Shown here: positions 1 to 64,000 of the stretch, piece by piece
How positions within the stretch are numbered: position 1 is the stretch's first letter
How the letters are laid out: each line of letters starts with the position of its first letter
Origin: Nymphaea colorata
Taxonomy: Eukaryota > Streptophyta > Magnoliopsida > Nymphaeales > Nymphaeaceae
Length of the DNA stretch: 64,000 bases
Assembly (NCBI RefSeq): GCF_008831285.2
Contig: NC_045144.1
Location: forward strand, 16,824,590-16,888,589
Direction of reading: 5' to 3'
Notes under the pieces: generated by a model
Database searches by the model: none
Seen by the model: the letters and a program-made list of their open reading frames with translations, nothing else
What the model was told of the DNA's origin: nothing
Made by a program: the position numbers and the translations under genes

Positions 1-403
1 TTGAATCAACACAAAGGAACATAGTAATCGAGTCATGGGCTCGTAGTTTGGTAAAAAAAGCAGGTGAACATATATGGTGAAGGACAAGGGATATATTTCA
101 TGATATATCTTAAACATGAAAATTTCATCATTTTTTTTTCCTTAAAAGTTTATTAAAACAGATCAAGTAGTTACATCTAAAGACATAAGAACTGGTGCTC
201 GCACCTTCACATACATCCAAAACTATCATCATTAGACCATGCGCTGTCGTATAGCCATGAGAGGCTAAGGTCCTTCCTCCCCTACTAAGATCTTGACAAT
301 GGCTGGTCCCATTGAGTGAGTTGCGTTTATTAGGGTAGTACAAACAATATATACACCCATAAAATGAAGTTGGGAGTTGGTGTATTTTAAAATTTTTTAA
401 AAA

Positions 404-515
<112 letters not shown>

Positions 516-1408
516 ATATATACTTTAAATTTTTTCACAAACTGTTTTATTCTTATAAAAAAAGATTTTCTTTTTACTAATCAAACGACATTTTGATCAT
601 TATCACTAGAGGGTAAGGCTGGACCGTCGGGTACTCAGTCGAGTACCCGACGGGTACCCAGTACTCGGCCCGAGTCGGGCCTGGCTCGAGCCAAAAAATG
701 AATCAAGCCGGCCTGGCTGAGCCCAATTCGACCCAATACCTGATAAGATTTTTTTTTAGTACATATTTTATTGATTTATATATATAATTATAATATTTAT
801 ATTATATATATGTTTTTAATTTAATTCGCCTCGCGCTTGGGTTTTAGATGTCATGCCAGGCCCGGGCTCGGTTTTCCCGTTTCAAGTGTCCTTATCGGGC
901 TGGGCTGGCCCATGCCCAAGCTTACTAAAACATCACTAGAATGTGCATATAATATAGCCAGCTTCGGAAGTTGTCAAGTTGATCCCCGAAAATAAAAGGA
1001 ATAAGTGGGTATGAGAAAATGACTTTAAAAAGTTGGAACCCGTTGAATTTGAAAAATGTCTAAAAAGGTAAATGTCAACAGAGGAAAATACTGAAATCTC
1101 CGTCCTTCGTTCTTCAAGATTTAAGCGTCGTGAATTCGGGCCGGTGATATTGAGTATTGCTGCCTTCTGACGGCATGTTCGTCCCTTTGGAACTTAATAT
1201 TCCTTACTTTTCTCGCCCGACTTCCGTGCCTGCTTCCTTCCTCACCGGCTGCGTCTGGAGAGATGCCTTCCTTTTGTGTTCGTTTTAATTGAGGCAATGT
1301 TTTAGAAGTGGGTTCTTGAGCCCAATCGGCAGGGTTGCCACTCAATTGGTTGTGAACCACTCAAAAAATATTTTTAATAAATGGTACCCCAAATAAATAA
1401 ATAAATAA

Positions 1409-1443
<35 letters not shown>

Positions 1444-1635
1444 TGAAACATAATAAAATATTGCAAGAGACTTTTGAAGATTATATGTGATGCCCTTGGA
1501 TCAGCGACCAATAATCAATTTGCCACCAATTACATTAGAATTGGCAGATTTTGATAACATCTGTTTGGGGGCTTCTCTATTTAAAGATTGTTATATTTGC
1601 CTTTGTGAGGAGCAAATTGCTATGTGTCACTCAAT

Positions 1636-1682
<47 letters not shown>

Positions 1683-1897
1683 GAAATAATTGAATTGTCA
1701 CTTTGATTTTTTAGAATCAATCCATCATGACAGATAATTAAGAGAAAAACAAAGGAAAAGTGATAGACAGTGTGGTTACCTAGTATTAGTTCATACATTT
1801 TTTCCCCTTATTTTTATCTCAACTATTTAAGATAAACAACTGCTCTTAGTTCAATAGTTGAGTGATTTTGGATAGTTAGAATCATTATTCTCTCTCA

Positions 1898-2005
<108 letters not shown>

Positions 2006-2472
2006 TCTCTACCATTTGAGTTACTCAACTATCTAATTAAAGTCGATTGATCCAACATGATAATTGATAGATAATTAAAAGAAAATAAAAAAAAAAGATC
2101 TAATATTAATTGGTACATCTTTTCTAGTTTTTTTCCCAAAATTGATAGAGTAGTATAAAAATAAATGAAAATTCAAGGGCATATTTACAATATCTTAATG
2201 CCCTTTTTTTTATTTGAGAACACAAAATGTTGGAAAAGCATAAGGAATATAAACTGACAAATTGAAAGAATCGACCATGAAGCGGAAGCCAATTATTTGC
2301 AGTGAAGCAGGGTTAAATGGAATGCTGAGCTTCCTACAGGTGAGAAACAATTTCTGTAAGCTTTCCCTTCGTTAGGAGAAGGGTCAAATTTCGAGCTTCT
2401 AGGAAAAACGTGATTCCTATACAGTGACCTAAGGTTAGGTGCCTTCTTTGTACTGTTTTGAAAATTTTCCTC

Positions 2473-2480
2473 TATAAATA
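2473..2480 (+). promoter_or_regulatory. TATA box of X8 copy 1
   Basis: TATAAATA lies 83 bp upstream of the ATG. It is followed by a CTCACTTGCAAGAGC block that recurs at the same place in X8 copies 2 and 3 (TATA at 15015 and 24236) and probably marks the transcript start region. Conservation in three paralogues supports a real core promoter. Confidence 0.75.
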
Positions 2481-2555
2481 GAGACGCTGCCCACTCACTC
2501 TCACTTGCAAGAGCCACCACCTGAACATCAGTCTTTCTTCTTCTGCTCGAGTAAT

Positions 2556-3788
2556 ATGGCATCTAGAGTGACCATGACTCTCTTGGCCATTCTTCTTCTC
2601 ATCTTCTTCTCGACTTACGGTATTGCTCTCCTACTATTTATTCCTTCGTACCTTACATTATATATCGTTCCCTTTTTTGTCTCTCCTGGCCCAATTTTGG
2701 GTACTGCCTGTGGTTTTCTGCTAAGTTTGTCGATGTATCATGTAAATTGCGAATATCTTTTCACGTTAGTTTCAGTCTTCATGAATAATTTCTCATTTTG
2801 TTTTCATGATCGACAATTTTTCAGGCCCATTCGTGAAGGCGGTAAATGGGCAGGTACTGTTCTACATCCTGCGATGCTAATTTGGTTTCTACATGAAGTT
2901 CTTCCAGTAAACTACCCTTGCATTTTATCATAACCTGAACAATTACGGAGTTCGCCTTATAATTCACAAGGTGGCAGAAGTGCTGATGGAATATTGAACT
3001 TCCATTTGCCGTCTCTTCTTCTGCTGCAGAATTTGGTGCTGTGACCTCCTAATCCAGTATTCCATACTGTCTGCCTCCTTTTTCCTTTTTTCGCGGATCC
3101 CAATTTGAGTAGAATCAAGAATGAGTTCTGATCATTTGTCTTGCTTCTTCTAAGTCCCTTGTTTGATTCCTATTCATCTTGACTATTTTACACTTAAAAG
3201 GAGAACTGTAACATAGCTTGTTTCTACATGTACCAAAATCTTATCATCTGAAAAGACAAAGTTGCTGAAAAGCTGCTAATGTTGTATTTATTCATCGTTG
3301 TGAACAGAACAATACCTGGTGCATAGCAAGGCCCTCTACTGAAGAAACTGTGCTTCAAAACAACATTGATTTCGCGTGCTCCAATGGCGTCGACTGCAGC
3401 GTGCTGGCTCCAGGGCAGAGGTGCTCTCTCCCGAACACCAGACTCAACCATGCCTCCGTTGTCATGAACCTCTACTACAGTGCCAATGGCAGGCAACCCT
3501 ACACTTGTAGCTTTGGCAATTCTGGCCTCATCACCATTGTAGACCCAAGTAATATTTCTTGCTCCCCTTAGATATAGACACACACACACACACACAGAAC
3601 AAAGAAGCAGACCAACATTTAATGTCAGTCTCTTAGTTGACTACTTCTTTATGGAAAGTAAAGTTCTTATTCCGGAAGTTACAAAATTTTGTTCCTTTTT
3701 CACTCACACCCTTTCCCAAAAAGAGTTAACTAGCAGAAACTAATGCAGTTCCTGTTTTGCAGGCTATGGCAGCTGCGTCTTTCCGTAG
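2556..3788 (+). CDS. Small secreted X8-domain (CBM43) protein, X8 copy 1
   Basis: Four exons: 2556-2619, 2825-2853, 3308-3548 and 3763-3788, all GT-AG, giving 360 nt and 119 residues. Residues 1-31 form a hydrophobic signal peptide ending in VNGQ, spread over exon 1 and a 29-nt micro-exon. The X8 domain starts at NNTWC and has the six family cysteines (36, 55, 61, 70, 98, 116). The last lies in YGSCVFP, encoded by a 26-nt terminal exon. There is no GPI-anchor tail or glucanase domain, so it resembles the free Ole e 10-like class. X8/CBM43 domains bind beta-1,3-glucan such as callose in cell walls; the ligand here is inferred from the family. The start has an upstream TATA box, and the signal peptide and exon phases are the same in copies 2 and 3. 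Confidence 0.9.
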
Positions 3789-3845
3789 ACATGCTACAGC
3801 TGGAAAAAATACAAAGCGGAATCTTCCATGAATAATGTTTGATTG

Positions 3846-3870
3846 TGGTGCCGCAGCAGCCGCTGCTGCT
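3846..3870 (+). other. GC-rich stem-loop downstream of X8 copy 1
   Basis: GCAGCAG and CTGCTGC can pair around a 3-nt loop about 65 nt after the stop codon, probably in the 3' UTR. Related but progressively mismatched versions occur after copy 2 (near 16635), copy 3 (near 31368) and copy 4 (near 41395). A role in RNA processing or stability is possible but unproven. Confidence 0.4.
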
Positions 3871-5700
3871 ATGTGGTCATTTTTAGGATAGGTCGATGTG
3901 TGATAGCTTTGCCGTTCAATTTTCAATTCCCAGTGTAGCTTAGTGTTGTTGCTCAGACTTGCTTGTGCTTGGTCAAAGCAATACATGTTGCAGAAAATAA
4001 TTTTTTGATTTCAACTGCTAGCTGCAGTCAGCAGATGTCTGAAAACCTCTCTCTCTCTCTCTCTCTCTCTCTTGGCTTTAAGTTGTTTAGCTAGCAAAGT
4101 TTCAGGATACATTTCCTTTATGAAGGATGTGGCAATTCAAGCTCAAAATTACTTATACGAGCAACTGTTCAAGAAACTATACACCATAAAGAAAAAAAAT
4201 TATATAGACAATTATAAAGAGTTTTTTCATTCCTGAAGAATATGCAAATCTGGAGGATGACTTCTCCGTTCTAAACATCAACGCTGATTTTGTCCAATGC
4301 TTTTGACCACACCATCCACATTTTGTGCATGATCTTCTTTTAACAGAGGCTTGTGATACCGTTAGTTGCCAAGATACTTAAGAACAAACATATTTTAAGA
4401 ATAATTTGGCCCCTTCAACTCGAAACTTACATAATTGAGCACCCGAACTTAAAACTTAAAACTCTGCCACTGCTAGCAGCAGAGTCAACGTTATTGGGCC
4501 GGGAACAGAAAACAATATTATGACTGCCAATAATGAAACCTGATATTCGACTGACTTTTTCATGGAGAAAAGGGCGGGCATAGTCATCACTTTAGGTTCC
4601 ATTCTCTGGCACTGCATTTCACCATTAAAACCTCACATGCCACTTACTACTCTCCGTCACTCCGTGTCGGACCAAAAAAGTTATCATCCAGTAAGGAATT
4701 TAAAGAGGCATAGTCCTGGATAATATGATGGAATCCTGGATTTCCAAGACGCTGTCCTGTAAATCTGTCGCATTGCAACTTTTCTCTTACTTTCATATTA
4801 ATTTTACTCACTTCATGAATATGAATCTAGCATTTCATCAACTTTGAAATGATTGGTACAGTAGTAAACCTTAAGAAATGATCCCATGTATCAAAATGTG
4901 CAGAATATGCCAAATCGCAACTCTTCTAAAAATCCGAAGTTTGCCGTCCAACTGCCTCTTCTTTCACACAGCCTGCCAAACTTGAGCTTCCAATGATATA
5001 TATAATATGTGTGTGTGTGTATGTATGTAGATGCAGTTCGCAATTAAAATAAGTTGGGTCCTATACAGTCTGTTTGCTTGAGATTCAATCACCTATAAAT
5101 TTCCTCACAGAAGTGGATGAATTGGAAAGTCAAAGATCTAAAAACCTTCATATATCACCTCCTCTTTCTCTTTGAATTAGGAAACTGAGGTACTCTCAGG
5201 TACTCTCTGCTTATAATACTCTACTTTTTGGTCATATGCTTTATAGGTTCAAGTCGATCAGGTGATCGGACTCACCTACTTTAGAGCACCACACGTGAAT
5301 AACCATATCTAACCCTGCTTGAGTTGAGGTCCTCTCCATATCTAATCCTTGTTGAAATGGTTCTAGTCTGGGACTAGACAGAGGTCCCGTTCAACCAATA
5401 AAGATAGAAGAAGGTCGTATTTTCAATTATGACAAGCTCCATGTAAGCGGAAGAGGCTAGAGGTGCAATTAATAAGAAGTGAATGGCCCCTGACAGAAAG
5501 CATGGCTAACCTTGAAGACTGCAGATTATTAGCCTCTTCAGTTGACAGCTCAAAATTTTGAATAACTAGAAGGCATAAAACATAATTTTATAGAAAGATT
5601 AAATAATTAATACCCAACCTAATCAGCCAAAAAAAAAGAGAGTCACGTAGTAGATAAGATGTATAAATAGGCCATGCTTCCATCACTTCAAAAAAATAAT
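3850..5700. other. Intergenic DNA between X8 copy 1 and the GDSL gene
   Basis: No gene is visible. The first 450 bp, up to about 4270, are homologous to the 3' flanks of the other X8 copies (for example 16850-16960 and 31680-31770), so the duplicated X8 unit extends this far. A (CT)n tract lies at 4050-4072 and a short (TG)n tract near 5010. The rest is AT-rich and featureless to me. Confidence 0.6.
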
Positions 5701-5764
5701 CGTGCAACTAAATTTAAATAACAGGACTCATACAATCGAAATCTGTTTTACAGTATCTCTCCCT

Positions 5765-5776
5765 CTATATATTTAG
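5765..5776 (+). promoter_or_regulatory. Candidate TATA region of the GDSL gene
   Basis: A CTATATATTTAG-like TATA motif lies about 215 bp upstream of the ATG and is followed by CT-rich leader sequence with several TCTCTC runs. It is chosen only by position and composition; other AT-rich motifs nearby could serve. Confidence 0.35.
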
Positions 5777-5981
5777 CTCTCAAGGACCTGTTACGTTCAT
5801 TTGGTATCTCACTCCGTCTCTCTGTCTCTATCTCTCTCTCTTACAGCCACCTGCAACTACATTGCCATGTCTAAAATCCTAATTACTTTTATAGCATCGT
5901 TCCCCATTTTTATTAATTAGCTGCCCAGCCTTCAAGTTCCTAAGTTCACTTGGAATCTCTCTCTCTCTATACCATCTTACT

Positions 5982-8900
5982 ATGCGTTTTCAACATTTTT
6001 CTGTATCAAGAAAGATGAGGCATGCTCTTCTGTCCACTCTTGTTGTCTCTTTTCTCCTGGTTCCCACTTCTTCTAAGTCTGCTTGTTACACCTCAATCTT
6101 TAGCTTTGGGGACTCTCTTGCTGACACTGGCAACCTGGTGCAATCACTAGTTGGCAGGTATGTGCCTATGGCGAACCTCCCTTATGGAGAAACTTTCTTT
6201 GGGCACCCCACCGGCAGATGTTCGAATGGAAGGTTAATCATCGATTTCTTAGGTTTGATGAATACTGCTTTCTCAATTCCATTCTTTCCTTATGATGGTA
6301 ATGATTTTGTTCAGTTGTTTCCAATTTCTTTGTCAGGTTTAACAATTAAATGGTAATAAACTGCTTCTATGTGTGGAATTTCCATGTCCAGTCGCTTCAA
6401 CCAAACATAGAATTCCTAACTGCGTCTGAATTTCAGAAATGAACTTAATTCTGTTTCAAATGTTCTGGATTTTAGGTTCAAATGCATCTTAGTATATGAA
6501 GCAACACTCTGGGGCTGAACAGTTCTCTCTTTCCCCTTTATGGCGGAACAAATTAAGTCTCTGTCTGTCTCTCCTCATTTGAATGAAAGAAAGTGAACAA
6601 TATTCTACCATCAAAACCCTGTTTATGATCATCTTCTATAACGCTTAGACCAAAGCCTTAAATAAAAATCTATTTGGTTGAGGCTATTGGCTTAGCATTA
6701 GTGCTACTATTGATCAACAAATTCACCACTCTACTAAATCCAGACTTGTTTTGCAGCCCAGGCATACAGGCTTCCACTGCTTCCTCCATACCTGGCTGAT
6801 CCTTATGAGGGTAGAGAATACACCAAAGGAGTGAATTTTGCAGTTGCAGGAGCTACAGCTCTTGACGTTTCAGATCTTCTGAGCAAGAACATCAGACCCT
6901 TGACTAACCACTCACTAAGTGTCCAACTTGGATGGTTTGACAGGCTTTTGCCTTCATTATGCTCTACAAAAGCAGGTAAGGACAAGTAAAATGTCAATAA
7001 TTGTATTTGTATAACCATGGATTCAGCAAGGTAATTTCTTGGGCATGCCAAACCTGTTTCTCTGCATTGTTCCATTAATGAAACATTTTATCTGGTAATC
7101 ATCTTTCCTTTTCTAGGATGCTTCTCAAATAGCTCTCTTGCTTTACCATTTTCCATGTCGGTGCTTCCCTTTATTTATTCTTGAAACATGAGCAAACGTA
7201 ATCAATCGAGTTCCTATAGAAAAAGATTGCTTTGCTTTCCTTTGAAGGATGGGTTTTTATAAAATTAAAAGGAGCATGGATTGTTTTAGAAAATAGAAGA
7301 AAACAAGGTTTTAAGATGACTAACTAGTTTACTAATTGTATGTAAGATGACTTGGATAGAAGAATTTGAGATCAATGCGAGAGAGAGAGAGAGACAGGCA
7401 GAGAGAGGTCATCATGAACCCATGTTTTAAACACTAATTTTAGTTAATTGGTGACCAACGCGCATAATTTGGGTAGTATCTCATGGGTGGATTTGCTCTC
7501 AAGTCGAAAGGACAGAAACCTATATCGATATGAAAAATGGCGAAACAGAGAAATTATTTCTTTCATTTAATGAAGTACGGCTCTTATTCGTGGTTATTGA
7601 TGGCTTCAATGCCTCTGTGACTAACATCTGTTATTCATTCTGGTGCATTGATGGCAAAAGAATGCCATGAGTACCTCAGATCGTCGTTATTTCTAGTTGG
7701 GGAGATTGGAGGGAACGATTACAACTATGCCTTCTTTCAAGGCATGAGCATCGAAAAGGTCAAGCCTTATGTCCATGATGTGGTAACAGCCATTGCAAAT
7801 GGAGTGAATGTAAGTTGATCTGTTTCACCTTCTTATTTTCCTCTCCATCTAGAAAAAGCTTGAACATAAATTAAGTTAGATCATCTTCTATTGCGCAATC
7901 TTTGCCAACAGAAAACCAATTACCACCCACAAAAGCACACATAGATTAGCATTAATTCACCAAAAGAACAGAAGCTTTTGAGTCATTTTTGCTCGAGTTA
8001 AACAGGTTTCTATAATTGTGACTGCTCAAGTTAAGACTAGACTGCTGTCTATCTAAGAAAAGTTGTCAACTTCAAATTGGTTTTACTTTGCTTCAAGCCT
8101 TTTACTTTTTACGTGGCTAGGGGAGCAGCACCTAACGAATCAAGTGAACTGCATGCAGACACTGATAAAACATGGAGCAATGCAACTAATGGTTCCCGGA
8201 AACCTCCCTATCGGCTGCATATCGCTCTACCTAACGATCTTTTCGTCCCGGAATTTGTCAGACTATGACCCCAAGATTGGTTGCCTGAAGCACTACAATG
8301 AGTTTGCCGTGTACCACAATTCATATCTTCTGGGCACGCTCAAAAGGCTAAGAGAGCAGCACCCACATGCAAGAATCATTTATGCTGACTACTACACTGC
8401 TGCTATGTCCTTCTTCAAGAACCCCAAAAAATATGGTATGACACTGAATTGAATCAAATTTATTGTTCTTCTGCAGCCATTTCTAAATTTCATTATGAAA
8501 GAGCAGATAGTACCAGCAGCACATTAATGATTCCAAAACATTGGTACATGGGAATAATTCCTGCACTGATATTGCAAAGACAAACACTGCCTTAAGTAGC
8601 CAGGTGCAAAACTGGTTTTCATTTTAAAGGGCATGCAATTTTCGTTTAGGAACCATCCTTTTACCAAAATCTCAAACGACATGCCTCATCTTTTTTTTCT
8701 TCTCTCGCATGTGAGATGTCTGCTTTGCTGAGAACTACCAAAAAAAAGCCTCTCAAAGCTAAATCATGCCATGCTGGAAGTAATGAATCGACGTTGCTAT
8801 TTTAAATCAAAGAAATACTTTTTTCCCTTCACATTTACAACCGCGTATAGTGCAACCCAAAGGCACCTTCTGTGTGCTTGTCTCTATTAAATATATATTT

Positions 8901-9639
8901 ACCTCAAATTGCCCATGGAATTGGTTAACCATTGTTGTCGAAGACTACAAGACCAACAATTTCTAACTTAAAGTCAAGCTAGAGATCAATCATCAAAGAT
9001 TAGCTAACAACCATTTTCACCTTCTTATGTCATTCAACATAGAGAGTCTTTCAATTTGTTCAGTTGTAAATATGCTCATATAAGTACAGTAACAACTTAG
9101 CAAGACCTGAAATAAGATCCAAGTTATTGAGCAACACACAGGTGATGGCCAGATCTCATCAAGTGAGAGAAGACCCTCAACAGAAGGGATTCTTGTGAAT
9201 TTGTACTATGCATATTAACACAAAATATGAAGAACAAGGGCTTATTGACTTGAAATACAAGATCTTCCTAGCAATTTACTTTCATAAAAACTTATAGCAT
9301 CCATAATTCGAATACTCCATTGTTAGAGCACTAACTAGTTTGAATACTAGTACTAATCACGCATGTTGCTTCATGATCAAGTTTTCCTTTTCTAATATTG
9401 CTTTCTTTTCAGGATTTGAAAGTGCTCTGAGAGCCTGTTGTGGTGATGGTGAGCCATACAACTTCAATTCCAAGGTTCTTTGCGGACAAAAGGGAATTAA
9501 AGCATGTGATGACCCTTCTAGATATGTGAATTGGGATGGAATTCATCTTACTGATAAGGCATACAACTTGATGGCCAATGGGTTACTCTCTGGCCGATTT
9601 GCTCACCCTGTTCCGTTGACTCCCCAATCTTGCAACTAA
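5982..9639 (+). CDS. GDSL esterase/lipase, secreted, five exons
   Basis: Exons 5982-6252, 6757-6975, 7661-7809, 8159-8435 and 9413-9639 join in frame across GT-AG introns to 1143 nt, or 380 residues, the usual length for plant GDSL lipases. A hydrophobic signal region follows the start; Met12 is an alternative initiator. Block I is [12 protein letters not shown] with nucleophile Ser45, block III is GEIGGNDYN (residues 177-185), and block V is WDGIHLT with Asp347 and His350, so the catalytic residues are present. VPGNLPIGC in exon 4 is also typical. Members hydrolyse acyl esters and lipids in the apoplast; the substrate cannot be told. It lies between two X8 genes but shares no repeat unit with them. 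A fragment of exon 4 is open in other frames, but this frame alone keeps the family motifs. Confidence 0.92.
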
Positions 9640-11260
9640 ATACCCAATTTATCTTCATGTTTCGTTTCACAGATGGGATTAGTACAAACCTGTGTATTAA
9701 ACTCTAGCTTCAATGTTCTAATTTGTTTTCAATTGGTCCAATCAATTGGCTCATATACATAATTTTCATGCTTAATTAGGCAAGGATCAAACTATGAATT
9801 AGTTTTTTCTAATCCAGATCATGTTTATCTAGTTATAAAGTTTTGGAATTGTCACCACACAAGCACTATAAAATCCTTTGGTTTGTATGCGCCCAGTATC
9901 CGAAGGTCCAAACTCAAGATGAAGCGCATTCATGCTGTATGTGAATTAATTGCACCAATGTCCACTATGCTCCTACTATATAGACGAATGCATGAATTGC
10001 AATTCAAGCTATTGTACACTGCAACTTCAGCATCCAAATATCCGGAGTCATGTGTCTCTATATATATTAAATGGATGGTTAAGTCAATATATTATCCGTA
10101 CAACATTATTAGATGGCTGATCATCATGATGATAAATATATGGTGAGAATAGGAACTTGAACATAGCTTTCCTAATAAAAATGTAAAGTTTTTTGGTAAT
10201 GTGAATGTGTTCATGCATTATGGCTATCATGTGGTAATGTGTTAAGAATATGAAACTGGCCTTTCTTAATAAAATATGTATACGTTATTAGCAGTAGAAT
10301 AGTTACGAAATTTATGAGTCGGTGCAAGAATTATCAATTTTAGTGAAGATGTGTTTATATATATATATATATACACACACAAAAAGAGAGAGAGAAGGGA
10401 GAGAGAGAGCAAGTATTGATTTGTATTAGGTTACTTATGTAAATCACGTACGTCTGGCAATTTATTGCAAAAGACATACTAACATGCAATAAATAATAGG
10501 CATACGAGGAGGAGTTAACATTGGCTCGTGCATGCGCTACACGGGTACCTACTAGCTAATTTTGAGGTCATATTAATTTATCCATTACTTTACTTATCCA
10601 CATAATTTACTATCTCCATGCGATCTCCATTAACCAAAATTTGAAATTAATAATGATTTTTTCTATTGTAGATAGCATTTATAAGCCATGAAACTAGGTT
10701 AAGTTGGTCAAATTTCAAAAAATATAATATAATGTAATGTTCGTAATAATATTGCATCCCTGTGCTACTTCCAGAAACTTTTGGAAAAAAATCCACGTCA
10801 AGTAAATTACCTTGATACAATGGGAGTTTATTATGTACAATGGGACTTTGCAAGTAAAACAATGACTCCGATTGAGAAGTACATCAATTTTCATGAAATT
10901 TTGTTGTCCTTAAGGGCCAGTTTGGCAATCAAAACAATATGTAACTGTTTCATGCATATGATCCAAATATTAAGGCAAATCATGGAAAACCTTCAAAAGA
11001 ATTCTACAAATCTGCTTATACTTTTAGGTAGATCATGAAACAGTTGCATGCATTTAACCCAAAAATTGATTAGATTCATTGGGAGTTTAAATAATGTTCC
11101 ATTAATTTTGTTCACTTTTTGGGGCAGTAATTGATATTGTCCCCAAATAGCCCCCTAAGAAGTAGATTCATGGACACCTAATTCTATTGTTCTATAAATC
11201 TATCCAAAACTTCGAGTTAGATTTACGGAATATTCACATAGTGTTCCAACTGCCAAATGA
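9640..11260. other. Intergenic DNA downstream of the GDSL gene
   Basis: The first few hundred bases should hold the GDSL 3' UTR. I recognise no further gene. An (AT)n-(AC)n-(AG)n patch lies at 10355-10410. Positions 10911-11160 begin with GGGCCAGTTTGGCAAT and end near an inverted GGGGACAATATC-type word, suggesting an old MITE with imperfect ends. Confidence 0.5.
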
Positions 11261-11266
11261 TCCATA

Positions 11267-11353
11267 AGGGGCTGTTTGGCAATGAATATGTTTGAATTTT
11301 TGGGGCATATTCATAAAACAGTTATAAAGAATTCTCATTACCAAAGAGCCCCT
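11267..11353. mobile_element. Short MITE-like element with 18-bp inverted ends
   Basis: The left end AGGGGCTGTTTGGCAATG and the inverse of the right end AGGGGCTCTTTGGTAATG differ at two of 18 positions, over a total of 87 bp. The termini look hAT-like. I see no clean target-site duplication, so this could also be the core of a larger degraded element. Confidence 0.5.
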
Positions 11354-11359
11354 GAATCT

Positions 11360-14300
11360 GTCCAAAAGATTGGGTCAACTTCATAGAATATTAATACTAG
11401 TGCTCCATGAATCTGCCTTAGATTCATAAAATATTTACAAAGTGTCATTGCAGCAACTAAAACATTTATAAAGTGCTCTATGAATACAACTAAAGATTGG
11501 GCCCACTTCATGAACACCTAATTTTAGTGTTATATGAATCAGTTCAATCCCTAAGAAGACTCATCCAACACATACAGAGTGTTCCAACTGCCAAATGAAC
11601 TTGAAATATGATAGGTAGTCAAAGTTGTATCAAGGAAAAGGATTTACGTGTATGATGAAGGACAAGGGATACACTTCATGATCTTGAAGAGGAAACTTTC
11701 TACCATTGTTTTTTCTTGGAAAGTTTTTAAAACAGGTAAAGTCGTAGCATATAAAGACATATGAACAGGTGCTAACACCTTCACGTACATGCAAAACAAT
11801 CATAACTAGACCATGCTCCTTCTTTATCTCAGCCTCTTTTCTGTACCAATTTCTTCGTACTGGTGTTTGGTAGTAAGAAGCACAATACTCCTATTTAAAT
11901 CTGGTTAGGTCTAATGGATCTCTAAATTTTTTGTTTCCAAATTTTTTCACTCGTCTTCTTATATAGAGTGGAATATTTCTTAGGGTGTACCTCTAGCTAC
12001 CAGAACCCTAGTTTCGTAAAGCACAAGATTTATCTAGAGCAAAGGCATTATTATCTACCCTAAACCGAGCTCCTACCTAATTACTTTCTATTATTTAGTT
12101 TCAACAGAGAAAGAATATATTTGGTATTTTGATTTTGCGTGAGTAGAAGTATTTCATCTGATTGCTTACAGGAGAGCTTATACTCTCATCCAACTCATTT
12201 TTCCTCCAAGATATAGGATTGACTTTGATGTCTTGGCATGCCACCCCCACCATGCTTCAATTTGTGTGCAAGTAGCTCGTCTTTTATAGCACAAGGGGTT
12301 GAGTACACCTGAAGGATTCAAAAGGAAAACTTGCTGCCTACCAGCTTCCATCCCAACTATTGCGACCTGCTCACGGAACGGTGGTTGATTATCATCTCAA
12401 ACTCATTAGTCATGTTAAATCGAAAAGAAATTAGAGTTGATAATTAAACTTAAGTCCATTAATCAAGGATACATAATCTTATAATTAATGCTCGTGCTGC
12501 AGTAAGAACTTGAATTAAGTTCCGTATTTGCTAAATTAGAATACAAATCTAATTAATCCTAAGAAGATTATGGGTACTGCTTTCTCAATTGTATGACCGG
12601 GCACTGCTCGCTTCTGAGTCTCCGTTCATCTTTTTTTTTTTTTCAAAATTTCTCAATACGTCTACTTCTTTCTGAATTTTCTGATAAATTAACCTTTTAG
12701 AGCCACCACCGAGAAATTGAAGGCACATCATGATGTTATGATGTTAACATGAGAAGGCATGTTCCCACGTTTTAATAGCATTGACATTTTGATAATTCTA
12801 TAGGGGCGAACTTTTTCACATTCCAGTTTTGCGGTCATGAAGAGAGGGGTCCTCCATTTAACTTGCAGGAGCATTTTAGTTTTTTTATCTCATCATCTCT
12901 TAGGGACCATAACATATAACCTGTTTTTCCTTAAAATAGAAAAGTTAAAGGTGAAACTAATTTCTTTACAGCACAGTAAAAGCAAAATGTCCTTAAAAAA
13001 CTTTTTCCTGAAACAAAATTCAATCAACACAGATCTTCCTGCCCAAACCATAAGATTGACATAAAAATAATTTTCTAGAGTTACCCTGACATCTGAAGCT
13101 TGGATTGTTGAGAGAAAAGCAAAGGTGGAAACCAAATTAGATGTGATGAAAATGTTCATTACTTTTTTTTTCCTTGTTATTCTTTTTTGATCCATCATGT
13201 TGGATCGATCGGTCCTGATTACATTGTTAGATAACTTTGAAAAGGTAAAATCACCATTCAATTTTTCTCTCTCTATATATAATTTTGAATCATGAATCTA
13301 GAGATAACATACATGTAGGAACATCTACATCAAATCTAAACCGAGTAATCTAAGATGGGACGGTCCAAATTTTTCTCCTTCATCCCTCCCTCTTCCACGT
13401 GCTGCAAAGGGGAGCCACCGAGGCTCCTCCTTTTGCTCTACCCGCCTGTGACGGCAGGGGAGGAGCTGCCGGGCTCCTTCTTTTGCAAGACGAGAGAGAG
13501 AATGAGAGGGAAAAGGGAGGGCCATCTAGATTGTAAATCTGATGGCCTAGATTTGATGTTCTTAGATGACTAGATTGAGGCAAGAAATCAAGAACTAAAA
13601 TGCTCTTGTGCTTGATAAAAGGGACGACTAGATCTCCCTTTTGCAAAAATAAAAAATAAAAATATGCGATTTCTGAAAATGATGTCTAAATCACCTGGGC
13701 TTTTTTCCAAGCCTGTGTGTTTTTAGGCAGGTAGAGATGTCAACATATCTGATTTGGATCAGATATTTGATGGAAATGTTTCAAATATGATCCGATTAAG
13801 AAATGACATCCAAAGATTCGGGTTTGGATCAGATTTAAGTTTAAATAAATATCCTTCATCCAATGCTCATATGTTTTGAAGATTGGCAAGATTCTATTCA
13901 ATGTTGGCATTCAGATTCAGATACGAATGTACAAATGACACTTGGATTAAGAATTGGATTTCAGATATGACTTTTTTTTTATTCAAATTCAAATATATGA
14001 ATATATGAAAAAGTGGATATGGTATGTCTGATTAAAATCCAATCCATTGACTACACACGAATGATGAATTTGAGAAATGTCTAAAAGGTAAATGTTAACA
14101 GAGAAAAATAGTCAAGATAGGCAAAAGAGAAAAAAAAAAGGAATCACGAACGAAGCCTTCTTTGCATCGTTATACCGTCTCCTTCTTTGTTCTCCAATAT
14201 TATTGCCGCCTTCTGACGGCATGTTGGTCTATTTGGAAGCTTGCTTTTCTCCCGCGCGTTCCCTGCTTGCTTCCTATCTCGATGGCTGCATCCTAAGAGA

Positions 14301-14585
14301 TGTTTTTCCTCTTGGTGCGCTACCGGAGGCAATGTTGCAAACATTGGTTCTTGAACCGAATCGGCAGGGTTACCACTCAATTGGTTGTGAACCAGTCAAA
14401 AATAATTACAAAGATTTGAAAACTTCAATAAAAATATATAAAATGAATGAACGATATTAAACTACTTTATAAAGAAACTATTTTGAAATATGTGATGCCT
14501 TTTGACCAGCCACCAATGGTCAGCTTGCCACCAATTCGATTAGAACTAGCTGACCCTCAACATCTGCTTAGGGTCTTCTCCATTT

Positions 14586-14622
<37 letters not shown>

Positions 14623-14950
14623 TGAAAATACTAATAGCAAAAAAATATATATGACCATACATGATAAACGAATTGAAAGTAATATAAGGGTAAATGAAAA
14701 TGGATGGCGTATTGACAACAGCATTGTTATAATGTTATGTTTTCTTATTCTAAAAACATATATACAATGAGTGGAGAAGTGTGAGGATTCCAAAACGGAC
14801 AAATTGAAAGAATCGATCATGAAGCGGAGGCGAAGTGAATTATTTGCAGTGAAACATTGTTAAGTGAATTACTGAAATGCTGGCCTTCCCACGTTTGAGA
14901 AACAGTTTCTGTAAGCTACATTCCTGGCCCTTTCTGTAAGGACGTTTCAG
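11360..14950. other. Intergenic DNA upstream of X8 copy 2
   Basis: No convincing gene. The block at 11640-11820 is shared with the areas ahead of X8 copies 1, 3 and 5. Positions 13325-13650 have several overlapping open frames on both strands in locally GC-richer sequence with no recognisable domain; I treat them as non-coding. Positions 14077-14400 are homologous to 1060-1370 and share a CTTCTGACGGCATGTT word and an ACTCAATTGGTTGTGAACC word. An (AT)n tract lies at 14587-14620. Confidence 0.6.
13734..14055. mobile_element. Fold-back/MITE-like repeat of the GGATGTCAA family
   Basis: Starts with AGAGATGTCAAC and is rich in GGAT/ATCC words such as GATTTGGATCAGATA and ATCCAATCCATTGAC. It is related to 17528-17990, 19306-19748 and 61413-61797. 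The right end is less well defined than in the other copies. Confidence 0.45.
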
Positions 14951-15014
14951 GTAAATATAGAGCGGCGTGAGGTGATTAGGTGGCCTTCTTTGGACTGTTG
15001 TGAATTTTTTCATC

Positions 15015-15022
15015 TATAAATT
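15015..15022 (+). promoter_or_regulatory. TATA box of X8 copy 2
   Basis: TATAAATT lies 88 bp upstream of the ATG, with the shared downstream CTCACTTGCAAGAGC block. Confidence 0.7.
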
Positions 15023-15102
15023 GGGACGCTTCCTCTCACTCTCACTTGCAAGAGCATCATACACCACCTGAACATCAGTCTTTCTTCTTCTGCTAGAGTA
15101 AT

Positions 15103-16569
15103 ATGGCGTCTAGAGTGACCATGACTCCCTTCGCAGTTGTTCTTCTGATGTTCATCTCGACTTATGGTACTGATCTCTTACTATTGCTTTTGTATCATAC
15201 AGTGTATATTGTTCCCTCTTGTTGTTTCTCTTCCTCATTTTGAACAGTTTTTTGCTGATCAGTTTGTTGATATATCTTGTAAATTGCGGATAGAATTTTC
15301 ACATTAGTTTTAAGTTCTTCATTGATAGTTTCTCACTTTGTTTCGATGACTGACGATTTTTCAGGATCGTTGGTGAAGGTGGCAAATGGGCAGGTACTTT
15401 TATACATTCTGCAATGGCTGCATTTCATTCTGTTTATACAACTTCCATTTTTCGTCTCTTCTGCTGCTGCAGAATTCGTGTCCTTAACCTTCTGGTCCAG
15501 TTTTCCATACTGTCTGCCTCTATTTTATTCTTTTTTCTCTGATCCCACTTTGAGTAGACTCAATTCTTATGGACTGTCTTGCTTCTTCTGAGGTCCCTAT
15601 TTGTTTTCATTCCATCTTAAAAATTTTACATTGGAAGAACTGAAACAGAGCTCAGTTCTACATGTACCAAAAAAGCTCGGTCATTTTCCTTATCATCTGA
15701 AGAAGGACAAAGTTGCTGACAAGCTGCTGACGTTTTATTTATACATGGTTGCGAACAGAACAATACCTGGTGCATAGCGAGGCCCTCTGCTGAGCAAACT
15801 GTGCTTCAGAACAACATTGACTTCGCATGCTCCAATGGCGTCGACTGCAGCGTGCTGGCTTCAGGTCAGGCCTGCTCTCTCCCGGACACCATAATCAACC
15901 ATGCCTCCGTTGTCATGAACCTCTATTACAGTGCCAATGGCAGGCAGCCCTACACTTGTAGCTTTGCCAATTCTGGCCTCATCACCACTGTAGATCCGAG
16001 TAAGCCTTCTTCCTCCTCCTCATCTCTCCACTGCTAAACACTTAGATGCTATATATATACAGAACAAAATAAACCCTTGATCTTTTCCAAATCAAGCAGA
16101 AAAAAAAAGTGAAAAACCAATACCAGATGTCAGAAATGCCTATCACATTATTCTTCTTGATTTTCTTTCAACAATCTAAAAATGATAAAGAGCAGAGACT
16201 GTTCCTTCCGTCTATAGCCTCTAATGTCTATATATATAAAAACAAAAATAGGCAGGCCAACTTGAAATCTCAGGTTATGCATCTTGAAATTCCACAATAA
16301 GATGAACCTTATGTAACTGTTGGGCTAGTGTACTTTATGCCCTTATATTCAGGGAAAAAAAAAATTACAGTATAGATCCTATTGGGAAAATCACAAAATT
16401 TTGTTCACCTTTGGGAATTATAAACAAAAGGTAGGCCTAAAAAGGAAATCTCCCTTTTCCTTAGGTGTGAATGAATAGGAAATCCCTTTCCAAGTAAGTG
16501 AAATTACCTAGCAGATCAAACTAATGCAGTTCCTATTTTGCAGGCTATGGCAGCTGTGTCTATCCGTGA
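15103..16569 (+). CDS. Small secreted X8-domain (CBM43) protein, X8 copy 2
   Basis: Exons 15103-15166, 15365-15393, 15759-15999 and 16544-16569 have the same lengths (64, 29, 241, 26 nt) and phases as copy 1, giving 119 residues. The signal peptide ends in KVANGQ. The X8 domain starts NNTWC and keeps all six cysteines, and the terminal micro-exon gives YGSCVYP. The family binds beta-1,3-glucan in the wall; the exact ligand is inferred. Copies 1 and 2 are the only two X8 genes in the window that look complete. The third intron begins GTAAGCC followed by a short TTCTTCCTCCTCC pyrimidine stretch, which in copies 3 and 4 has grown into a (TC)n microsatellite. Introns 1 and 2 are short (about 200 and 365 bp). 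Confidence 0.92.
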
Positions 16570-17527
16570 AGATGCTTCAGCTGGGAAATAACAGTGCAGA
16601 ATCTACCATGAATAATTGTTAGCTTATAGTGCTGCAGCAGCCGCCGCTGCTATCTGGTCCCTCTATTTTGTAGAATTCTGGATTAGGAAAGGTGTGTGAT
16701 AGCTTTGCCATTCACATTCAATGCCCGCTGTAGTTTAATGTGTTGCTCACACTTGCTTATGCTTGGTCAGAGCAATACGTATTGCAGAAAATAATTTTTT
16801 GATTGCATCTACCTGCTGCAGATGTCTGAGGAGTCTGAACACTTCTATTAAAGCTCAAACATAATTACATAAGCAACAGTTTGAAAAAGAAAGTATAAGC
16901 AACCATGATGGGATCTTTCATTCCTGTAGAATATGCAAATCTGGAGGATGACTTCATATATCAACACTAGAACAACATAAGACTCGTGCCATCAAGCATA
17001 AATACAAATCGAGTTGACATAATTCACATAAAGCTTTCAAGCCATGGCAGAAATCGAGAATCCTTCTTAATTTCTTATATCTTCTCTGCCAAAATGAAAA
17101 TTTTTCAAATTGTTTCCACTTTGCATTTGTTAGATATCCAGGATACTGTCAGGTCCTTGGCATGAGAATCCCCAACTTATTAAGACCCACCATATCTGCG
17201 AAGATAAAATGAGATTTCTTATAAATTCCTGCACATAAGGCCCCAAGAATAGGAAGCAGAAGGCAGACAATATATGAACTTCTTAACGCATGTATCACTA
17301 AATCCTAAATAAATACAAAAGAGAAACTTATGAAAAAGCCCAATTGACCATACTATAGGCCTTTGCATGTCTTCTTAATACGATAATAGCAACGCAGAAC
17401 ACTAGCGTGAGCCCAACATCTCATCGGTCTTGAGAACCGTTTCATGAATGAACCTAGCATAATTGCGCAACGGGGACCATTTGTTGAATGAAACTCTGAG
17501 TGAAGGAGAAGTTCCATCATTCCTTGT

Positions 17528-17990
17528 GGGGATGCCAATGGATCAGTATCTGAATTGGATATGTTGTAACCGTATCCATTTTCTGAACGAAGAAAGTCAT
17601 ATCAGAATCCAAATCCAAAATCTGATTTTACGATCCGTATCTACTTTTCGGGTATTCACATATTCAAATTCGAAGATGAACAAAGAAAAGTCATATCCAA
17701 ATCCAAATCTGAAATCAGATTTCAAATGACTGTTTTTTATATCCATATTTGAATGCAAATCCCAATTTTTAACCAAATCTTGCCAATGGCTAGAATATTT
17801 AGTTAAAACTAAATCCATTAAATCTGAATTCGGTCTTGTATATCCAAATTAGAATATGATCGGATGTCATTTCTTAAATCTGAATCAAATCCAATTTAGT
17901 AATCAGTTATTAATTTTTTTTTCATATCCAATTTTTTCAAAACCGTTCAGCTGGATATCTGATTTAAATCAGATACGTTTGACATCCCTA
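17528..17990. mobile_element. Fold-back/MITE-like repeat, GGATGTCAA family
   Basis: Left end GGGATGCCAATGGATCAG; right end, inverted, TAGGGATGTCAAACGTATC. The interior is full of ATCCAAATCC-type words. The left flank (about 17485-17527) matches the flanks at 46575-46620 and 61370-61412, so these copies arose by segmental duplication rather than independent insertion. Confidence 0.6.
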
Positions 17991-18879
17991 CCTAGTTATA
18001 GAATCCTACTTAGGGTGAGCGATCTTATACAACCAACTATGACAAAAGAAGAACATCCAGAAAAAAAAGGCACTCAAGACAATCTTGGTCTTAACCATTT
18101 TCACTAATATCTTCACCAATAAGTTAACCAAACCCAACATGCCATCTCTGTGCCTTGTGCACTGTAAGGTTTCCCCTAAGTTTGACATTGTTACCATTCT
18201 TCCCTATTAACAGGTTGATCAGCTTAATATTAGTCTGAGTTGATGTAAAACAACATTCAGCTAAATTCTTCATTAACTTTCCATTGAAAGAAACCTTAGA
18301 GAACATATTTTAAAAATTTTCGCAAGTGTCTGCTGACTTCAGAATAAAGCACCTGACGGTGCATTATTCTTCTTGGCGTAAACGTTTTTCTTTCACTAGC
18401 ATGAACAGTACGTTTTGCATGCGCTGTCATTCTTCGGATCTAGTGTCCTTATGTCTCTCTCTCTATGTGTGTGTAATTTTTTGGAAAATCTAAGAGTAAG
18501 AGCACTCAAAAGTATAGGAATAAAATATATAATCAAAGAAATATCATGTCCACTAAAAGCTAGCTTTTCATGGAAATACTGCACCACTAAGGAGCCGTGC
18601 TTCAATACCTGTTCTGAAATGCTTTATAAAAATTGTTTCAATCTAGTTTTTTTTTAATGTTTACTTAGAAGAAAGGAAACGGCCTTGCGTAAATCCTCCA
18701 AGCGTATGCCATTATGCCTCTAAGTTTGGCTTATTTTTGGATTTGGGTGGATTTACGGGACATCTTTCAATTCGGATGTCGTGTTCGACACCGTTTTTAA
18801 TCCAAAAGAATAACACATTGAAATGTGGTAGCAATAATGAGATTCTAACCTTGGATTTGGAATGTGATAGCAATCATGA

Positions 18880-18935
18880 GATTCGAACCTTGGATCCCTT
18901 ATGAGCTGACTGGTTGCGCTATGCCATCATCCTGA
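18880..18935 (-). repeat. tRNA-like/SINE-like promoter sequence 1
   Basis: On the minus strand, TGGCATAGCGCAACCA (18911-18926) resembles an A box and GGTTCGAATC (18890-18899) a B box of RNA polymerase III genes. A second, weaker B-box-like word lies near 18843. No complete tRNA cloverleaf is evident, so a tRNA-derived SINE fragment is the better reading. Confidence 0.45.
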
Positions 18936-19059
18936 AAGCCCATAGTACTATACTCTCAACCCTTACACGCTCAACAGGTAAAACTTACACTCCTCTCAAC
19001 CCTTAAACGCTCAACACGTAAAACTTACACTCTCAACGGTAAGGACTAAGGAGGGTAAT

Positions 19060-19125
19060 GCCCATGAGAATCGAACCTAACGCGACCTTTCCATGTGCTG
19101 CAGATCCAACCAGTTACATTAAACA
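19060..19125 (-). repeat. tRNA-like/SINE-like promoter sequence 2
   Basis: On the minus strand, TGTAACTGGTTGG (19106-19118) resembles an A box and GGTTCGATTC (19068-19077) matches a B box. The spacing suits a tRNA-derived SINE head. There is no clear poly(A) tail or target duplication. Confidence 0.45.
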
Positions 19126-19305
19126 ATAGTTGGCAAAGATGAATTACCAAATGGTTTCGAACTTACACGTAAATGTTTCATCCCTACATGCCATCCCAAC
19201 CATATTGTATTGGCCACAAGATGGGGTAATTGAAAAATAAAGGTTCAAGGTTTTGTGAAGGGCAGTCGATATATATATATAGTTCTTCACAAACTCATGT
19301 AAATA

Positions 19306-19748
19306 GGGATGTCAACTGATCGGATTCGGATCAGATATATCCTTAATCATATCTGCTTTTTTGGATATTCATATATTCGGATTCAAATTTGGATTCGAAT
19401 TCAAATAAAGAAAAGTCATATCCGAATCCAAATCTAAAATCCAATTTTACAATCCAAATTCGATCCGAATCCGTTTTTTATATTTATATCCAAATCCGAA
19501 TTTTGACGAATTTTGCCAATTTTTCAAATTTAATAGCATTAGATACACGGTATTTGTCTAAAAATGTATCTGATCTGAGTCCGTATTTGAACCCAATTGG
19601 ATATCTATGTATGTCCGAATCCGATCAGATTTCATTTATTAAACCCAAATCCAATCCAATTTCTTTGATATTAAATTGTTTTCAATATCCGATTTTTTTG
19701 GATCAGTTTGGTCTGATATCCGTTTCAAATAGGATATATTGACATCCT
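19306..19748. mobile_element. Fold-back/MITE-like repeat, GGATGTCAA family (best-defined copy)
   Basis: Left end GGGATGTCAACTGATCGGAT and right end, inverted, AAGGATGTCAATATATCC give inverted termini with a shared GGATGTCAA core. It is 443 bp long and its interior consists of degenerate TCCGAATCC/GGATTCGG words. It encodes nothing. Such elements are common as non-autonomous DNA transposons; the superfamily is not determined. Confidence 0.6.
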
Positions 19749-20089
19749 TAGGGTTAAAAAAGCTAGTCACCTGTTCAAATGTGAAAAACTCAACTATCTT
19801 GGTGAATGTCCGCCATATTGATTTGGTGATCATATATTCTGGTAAAATAAACTTGCCCACTTAATTTCTTACTATGTTTATACTTTTGTAGTAATTCTGT
19901 TACTTAAATGTCACTTAATGTCATTATTGATAGCGAACAGTTTGCAACGTGGTTCAAACTCAAGGAGTAAGAGGTTTAAAACCTGTGGTTGCTGAAACAT
20001 TTTGCTATTGCTATGGAATGTAAATTTATCCAACCTCTGAACAAAACCAAAACCTTTGATGTATACAGGCATGGTCTTGGAAAGAACGC

Positions 20090-20340
20090 TGGGCAAGGGG
20101 TCGGGTACCCAACCCGGTCTTGGGCTCGGGCCGACAAGTTATCAGGCCGGCCCAGTGGGCCCAACTAAGCCCACTTCGTTTCGACAAGATTTTTTAATAT
20201 ATATTTTATTGATTATTATATATAATTATAATATTTTAATATAATTAATTATATTTACACATTATATTTTTTATTAAAAATATATATTTTTAATTTAATC
20301 GAACTGGCCAGATGCCCAGACTTGCTTGAGAATTCGACGC
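20090..20340. repeat. GGGTACCC/CGGGCC-rich dispersed repeat
   Basis: A GC-rich head with words such as GGTCGGGTACCC and GGGCTCGGGCC, followed by an AT-rich tail. Related stretches occur at 610-930, 23518-23875, 51590-51760, 56490-56710, 60115-60330 and 63260-63800. It is a dispersed non-coding family of unknown class. Confidence 0.55.
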
Positions 20341-21441
20341 AGCAGCGGTTCTCCTTAATAAAACATTGAAAAAAAAAATCAGTTTGAAAATCAATGAGAA
20401 TGCTTGAAAATTATCTTTTAAAAATAAAACGCCGTTGATTTAAAAAAAGATTATCAAAATACTCAAAGCAGTACGTAGTTAAAACGGACATTATTGCTGT
20501 TCTACAATCGGCCGTCAAACTGGTTCAAATTGAAGCCAATTCAGGCGGTTAGTGTATAAATATACGTAGCGACTTCCCCAAGATACGTATTTTCAAGGCA
20601 AGGTGAGTTTTATAAGGAACCAAAGTTTTCCCAGTAGAAGATATGGTGTCTGTGAGCATATATGGTCATGAACAAGGTATGTTCTGCGTGCACAATCCCA
20701 AGGAGAAAGATTTCAAGCATTCTTTTATTGAAAGATATATTAAAACAGGCCAAGTGGTTACTTATAAAGACAAATGAATAGGCGATCCAGGTACGAGCGA
20801 ATCTATTCATCACTAGAGCATTCTCCTTCCAACATAGGATTTTGTCTGTCTAATTTTTTTTTTATATTATTTTATGCAAGTAACATAATAATATATTCAC
20901 CTTATTTGAGATTTAGTTCTTTTGAAGCAGGTTAGATATAGTTTCTGCCGATTTTTCTTGCTTGTCCTCTTATGTAGAGTGGAATATTAGGTCCGTGCCT
21001 TAGGCTAATAATCACTCCAAACTTTTGAAGCTCAAAATTCTAACTCCAGCATGCATTGGCACTACAGGCCACCCTAAACTAACCAAACTCTTCCTGACTC
21101 TATAGGGAAAGAATATGATTTTGGATATTATCCGGTGCCTTGATTATACTCTGAAACTCATTAGTCTGGTTAATTTGATCCGAAATTAGAGCCCAATTAG
21201 TCATCAAACTTTAGTCTGTTAATGAACGATCTTCTTACTGGTTCCAATCCCAATCTGATTCCTGGGGCATGTGGAAACTCCAGCTTGGCAGTGTATTGTT
21301 TATATAGGAATCCAAATCTAATTCCAAAAACACTAATAAGTCGTTTGATGGCCAAAAAAACACGCGGAACAGGACACACTTGTTTTATTTAGTTGAGTTT
21401 TCATTTGGACACAGTAAACAGAACGGACGCCTGGACAAAGG

Positions 21442-21449
21442 TATAAATT
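21442..21449 (+). promoter_or_regulatory. TATA-like box ahead of the SOSEKI fragment
   Basis: TATAAATT lies about 156 bp upstream of the SOSEKI ATG, inside the insertion. If the captured piece includes the original core promoter, the chimera could be transcribed. Confidence 0.4.
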
Positions 21450-21597
21450 ACTTCCTGTCTTAAACTTAGACTGTTCCGAGCTCGGAACAGGCTAGCACCA
21501 TCTCCTGCCCCGAGAACCCACCCCGGACCTCCTGAGTTGCCCTCTTGTCGAGCTCCTTCTCCCCCTTCTGAGTCTCCCTCTCGCCCCCGCGGAAGAA

Positions 21598-22015
21598 ATG
21601 GCGGCGAGAGCCAGAGGAGGAGGGGGAGGTAGGGTTGTTGAAATGCTGGCGAGGAGGAGCCAGGAGGCGAGCCCCGAGAGGATGATGGTCTGGACGGAGC
21701 AAAGGGCGCCGAGGCAGGAGCGCAGGGTTCTGGTGCTTTACTACCTCTGCAAGAACGGTCAGCTCGAGCATCTGCATTTCATGGAGGTTCCTCTGTATTC
21801 TGTCGAGGGGCTGTGCCTCAGAGGTGAGATTCTCCGAGAGCCTTCCGTCGTCCTTCCTATGCGCTGTTCGTTTCCGTGTTTTTCTCGTTTGTTTTTGTTG
21901 CTTTCGTTTCTTCCCGCTTCCTGAAATCGATCCTGGTTGTTCTTGTCCTTGCAGATGTGACGAGCCATCTAAACTTCCTCAGGGGAAAACGAATCACTTC
22001 TATGTACTCCAAGCG
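21598..22015 (+). pseudogene. SOSEKI-like (DUF966) 5' fragment: two exons of the DIX-like domain
   Basis: Exon 1 (21598-21823) encodes a Gly/Arg-rich leader and then VLVLYYLCKNGQLEHLHFME and VPLYSVEGLCLR, the start of the SOSEKI N-terminal DIX-like polymerising domain. Exon 2 (21955-22015) continues in phase with DVTSHLNFLRGKRITSMYSK and ends at a GT donor after SKR; the tryptophan-serine step usual in the family is missing. SOSEKI proteins mark cell corners and polarity in plants. No later exon encoding the rest of the domain or the C-terminal region is visible before HIPP-like sequence starts, so full function is not expected. A polymerising fragment cannot be excluded. Confidence 0.75.
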
Positions 22016-22424
22016 GTATGGATCGTCCATTTTCCCCTTTCTTCATCTTACTTTTTTTGCTTCTTTGTTTCCTTCTTCATCTTACTTTTTTTTGCTGAAG
22101 TTACTGTGTCTTACTCAACTTTAGCTCTGAATTTACTATTTTTTGTCGTATTTATTATACTTAGCATTTTTAGACTTTTCTTTACAGTTGCTTTGTTGAT
22201 CATTGTGTATCTTCTGATTCTTAGTCTGAACCATGTTTCTTTTTTTCAAATTTTAAGTTTTTATCCTTTAATGATTTAATTTTTCTAGAAAAGGGTGCAA
22301 ACATTTCTTACGAGTTTCGTATCTCTTTCCTTGAACAGCCGCAATTCCTGCCTACTTCATCATTGCTGACAAGACAATCCTATAGTGTGCATGGAGAAAT
22401 ACTCAGGCAAATTTTAACAATTCT

Positions 22425-22748
22425 TTGATTTCTAGCCACTCCACGCACTTGGCTTACTCTGTTTCGTCTGTTGATTTTCCCCATAGTGGTGGAGCTCATT
22501 TAGGTGGATATAGCTTCAATAATGCTGCTTACCAACAGCATCCAATGACCATGATGAACATCAATAGGTCGAACCAGAACCAGAACCAGATGCTGAATGA
22601 GAGATACATGCAGATGATGTACAACAGGTCTTCTCTCACCCCACTTGCTACCACTTCCTACTACAACTATCAGCCACAATCACAGACAGCAGAGTATGCT
22701 ACCTATTTGTTCAGTGATGATAACACCAGCAGTTGTGCCATCATGTGA
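22425..22748 (+). pseudogene. HIPP (heavy-metal-associated isoprenylated protein) 3' end with CaaX box
   Basis: Open to a TGA at 22746-22748. The C-terminus carries AEYATYLFSDDNTSSCAIM, the typical HIPP ending, with CAIM as a prenylation CaaX box. Upstream are an MMNINRSNQNQNQMLNERYM stretch and Tyr-rich sequence like the variable HIPP linker. The HMA domain and its CxxC are absent, and homology probably begins near 22490 just after a CCCCATAG acceptor-like site. The open frame starts with a non-family leader. It lies 0.4 kb after the SOSEKI exons in the same orientation, so a spliced chimera is conceivable, but frame continuity is not shown. Confidence 0.75.
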
Positions 22749-23075
22749 AGGGGAATGAAAAAAAAAGAAAAACAAAGAAATAAACATGATGTCTTTGTCT
22801 ACCGTGTTTAGAATGTAGGAGATAAGGCCTTATTAAGTGTTTCCCCTTTTTTTTTTTTATTTCAGTCCTTTGTTGAATGATCTACGGTGTTCTCGTTGGT
22901 TGCACAACATCTTGTTCGGCATAAGAGGATATGGTTCTGGCCGAATGTGTTGGAACGATATAGTTGGATGTTGCTGTAACAATGATGTGTTGCTGTAACA
23001 ATGATGTATCATGGACTAAGCTCTGTAATAAACTTCTTGCTGCTGGTTTTGTTTATGAAAATGGGATTTGCTTAT

Positions 23076-23106
<31 letters not shown>

Positions 23107-23350
23107 AAAACAAAATTGACTATAAAAAAACACAAACATTGGACAAAACAAAAACAGACACCGAAATGAACCGACAGAACGGATAAAACAAACATTTGCG
23201 AAACAAACGCTGGACAAGAGGAACTTAGTGTTTTGTTTCTAAAATCATCAAACGTTGGACAAAGAGCACCATTATCCATGAGGACATGACAGTAGTCTCA
23301 TGGACAGGATGTCCTATCCGTCGTGTCTCAATAAACAACAATCAAACGAC

Positions 23351-24200
23351 CTTTAAGAGTACGAAGTTTCTCAATGATTAGGTGTGAGTGAGAAAAGTAT
23401 TTTATCTTAGGTGAAAGAGTTGAATCTCATTAGTGGAACCGGTAATAATAACATCTAATTCAATTAGGTTGCATTTGATGGCCTTTGATCTATATAATGA
23501 TTGAAAAACTTAGAAATAAGGGTGGCAATGAATTGGGTACTCAATGGAGAGTTGGGTATCCAGCCCGCGATGGGCCAGGCTTTCGCACAATTGAACTGGC
23601 CCGATTAAAATATTTGCCAGATTGGGTTATCCCGAGTTGGGTATTGGGGGCCGACTTGACCGGATACATATATAGTCACATTACTTATTTTGTTTTCTCT
23701 CTCCTCCCCCTTTATGTGTGCGTTTGTGTGCTTGTGTGTGCCATCTTTAGCATATGACACCAGCAATTGTTGAACATGATATTTAAGCGGGCTAAACTTA
23801 GCCGCCGGCAATGACTTCGGGCCACTTCGAGCACCAGTTCGAGCACAACTTTGTCGAGCCCATGCCTACCCTTACTTGAAATGAAAGGATATGAATTTGA
23901 GAAGTGTCCAAAAAAGGTGGAGACTACCGAAGAAAAGACTCAAAAAATAAACAACAAAAAGGAAAGGTATGTGATCACGGATGAGGCTTCGTTTCCTTTT
24001 TTATCCATCTCCTTCATTTTCCATGATTTAAGCGTTTTAGATTTCGGGGAATGAGTAGGTGTTGCTGGTTTTTTACGCGTCTTGGTCCATTTAATGTTAC
24101 ATATTGATCGCTTTAATTTGTAATGTCTCGCCGGCCTCTGTCTTCTTCCTTTCTCAGTGCCTTCATCCAATGGAAGAACCAGAAAATTTATTAAGCGGCC
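23351..24200. other. Upstream region of X8 copy 3
   Basis: No gene. Positions 23351-23500 match 62710-62850. Positions 23518-23875 are a GGGCC-rich repeat related to 63260-63800. Positions 23880-24075 match 63810-64000 closely. A long minus-strand open frame at 23940-24170 is an artefact of this A/T-rich repeat. Confidence 0.65.
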
Positions 24201-24235
24201 TTTCTGTTTTGAGATTTTTTTCCTCTATAAATAGA

Positions 24236-24243
24236 GAGACGCT
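24236..24243 (+). promoter_or_regulatory. TATA box of X8 copy 3
   Basis: TATAAATA lies 78 bp upstream of the ATG, followed by the conserved CTTACTTGCAAGAGC block. Confidence 0.7.
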
Positions 24244-25257
24244 ACCCGCCACTCTTACTTGCAAGAGCATCATAGACCACCTGAACATCAATCCTTCTTC
24301 TTCTGCTCCAGTGATGGAATCTAGAGTGACCTTGAATTCCTTGGCTCTTCTTCTCCTGATGTTAATCGTCAGTCATGGTACTGAGATCTCCTATTGTTGC
24401 TTTGTTATCTCACATTATTCTTTCCCCTTGTTTCTGCAGTCCTAATCTCGAATCCTGCCTATAGTTTTATGCTGCAGATCTTGAAATTGTGAATATATTT
24501 TCTTTCTTGTTAGCTTCAATCTTCACAGGTAACTTCTCATTTTGTTTTCGTGTTTTGACATTTTTTTCAGGATCATTCGTGAAGGTGGTAAACGGGCAGG
24601 TACTTTTCTACATTCTGAAATGATTAATGTATTTGTTCTAGAATCAAATGGTTCCGATAAACTACCCGCTTCAGTACTCCATACTTTCTGCCTCGTTCTT
24701 CTTTTCTTTTGGTTCCCAATTTGAGCTTCTCAAGTATGACAGTCCCCTGTTTGTCTCCTTTCCATTGTTTTACTATTGTTAGTGCTAAGCAAATAGTTCC
24801 CAATTAACCATGTCTGATCATCAAAATAGTCTATCTCAAATAAATGAATGCTGAGACTTTTCTTCCTTACCATTGCTTCTTTCAACAGAAGTACTTGACT
24901 ACGATGCTAAATTCGATTCTGACCTGATCATCTGTAATGTATTTTGCTGTTCCGGATTTGATCCATCTCTTGTACTCAGATAATATGGTAAAGAAGGTTT
25001 ATAACTAATTAAGGGGAGCGTCTGATGAGCAGAATAGTTTTCATCATTCAGAAACTCACTCTTCATATTGCCGCTTAGTTCAAAGGGAAAAAGAAAATGC
25101 ATCAAATGCCACTTAAAGATTTCATACTTGAAAATGAAATCTATAACACAGCTTGGTTGTGAACAGAACCACACCTGGTGCATAGCGAGGCCCTCTAGTG
25201 AAGAAACTATGCTTCAGAACAACATTGATTTAGCGTGCTCCAATGGCGTCGACTGCA

Positions 25258-25262
25258 GCGTG
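25258..25262 (+). repeat. Left target-site duplication of copia element 1
   Basis: GCGTG, the sequence found at this point in intact X8 copies. The right copy at 30881-30885 reads GCCTG, one mismatch. Confidence 0.85.
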
Positions 25263-25573
25263 TGTTAGCAGAATTACAGGGATTGCCTCCATTTCTTAGG
25301 AAGGTGAATCAAATCACGCCTTTCCTTTCTCACTATTTCCATATCATTTGTTTCCTTTTTTTCTTCAAAGGAACAGTTATGAGAATTCTGCGTGATTCTC
25401 TTACCATAATCTGGTATGGCCTGTACTCTATAAATTGAGGATTCATCCTCCCTATCCTGTATCAAAGAAAATAAAGGAGAGCTCCCTTTCTCGTGGACGT
25501 AGGCATTAGAATGCCGAACCACGTACATGCTTGAGTATTGCTGTGTTCCCAATCTTTATATCTCTTTTTAACA
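25263..25573 (+). repeat. 5' LTR of copia element 1
   Basis: 311 bp, from TGTTAGCAG to TTTTTAACA. It matches the 311-bp 3' LTR at 30570-30880 except for about eight substitutions counted by eye (about 2.6 percent). The 5' copy keeps TATAAATT near 25428, where the 3' copy has a changed base (TCTAAATT). Confidence 0.92.
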
Positions 25574-25585
25574 TGGTATCAGAGC
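25574..25585 (+). other. Primer-binding site of copia element 1
   Basis: TGGTATCAGAGC lies immediately after the 5' LTR and is complementary to the 3' end of plant initiator tRNA-Met, the usual primer of copia elements. Confidence 0.9.
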
Positions 25586-26360
25586 TAGGTTCTTGAAAGG
25601 GATTCTTGTCTGCTGTCTGCCGCTAGTTCACGTTTTCTGCTAGTTCATGTTTTCTGATTCCCAGCAACTCCATTCACCAGACGTGACGCCGGCAAGCAGA
25701 GTTTATTCGAAGGAAGTGACGCCGGCAAGCAGAGGAGGCACCTTCTTCCCATCTTCCAAAATTGGGGATTTCTTTGATCTGCCTTGATATCAAAGACGAA
25801 GATCACAAAAAAAAAAAAAGGGAACCCATCTTCCAAAATTGGGGATTCCTCTGTTCTGCTTTGCTATCAAAGAAGAGAGAAAAAAAAAAGAGGGAATATC
25901 CTGCGTCGGTTATTTTCCCACAGCAACATCACTCACCGTGAAGATCTGGCAAGCGGCATCGACTGCAAGTCGTGGATCCGGAGTACCTTGTTCCTCCGAG
26001 CGAGATTCCACGTTTCCCAGAGAACTCACCGTGAGATTTAGCAGACGCTTCATCGTCTGTCTCCCATCAACAGAACCAAGAGTGCCGCTCCTGCTCGCCT
26101 GGTGGAATCGCCGCCGGCATGCCTCGCCTGGTGGAATCGCCGCCGGCTCGCCTCACCCGGTGAAAGAGAAGTCGCCGCCGGCTCCTAACAGCGTACGGGA
26201 AAGCGTTCTGAGCGGTGGAGTGCCCTTCCTCATTTACCTCATTCTTACTCCGCCCCTTTCAGTTCTCCTTTTTTTTTTATTGTCGAGAGGAAGAAAGTTT
26301 CTTTCACCAACCGGAGCAGGGCATACTAAATTTGCTTTAGGGCGTATTAAATTTGCTTTC

Positions 26361-27242
26361 ATGGCCAGCATTCAAACTGGAGCTGCTCAAGGAGACGAAA
26401 ATTCGAGAGGATTAAAATCATCTGATCAACATGACAATACATTAAAAATCACATCTACTCTCCTCAACGGCGCAAATTATTTAAGTTGGGCCAGGGCTGC
26501 ACGTTTATTTTTGAGTGGGAGATCTAAAGCAGGATACATCAACAGAAAAATCCTCTGAGTGGGAGATCTAAGGCAAGATACATCAACAGAAAAATCCAGC
26601 AGCCTGCATCTAATGATCCTAGGTACGAGGAATGGGAGTCGGAAAATGATATGGTCATGTCCTGGTTAATAAATTCTATGGAACCGTCTATAGCTAACAT
26701 GTTCATGTATCAAGAAACGGCCCAAGGCATTTGGGAGTCGCTGAAAGAACTCTTCAGCGAGCAAAATAATCTTGCTCGTATATATCAAATTAAATGTGAG
26801 ATTGCTAATCTCACTGTGGGAAACAAAGATATTCAACTTTATATCGAGCGTCTTCACAGTCTCTTCGATGAACTTCTTCAATACCGACCGGCCACATCGG
26901 ATCCCGATATCTTCAAGCAACGGTTCGAGGAAGATAAAATTTTCAAAGTGTTAGCTGGTCTCACGGACGACTTTGAAACCTTGCGCAGTCAAATCTTGAA
27001 CTCTTCTCCTTTTCCAACATTCAACACTGTCTGCCAAATCATTCAAAGAGAAGTATCTAGGCGAAGAGTCATGAATTCATCCCACAAAGATGAAGTTGCA
27101 GGTTAAAACTCTGAGAAAATGGTGTATGTTTCTCGCACCCAAGATGGACAGAGACGTGGACGCAACAATATGAGACCACGCAGCAAGATGAAGTACACTC
27201 ATTGCAAAAAGATCGGTCACACCCGTGAACGATGCGTGAACG
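26361..27242 (+). pseudogene. Copia gag, broken
   Basis: Likely start at 26361 (MASIQTGAAQGDENSRG). An upstream open frame from 25839 overlaps the leader and is probably not used. A 44-bp tandem duplication (units start at 26513 and 26557) shifts the frame and gives a stop at 26556-26558. The gag core continues in another frame from about 26570 (SWLINSMEPSIANMFMYQET onward, UBN2-type). A TAA at 27104-27106 stops it again, and the zinc knuckle near 27190-27225 has lost its first cysteine (KYTHCKKIGHTRERC). An 11-bp duplication near 27225-27247 then shifts the frame into the protease region. Confidence 0.85.
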
Positions 27243-28071
27243 ATACTGGGAGATCATAGGGAGACCCGAGAAAGAGAAACCAACCACATTTTTGAAGGAG
27301 ATCAATTTGGCAAATTTGGTTAAAAAAGACGATTTGGAAAATTTTTTTCAAAGGTTCTCCAAGACCAATCTCGTCTCATCTCAACCTGTCAATGAAAGCT
27401 CTGAAGGTAAGACGATGACTTTTCTTTCTATGACCAAAAATAATACTTGGATTATTGACTCCGGAGCAACCGATCACATGACTAGTGAATCATCTACACT
27501 TAGTGAATTTGTCAAAGATTATAAACAGTCTGTATTCACTGCTGATGGGTCTTCCATAAACGTTGAAGGTGCTGGAAAAATGACGTTTTTAGGAAATAAA
27601 AAATCTACAGTTCTCCTTATTCCAAAACTTGCTGCAAATTTAATTTCAGTTAGTAAGATTACTCAAGCTCACAATTGTTTGGCATTTTTTTCTCCCAAGG
27701 ACGTGACGTTTCAGGAACTAAACTCGAAGAAAGTGATTGGTAAGGGTCATCTCCAAAGAGGATTATATGTTCTAGACGATGATTGTGTTAGCCTTCTCAC
27801 CAACAGCCAACAAAACTCTGAGTACCGGATATGGCATTCAAGATTGGGGCATATTTCAAATCGAAGCATCAAACAACTTATTCCTCACCTCACCACAGAA
27901 GATTGGGCATGTGACGCGTGTAAGTTCTCAAAATTCACTAGACTTCCTTTCCAATCATCTGTAGAAAGATCTTTAGAAATGTTTGATCTTATACACTCGG
28001 ATGTATGGGGCCGGCTCCTGAGATATCTCATACCAGATATAGATATTATGTTTCTTTTATTGATGATATGA
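27232..28071 (+). pseudogene. Copia protease and start of integrase, frame-broken
   Basis: Carries the aspartic protease motif WIIDSGATDHMT, then the GAG-pre-integrase zinc-binding region (WHSRLGHISN, with CDACKFSK). It reaches the first integrase aspartate in LIHSDVWG and then leaves frame near 28005-28015, where a run of four G suggests a one-base insertion. Confidence 0.85.
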
Positions 28072-30560
28072 CTCGTGTAACTTGGATTTATTTCCTCAAG
28101 AATAAAGGTGAGGTACCAAATATATTTGAAGAGTTCTATAATCTCATTTATACTCAGTACGAAATCAAGATAAAGAAACTTCGTTCCGATAATAGTGGAG
28201 AGTATGTTAATGACCATCTTAAAGAGTTTATGCGAAAAAAAGACATACAACCCCAATACACGTGTGCTAGAACCCCTCAACAAAATGGTGTTGTAGAGAG
28301 GAAAAATCATCAACGTCTAAACATCGCTCGTGCTCTCATGATACACATGACTGTACCACAAAAATATTGGAATGAAGCTATTGGTACCGACTGCTATATA
28401 TCCAATCGGATTCCTAATTCTAGCATTGATGGAAAGGTACCTCTTGAACTCCTCCTCAAACGGTTGATCTCCGTTAGACATCTCAAAGTCTTCGGGTGCA
28501 AGTGTTATGTCCATGTGCAGGAAAAAAACAGAAATAAATTTCAGAAATGTGTAGTTAAAGGGATTTTTATGGGATATTCCAGCAAAAAACATAGCTACCG
28601 ATGTCTTGATCCCATTACAAACAAGATGATAGTCTCACGAGATGTAAAGTTTTACGAGTCTGAAAGATACTTTGAAAATATACAACAAGATGAGAATTCT
28701 TCTCAGCCCGCCAATGAAATGAGCAATATCTCTTGCCCATTGACTGATATCTTTAATCAAGTACCTCACCGGCAAATCAATGAGGTAAACCAGCCCTTGC
28801 AAATTCAAGAAGTGACTGGTGAAAGAGGAAATCAAACTCCTACCTTAGACGACACTACTGTTCCTCAAGTCAAACATTCTTCTCGTCAATGCAGGCCTCC
28901 GGTCAGGTTAAGTGATTACTATACCTATCTTGCCACTGACAATATTCATTCTATTGAAAAGTATTTATCTTTTGACGGATTCTCAGAGCAGTATAAATCT
29001 TATGTTCATGCAACCTACAAACTCCAAGAGCCGAAAAAATTTGAAGAAGCCTGCAAAGATGTCAAATGGATAGATGCCATGAAAGAGGAACTTAAAGCTC
29101 ATGAAAAAAATCGTACGTGGGAATTTGTCCCTTGTCTAGAGAAAAAAAAATTGGTTGGATGCAAATGGATTTACAAAATTAAATTCAAAAGCAATGGAGA
29201 AGTAAAACGATACAAAGCGCGACTTGCTACAAAGGAATTCACTCAGACTGAGGGTATTGACTACACAGAGACTTTTGCCCCGATAGCAAAAATGAATACG
29301 GTAAGGGCTCTTCTTGCCATTGCTTCCATAAAACGATGGAGTCTCTTGCAACTTGACGTTAAAAACGCCTTTCTCCATGGCGAATTGAGCGAAGAAGTAT
29401 TCATGCATGTCCCAGAAGGCGTCACAAGTAAACCTGATCACGTGTGTAGACTAAAAAAGACTTTGTATGGTCTCAAACAATCGCCTCGCACGTGGTTCTC
29501 TCGTCTTAGCCTTGCTCTCAACAAGTATGGGTTCAAACAAAGTACAGCAGACTATACTATGTTCACAGCCACTCGAAATGATAAGGTAACTATCCTACTC
29601 GTATATGTTGATGATATTATACTTAATCGAGATGATACCGAGTACATACATATGATAAAGAAGTATCTCAACAAAGAATTTGAAATCAAGGATTTGGGAA
29701 CTCTTCGATGCTTTCTTGGAATTGAAGTTGCTCACCCCGACAAAGGAGTTTTTATTTGTCAACGGAAATACATCATTGATCTTCTCAAAAAAACCGGTTA
29801 TCTAGGCTCAAAAGCTGTAGAAACGCCTCTTGAGACAAATTGCAAGCTGAAGAAAGAAGAAGGCAACATTGTCGAAAATATAGAAAGTTTTCAGAAACTC
29901 GTCGGCAAACTTATATATGTTACAGTCACTCGTGCAAATATAACATACGCAGTCAGCCTTATCAGCCAATTTATGAATAGACCAAGGTCTAGCCATGTCG
30001 AGACAGCACAGAGAATACTCAGATACTTAAAGGGTAGTCCAGGCAAGGGCATTTTGATGAAACGAAGTCCTTCCCTTACCATATCTGGGTACTGTGACGC
30101 CGATTGGGCTGGAGACCCTAACGACCGGAGATCAACATCAGGATACTGCACATTTATTGGGGAAAATCTTGTAACGTGGAAAAGCAAGAAACAAACTGTT
30201 GTGGCGCGGTCAAGTGCTGAAGCCGAATACAGAGCTATGGCAGTGTGCACATGTGAACTCATTTGGATCAAAGCTCTTCTCAAGGATATGAATTTGGATA
30301 TAAGGGAATCGATGGAACTGAAGTGCGATAACATGGCAGCTATTCATATTGGGGCAAATCCTGCATTCCACGAGCGAACCAAGCGTATTGAAGTCGACTG
30401 TCATTTTGTTCGGAAAAAAATTCAGGATCACACTATTTGTACTTCACATGTTAGAAGTGAGAAACAGTTGGCTGACGTCTTCACCAAGAGTCTGGGAAAA
30501 GAAAGGCATAAGTATATGATCGACAAGTTGGGACAGATTGATATTTGTCTACCAACTTGA
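28005..30560 (+). pseudogene. Copia integrase, reverse transcriptase and RNase H
   Basis: An 851-codon open frame. Integrase residues are RSDNSGEY and NGVVERK; the first catalytic aspartate lies in the preceding frame. Reverse transcriptase begins near WIDAMKEELKAHEKN, with ARLATKEFTQTEGIDYTETF, LDVKNAFLHGEL and the catalytic LLVYVDDIIL. RNase H has GYCDADWAGDPNDRRSTSGY and SSAEAEYRAMA. It ends nine bases before the 3' LTR, at the polypurine tract. The long intact frame agrees with low LTR divergence, but the element as a whole is defective. Confidence 0.9.
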
Positions 30561-30568
30561 GGGGGAGA
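30559..30568 (+). other. Polypurine tract of copia element 1
   Basis: GAGGGGGAGA directly precedes the 3' LTR and overlaps the stop of the pol frame. Confidence 0.85.
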
Positions 30569-30569
30569 T

Positions 30570-30880
30570 TGTTAGCAGAATTACAGGGATTGCTTCCATT
30601 TCTTAGGAAGGTGAATCAAATCACGCATTTCCTTTCTCACTATTTATATATCATTCGTTTCCTTTTTTTCTTCAAAGGAACAGTTATGAGAATTCTGCGT
30701 GATTCTCTTACCATAATCTGGTATGGCCTGTACTCTCTAAATTGAGGATTCATCCTCCCTATCCTGTATCAAAGAAAATAAAGGAGAGCTCCCTTTCTCG
30801 TGGACGTAGGCATTAGAATGCCGAACCACGTACATGCTTGAGTATTGCTGTGTTCCCTTTCTTTATATCTCTTTTTAACA
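30570..30880 (+). repeat. 3' LTR of copia element 1
   Basis: 311 bp, from TGTTAGCAG to TTTTTAACA, followed by the right target duplication GCCTG and then the resumed X8 exon (CTGGCTTCAGG). Confidence 0.92.
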
Positions 30881-31038
30881 GCCTGCTGGCTTCAGGGCAG
30901 GCCTGCTCTCTCCCAGACACCATAATCAACCATGCCTCCGTTGTCATGAACCTCTACTACAGTGCCAATGGCAGGCAGCCCCACACTTGTAGCTTTGGCA
31001 ATTCTGGCCTCATCACCACTGTCGACCCAAGTAAGCCT

Positions 31039-31143
<105 letters not shown>

Positions 31144-31302
31144 CAGCATAAATTTTATTCCCTTTGTTTTTAGAATTGTAAACAAAAGGTAAGCGTGAAA
31201 TGGAAATCTCCCTATTCCTTAGGTGGGAGTGAACTTGAAATGCCAAGCAGAAACTAATGCAGTTCCTGTTTTGCAGGCTATGGCAGCTGTGTCTATCCGT
31301 AA

Positions 31303-32495
31303 AGATGCTACAGCAGGAGAAAATGAAGTAGAATCTTCCATCAATAAAGGTTTCATTGTAGTAATGCGGCAGCCGCTGCTGATATTGGTCCCTCTATTTT
31401 GTAGAATTTTGGTTTACGTCCAGATGTGATAGTTTTGCCAGTCGAGTGGATTTGTCTCTGGGTAGTTCAAGTCCTGCTGTAGTTTATCATGTTGCTCACT
31501 CTTGCTTATGATTGGTCGGAGTAAGACAAAACGCAGAGAAATAATTTTTTGATCGCTTCTACTTGTTGCAGATATTTGAGCACATAGTTTTTCTTGCTTT
31601 TTTTTGTTTTTACTCTCAAAATATCAGCATTTCTTTTAATAAAGAATTGCCAGGCAGAGCATAACCTTACTGATATCAGCAACTGTTCAAGAAACTAAAC
31701 ACCATAAAGAATTAAAAAAAGACAAAAAACAAGGTTGTTCATCCCTGCAGAATATTCCGTTCTGGAGGATGACTTCCCAATTCTACATATCAACATTGGA
31801 ACACAAGACATGAAATGATTCAGTTAAACCTTTCAAGCCACGGCCTCAATCAAAATCCTTCTTGATGTCTCTCCTCTCCTCCACAATGAACAGTTCTGCA
31901 AATTTTTCGACTTCTCATTTCTTAGAGGTCCAAGATACTCTCAGGTCCTTGCGATGAAAATATCCCTACCAACTTTTTAAAACCCGCCATATCTAGAAAG
32001 ATAAAATATGAAGATTCTTTATAAAGTCCTCTGCATTAATCTGCATCCTCATCATATTTGATCGGGTACATGGCAAGCCTTTTCTGGCCCATTTTTGCAG
32101 AATTTAGTTTGATGAGTTCTGTTTGGAGGAACAGATCCTTGCTTTGGGCCAAATAAGCAAACTTCTCTTTTCACACCAACCCAACTTGATAGTACTCCTT
32201 CACCGTCAGAATTCTCTTGAACATATTTTTCTGGAGAAGATGCTATTGAATTTAAAGTATCTATTCTCACAAATTAATCTGTTTATGAAGAACCAGGGCA
32301 AGGTAATTGTTTAAGGAGAAAGGACTAACAATGCATAGTTAAGGGATTGTTTGCCAGTACAGACAGTAGAGACACTTTGTGAGTTTTTTATGAATCTGCC
32401 TAAAAGTTTGTGGCAGATTCATTACACACATAACTATTATTTCATGAACCTGTTCTAATCTTCAGGTGGGGAATATGTTCACAAGAAATCATCCA

Positions 32496-32566
<71 letters not shown>

Positions 32567-32688
32567 ATTCGGATGAATTTTTTATATTTTCCAATGCAAA
32601 AAACGTTCACATTTATTTGATGGCTAAAGAGTTATGACCAATGAATTGTCATCGTGAATGCACTATTTAAATGTTTTAACTGCTTACC
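31303..32688. other. 3' flank of X8 copy 3
   Basis: No gene. Up to about 32480 it is closely homologous to the 3' flank of X8 copy 4 (41331-42370), including a TAATTTTTTGAT word and an AGGTCCTTGCGATGAAAATATCC word. A (TA)n-(GA)n tract lies at 32498-32563. Confidence 0.65.
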
Positions 32689-33106
32689 ATTTGAAGTTCA
32701 TTGGACTTGACCGATATATTTGAACTGAAGTTATAAAAACAAAGAAAAAAAAATTAATGGCAGCAAATGTGAGGGCCATTTCCAGAAAAACTTTTAGAAA
32801 AAAAAAAAGGCAAAGGATGTTTTTCAGAAGTATGTGACAAATTAACTACTTAAATACAATGATTACGGTGCACTTTTTGTGGTCTAACCTGGCAGTTACG
32901 ATTTCAAGATTGAACGACTCTTATAACATTGATATTTTGCTGGTGGAGAAATCTCCATCTTTCATAACAACAAACTATAACATGTTTCGTATTAAATTAG
33001 TTTTTATATACACATTAGGATGTTTCTATTTTGTTTAAAATATTTTTAGCAAAACAATTGAATGGTCTGGTTTTGTCTCTGACCTAACGGTCTGGGATGG
33101 TGTGTG

Positions 33107-33171
<65 letters not shown>

Positions 33172-33949
33172 CCGGGAGCATTGCCCAGCCATACCTATAC
33201 ATGTTTGACAAGATATAATTAATAACCTATGTTCTTGTGAGATGTATGTAAGATTTAATGATTATGCACAATTTTCATTAAGAAAATTTCACTCAATAAA
33301 CTCATCATTTTGATCATAATCCAGGCCTTCCGGGCAATACCCAGCTTAACTTTTTGGTGGCGACTGTTTATGAGTTTCAAACTGGCCCCTGCTTCCGCCC
33401 CTGGTTGGGCAGGACCAGACTCAAGTTTTATTGGGCTCGAGGGTCAAACTTCGACTTAGACTCAGCTCGACTCGGCCTACCTACTTCCAAGCTAGTCATA
33501 GGACTGACTGTAATTTGTGGGCTCTACAGTATTTGATGGAACCCCACTACACAATTTTGTACTGATTGAAGGGGACGCATAGAGAATATGCTGGGTCCGA
33601 TTGGTGTAATTTCTCCCACTATCTTTTACACTCTCTATCAGGCTTTAATATATATACTCCTTCCACTCACCCAACTATTGTCGATCATAGGACATATTCA
33701 AATTAGAGTCAATTATGAAAAAACATACTCAATGATCAACATGTATGAGCGATAAGACTTAGTCAAAAGCATATAATGCCCTGATGATGTAGTCAAATAA
33801 GAAAATTGGGATCAAGTCACTACTTGTTTGAATCACCCATCATCATGAAACACATGACTGGTTTTGCCAGAGTGGTCGATAGAATGCGTTGACAACTAGA
33901 TGAAAGACTTTCATGGTTGGTCGACTTATGTTTCCTAAATTTTTTCCAT
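32689..33949. repeat. Segmental repeat S1 (left part only)
   Basis: Homologous to 54888-56445 and 58380-60030 and partly to S2 and S3. It contains the GGCAGCAAATGTGAGGG block, an (AT)n tract at 33113-33167, the CCAGGCCTTCCGGGCAATAC block and the GGGGACGCATAGAGAATATGC block. It stops exactly where the LTR of copia element 2 begins. Confidence 0.75.
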
Positions 33950-34176
33950 TGAAATTAGAAAGTTTATACTTAAGTGTGGTAGTTTTCTGATTATTTAAAA
34001 GTTAGAGTCTTCTTTAGTCATTTATATCTTTATTTGTCTCTTTTGTGTAAAGACTCTAGCCGACCCTTATTCTCTCTTTAAATAAGAGATTAGGGTTAGC
34101 AATGAATAAGGATGTTTATTCTCTCTCTCTTTTCTCGTTCTCTTTGGTTCCCTCTCTTTCTCAATCTTTCTCAACA
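33950..34176 (+). repeat. 5' LTR of copia element 2
   Basis: 227 bp, from TGAAATTAG to CTCAACA, with a TTTAAATAAGAG TATA-like motif, followed by TGGGATCAGAGC (primer-binding-like, one base off the usual sequence). The left boundary is the point where S1 ceases to match S2-S5. No matching 3' LTR is present in the window. Confidence 0.75.
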
Positions 34177-34949
34177 TGGGATCAGAGCTAGCGGCGTGAT
34201 CCCTTCAGGCTGCCGGTGACTGGCAGACTTCCGGCGACATCCTCTTTGGTAACTGTCAGACTTCTTTCTCTCCTTTCTCCTCTTCTTCTTCTTCTTCCTC
34301 TCTTTTCTCATCTTCTTCCTCTCCTCTACCGCTCGCTGGTTGGTGGAATCTGATCACGCCTATGTAGAACACGTGATCAGATCCACTAGTGGAACGTGTA
34401 TAGCCTATTGCTGTTTCTGATTAGAGATGGTCTGTTGCTGTTGTGATCGTGGAGAAAGCCTGTTTTTTTTTTATTAGAGATGGTTGGGTGTTGTTGCTGA
34501 TTATGGAGATAACCTGCTAATTGTGGAGATAACCTGTTGATGTTGTTGACTGTGAAACAGCAAGATGTGGACTTGTTGTTTGAGAAGTTGAGGTTGGGAT
34601 CAGCAGAAGCAGTGACAGTCTTCGACGTTTCGTCTGTAAGTCTTTTTGTTCAGAGTCATGAAGAGGGTGTGGCTGTTGTCTGATATGACTGCAAGTTAAC
34701 AACGTCTGGAAGCTAGAAACTGTTTTCTAGCTTAAATTTTTTGTATTATCTAGTCATGGAATGACGCACAACACAGTTTTCTTATATCGCTGAAGTCTTA
34801 GGTCATGTTGAAAGTTCTTAAAGTTGTATGAAAATAAGTTTTTGTTGGCTGTCGTTATGTCTGTGCACAACTTATGATATTATTGCTCACGTCTGCCCTT
34901 GGAAAAATATACATATACTTAGTTCAAAGATGTTGGCCTAATCATCGCT

Positions 34950-35181
34950 GTGACATTAGTGGCATGTGGTAGTGGTGTTGCGTGTGATATATTGTTGATT
35001 TCCACTTTGCTGATCAGCCCCTTGACCTATGATAGTGGTGCTGCAACTGCGAGTGATATTGTTGAGTTTTGTGTTGAAATCATTGTTGTGACATTAGTGG
35101 CATGTGGCAGTGGTGCTGCGTGTGATATATTGTTGATTTTCACTTTGCTGGTCACTCCCTTGACGTATGACAGTGGTGCTT
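34950..35181 (+). repeat. Tandem repeat of about 141 bp in the gag region of copia element 2
   Basis: Two head-to-tail copies beginning near 34950 and 35091, the second interrupted by the solo LTR and completed at 38456-38500. The period is a multiple of three, so the frame reads repeated TLVACGSG and LTYDSGA words. A real gag role is not evident. Confidence 0.6.
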
Positions 35182-35347
35182 TGTAATCACCCCAAATTTT
35201 TCTAAAAGATTATGATGTTTTATTAACTACGAAACCCAAATTTAGGCACAAGATTCAAATCCAAAATACAACTCTTAGATCCAAATTAAATCCAAAATAC
35301 TACTTTCAGATCCAAAACCCAAGTTCAGATCCAAATCGATCATTTAA

Positions 35348-35775
35348 GACCCATTTGCCCCTTCTTTTGACAAAAATCTCATTTTAGATGGTGATTTTAG
35401 TCTTTTTGGGTGGACATGACCCATTTGTCCTTTCTTTTGACAAAAAGTCTCATTTTAGAGGGTGATTTTAATCTTCTTTGGTGGACAAGACCAATTTGCC
35501 CTTTCTTTTGACAAAAATCTCCTTTTAGAAGGTGATTTTAGTCTTTTTGGGTGGACAAGACCAATTTGTCCTTTTTTTTTTACAAAAATCTCCTTTTAGA
35601 AGGTGATTTTAGTCTTTTTGGGTGGACAAGACCAATTTGTCCTTTTTTTTACAAAAAAATTCTCCTTTTAGAGGGTGATTTTAGTCTTTTTGGGGTGGAC
35701 AAGACCAATTTGCCCTTCTTTTTTGACAAAAAATCTCCTTTTAGAGAGTGATTTTAGTCTTTTTAGGTCAAAAAA
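35348..35775 (+). repeat. Six tandem ~70-bp repeats in the solo LTR
   Basis: Units start near 35348, 35418, 35488, 35559, 35629 and 35702. Each carries GACAAGACCAATTTG, CTCCTTTTAGA and GGTGATTTTAGTCTTTTTGG words. They end about 40 bp before the TATA box, where an LTR's U3 enhancer would be expected. The open frame over them is incidental. Confidence 0.85.
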
Positions 35776-36082
35776 TTCAAATTTAGTGTTTTGGCTCCAA
35801 AATCCTCTATAAATACCCTTCACTTCTCCTCTCTTGGGTAAGATTGGCCCTTGGGAGAAACTCTAGTGTATTCTCACTTGAAGACTTAATGTTTCTCTTG
35901 ACCTCTCTCTCTCCCTCTTCCTCTCTCCATTTTCCTCTCCAACTTGGAGCAAGCTACAACCCTTTTGGAGGCATCATCTTGGAGCTTGAAGGGGATCTTC
36001 AAGTGAAGGTGTTTATCTTCCTTAGGTCATTTATCATTAGAGGTATGTAATCATCATCCCTCTTATTTCTTTTTTTTTTTTC

Positions 36083-36890
36083 TCTCATCTTCATCTCCCC
36101 ATGGCCAAAGGAGATAACACTCAACCTCTTTTTAGAGACAAGAGGCTATGCTCAAGTGCACCGGGAGCATGAGAAGATGAGATAATATTTTATTTTATGA
36201 TTAAATCATGTTCTTTCAAGTATTTTTGTTGTTGTTATTTTTCATTAATATGTTCTTATTATTATGCTATTCATTTTTCTTGAACATAGTTTTGTTGATT
36301 ATTTTTATTTTCTCTTCTCATCTTCATCTCCCCATGGTCAAAGGAGATAGCACTCAACCTCTTTTTAGAGACAAGAGGCTATGCTCAAATGCACCGGGAG
36401 CATGAGAAGATGAGATGATATTTTGTTTTATGATTAAATTATGCTCTTTCAAGTATTCTTGTTGTTATTTTTTATTAATATGTTATTATTATGCTATTTC
36501 TTTTTCTTGAACATAGTCTTGTTATTGTTTTCATCTTCCCTTCTCATCTTCATCTCCCCATGGCCAAAGGAGATAGCACTCAACCTCTTTTTAGAGACAA
36601 GAGGCTAGACTCAAGTGCACCGTGAGGATGGAAAGATGAGATAATCTTTCATTTCATGATTGAATAATGTTTTCCCTTTTATTAAATGTAGCATTATCTT
36701 CCTTTCTTCATTTTCTTCTCATCTTTATCTCTCCATGGCCAAAAAAGATAGCACTCAATCTCTTCTTAGAGACAAGAGGCTATGCTCAAGTGCACCGGGA
36801 GCATGAAAAGATGAGATGATCCTTTATTTCATAGTTATATTATGTCCTCCTTCCTAGTTGAATATTTCTCTTCCTATCATCCTCTCTCTC
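36083..36890 (+). repeat. Four longer tandem repeats in the solo LTR, each with an inverted pair
   Basis: Units start near 36083, 36317, 36543 and 36717 (spacing 234, 226 and 174 bp). Each has CTCATCTTCATCTCCCCATGG, then AGAGACAAGAGGCTATGCTC, then GCATGAGAAGATGAGAT. TCTCATCTTC and GAAGATGAGA are inverse complements and could form a stem over about 90 bp. Confidence 0.85.
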
Positions 36891-38559
36891 TCTTTCTCTA
36901 TCTCTTTCCTTCCTTGAATATTGTCCATGTATCACCCATGCATAGTTGTTTGGTTTTCAATCTATATGTGAATGTATGATGAGAATCAGAGTGTGGTTTG
37001 GGGATTCTTTATCTTCATATTGATTTTTGAGGTTGGGACTTGTCCAACCTAGGGAAACCCTCATGAATATATACATGTTAATATGTATTTGCAAGACATT
37101 TCGCGTTAGTTTCCTTTTAATCATCCCATTAGGAACCTAATGAGCATCTTATTGTACGATTTGTTTTCTTCCATACCCAATGGTGGAAGAAATATATCCC
37201 TTGTGGCAAACTAGATCATAACATTCTATGTTTTTATATAAATCATATTTTCCAAAACATTTTCAAAAGAGATCTCTAATGCGGCCTTGGAGACTTAGCT
37301 TAGGCTCTTGCATGAGTCCAAGCTCCCTTCCGGCCTATATCAAAATTTGAAGTCGGCTATTTTCAAATCATTCATTGATTTTCATATTCATGAAAATGTA
37401 TGCGTATATACATGTCATATACGTATGCATGCACATGAATATCTTTCTTTGTTGCTTCTCTTTCAATAATTTAACATACTTTTATAAACTCTCGTATACG
37501 TATATATAAATATATATATGTACGTGTATTCCATTTTAAAATTCCTCCTTCTCTTTCTAAAATGATACTCTTCTCTACTTGATATAAACATCATTTTCAT
37601 AAGCTTTAATATATGTATACGAATACATATCTTTCTTTTTCAAAACATGTGATTTTATGATTTTCAAGATCTTTTTCTTTTCCTATATCCCTCTTGGGAT
37701 GTAGTCCTTCATCTTTTCTATTCTTTCAATATCTTACCATTTAAGATTTTAATTTTTCATTTGCCGACTTCATAAGACCACAAACCAAGTAATGACCCAA
37801 TATTGGATTCATGCTTGATGGTCTACAATCCCAATCCATTTTCAAAAACTTTTCCTTCATATATGTGATATTTACAAAAACAAAAATCTTAGATGTATGT
37901 TATGGTAGGAATGAATGATTTTCCCTTTCAATCATATAGGATCAATGCATCCATTCATTTTCACTCACTTAATGTCACGTATGATCACAAGCATATCTCC
38001 AAAAGAACCTAAGAAAGATGAGACGAAGCTCTAACTAGATGGTAACCGAATTAGAGCAAATTCTCAAACCTACTTAATGTCTTAAGAGAACACTAAAATG
38101 ATTTCAAAATAACTTTTCAAGCTTCCCAATGATATTCACAATGATTTCATTGTAGTTTTTCCAAAACATTTCACATTCTCAAGCAACTCTTCAAGAACCT
38201 TTTCAAAAGTTTGAAACATCAAACCTTCAATATTTTTCTACACCGCATATAGAATCAAAGAGATATTCAAGTTAAAACGAAATGCATCAATAATAAACAT
38301 AGCTCTTGGGTTGATTACCCCCGGTAAAGGCACCAAGAACGGTCGACCCTCGTACCGATGGGGCGAGTCCCTTTCTTTCCTATTTCAAAACAAAAAACTC
38401 ATTTTTCTAGAGCACTCCAAAACCAACCAAAAATTTTGGGGATGCAAACATGCTGCGACTACGAGTGATATTGTTGAGTTTTGTGTTGTTGATCAGCCCC
38501 TTGCCTGATTGATTAATTATAAGTTCGACGCCCTTTTGTGTTTTCAAACTGTTGCAACA

Positions 38560-39010
38560 TTGTTTTGGTGCCCCTGCTGTGTTCATTATGGCTGAGATTA
38601 GCAAACCAGATGATGACAATGACTATAAAGGAATTGGAAATCCCTCCTCCTTTGGATCTACAACCATAGTTAACATTGACAGATTTGAGTATGAACAGTT
38701 TTTGACACAAAAAGCCTCACAGGCTTCAGCTTCCACTGCTTTGATTGATCGAGCTCTCTCTACGAGTATATCCACGCTTGATTCAGGTATCTCTTGGATT
38801 ATTGAATCAGGAGCATCGAGACATTTTTGCAGTAGACCTGATTTGTTCACTACGTTGCATAGATTCTCTCAGCCACGTCATGTCAAAATTGTAGATGGTA
38901 GAATGTCACCTATATTGCATTATGGAGATGTGAAGCTTTCTCAGTGTATAACCATTCTACATGTCTTATATGCTCTTGAATTTCCATCACATTTGCTCTT
39001 TGTTAAATAG
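38560..39010 (+). pseudogene. Copia element 2: end of gag and protease
   Basis: An open frame with SWIIESGASRHFCSRPDLFT, a copia aspartic protease in which the usual DSGA is ESGA, followed by MSPILHYGDVKLSQ. It ends at a TAG soon after. The catalytic aspartate change alone should inactivate the protease. Confidence 0.75.
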
Positions 39011-39017
39011 TTGACTA

Positions 39018-39945
39018 TTGATTTACACTGTCACAATTATTTTTGACCCTGGTGCATGCTCATTTCAGGACTTACAAACTGTGAAGACTATTGGTGGTGA
39101 CTATGAAAAAGGGGGTGTCTACATCCTGTCGAACCCTATGGGTCTTGTTGCTAGCTCTTCTACATCGAATTCTACACCATTTCAGTGGCATCTCAGGCTC
39201 GGTCATCCTTCAGGGTCCAAACTCTGTTCTATCCTACCTCACCTTTCAGTCCCATAGTCATTTCAGTGTGAGGCCTGTCAACTTGGCAAACATACTCGTA
39301 GTAGTTTTCCTTCGAGTCTTAGTCCTTCAAGTCAAGGGTTGTTTGATCTTCTTCATCTTGATGTGTGGGGTCCTAGCAGGGTCGCTAGCCGATCTAAGTT
39401 TAGGTATTTTCTGGTTGTTGTTGATGATTACTCTCGAGTTAGTTGGGTATTTCTTTTGAAATAAAGGTATGAAGTAATACTTATTCTCAAAAACTTGATT
39501 ATTAAAATAAAAACTCAGTTTGGTTCTCTGGTCAAGTGTATTCGCACTGATAATGCTATTGAGTTCAAATCATCTATCTTAATGACCTTTTATGCTGAAA
39601 ATGGTATCTCTCCCCAATTTATATGTCTTCATACCTCACAACAGAATGGAGTTGTCGAACGAAAACATAGGCAACTTCTAACTGTTGCTCGTACCTTAAT
39701 GCTTCATAGTCATGTACCTGCATACTTATGGGGTGATGCCATACTCATGGCTTGTTACCTAACAAACCGTTTGCCGTCATCCTCCATTGACAACAAAATT
39801 ACCGATTAAAATTGTTTATCCCAATCGAAGCTTATTTCCCGTTGCACCAAAAGTATTTGGCTTTACCTGTTTTGTTCACATCCTTGGGCCTAAACGTGAT
39901 AAACTTGCTGCTCAAGTCATTAAGTGTTTTGTGTCCTTGTCTCTT
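39018..39945 (+). pseudogene. Copia element 2: pre-integrase and integrase remnant
   Basis: Pre-integrase WHLRLGHPSGSKLCSILPHL lies in one frame (to 39257). CLIFFILMCGVLAGSLADLS-type sequence near 39340 is the frame-shifted start of integrase. The core continues at 39495-39809 with KCIRTDNAIEFKSS and SQQNGVVERKHRQLL, then shifts frame again into VFGFTCFVHILGPKRDKLAA. At least three breaks. It stops at AQVIKCF, where X8 intron sequence begins. Confidence 0.75.
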
Positions 39946-39949
39946 GCTT

Positions 39950-40913
39950 CAGTACTCCATACTTTCTGCCTAGCTCTTCTTCTCTTTTGGTTCCCAATTT
40001 GAGTTTCTCAAGTATGACAGCCCCCTGTTTGTTTCCTTTCCATTTTTTTATCATTGGAAGTGCTAATCAAATAGTTCCCAATTAACCATGTCTAATAATC
40101 AAAATAGTCCATCTCAAATAAATGAATGCTGAGCTTTTCTTCCTTACCATTGCTTCATTCAACAGAATTGCTTGATTACAATACCCTTAAATAGGTATTT
40201 CTATTTTTTCTGCTCTATTACTTCTTGAAATTACAAATTCCATAGGCTGGTTTCTTTTTCCAATAGATCAATAGTACTTTATGTATATACCTTCCAATTT
40301 AACGTTTCAACTTGTTATGAAAGAAATGATTGGTGCCCAAAAGTGTTTGAGGTTCATGATCAAGTGAACTGGCTTAAAACTTCTGAGTGTCCATCTGTAC
40401 CATACCCAATTCGATTCTGACCCGATCATCTCTAATGTATTTTGCTGTTACGGATTCGATCCATCTCTTGCACTCATATCATTTGGTAAAGAAGGTTTAT
40501 AACTAATTAAGGGGAGTGTTTGATGAGCACAACAGTTTTCATCATGACGAAACTCTCTCTTCATATTGCCGCTTAGTTTAAAGGGAAAAAGAAAATGCGT
40601 CAAATGACACTTAAAGATTATACACTTGAAAAGGAAATCTGTAATACAGCTTGGTTGTGAACAGAACCACACCTGGTGCGTAGCGAGGCCCTCTAGTGAA
40701 GAAACTATGCCTCAGAACAACATTGATTTCGCGTGCTCCAATGGCATTGACTGCAGCGTGCTGGCCTCAGGGCAGGCCTGCTCTCTCCCAGACCCCAGAA
40801 TCAACCATGCCTCTGTTGTCATGAACCTCTACTACAGTGCCAATGTCAGGCAACCCTACACTTGTAGGTTTGCCAATTCTGGCCTCATCACCACTGTCGA
40901 CCCAAGTAAGCCT

Positions 40914-40960
<47 letters not shown>

Positions 40961-41330
40961 AAAATGAGCAGACCAACTTAAAATGTCAGGTGTGTTAGCA
41001 TTTGAAGTTCCAAATGTTTTTGCAATAAGTGAATTCAATGTAATTACGGGGCTAGTGTACTGTAGGCCCATGTTTTCATGTTGTAGGAATTTACTTTAAG
41101 CTCTTAGTTGACAACTTTTCCATTGAAAGAACACTTGTTATTAGGAAAATCATAAAATTTTATTTCTTTTTTTTGTTTGAATTATAAACAAAAGGTAGGC
41201 CTGAAATGGAAATCTCCCTATTCCTTAGGTGGGACTGAATTAGAAAACCCTTTCCCAGCAGGAGAAATTATCAAGGAGAAACTAATGCTGTACCTGTTTT
41301 GCAGGCTATGGCAGCTGTGTCTATCCGTAA
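39950..41330 (+). pseudogene. X8-domain (CBM43) gene, X8 copy 4, lacking exons 1 and 2
   Basis: Intron 2 homology to copy 3 begins at GCTTCAGTACTCC (39950). Exon 3 is 40665-40905 (241 nt) and exon 4 is 41305-41330 (26 nt), both intact and in phase, with all six X8 cysteines. Differences from the other copies include Val for Gly in SANVRQ and Arg in YTCRF. The signal peptide exons, TATA box and 5' region are absent; upstream is retroelement DNA. Without a signal peptide it cannot be secreted as its paralogues are. Intron 2 carries about 200 bp extra (40190-40410) relative to copy 3. Possibly transcribed from the retroelement side, but nothing shows it. Confidence 0.88.
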
Positions 41331-42538
41331 ACATGCTACAGCAGAAGAGAATGAAGTAGAATCTTCCATCACATAAGGGTTTCATTGTAGTGATGCAGCA
41401 TTCGCTGCTGCTATCGGTCCCTTTATTTTGTAGAATTTTGGTTTAGGTCGACATGTGATAGCTTATGATTGGTCGGAGTAACACAAAATGCACACAAATA
41501 ATTTTTTGATTGCTTCTACTTATTGCAGATATTTGAGCAACATTTTTTCTTGCTTTTTTACTGTCGATGTATCATCATTTCCTTTAATGAAAAATTGCCT
41601 TGCAAAGCATAACCTTACTGATATCAGCAACCATTCAAGAAACTAAACACCATAAAGAATTTAAAAAACAAAAAGAAAAAGACAAAAAGTAAGGTTGTTC
41701 ATCCCTGTAGAATATTCCATTCTAGAGGATGAATTCTCAATTCCACATATCAACACTGGAACAACACAAGACATGAAATGATTCAGATAAACCATTCAAG
41801 CCACGGCCTCAATCAAAAACCTTCTTGATGTGTCTCCTCTCCTCCACAATGAACAGTTTTACAAATTTTTTCCACTTCTCATTTGTTAGAGGTCCAGGAT
41901 ACTGTCAGGTCCTTGCGATGAAAATATCCCAACCAACTTTTTAAAACCCACCATATCTATGAAGATAAAATCAGAACATTCTTTATATAAAGACCTCTGC
42001 ATTAATCTGCAAACTCATCATACCTGACAGGTACATGACAAGCATTTTCTGACACATTTTTGCAGAATTCAATTTGATGAGTTCTGTTTGGAGGAACAGA
42101 TCCTTGCTTTTCCACAATTCTCTTGAACAGATTTTTCTGGAGAAGATGCTATTGAAGTTGAAGTATCTATCCTTAAAAATTAACGTTCATAAAGAACCAG
42201 AGCACATTAATTGCTCGAGGAGAAAGCACCAACAATGCATGGTTAAGGGATTGTTTGTCCCCAGAAACACTTTGTGAGTTTTTCATGAATCTGCCTAAAA
42301 TTTTGTGGCAAATTCATTGGACACATAACTATTATTCCTAATCTTTGGGGTGAAGAATATGTTCACAAGAATGTAAGATTGCTAACTGATGACGGTTGAC
42401 GACCGTTCCGAGCATTTATTTACAACAAAATGAGGGCATTTTATTATTTTATGAAGAAGGAAACTTTTGGATCGCCTAGTAAAGCGGGTAGGCTCACCAA
42501 TTAGGTAATATTGTCCATCCAAAGCTACTCGGTCATTG

Positions 42539-42575
<37 letters not shown>

Positions 42576-43400
42576 CCCATGGCTGGATAGTTTTTTCTTT
42601 ATATTTTGTGATATTAAAAACTGTTGTAAATAGCGCATTCATGATGACAGTTCATTGGTCATAACTCTTTAGACATGAAATCCATCATTTGTGGATAATT
42701 TTTATCATTGCAAAATAAAAAAAAAATCATCTATTATATATATATATATATATAACTTATTTCTTTTAGTCAGATTTTGTGAAGAATAAGTAGTAAATTC
42801 AAATTCAGTTTGCGGTTAACTGAATTCAAATATGAATCTGAGGCTATTTGACACACAAAGGTCAGATGTTGGCCTTTCGAAACTCAGACACAAACTGGGT
42901 TTTGAAAATCCCTGTTCCATTATTGATCTTCTTAATTTAAACCCTTTTACGTGGATTCGATAAAGAAATCTGGACTCTTAATTGGATTACCGTTCAGGTG
43001 CAATTAACCAAATTTTAATCCGAGTGTGTAGAAATGTACAACGAGCTAAGATCAAGTCACATATTTCTTGTTCAAGCTTGGATCGAGCTTTACGAGATGT
43101 ACTCTAGCTTGACTCGGTAAAGCTCATGTCACTTGATTCATATTTTGTATGCACAAACAATCTTCTGTATGATCCACACATGTTATAAATTTTGTAATAA
43201 CAGGCTACCAATTACATAAATTAGCTATTCAAGACGCCATGAACAACAACACTGTAGACACTGAGGTAAGAACATTGGGCATAACGATCATAAACCAAAC
43301 TCCAACTGTAGAAACACATTACAAATTACAATGAGAGAGGGGGACAAAATGATTGTGAAGAGAAGTCACAAAGAAATAAGAATGGAAAGAATGCAAAACA
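41331..43400. other. 3' flank of X8 copy 4 and boundary with the STIG1 cluster
   Basis: Positions 41331-42370 are homologous to the flank of X8 copy 3 and hold no gene. Positions 42370-43400 are AT-rich, with (AT)n tracts at 42540-42568 and 42735-42755. Positions 43430-43720 match 53540-53760, the downstream flank of STIG1-C, and may contain the STIG1-A 3' UTR. Confidence 0.6.
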
Positions 43401-43819
43401 AAATACAAACAAACAAACAAACAAAAGGAGGCAAAACTAGAGAGGGGCAACTAGTCGCTAGCTGGCCGCAGGGATCGACAAATGCGGATGGAGAGAGACC
43501 AAAACCAAGATACTCAAAGGAAAGTACAATAAAAAAAGTACAATGAAGAATGGAAGGCATCTTAAACGAAGGTCATACAGTATAACATAAATTAAGTATG
43601 CAAGTTGAACTGAAAAAGAGAGAGAGAGGTGCACAATGTAGCACCAAATTTTAATGCCAATAACATTCAAGGGGAAGACGTGCAGTCTTGTTGCTTTGAG
43701 TTTGTAGTTAATAAATAGATAAATGGTTTTTGATGCTTATTTAAAACAAGGAATCGATATTTCTCGATCAAGAAGTTGGTTCTTGCAGCAGTGCTTCGTA
43801 AACATCACAGCAGCAAGCA

Positions 43820-44290
43820 CTAAGCGTAGCCACACATGCCATATAGGCAGGAGGACCCCTTACGGCACTTGTTCATGCATCTCCCACAGTTCTTTCTGTC
43901 GAACGCCAGATTCACGCACCTGCCCTTGCAGCACGTCTTAGTGAACCTGCACCTCCTCCCACATTTGCCGCAGTTGAGGCGATCGGTCTTCCGATCCACG
44001 CACTTCTTGTTGCAGCAGTCAGGGCCAGGGCTTCCCTTCAGTTTGCAGAACTTCCGGTTTTTGTCGCACCTCTGCGGCTTCCAGGATCTGGCCAGGTACC
44101 GGCGCAGTCCGAGCGACGGCAGGTCGCCAGAGTAAGGCTCCTCCTCGGCGGTGGGGTCCTCAATGCCGCCAACTACACCTTCCTCTGGTTCCTCGTGTTC
44201 TTCGGTTGCGGCTGGGAGTGTCGTGGATGCGACCAGCAAAATGAGAGCCCCGATGACTGCTGCTGTTAGGAGTAACCGTGGTACGGCCAT
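43820..44290 (-). CDS. STIG1-like cysteine-rich secreted protein, copy A
   Basis: An intronless frame of 156 residues, as usual for STIG1 genes. A signal peptide (MAVPRLLLTAAVIGALILLV) is followed by an acidic Glu/Pro-rich linker, RRYLARSW, and the C-terminal STIG1 domain from about residue 75 with 16 cysteines: CDKNRKFC, DCCNKKC, NCGKCGRRC, TCCKGRC, NCGRCMNKC and a final YGMCGYA, the normal family ending. STIG1 proteins are secreted, known from stigma exudate and reported to signal to pollen receptor kinases; whether this copy does so is inferred. A TATA box lies at 44384-44391 on the minus strand. It is the best preserved of the three STIG1 copies here. Confidence 0.93.
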   Translation of the reverse strand: MAVPRLLLTAAVIGALILLVASTTLPAATEEHEEPEEGVVGGIEDPTAEEEPYSGDLPSLGLRRYLARSWKPQRCDKNRKFCKLKGSPGPDCCNKKCVDRKTDRLNCGKCGRRCRFTKTCCKGRCVNLAFDRKNCGRCMNKCRKGSSCLYGMCGYA

Positions 44291-44383
44291 GGTCGTGGCG
44301 GCGGAGGCGGAGGTGGTGGTGGTCGTACGGCTAATGATGGAAGCAAGAGGTGGATTGAGAGGGAAAGAAATGAGATGATGTTG

Positions 44384-44391
44384 GTTTTATA
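44384..44391 (-). promoter_or_regulatory. TATA box of STIG1-A
   Basis: TATAAAAC on the minus strand, 94 bp upstream of the ATG. It is identical and identically placed in STIG1-C (54434-54441); the equivalent of STIG1-B is TATATAAA at 48302-48309. Confidence 0.75.
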
Positions 44392-44399
44392 GAGAATTA

Positions 44400-44700
44400 G
44401 CCAGTACTGCTTGGGCTCTTAGTTGCTGCCATGATTGGGCTCGAGTTTAACACTCAGGCTTAGCTCATAGCGAATGCAAGATAATTAATGATTGTTATAA
44501 TGAAATAGACCCCGAATCCAACACTCACAATCAATGGAATGTCAGGTCACGTATGATTAGTTGTAAAAACAACGTATTAATTTCAGTAAGTCATTATATA
44601 AAACCTACTTATTCAGCCTTCATGTTTACCAAAAGTACTGAATTAATCACAATCAATTAACACAAATTCATTTAAAATATAAATGTAAACAAAAATATTA
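44400..44700 (-). promoter_or_regulatory. Conserved upstream region of STIG1-A
   Basis: From just above the TATA box outward it aligns with 54455-54780 (above STIG1-C) and 49560-49910 (detached, upstream of STIG1-B). Shared words include GTACTGCTTGGGCTCTTAG, AAGATAATTAAT and CACAAATTCATTTAAAATAT. Conservation in three copies suggests it was part of the ancestral promoter or simply of the duplicated unit. Confidence 0.5.
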
Positions 44701-46640
44701 GTAACGTACCTCCGCCCCTGCTTGGGCCAGACCAGACTCAAGTTTTATTGGACTCGAAGGACAAACTTCGACTTAGACTCGGCTTGGCCTACCTACTTCC
44801 GAGCTAGTCATAGGACTGACTGTAATTTGTGGGCTCTACAATATTTGATGGAACCCCACTACACAATTTTGTACTGATTGAAAGGGACACATAGAGAATA
44901 TGTTCGGTCCGATTGGTGTAATTTCCCCCACTATCTTTTACACTCACCCAACTATTGTCGAGCATAGGATATATTTAAATTAGAGTCAATTGTGAAAAAA
45001 ATGCTTAATGATCTACATGTATGAGTGATAAGACTTAGTCAAAAGCATCTAATGCCCTGATGATGTAGTCAAATAAGAAAATCGGGATCAAGTCACTACT
45101 TGTTTGAATCACCCAGCATCACGAAACACATGACTGGTTTTGCTCGAGTGGTCAATAGAATGCATTGAGAACTAGATGAAAGACCTTCATGGTTGGGTGA
45201 CTTATGTTTCCTAAATTTTTTCATTGGTACTAGTTGGGAGAGCTGAAGGAGTATGTTATTTTACCAAGAATGCCGAAACTCCTACCTTCCCTCCATTCTT
45301 TATTGCAAGGATTGGCTTGAGATAGGTGTTCTGTTGTGCTTTTTGTTGGTACTAGAGACTAAAGGTGCATTTGGATGACATCCTTCTCTAACCCAGTTTT
45401 GTAAAAACTGGCTTTTGTGAAAACCAAGTTTTTTAATAAGTTTTAGAAACTTTGTTTTTATGTTTCGGTGACACATTAAAACTTGATTTTGAAAAGCTTA
45501 TGGGGGACCAAGCTTCTCAGTCACTCTTACAAAACCAGGTTTTCTTAAAACCAGGTTCTTTCAAACCAGTTTTGATGGCACCCAAACACTCCACAAACGT
45601 GGTTTTGGAGATGTTTTATTTTTCATTCAAAACTCGACTTTCTAGTGTCACCCAAGCATCCCCTCAAGTTTTTTTTGGAGGGAGAGTGTGTAGAAAATAA
45701 ATGAGGAATGACAAAAGTTCAAAGCCACTTATGTGAAGAGAAAGTTTGCGTGCAGAAGCAGGCCAAACGGTCCAACGAATTTATCCGGGTAAAGTCAAAC
45801 TAAATCCGAATCCAAAAAATACATTATGCAACTAAAAGTTTTTAATTTTTTTAATGTAATTTTTTTTAATTAGTTGGGGTAGGGTCACAACCTAAGCGGG
45901 CCCCCTCCCTCTGCCCCTGTTTGCTGGGCTCTAAAGTAAACGTAAGTATTTGGTAATTTTTGAAAAAAAAAAGTTCTTTTTACTGTTTTCAATCTTCTAT
46001 TAACGAAAACAGTTTCAACTTAAGTATTTGGATGTGACGTATCAAGTTTGGAGTGCACATCGGACCTATCAATCGTGGATAACTCGTCAGTGACCCGTTT
46101 TGAAGACTGGATCTGCAAAAAAAAAAAAATGAAAAAAGAAAATAGGATGTACCAATGAGTGCCACGAGGGTGAAACGTCAAGAATAAAATAAGTAAACAT
46201 GGGCTTTGCTTGCAGCCCATATAATATTGCATGTCCTGTTTTTCCAGGAACGCCAGGTCGGAAACGTTCTGTCCTCCCTTATTCTCTCTCCAACATAGTG
46301 GATAAGAACTCCCAGCTCCGTGGGTACCATTAGTATGCAACAAAAATAAAATAAGTAAATGTCAAAATTATATTAAATTTTGTAGAAAATGTGGTATTGA
46401 TAAATAAAATTAATGTATGTCAATATAAGATTAAAAAAAACTATTATTTGTTTGTCGTGAGCTTAGCTCGGTAAAAAGTTTGCACCTCTCTAAATCCTTT
46501 AATTTGGATTTTTTTTTTATTCTTTATCATGTATACACATATTGGATCTATTATGAGGACCGTTTGATGAATGAAACTCGAGTGAAGGAGAAGGTCCATC
46601 ATTCCTGGTTATAGGGATGTCAACGGATCAGATCTAAATT
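44700..46640. repeat. Segmental repeat S2
   Basis: Homologous to S3-S5: the CTGGCCC/CTTGGGCC...GGGCTC block, GGGACACATAGAGAATATG, the MITE at 45361-45664, and the CATCGGACCTATCAA to GTGGGTACCATTAG block (46060-46335). No gene; short open frames over it recur because the repeat recurs. Confidence 0.75.
45361..45664. mobile_element. MITE-like element, copy in S2
   Basis: Left end AAAGGTGCATTTGGATGACA; right end, inverted, AGGGGATGCTTGGGTGACAC, an imperfect inverted pair around a 300-bp interior with repeated CCAAGTTTT/AAAACTTG words. Shared position in S2, S4 and S5 means one ancestral insertion, later duplicated. Confidence 0.6.
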
Positions 46641-46647
46641 ACATCTC

Positions 46648-47000
46648 GTGTCCGGTTTTTCCAGGAACGACGGGTCGGAATGTTCTGTCCTCGCTTATTG
46701 TCTCCAACATAGCAGATAAGAACTCCCAACTCCATGGGTATCATTAGTACGCAACAAAAATAAGAGAAGTAAATGTCAAAATTATATTAAATTTTGTTGA
46801 AAATGTGACATTAATAAATAAAATTTATATATGTCGACATAAGATGGAAAAAAAATTATTTGTTTGTCGTCAGCTTGGCTCAGTAAAAAGTTTGTGCCTC
46901 TAAATCCTTCAATTTGGATATTTTTTTGGAAATTCTTTATCATGTATACGTATATTGGATCTGTGATGAATACTGATATTTAGTGAGGAATTTAATTCAT
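46648..47000. repeat. Local duplication inside S2
   Basis: Positions 46648-46960 repeat 46225-46560 (TGTCCGGTTTTTCCAGGAAC to CATGTATAC...TATTGGATCT). The joint at about 46645 cuts a GGATGTCAACGGATCAGATC fold-back start, so the rearrangement happened after that repeat was in place. Confidence 0.65.
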
Positions 47001-47700
47001 TAGGAAACTTTTAATTTTTTTGAAGCAGGTAAAGAATTTTGCTTTAGGTAATTGGCGTTTAGAAATGTTTACAATAAAAAAAAAAAAGTTCAGCATTAGC
47101 AAATTTTGATGCTTTAACAAATCTTAGATTTCAAATTTTTCCGGTTTTCATTTCCGCTACCTTTTTTTTTCCAGATTGCCTTTAATTTCCTTTAACTTTA
47201 ATTTCAGGTCATTTCTTAGTACTCCTTGTTTAATTTCTTCGTTATTTCAGGTTATTTTCATACTTTTCATAGCTAATATTCAATTTACACCCGTAGACGA
47301 TAGACAATTTATTTCCAACTCACATTTGAGTTTGCGTCACTGTTAAACGTTTGCAATGAAGAATCATTTGACTTAAATACATGTATGAACGTTGGTGAGC
47401 TAGGAATTTTTCATTAGAGAGGCCAAGCAAAATTTTAACATGTGCTGCAATATGACTTTTCAAGATTTTTATATAACCTAAATGATTTTTTTTTTTAAAT
47501 TACATGTAAGTTTTTTTTCTGAAAATTGTAGGGGAACCATGGCAGCCCCTGCATATGAACCTAACCAAACCTTATGATGGAAGTATCCAATGGCACATGC
47601 TCATGTAGGCTTTGCTGATTTACATACTAATGCATCATAGTTATTTACTTAGTCATTCATTTATCTATATATTGGTGCCTCTTAACTATTGACTTTTTGA
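47000..47700. other. Downstream flank of STIG1-B
   Basis: Homologous to 52690-53395, downstream of STIG1-C. No gene seen. Confidence 0.6.
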
Positions 47701-47761
47701 AAGTTCTGCGCCTCAATCAAAAATTTCTAGTTCCACCTTTTGGATCAAGTACAAGCTAGAG

Positions 47762-48175
47762 TCACTTCCACAAAGCTTTGCATCCTTGATGATGACTATA
47801 CGGAGGGACGGAGTTACAAATTTTTTGTTGCAAAGGCTCGCACTTGTTCCCACACTTACCGCAGTTGAGGCTGTCAGTTTTGAGGTCCACGCACTTCTTC
47901 TCGCAACAGTGATCAGGGCCACCCTTTGTTGATGATCCGCAGATGCTTGGGTCCTTATCACACGTCAATTCTTTAGATTTAGCGAGAAACCGACGAATGG
48001 TAGGCACCGGTAGGCGGCCGGAGTCCGGCTTGCCGTCGCCGGCAGCTGAAGCTTCCTCAGCAGGCAGTTGATTGGGTTCATCTGCCTCATTTGGCAGCGG
48101 CGACGGCGCCAATGTTGTGATGATGATGAGAATGACTATGATGGAAAATGTTAGTAGTAACCTTGGTGTTGCCAT
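47762..48175 (-). pseudogene. STIG1-like protein, copy B, with degenerate C-terminus
   Basis: The start at 48175 (MATPRLLLTF) is chosen because a TATATAAA box lies at 48302-48309 and because STIG1-A starts with the same MAxPRLLLT pattern; the frame is open further upstream to 48370 but that would run through the promoter. It gives 137 residues: signal peptide, acidic linker, RRFLAKS, then CDKDPSIC, HCCEKKC and NCGKCGNKC. After that the family's second cysteine block is missing and replaced by unrelated residues ending GCKALWK, leaving 10 cysteines instead of 16. A frameshift or deletion in the second half is likely. Function is doubtful. Confidence 0.8.
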
Positions 48176-48301
48176 GGTTATAGCGGTGGCGGCGCCGGTG
48201 GCAGTTTCAGCCAAAGTGGTGGCCGTGATGCTGATAAGAGCTTCCAATGTATGAAGCAAATTAAGGTGGGCAGAGTGGGGAAGGAATGAGAATGGTGTTG
48301 G

Positions 48302-48309
48302 TTTATATA
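48302..48309 (-). promoter_or_regulatory. TATA box of STIG1-B
   Basis: TATATAAA on the minus strand. The GGTGTTGG word beside it aligns with GATGTTGG beside the TATA boxes of STIG1-A and C; homology with their upstream regions stops immediately beyond the TATA box. Confidence 0.65.
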
Positions 48310-48965
48310 TGCAAGTGGAGGGATGCAGTGTTAATGGGGATGGCATTGGACTTACACTGGACTTGGACATGCATTGGTATCAGTGACCTTGAATCACGTA
48401 AAAGTAATTTGATTATCGTTAGTCATGTTTTGATGTGTTAAGTAGCTCATGACAAGACTGTTTCTGTAGCAAAATACATAGCATCATCGGATTTGGGTCT
48501 AGTTCATGAAAATCTCATACCAAAAGTTCATTATTATTTAACTGCAAAATTATCATCATTTAAATTTCAAATAGCAAACATCTACAACATAGCCCATGTA
48601 TACATTATCCTTCATCTAAATTTCAAACAACAAACATTTTGGTTCCTTTTCTTTTTTCTTTTTGAATTCAGTTAGAGATTTACTTCCATTGACGCAAATA
48701 TCACTGTTTTAAGGGAAAAAATGAAAAAAAAAAGTGACCACTAACTGCATATCATAGTTGGTAGGTTGCATAGAAAGGTATTATTAGTTTGATTCATGTA
48801 TCTGTTACTTTAAAAATGTGATTGCATAGAAAGGTATTATTAGTTTGATTCCTATAGGCCTTACTTTAAAAATGTGATACTCTGTTTGACCTGTGTGTCG
48901 TACCTTACCTAAGTCTTGAAACAGTACATAACCCAGGAGCAGGGGAAAAAAGAAGAACCTTCAAA

Positions 48966-49002
<37 letters not shown>

Positions 49003-49555
49003 ATATATAGGGGGAGAGAGAGAGAGAAAGGGAGAGAGGGAGAGATTATGTGACTGATGATGTAAAAGTGAGCAGGTTATAATATACTCCAAATTTTCGG
49101 GTCAGTGATGTCGAATTCGATCCCCTTACTACCATACAACCTAAGGGGTTTTAGTTCGATTAAATCCTAGCATGAGGACACTGCACCTTTTGGTATTTAT
49201 TTTACGGCTTGCCTTACAATCAATATTGTTCTACCCCAAGCGTAATCTTATACACATGTTTAAGATTTCATTGAGAAATTAAATAAATGTAGTATTTTAC
49301 GATCTACGCCATTCAGATGTATTCCATCATTTTTATTATCAATTTCATTTACTTCTTAGTTTTAAATATTTTCTTCAATTATTTTGCTCTAAACATGAAC
49401 TTGAAACTGGCTGAAGCCCAAGAGAAGCATTCTTCCTGAAACAGATATGACAATATTTAATCGTCAATCCATGGGCTTACTGTATTTAAATCTATATGAC
49501 TTGGTCCTTAATTGTTGATAATCCAAAGCCTTGACTTAATTGTGCCACCATGATT
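48310..49555. other. About 1.25 kb of unrelated DNA splitting the STIG1-B upstream region
   Basis: No gene. It separates the STIG1-B TATA box from the conserved upstream block that resumes at 49556. It holds an internal near-duplicate (GCATAGAAAGGTATTATTAG at about 48769 and 48823) and an (AT)n-(GA)n tract at 48970-49045. I see no clear inverted ends or target duplication. Confidence 0.6.
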
Positions 49556-49950
49556 TAGTTAGCCCGTACTGCTTGGGCTCTTAGTTGCTGCCATGACTGG
49601 GCTTGACTTCGCCACTCAGGCTTAGCTCATAGCGACTTGGTCTATACAAGATAATTAATTATTATTATAATGAAATGGACTGAGTCTAGATCGTCATACG
49701 TAATCACAGACTGAGTCCAACGTTCACAATTCATAGAAAGTGAAGTCACGAATGATTAGTTTTAAAAACAACGTATTAATTTCAAGAAGTCATTATATAA
49801 AACCCACTCATTCAGCCTTCATGTTTACCAAAAATACTGAATTAATCAAAATTAATTAACACAAATTCATTTAAAATATAAATGTAATAAAAACTAAAAA
49901 ATATTAGTAACGCAGAATGGAATTTAATTAAAAATTTATGTATTAAACCA
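49556..49950 (-). promoter_or_regulatory. Detached STIG1-type upstream block
   Basis: Aligns with 44400-44700 and 54455-54840, the regions directly upstream of STIG1-A and STIG1-C, but here the nearest STIG1 start is 1.4 kb away. Confidence 0.6.
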
Positions 49951-50262
49951 TTGTATTTTTTTCACCAAAAGTTCTAACCTTTTGTTTCGTAACCAGAATT
50001 TTCTAGCTGTGCCAGAGCCCCTGATCGAAAGACTTAGTTGCTACTTGCAAGAACCCAGAGTTATACAACTATGTCAATTTAGCTACATAATAAGATCATG
50101 GTATCCATTTAAATTGTCATAAAGCAATTTAGCTGCTTACCACATTCTCTTTCTAAATTGCACCGGGCAAAGTTTGTCACAGTACGTGGGAACAAAGTCT
50201 CACCTAGAAAATGAGGCTACATCACTGCCTTTCGTTTACTTACCAGCTTGACGTTTAACACA

Positions 50263-50296
<34 letters not shown>

Positions 50297-50339
50297 TTCC
50301 GTTTAAAATTGCATATACATTTATGCTTTCACCTGACAT

Positions 50340-50392
50340 TATTAATAATATTATTATTATTATGATTATTATTATTATTATTATTATTATTT
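50340..50392. repeat. (ATT)n microsatellite
   Basis: Mostly TTA/ATT triplets for about 50 bp with one GATT interruption. Confidence 0.85.
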
Positions 50393-50703
50393 AAGGTATG
50401 TCCCAGAATACAAACCAGACTACTTAAATACAATGATTATGGTGCACCTTTTTGTGGTCTAACCTCACAGTTACGTTTTCAAGAACAAGCGGATGGATAA
50501 TAGATATTAAGTTAATAATTGTTTAATTTAATAGTATTTTTATAATGACTAAAATTGAACGACTCTTGTAACATTGATATTTTGATGGTGGAGAAATCTA
50601 CATCCTTCATAAAAACAAACTAACATGTTTCCTATTAAATTAGTTTTTATGTACATGTTAGGATGTCTTATTTCTGACATAACGGTCTGGGATGGACCAA
50701 CTT

Positions 50704-50741
<38 letters not shown>

Positions 50742-53400
50742 CCGAGCAGGTTGCGCAGCCATACCTATGGATATTTGACAAGATATAATTAATAATCTAC
50801 AATAACCTATGTTCGTGTGAGATGTATGTAAGATTTAATGATTATGCACAATTTTCATTAAGAAAATTTCACTCAATGAACCCAACATTTTGATCATAAT
50901 CCAGGCCTTCCGGGCAATACCCAGCTTAACTTTTGGTGGCGACCATTTATGAGTTTTCAACCTGGCCCCTGCTTCTGCCCCTGGTTGGTTTAGACCAGAC
51001 TCAAGTTTTATTGGGCTCGAGGGTCAAACTTCGACTGTCAAACTTTGACTTAGACTCGGCTCCGCTCGTCTCTGCCTACCTACTTCCGAGGTAGTCATAG
51101 GACTGGCTGTAATTTGTGGGCTCTACAGTACTTGATGGAACCCCACTGCACAATTTTGTACTGATATAAGGGGACGCATAGAGAATATGCTTGGTCCGAT
51201 TAATGTAATTTCTCTCACTATCTTTTACACTCTCTATCAGGCTTTAATATATGTACTCCTTCCACTCAATATATTCAAATTAGACTCAATTATAAAAAAA
51301 ATACTTAATGATCAGCTTGTATGAGTGATAAGACCTAGTTGAAAGCATATAATGCCCTGATGATGTAGTCAAATAAGAAAATTGGGGTCAAGTCACTACT
51401 TGTTTGAATCACCCGTCATGACGAAACACATGATTGGTTTTACCAGAGTGGTCGATAGAATGCATTGACAACTAGATGAAAGACTTTCATGGTTGGTCGA
51501 CTTATGTTTCTTAAATTTTTTCATTGGTGTTAGTTGGGATGCTGAAACTCTTCCCCTTCCCTATCCCCAATTGCACGCGTTTGCTTTTGGTGGCTTGGGA
51601 TTGGCGTCGAGGCCTGCTCATCGGGCTGGGCTGGGCTGGCCCGACACCCGAAAATCAAGTTCAGGCCCGGCTCGAGACCCCACATCCGAGCTGGTGCCCA
51701 GCTATATCATTATTAAATACAAATTATATTAGCAAATAAATTTGGCCCGATGCACAGGCTTATTCCTGTTGTGCTTTTTATTGGTATTAGAAATTAAGGG
51801 GGGATTTGGATGACATTCTTCTCTAACCCATTTTTATAAAAACTAGCTTTTAAGAAAACCAAGTTTTTTAATAAGTTTTAGAAACTTTGTTTTTATGTTT
51901 GGGTGACACATCCAAAACTTGATTTTGAATAGCTTATAGGGGATCAGGCTTTCACTCTCTCTTTCAAAGTCTCTCTTTCAAAGCCAGATTTCTTAAAACT
52001 GGGTTTTCTTTGAACCAATTTTGATATTCTTTATAGTCCTTTTACTTTTTTCAGTCTCCACAATCATCAAATGTGTTTCTATAATGAAAACAGTTCCGAC
52101 TTAATTATTCAGGTGTGAGATATCAAGTTTGGAGCGCACATCGCACCCATCATGTTATCATCTCATGGAGAAGCCACACCGATGGTCAATGGATTGTGGA
52201 TAACTCATCATGACCCGTTTTGAAGACTGGATCTGCAAAAAAAAAAAGAAGAAAAAAAAGGAAAGAAAACAGGCGGTACAAATAACTGCCACGAGGGCGA
52301 AACGTCAAGAACATGGAGAATGGGGACGCAAACAAGGGCTTATATATCGTGTGTCCCGTTTTTCCAGGAACGCCAGGGCGAGTCCTCGCTTATTCTCTCC
52401 AACATAGCAGATAATAACTCCCAGCTCCATGGGACCGTGGGTACCATTAGTACACAACAAAAATAACAGAAGTGAGTGTCAAAATTGTATTAAATTTTGT
52501 AGAAAATGTGATATTGATAAATAAAATTTATATATGTCGATATAAGATGAAAAAAAAATTATTTTTTTGTTGTCAGCTTAGCTCGGTAAAAAGCTTGTGC
52601 CTCTCTAAATCCTTTAATTTGGATATTTTTGAAAAATTCTTTATCATGTATACTTATATTGGATCTATTATGAAGACTGATATTTAGAGAGCAGTTTAAC
52701 CCATTTGGATTTTTTTGAAGCTGGTGAATAATTTTCCTTTAGGTAATTGGCGTTTAGAAATGTTTACAATAAAAATAGAGGTTTGGCATTAGCAAATTTT
52801 GATGCTTTAACAAATCTTAGATTTCAAATTTTTCCGGTTTTCATTTCCGCTACCTTTTTTTTCCCAGATTGCCTTTAATTTCCTTTAACTTTTTTCAGGT
52901 CATTTCTTAGTACTTCTTGTTTATTTTGGTCGTTATTTCAGGTTATTTTCATACTTTTCCTAGATAATATTAAATTTACAACGTAGATTATAGACAATTT
53001 ATTTCCAACCCACATTTGGGTTTGTGTAGCGGTTAAACATTTGCAATGAAGAATCATTTGAGTTAAATATATGCATATGAACTTTGACGAGATAAAAAAT
53101 TTTCATTAGAGAGGACAAACAAAATTTTAACAAGGGCTGGAATATAACTTTTTAAGATTTTATATAACTTAAATGATTTTTTTTAAATTACATGTAAGTT
53201 TTTTTTTAAAAAAAAATTGTAGGGCACATCATGGCAGCCCCTGAATATGAACCTTGCCAAACCATATGATGGGAGTATCCAATGGCACACGCTCATGTAG
53301 GCTTTGCTGATTTACATACTATTGCGTCATAGTAATTTAATTAGTAATTCATTTATTTATATATTGGTGCCTCTTAACTATTAACTTTTTAAAGGTCCTG
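50390..53400. repeat. Segmental repeat S3
   Basis: Homologous to S4 and S5 from the ACCAGACTACTTAAATACA word onward, then to the STIG1-B flank. It contains an (AT)n tract at 50707-50738, the GGGCC-rich stretch at 51590-51760, a MITE copy from 51795 whose right end is deleted, and the block at 52110-52455. No gene recognised. Confidence 0.75.
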
Positions 53401-53806
53401 CGCTTCAATCAGGAATTTCCACCACCACCTTTAGATGTAGTAGGGTTCGACGAAAGCCTTTCTTTCGAGAAGATGCTTTGAAGGGGAAGGCAAGCAACTG
53501 GCATAATCCTCTCCACCCCAACTCCTTCTCACACTTGAGAGGGGGAACTAGTCGGTAGCTGGCCGCCGGGATCGACGAACGCAGATGGAGAGAGACCATA
53601 ACCAAGATACTCTAAGGAAAGTGCAATGAAGAATGGTAGGCATCTTAAAAATTGAACTGAAAATGAGAGAGAGAGGTAGCAAACGTAGCACCAAATTTTA
53701 ATGCCAATAACATTCAAGGGGACGACGAGCAGTCTTGTTGTTTTGAGTTTGTAGTTAATAAATGGTTTTTGATGCTTATTTGGAACAAGGAATCGATATT
53801 TCTCGA

Positions 53807-54331
53807 TCAAGAAGTTGGTTCTTGCAGCAGTGCTTCGTAAACAACACAGCTGCAAGCACTAAGGGTATAGCCACACATGCCGTAGATACAGTAGGACCCC
53901 TTACGGCAATTGTTCCCGCATCTCCCGCAGTTCTCTCTATCGAACGCCAGATTCACGCACCTTCCCTTGCAGCACGTCTCCGTGAACCTGCACCTCCTCC
54001 CGCAGTTGCCGCAGTTGAAGCGATCGGTCTTCCAATCCACGCACTTCTTTTTGCAGCAGTCAGGGCCAGGGCTCCCCTTCAGTTTGCAGATCTTCGGTTT
54101 TTTGTCGCACGTATGCGGCTTCCAGGACCTGGCCAGGTACCGGCGGATTCTGAGCGACGGCAGGTCACCGGAGTAAGGCTCCACCTCGGCGGTAGGGTCC
54201 TCACTGGCACCAACTTCACCTTCTTCTGGTTCCTCGTGTTCTTCGGCTACTACTGGGAGTGTCGTGGATGCGACCAGCAAAATGAGAGCGCCGATGACTG
54301 CTGCTGTTTGGAGTAACCATGGTGCGGCCAT
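53807..54331 (-). CDS. STIG1-like cysteine-rich secreted protein, copy C, with C-terminal extension
   Basis: An intronless frame of 174 residues, nearly identical to copy A up to MCGY: signal peptide (MAAPWLLQTAAVIGALILLV), acidic linker, RRYLARSW, and the 16-cysteine STIG1 domain (CDKKPKIC, DCCKKKC, NCGNCGRRC, TCCKGRC, NCGRCGNNC, YGMCGY). Copy A stops one codon later; copy C has two extra bases there, so it reads on for about 18 residues (TLSACSCVVYEALLQEPTS) that correspond to copy A's 3' UTR. The extension adds two cysteines, which could disturb disulphide pairing. TATA box at 54434-54441. Role as for other STIG1 proteins, by inference. Confidence 0.9.
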   Translation of the reverse strand: MAAPWLLQTAAVIGALILLVASTTLPVVAEEHEEPEEGEVGASEDPTAEVEPYSGDLPSLRIRRYLARSWKPHTCDKKPKICKLKGSPGPDCCKKKCVDWKTDRFNCGNCGRRCRFTETCCKGRCVNLAFDRENCGRCGNNCRKGSYCIYGMCGYTLSACSCVVYEALLQEPTS

Positions 54332-54433
54332 GGTGGTGCTGGCGGGGGCGGCGGAGGCCGAGGTGGTCGTCGTCGTACGGCTAATTATGGAAGCAAGAGG
54401 TGGATTGAGAGGGAAAGAAATGAGATGATGTTG

Positions 54434-54441
54434 GTTTTATA
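54434..54441 (-). promoter_or_regulatory. TATA box of STIG1-C
   Basis: TATAAAAC on the minus strand, 103 bp upstream of the ATG, in sequence nearly identical to the STIG1-A promoter. Confidence 0.75.
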
Positions 54442-54879
54442 GAGAATTAGCCAGTACTGCTTGGGATCTTAGTTGCTGCCATGACTGGGCTCGAGTTTAA
54501 CAGTCAGGATTAGCTCATAGCCAATGCAAGATAATTAATGATTGTTATAATGAAATAGACCGAGTCTAGATCGTCATACGTAATCACACACGGAATCCAA
54601 CATTCACAATCAATGGAATGTGAAGTCACGTATGATTAGTTTTAAAAACAACGTATTAGTTTCAATAAGTCATTATATAAAACCTAGTTATTCAGTCTTC
54701 ATGTTTACCAAAAGTACTGAATTAATCACAATTAATTAACACAAATTCATTTAAAATATAAAGGTAAATAATAATAAAAAAAATATTAGTAACATAGAAT
54801 GGAATTTAATTAAAAATTTATGTATTAAACCATTGTATTTGCAAGTCCAGTAGCGTGCTCTAACATTTCTTTTAACAAA

Positions 54880-55311
54880 GAACCTATCAATTGAAGTTCA
54901 TTGGACCTGACCAATATATTTGAACTGAAGTTATGAAATCAAAGAAAAACAAAATTAATGGCAGCAAATGTGAGGGACTCTTCCAGAAAAACTTTTTTTT
55001 TTAAAAAAATGCAGAAGGTGTTTTTCAGAAATATGTGGCCCAAGATTGGGCATCAAAGTGAAAATTTTCTAAATATATTTGGGTAGTTTCTGGATCTATT
55101 GTATAAGGAAACCACACATCATGCCTGGGCCCAGAGCAAAGGCGGAGGCAGGTCAGAACACCATGTGGGAAGTAGCCCAAAAAAAAAAAAAAGTTTATAT
55201 ATATATATATGTACACCAGTAGGAGATAAAATCTTCCAGTTATCTTGAGTTCCACTTAATATTGCATATACATTATTGTTGACCTAACATTATTCTTGTT
55301 ATTGTTACGTC

Positions 55312-55353
<42 letters not shown>

Positions 55354-55636
55354 TAATTGGTATGTCCCAGAATACAAACCAGACTACTTAAATACAATGA
55401 TTATGGTGCACTTTTTGTGGTCTAACCTGGCAGTTATGATTTCAAAATTGAACGACTTATAAAATTGATAGTTTGATGGTGGAGAAATCTCCATCTTTCA
55501 TAAAAACAAACTTCTACATCTTTCGTATTAAATTAGTTTTGACATACATACTAGGATGTTTTTATTTTGTTTACAATATTTTTTAGCAAAACAATTGAAT
55601 GGTCTGGTTTTATCTCTGACCTAAGGCTCTGGGATG

Positions 55637-55696
<60 letters not shown>

Positions 55697-57830
55697 GAGA
55701 ACGAGAGCGTTGTGCAGCCATACCTATATATGTTTGACAGGATGTAAACTATGTTCTAGTGAGATGTATATAAGTTTGAATGATTATGCACAACTTTCTT
55801 TAGGAAAATTTCACTCAATAACCCAACGTTTTGATCATAATCTAGACCTTCGGGGAAATACCCACCTTAACTTTTGGTGGCGACTGTTTATGAGTTTCAA
55901 CCTGGTGCCTGCCTCCACCCCTGGTTTGGCCAGACCAGAGTTAAGTCTTATTGGGCTCGAGGGTCAAACTTCGACTTTGACTTAGATTCGGCTCGGCTCG
56001 GCCTACCTACTTCCAAGCTAATCATATGACTGTAATTTGTGGGCTCTACTGATTGAAGGGGATGCATAGAGAATATGCTTGGTCCGATTGGGGTAATTTC
56101 TCCCACTATCTTTTACACTTTCTATCAGGCTTTAATATATATACTCCTTCCACTTAGCCAACTATTGTCGATCATAGGATATATTAAAATTAGAGTCAAT
56201 TATGAAAAAAAATACTTAATGATCAGCATGTATGAGTGATAAGACTTAGTCGAAAGCGTATAATGCCCTAATGATATAGTCAAATAAGAAAATTGGGATC
56301 AAGTCACTACTTGTTTGAGTCACCCAGCATCACGAAACACATGACAGGTTTTGCCAGAGTGGTCGATAGAATGCGTTGACAATTACATGAAAGACTTTCA
56401 TGGTAAGGCGACTTATGTTTCCTAAATTTTTTCATTGGTACTAGTTGGGATGCTGAAACTCTTACCCTTCTTCGTCCCCAATTGCACGTGATTGGCCCGA
56501 ACTCGCCCGGCCTGACACCCGAAAATCGAGTTCTGGCCCGGCTCGAAACCCCACATCGGAGCATGTGCCCTGCTTGGTTAAAACAAAAAAAATATTAATG
56601 TAAAATCTAAATTTTTAAATAAAAATTATTTTTTTAGTAATGAAATATGTATCATTATTAAATAAAAATAATATTAAAAAGTAAATTGGGCCCGATTCCA
56701 AGGCTTAGTCCTGCTGTGCTTTTCATTGGAACTAGAGATTAAGGGGGTATTTGGATGACATCCATCTCTAAGCCAGTTTTGTAAAAACTAGCTTTTATGA
56801 AAACCAAGTTTTTAGATAAGTTTTAGAAACTTGGCTTTTATGTTTGGGAGACATCCAAAACTTGATTTTGAATAGCCTATATCAGGCTTCTCACTTTCTC
56901 TTGCAAAGCCAAGTTTTCTTTAAATTAGGCTTTCTTCAAACCAGTTTTGATGGCACCCAAAAACTTCAAAAACGCGGTTTTGGAGGGCAAAACTATGTTT
57001 TGTTTTGCATTCAAAAACCTGGCTTTCAAGTGTCACCCAAGCATCCCCTTTTGCTTTTTGAAAAAAAAAAGTTGTTTATAGTCTTTTTACTTTTTTCAAT
57101 TTCCACGGACATCAAACGTGTTTTTATAAGGAAAACAGTTCCAACTTAATTATTCGGGTGTGAGGTATCTACGTTTGGAGCGCAGATCGGACCTATCAAG
57201 TTGTCATTTGGTGGAAAAACCACACGGATGGTCAATGGATCTTGGATAACTCGTCAGTGACCCGTTTTGAAGACTGGATCTGCAAAAAAGAAGGGAAAAC
57301 AAAAAAGAAAACCGGTTATGAATGCCACAAGGGGCGAAACATCAAGAACATGGGGAATGGGGATGCAAACATGGGCTGCTTGCAGCCCATATATATTGCA
57401 TGTCCTGTTTTTCCAGGACCGCCAGGTTTTTTCCAGGACCACCAGGTTGGAACGTTCTGTCCTCCCTTGTTCTCTCCAACATAGCAGATAAAAACTCCCA
57501 GCTCCGTGGGTACCATTAGACAACAAAAATAAAATAAGTAAATGTCAAAATTATATTAAATTTTGTAGAAAATGTGGTATTGATAAATAAAATTAATATA
57601 TGCAATATAAGATGAAAAAAACAACTATTATTTGTTTGTCGTCAGCTCAGCTCGGTAAAAAGTTTGCGCCTCTCTAAATCCTTTAATTTGGATACTTTTT
57701 TTTTTTTTTTAATTCTTTATGATGTATACGTATATTGGATCTATTATGAGGACCGTTTGATGAATGAAACTCGAGTAAAGGAGAAGTTCCATTTGTGAAT
57801 TAAAGCATTGTATTTGCAAGTCCAGTAGCG
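54880..57830. repeat. Segmental repeat S4
   Basis: Runs from the GAAGTTCATTGGACCTGACC block to a GAATGAAACTCGAGTAAAGG block at 57770. It includes (AT)n tracts at 55313-55330 and 55642-55696, a MITE at 56741-57050 and the conserved block at 57150-57520. No gene. Confidence 0.8.
56741..57050. mobile_element. MITE-like element, copy in S4
   Basis: Left end AAGGGGGTATTTGGATGACA; right end, inverted, AAGGGGATGCTTGGGTGACA: 16 of 20 positions agree. Same family and same relative position as 45361-45664 and 60372-60674. Confidence 0.65.
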
Positions 57831-58379
57831 TGTTCTAACATTTCTTTTAACAGAGAACCTATCAATTGAGACCATTGTATGTGGGCACTATAACTTTGTG
57901 TCCTAAGTGGTGGAGCATGGCATCATGTCCTAACTTATTTCTAGGCATTGGTTGTTAACTTCACCTATAAAAAGCCTCTACTGAAACAGCCTGTTTAACC
58001 ATGGGTTTACTACAAGTAATATTGAGAGGAGGGTGGTTGCAAGATAATTTTATTACATAAAAATTACGAGCACACCCCCAAAAGCCTAGTGAATTATGTT
58101 TTGCCCCTAAAACACAAAAACAGGATTATGTCTACGTTCTAGAGAGAGAGAGAGAGAGTGAACGAAGTGACTGGAGAAAATTTACTCTACCTCTTCGTGT
58201 GGACATAATAATAAGCCAAGATTTGTAGGAGCTCACACACAGAGCAAGGAAAGAAGAAAAAAGCATGGAATAAATCACAATTGATTCTTTCAATTAACAG
58301 TGAACTTTCTTTCTTTCTAGTAATTAAATCAATATTGGGATGAGAGATGGCGTATCGCTGTTAAATTTTTACTGCCTAA
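57831..58379. other. Spacer between S4 and S5
   Basis: Starts with sequence matching 54830-54890 (GCAAGTCCAGTAGCGTG). The rest is unique in this window, with a short (AG)n tract at 58140-58159. No gene. Confidence 0.55.
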
Positions 58380-59239
58380 AATTTGAAGTTCATTTGACCT
58401 GGCCAATATATTTGAACTGAAGTTACAAAAACAAAGAAAAAAAATTAATGGCAGCAAATGTGAGGGCCATTTACAGCAAAACTTTTAGAAAAAAAAAAAA
58501 AGCAACCGAGGTTTTTCAGAAGTATGTGACACAAGGTTGGGCATCAAAGCGGAAATTTTCTAAATATATTTGTGTAGTTTCTGGATCTAATGTATAAGGA
58601 AACCATGCACCTTGCCTGAGTCCAGAGTAGAGGCGGAGGCAGTTGTGAACACCGTGTGGGCAGTAGCCCAAACAAACAAAAAAAAAGTTTATTTTCTTAT
58701 TGATAGATTAGGGTAATTTTTTTTTTTTTTTTGTATATTGACGCTCTTTAAAGTTTAAATTTTATAACTTATGTCTCGTAGCCAGAATTTTTTAGAACTG
58801 TCCCTGGTCGAAAGACTTAGTTGCTACTTGCTAGAGCCCAGAGTTACATAACTATGGCAAGTTAGCTACTCAATCCGGTTACCTTGAGTTCCGTTTAATA
58901 TTGCATATACATTTATGCTTTGACTTAATATTATTGCCATTAATATATGTGTAATATATATATATATATATATATACAAACCAGACTACTTAAATACAAT
59001 GATTATGGTGTACTTTGTGTGGTCTAACCTGGCATTTACGATTTCAAGATTGAACGACTCTTCTAACATTGATATTTTGATGGTGGAGAAATCTCCATCT
59101 TTCATAACAACAAACTATAACATGTTTCGTATTAAATTAGTTTTTATATACACATTAGGATGTTTTTATTTTGTTTAAAATATTTTTAGCAAAACAATTG
59201 AATGGTCTGGTTTTTCCTCTGACCTAACGGTCTGGGATG

Positions 59240-59277
<38 letters not shown>

Positions 59278-61440
59278 GACCTCTATATGTTTGACAAGAC
59301 ATAATTAATAACCTATGTTCTTGTGAGATGTATGTAAGATTTGATGATTATGCACAAATTTCTTTAAGAAAATTTCACTGAAAATCCCAACATTTTCATC
59401 AGAATCCAGGCCTTCTGGGCATACCCAGCTTAACTTTTGGTGGCGACTGTTTATGAGTTTCAACCTGGCCCCTGCCTCTGACCCTGGTTGGGGCAGACCA
59501 GGCTCAAGTTTTATTGGGCTTGAAGGTCAAACTTCGACTTAGACTTGGCTCTACTCGGCTCGGCCTACCTACTTCGGAGCTAGTCATAGGACAGACTGTA
59601 ATCTGTGGGCTCTACAATATTTGATGGAACCCCACTATAAAATTTTGTACTGATTGAAGGGGACGCATAGAGAATATGCTTGGTCTGATTAGTGTAATTT
59701 CTCCCACTATCTTTTACACTCTTTATCATGCTTTAATATATATACTCCTTCCACAGACCCAACTATTCTCGATCATAGGTTATATTCAAATTAGAGTCAA
59801 TTATGAAAAAAATACTTAATGATCAGCATGTATGAGTGATAAGACTTAATCGAAAGCATATAATGCCTGATGGAGTAGTCGAATAAAAAAATTGGGATCA
59901 AGTCACCACTTGTTTGAATAACCCGTCATCACCAAACACATGATTGGTTTTGCCAGAGTGGTCGATAGAATGCGTTGACAACTATATGAAAAACTTTAAT
60001 GATTGGTTGACTTATGTTTTCTAAATTTTTTCATTGGTACTAGTTGGGATTCTGAAACTCTTACCCTTCCCCATCCCCAATTGCATGTGATTACTTTTGG
60101 TGGCTTGGGATCGGCGTCGAGGCCTGGGCATCGGTTTGGCCCGGCCCGGCCCGACACCCGAAAAACGAGTTCATGCCCAGCTCGAAACCCCACATCCGAG
60201 CATGTGCCCAGCTTGGTTAAAACAAAAAAAATATTAATGTAAAACCAAAATTTTTAAATATAAAATATTTTTTTAGTAATAAAATATGTATCATTATTAA
60301 ATAAAAATAATATTAAAAAATAAATTGGGCCCGGCTTAGTCCTGCTATGCTTTTCATTGGAACTGGAGATTAAAGGGGTATTTGGATGACATCCATCTCT
60401 AACCCAATTTTGTAAAAACTAGCTTTTATGAAGACCAAGTTTTTTAATAAGTTTTAGAAACTTGGCTTTTATGTTTTGGAGACATCCAAAACTTGATTTT
60501 GAATAGCTTATTGGGGATCAGGCATCTCACTTTCTCTTACAAAGCCAGGTTTTTTTAAAATTGGGTTTTCTTCAAACCAGTTTTGATGGCACCCTAACAG
60601 TTCAAAGACGTGGTTTTGGAGGGAAAACTATGTTTTGTTTTGCATTCAAAACCTGGTCACCCAAGCATCCCCTTAAGCTTTTTGAAAAAAAAAAGGTTCT
60701 TTATTGTCTTTTTACTTTTCCAATTTCCCCAGCCATCAAACATGTTTTGTATAACGAAAACAGTTCCAACTTATTTATTCAGGTGCGAGGTATCTACGTT
60801 TGGAGCGCACATCGGACCTATCTAGTTGTCGTCTCGTGGAGAAACCACACGGATGGTCAATGGATCGTGGATAACTCGTCAGTGTCCCATTTTAAAGACT
60901 GGATCTGCGAAAAAAAGGGAAAAGAAAAAAGAAAACGGGCGGTACGATGAGTGCAACTAGGGCGAAACGTCAAGAACATGGGGAATGGGGACGCAAACAT
61001 GGGCTGCTTGCAGGCCATATACATTGCATGTCCTGTTTTCCCAGGAACGCCAAGTCGGAACGCTCTGTCCTCCCTTATTCTGTCCAACATGGCAGATAAG
61101 AACTCCCAGCTCCGTGGGTACCATTAGTATGCAAGAAAAATAAAAGAAGTAAATGTCAATATTATATTAAATTTTGTAGAAAATGTGGTCTTGATAAATA
61201 AAATTAATATATGTCAATATAAGATGAGAAAAAAAACTATTATTTGTTTGTCATCTGCTTAGCTCGGTAAAAAGTTTGCGCCTCTCTAAATCCTTTAATT
61301 TGGATACTTTTTTTTTTTAATTCTTTGTGATGTATATGTATATTGGATCTATTATGAGGACAGTTTGATGAATGAAACTCGAGTAAAGGAGAAGTTCCAT
61401 CATTCCTGGTTATAGGGATGTTAACGGATCAGATCTAAAT
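58380..61440. repeat. Segmental repeat S5
   Basis: Homologous to S4 throughout, with the MITE at 60372-60674, the GGGCC-rich stretch at 60115-60330 and the conserved block at 60785-61125. It ends at the fold-back start at 61413. Confidence 0.8.
60372..60674. mobile_element. MITE-like element, copy in S5
   Basis: Left end AAAGGGGTATTTGGATGACA; right end, inverted, AAGGGGATGCTTGGGTGACC. About 300 bp, no coding capacity. Confidence 0.6.
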
Positions 61441-61797
61441 TGGATATCCTTTTTTTTGGATATTCACATATTCAGATTTGAAGATATGAATAAAAAAAGT
61501 CATATCAGAATCCAAATCCAAAATCTGATTTCAGGATCCGTATCCGCTTTTTCTGATATTCACATATTAGTATTGGAAGATGAACAAAGAAAAGTCATAT
61601 CCAAATTCACAATCCGAATCTGATTTTTATATTCGTACTTGAATGCAAATCCGAATTTTGAACCGAATGTGGCCAATTTTCAAAATGTAACAGATGTGAA
61701 TATAGAATATTTATTTAAAACTAAATCCGTTAAATCTGAGTGTGGTCGTGTATATCGAAACTAGAATCTCCTCGGATGTCATTTCCTAAATCCGAAT
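61413..61797. mobile_element. Truncated fold-back repeat, GGATGTCAA family
   Basis: Left end AGGGATGTTAACGGATCAGATC and interior like 17528-17990. The right inverted end is missing, cut where X8-unit sequence (CAGCGGTTC, matching 20340) starts. Confidence 0.55.
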
Positions 61798-61799
61798 CA

Positions 61800-64000
61800 G
61801 CGGTTCCTGAGTAAAACATTAAAAAAAAACGTCAGTTTGAAAATCAATGAGAATACGTGAAAATTATCTGTTAAAAAATAAAAACAGCATTGATTTAAAA
61901 AAGATTATCAAAATATTCAAAGCAGTACGTAGTTAAAACAGACATTATTACTGTTCTACAATCGGGCATCAAACTGGTTCGGTTGAAGCCAATTCAGTCG
62001 CTGATTCTGAAGACTGTAGCGCTTAGTGTATAAATATACGTAGGGACTTCCCCAAGATACATGTTTTCAAGGCAAGGTGAGTTTTATGAGGAACCAAAAG
62101 TTTCCTACTAGAACATTGGTCTCTGATCATATATGGTCATGAACAAGGTATGTTCTGCGTGCACAATCCCACAGAGAAATTTTTCAACCATTCTTTTACT
62201 GAAAGATAATTATTAAAACAGGTCAAGTGGTTACATATAAGGACATATGAATAGGTGATCCAGGTACGAGCAAATCTATTCATCAATAGGGCATTCTCCT
62301 TCCAAGATAGGATCCTTTCTGTCAATTTTTTTTTAAATTATTGTATGCGAGTAACATAATAATATATTCACCTTATTTGAGATTTAGTTCTTTTGAAGCT
62401 GGTTAGATATTGTTTCTGCCGATTTGTCTTCCTTGTCCTCTTATGTAGAGTGGAATATTATGTTCGTGCCTTTAGCTAATAATCACTCTTCCTGACTCTA
62501 CAGGTCAAAAATATGATTTTGGATATTATCCGGTGCCTTGATTATATTCTGAAAGAAATAAGCCTGGTTAATTTGATCAGGAATTAGTCATCAAACTTGA
62601 GTCCGTTAATGAATCATCTTCTTACTAGTTCCAATCCCTATCTGATTCCTGGGGCATTTGAAAACTCCAACTGCTGTGTATTGTTTATATAGGAATCCAA
62701 ATCAAATACCAGGAACGCTTGGAGTATGAAGTATCTCAATGATTGGATGTGAGTAGGAAAAGTATTCTATCGTACTTCTTGGTGAAAGAGTTGTATCTCA
62801 TTAGTAACGTATAATTCAGTAAGGTTGTGTTTGATAGCCTTAGATATACATAAAAAGGCGGTTGGATTTTTTGGGGGGGGGGGGGGGGGGGGGTGGGGTG
62901 GTTGGTGGTGGCCTTAAATCGATTGATCTAAGACCCTGGAATTTTAGATCACTATGGATTTCAGTTCTGTGGCGAAACAATCACAACCTTATGATCCACT
63001 TTTATAAAAATCTAAGAATAGAATAAGAAACAAAGAAAATATCTTCTTATATATAGTTCAGAAATTGTGGATATCCAAGCTTTTGAATGTTCTTAAATTC
63101 ATAAACATTTTTTAAAGTCTTTTATGTTGATTCCACAGAGACAACGTGAGGCCAAGCAATTAATACTTTAATGGAGGGTGGGAAATGACTAAAATACCCT
63201 TGTTAGGATTAGGGCTTTCACCAGGAAAGTGAAATAATGATTAAAAAAATTGAAAATAAGAGTGGGCAATGGACTGGAAACTCAATAGGTAGTTGGGTAC
63301 CCGGCCGTGATGGGGGCTTGGGCTGGCTATTAGACACTTGACCAGCGTAATTAAAAAAATTCACGAGATTGGGTTGACTCCAATTGGTTATTAGGAGGCA
63401 GACTTGGGCGGATATATATATATATATATATGTGTGTCTGTTTTGCATATGACACTAGCGATCCTTTCACTTAGAAACTCTAGGTGCTTTGCTGATGCAC
63501 TCCCTTGGAAACTCTTTGTGTCACTAATAATACCCTTAGAAACTCTTGGCACATCGCTATATGTGTCACCAATAATACCCTTAGAAACTCTTGGCACATC
63601 CCTATGTGTTTTTAAAATACTAAAATATAAAATATTAAGGGTTTCAAGACACCCAACAACAGACACCCGATGGGTATATTATTGACAGACAGACCGGACC
63701 CGATAACTAAGCGGGCTAGGCTTGTGCCGCCGGCAAGGACTTCGAGCCAGCCTGAGCTTGGCTTTGTCGAGCCTTGGGCTGGCCAGACACAGCCCGATGT
63801 CCAGCCTTATTTGGAAAGAAACTATATGAATTTAAGAAGTGTAAAAAAAAAATTGAGATTACCCAAGAAAAGACAAAAAAAAACAACACAAAGAAAATGG
63901 AATGTGATCACGGATGAGACTTCGTTTCCTTTTTTATCCATGTCCTTCATTTCCATGATTTAAGCGTTGCAGATTTCGGGGAATGAGTAGGTATTGCTGG
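61800..64000. repeat. Duplicate of the upstream region of X8 copy 3 (start of X8 unit 5)
   Basis: Positions 61800-62700 match 20340-21330, 62710-62850 match 23355-23500, and 63810-64000 match 23880-24075, in the same order and orientation. The 2.0-kb SOSEKI/HIPP insertion is absent. No X8 exon lies inside the window. A poly-G run at 62873-62893 is unique to this copy. Confidence 0.8.
62873..62893 (+). repeat. Poly-G run of 21 bases
   Basis: An uninterrupted G tract followed by TGGGGTGGTTGGTGGTGG, in otherwise AT-rich DNA. It could fold as a G-quadruplex; the exact length may be uncertain because homopolymers are error-prone in sequencing. Confidence 0.85.

Follow-up and report, generated by a model that had tools for sequence, protein, structure and literature searches.

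Results

The window analysed here spans 64,000 nucleotides of the Nymphaea colorata genome (C7:16824590-16888589), and the genome-wide searches described below were run on that same genome of 408 Mb. Positions 21337-23353 of the window (2017 bp, plus strand; C7:16845926-16847942) hold a non-autonomous transposon of PIF/Harbinger type. Its limits were drawn from end patterns, from alignment with an empty site and from the duplications found at paired ends. The element carries pieces of three host genes, SOSEKI, ENOD93 and HIPP, all oriented as the TATAAAT motif in its left end. Elsewhere in the window are three STIG1-like ORFs on the minus strand (43820-44290, 47762-48370 and 53807-54331), located within repeated blocks at about 32-61 kb; the first matches the Pfam model Stig1 (5.1e-28), and the other two were assigned by resemblance. 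Copia-like retrotransposon ORFs, recognized by eye, occupy 25839-30560 and are flanked by two 311-bp stretches with 97% identity (25263-25573 and 30570-30880). A simple repeat at 401-526, about 120 bp long, is self-complementary.

The left terminal inverted repeat (21337-21349, plus strand) contains the core GTCGTTTGAT at 21340-21349, and the reverse complement of this core forms the right inverted end at 23341-23350. The imperfect inverted ends described in a sequence-only reading of the window are therefore real. In the genome-wide family the inverted ends are 3 bp (GAG) longer, and the limits of the element were accordingly set at 21337 and 23353. The left end of the window element opens with TAA where family members have GAG, a detail that counts against the explanation we favor. 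The target-site duplication, TAA, lies at 21334-21336, in a C-TWA-G context (flank alignment and paired-end comparison), and at 23354-23356 (flank alignment). Comparison of the window with itself paired 20343-21334 with 61798-62719 and 23357-23497 with 62722-62853, and the element-free copy has C-TTG-G at the empty site (62719-62721). Once the element and one TAA are taken out, the flanks align with the empty copy gap-free at the junction (AACAC-TAA-GAGTACG versus AACGC-TTG-GAGTATG). This confirms the earlier claim that the duplicated flanks are continuous and lack the 2.0-kb insert. A search for a transposase inside 21337-23353 found no ORF of at least 150 aa with such content, and the element is for that reason classed as non-autonomous.

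The right end of the transposon (23138-23353, plus strand) is common to many family members, including a transposase-bearing element on C9. The left end and leader (21337-21590, plus strand) are similar to those of family members without SOSEKI sequence, over most of the length in an element on C1 (L018) and over the first part in L065 and others, and the leader therefore belongs to the transposon rather than to the captured gene. Comparison of family left ends also identified the TATAAAT motif (21442-21448, plus strand), which lies 95-124 bp from the end in 28 of the 30 left ends examined and was present in 21 of 600 random stretches; loci L064 and L067 were left out of the comparisons.

The SOSEKI piece begins about 7 bp ahead of the ATG and runs some 200 bp into intron 2, so that similarity to the host gene starts just before the start codon (window 21591-21598). 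It comprises exon 1 from the ATG to the donor (21598-21823), exon 2 (21955-22015), which is followed by a GT donor at 22016 and lacks three codons (WSS) of the host gene on C5, and the first part of intron 2 (22016-22233, with similarity to C5 up to about 22220), all on the plus strand. Translated, 21598-21822 matches the Pfam SOK model (PF06136) at 1.8e-9, and exon 1, exon 2 and the HIPP tail spliced together match it at 4.1e-18. The donor is located at C5:3996435 and shares 86% DNA identity with the piece; this intact parent matches SOK at 1.1e-49 over positions 1-89, whereas the SOSEKI part of the window covers profile positions 2-52 of 89, which leaves the DIX-like domain incomplete. A SOSEKI-like sequence on C12 was rejected as the source, with 71% identity to the window versus 86% for C5, and a processed retrocopy was rejected because SOSEKI intron 1 is kept.

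Behind the SOSEKI piece lies the 3′ part of an ENOD93 gene (22234-22486, plus strand), made up of the end of an intron, the last exon and 3′ flank. It has its acceptor AG at 22337-22338 and an in-frame TAG, read by eye, at 22383-22385. The parent is on C6 at about 7.741 Mb, where the exons, joined by eye, match ENOD93 at 2.1e-33; the captured piece is 85% identical. The ENOD93 exon alone gave no match among PDB sequences. The sequence-only reading had described two host gene pieces in the same orientation and had treated the stretch after 22016 as a single SOSEKI intron. Both of its pieces were found, but it overlooked ENOD93, which interrupts the supposed intron and makes the cargo three.

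The coding part of the HIPP tail (22487-22748, plus strand) is open to its stop, with the translation GGAHLGGYSF...SSCAIM, the last four residues being encoded at 22734-22745. It is followed by HIPP 3′ flank, partly replaced (22749-23101, plus strand). The tail had no match above cut-off in Pfam, and matches to cytokine-receptor models, which lay below the cut-offs, were disregarded. The same tail closes a host gene on C11 that is intact and encodes an HMA domain (HMA 4.4e-14), and the donor at C11:16280431 shows 90% DNA identity across 441 bp, then 78%. Pfam analysis of the spliced ORF found no HMA domain; the CaaX is present.

Genome-wide, the left-end pattern, with one mismatch allowed, gave 96 matches and the right-end pattern 171, while the reversed patterns that served as controls gave 0. 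As a tally of left ends, 96 is a slight overestimate, since a few matches are right ends on the opposite strand: at least those at C1:18656581 and C1:36644699 coincide with right-pattern matches of opposite strand, and a further two, on C13, also look like right ends. When same-strand ends no more than 15 kb apart were paired, using all 96 left matches and the 100 listed of the 171 right matches, at least 27 pairs were obtained, with lengths of 1.7-12.5 kb. The variable base within CTNAG was identical on both sides (A or T) in 26 of 27 pairs, the discordant one being C4:11657635. Four more pairs (L061, L063 and one each on C13 and C12) agree on the duplication by eye. The variable base is thus a direct repeat, not to be expected from a longer inverted repeat, and it therefore belongs to a target duplication, TTA or TAA, flanked as C-TWA-G.

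Matches to the transposase model DDE_Tnp_4 (150 scored of 307 candidates) were correctly stranded and spaced relative to family ends in at least 11 cases, of which 8 are firm and three were placed by distances of more than 10 kb alone; the count is a lower bound, as it covers 150 of the 307 candidates and 99 of the 171 right-pattern matches. With strands flipped the count was 0, and random positions gave a mean of 0.2 and a maximum of 2. A 6.9-kb relative on C9 (C9:5608081-5615022) contains Myb_DNA-bind_3 (5.1e-11) and DDE_Tnp_4 (2.9e-16) between ends similar to those of the window element (left 77% over 61 bp, right 79% over 211 bp), and in this sole element examined for it, a Myb/SANT-like ORF does accompany the transposase. 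The C9 element fits the PIF/Harbinger layout, a transposase and a Myb/SANT-like ORF within such ends, outlined in part of PMC6327408. Two family members of about 4 kb, L060 and L061 (C14:5083900-5088700 and C1:21941800-21946900), have in common an antisense ORF of 145-146 aa that had no match in Pfam and is perhaps another captured gene. On C2 (27691866-27703522), a DDE_Tnp_4 match comes after a family leader and a copy of ENOD93 on one strand within 12 kb; together they may form an element with a transposase and a captured exon as well.

Another copy, in which both ends and the full set of three pieces are present, lies at C6:22508497-22510734; it shows no clear target duplication. The SOSEKI-ENOD93 junction is shared by the elements on C7 (the window), C6, C13 and C4, of which those on C13 and C4 are partial SOSEKI relatives. 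The C13 sibling has TAA on both sides, and its HIPP piece is 95% identical to that of the window over 196 bp. In the elements on C12 (TTA on both sides) and C14, the ENOD93 and HIPP pieces are preceded by a different 5′ piece. Relatives of that piece occur on C5, C8 and C9, and, as tested in the C14 element, it has no match in Pfam. The C14 element retains only 41 bp of ENOD93, and the HIPP tail of the C12 element contains stops. In the C1 element the leader adjoins ENOD93, the two matches being separated by about 15 bp. For the C4 and C1 elements, no right end was found in the DNA examined at the mismatch limit used. The joint between ENOD93 and HIPP is about 190 bp longer in C12 than in the window and C6, and the shorter form suggests that sequence was lost internally at a later stage, perhaps at a short common GTG. 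The HIPP-bearing C12 element (L014:1130-4423, about 4126.6-4129.9 kb) is itself inserted antisense within the first exon of another SOSEKI-like sequence, which has diverged and now reads through stops. Its position there and the SOSEKI cargo of the window may be a coincidence or a hint of preference.

Discussion

Our analysis has shown that the locus has the ends, target duplication and empty site of a transposon insertion, and that its cargo has parents elsewhere in the genome and junctions in common with sibling elements. The proposal that a non-autonomous DNA transposon had captured host genes, made without recognition of the transposon class, is well founded, given the many end copies, the intact parents elsewhere, the second two-ended copy, the empty site and the target duplication. 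That proposal had been held open to doubt if neither parents nor further copies of the ends turned up; the parents lie on C5, C6 and C11, and the ends gave the 96 and 171 matches described above. We consider it very probable that the element is a Pack-PIF, that is, a PIF/Harbinger non-autonomous transposon whose SOSEKI, ENOD93 and HIPP cargo is aligned with its own TATA motif and leader, which was mobilised in trans and built up stepwise, and which gives mostly truncated products without selected function. Mobilisation would be due to a related transposase. Any transcripts would start at the TATA motif of the element and yield mostly truncated SOSEKI fragments, and the in-frame CaaX fusion may be a minor product without selected function.

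The junctions of the few copies available suggest that the cargo was built stepwise, and the simplest order would place ENOD93 behind the leader, HIPP behind ENOD93, and then SOSEKI or another 5′ piece in front. Such growth may have proceeded by re-mobilisation of neighboring or recombined elements together with internal deletion. A model in which neighboring insertions are mobilised as one unit is presented in part of PMC8903248 and fits the window family; no intermediates of this model were seen among the family copies compared.

The cargo could also be a young functional chimeric gene, in which the promoter of the element would drive a SOSEKI-HIPP transcript whose splice joins 22016 to 22486 (or 22435) and which encodes a prenylated SOSEKI fragment acting at the membrane. 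Splicing from 22016 to 22486 does produce an in-frame SOSEKI-HIPP ORF of 182 aa that ends in CAIM and has GT-AG at all its junctions, and use of 22435 gives 199 aa in frame with the CaaX kept. The acceptor had been expected near 22490; its AG lies precisely at 22485-22486, and the sequence CCCCATAG within the ENOD93 piece is the acceptor that would yield the fusion. The presence of TATAAAT in nearly all left ends compared (28 of 30) and the head residues H, H and F, retained as EHLHF (by eye), also speak for a functional gene. However, of nine acceptors between 22050 and 22500 that passed our filter (AG after C or T, at least 12 of 20 pyrimidines upstream), seven lead to early stops and to products of 105-133 aa without CaaX, among them the true ENOD93 acceptor at 22338, which shifts the frame. 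Further, the SOK model is covered only in the positions given above and the WSS codons are absent. According to the section of PMC7042713 that describes the AtSOK4 polymer interface, H34, H36 and F37 pair with W83, Y84 and D85, among others; the latter three have their counterpart in the GFVWHD of the C5 gene (by eye on the alignment) and fall in exon 3, which was not captured. In the C6 copy, a 10-bp deletion ahead of the CaaX destroys it, and the frame ends in other sequence. The dN/dS values, which rest on 3 to 19 changes, are 0.83 (window-C5), 0.61 (window-C6) and 0.32 (C6-C5) for SOSEKI, those of the window at most hinting against function, and 0.37 (window-C11) and 0.47 (C6-C11) for HIPP; with so few changes, mild constraint is possible on both parts. 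Between the window and C6, HIPP has 0 synonymous and 3 nonsynonymous changes. The two copies diverge by 22% in the left end, 6.2% in SOSEKI exon 1, 4.3% in ENOD93, 1.2% in the HIPP coding part, 13.9% in the 3′ flank (largely from one replaced stretch, the near part being almost identical) and 9.9% in the right end. Since the flank next to HIPP is also nearly identical, selection is no likelier an explanation than exchange between the copies. The idea that splicing would unite a polarity-polymerising SOSEKI segment with a CaaX membrane anchor is weak: the segment itself is about half of a DIX-like domain, with no tail interface and three codons missing, and a frame-shifting ENOD93 acceptor intervenes. 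On these sequence features, a working membrane-anchored polarity chimera from the joined gene is unlikely, and we see very little chance that the full scenario of a young functional gene is correct. Even less probable is a promoter-carrying gene-assembler family, with a conserved TATA motif and leader directly before the SOSEKI ATG and pieces from four or more donors combined in interchangeable order, in which an expressed, prenylated half-SOSEKI with the head and without the tail would cap or mislocalise SOSEKI polymers.

Other classes of transposon must also be weighed, as MULEs and Helitrons likewise carry gene fragments (PMC13317346, in the part concerned with capture). Nevertheless, the duplication here is 3 bp, TWA, and neither 8-11 bp nor none, and relatives with such ends contain DDE_Tnp_4, one of them with a Myb/SANT-like ORF as well. 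We rejected hAT, MULE and CACTA elements on the TWA duplication and Helitrons on the presence of inverted ends and a duplication, and we regard capture by a Pack-MULE, Pack-hAT or Helitron as extremely unlikely. That the region is an old segmental duplication would agree with an ordinary host locus or a tandem-duplication product without any transposon. With the parents on C5, C6 and C11, none of them nearby, and the family ends dispersed genome-wide, this origin is next to impossible.

Pack-MULEs and Pack-CACTA elements have target duplications other than those of the Pack-PIF family described here. Rice Pack-MULEs and Arabidopsis Pack-CACTA, as treated in part of PMC13317346, resemble it in the capture of gene fragments by non-autonomous transposons with terminal inverted repeats, but they belong to other superfamilies. 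Pack-PIF elements are a described class, with examples in maize and rice in the sections of PMC8903248 that concern them. Maize Zm-Pack-PIF cluster 18 from that source is alike in its PIF ends, its TTA/TAA duplication, the presence of more than one host gene per family and its stepwise growth. Its pieces are 163 and 58 bp long, whereas the window has three of about 0.25-0.65 kb each, and the window element differs further in its intron parts, splice sites, open fusion frame and the differing 5′ pieces among siblings. PePIF1, DcMaster, Harbinger and other PIF relatives covered in part of PMC6327408 have a 3-bp target-site duplication, terminal inverted repeats like GGGYCYGTTTGGGGCAGCT or GGTCCTGTTTG..., a transposase and, in several cases, ORF1. 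The C9 relative fits this description; in contrast, the window element is without a transposase, and the end of its family is GAGGTCGTTTGATGGCCA.

With SOSEKI proteins, the captured sequence shares the N-terminal DIX-like part, at 86% DNA identity to the C5 gene, but it lacks the second half of the domain, the tail interface and the remaining protein. With HIPP proteins it shares the C-terminal tail with its CaaX, CAIM, but not the HMA domain. To our knowledge, there is no earlier report of a SOSEKI-ENOD93-HIPP element. A literature search on SOSEKI, HIPP and transposable elements, with ENOD93 outside its scope, gave no mention of SOSEKI among the matches listed, which is weak evidence of absence.

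In conclusion, this is a new and unusually well documented Pack-PIF family. One family documents the parents, junctions, siblings and empty site for a three-gene cargo that lies in one direction behind the promoter-like end of the transposon. The 5′ piece varies between siblings, and it becomes testable in what order and by what mechanism the pieces were captured step by step.
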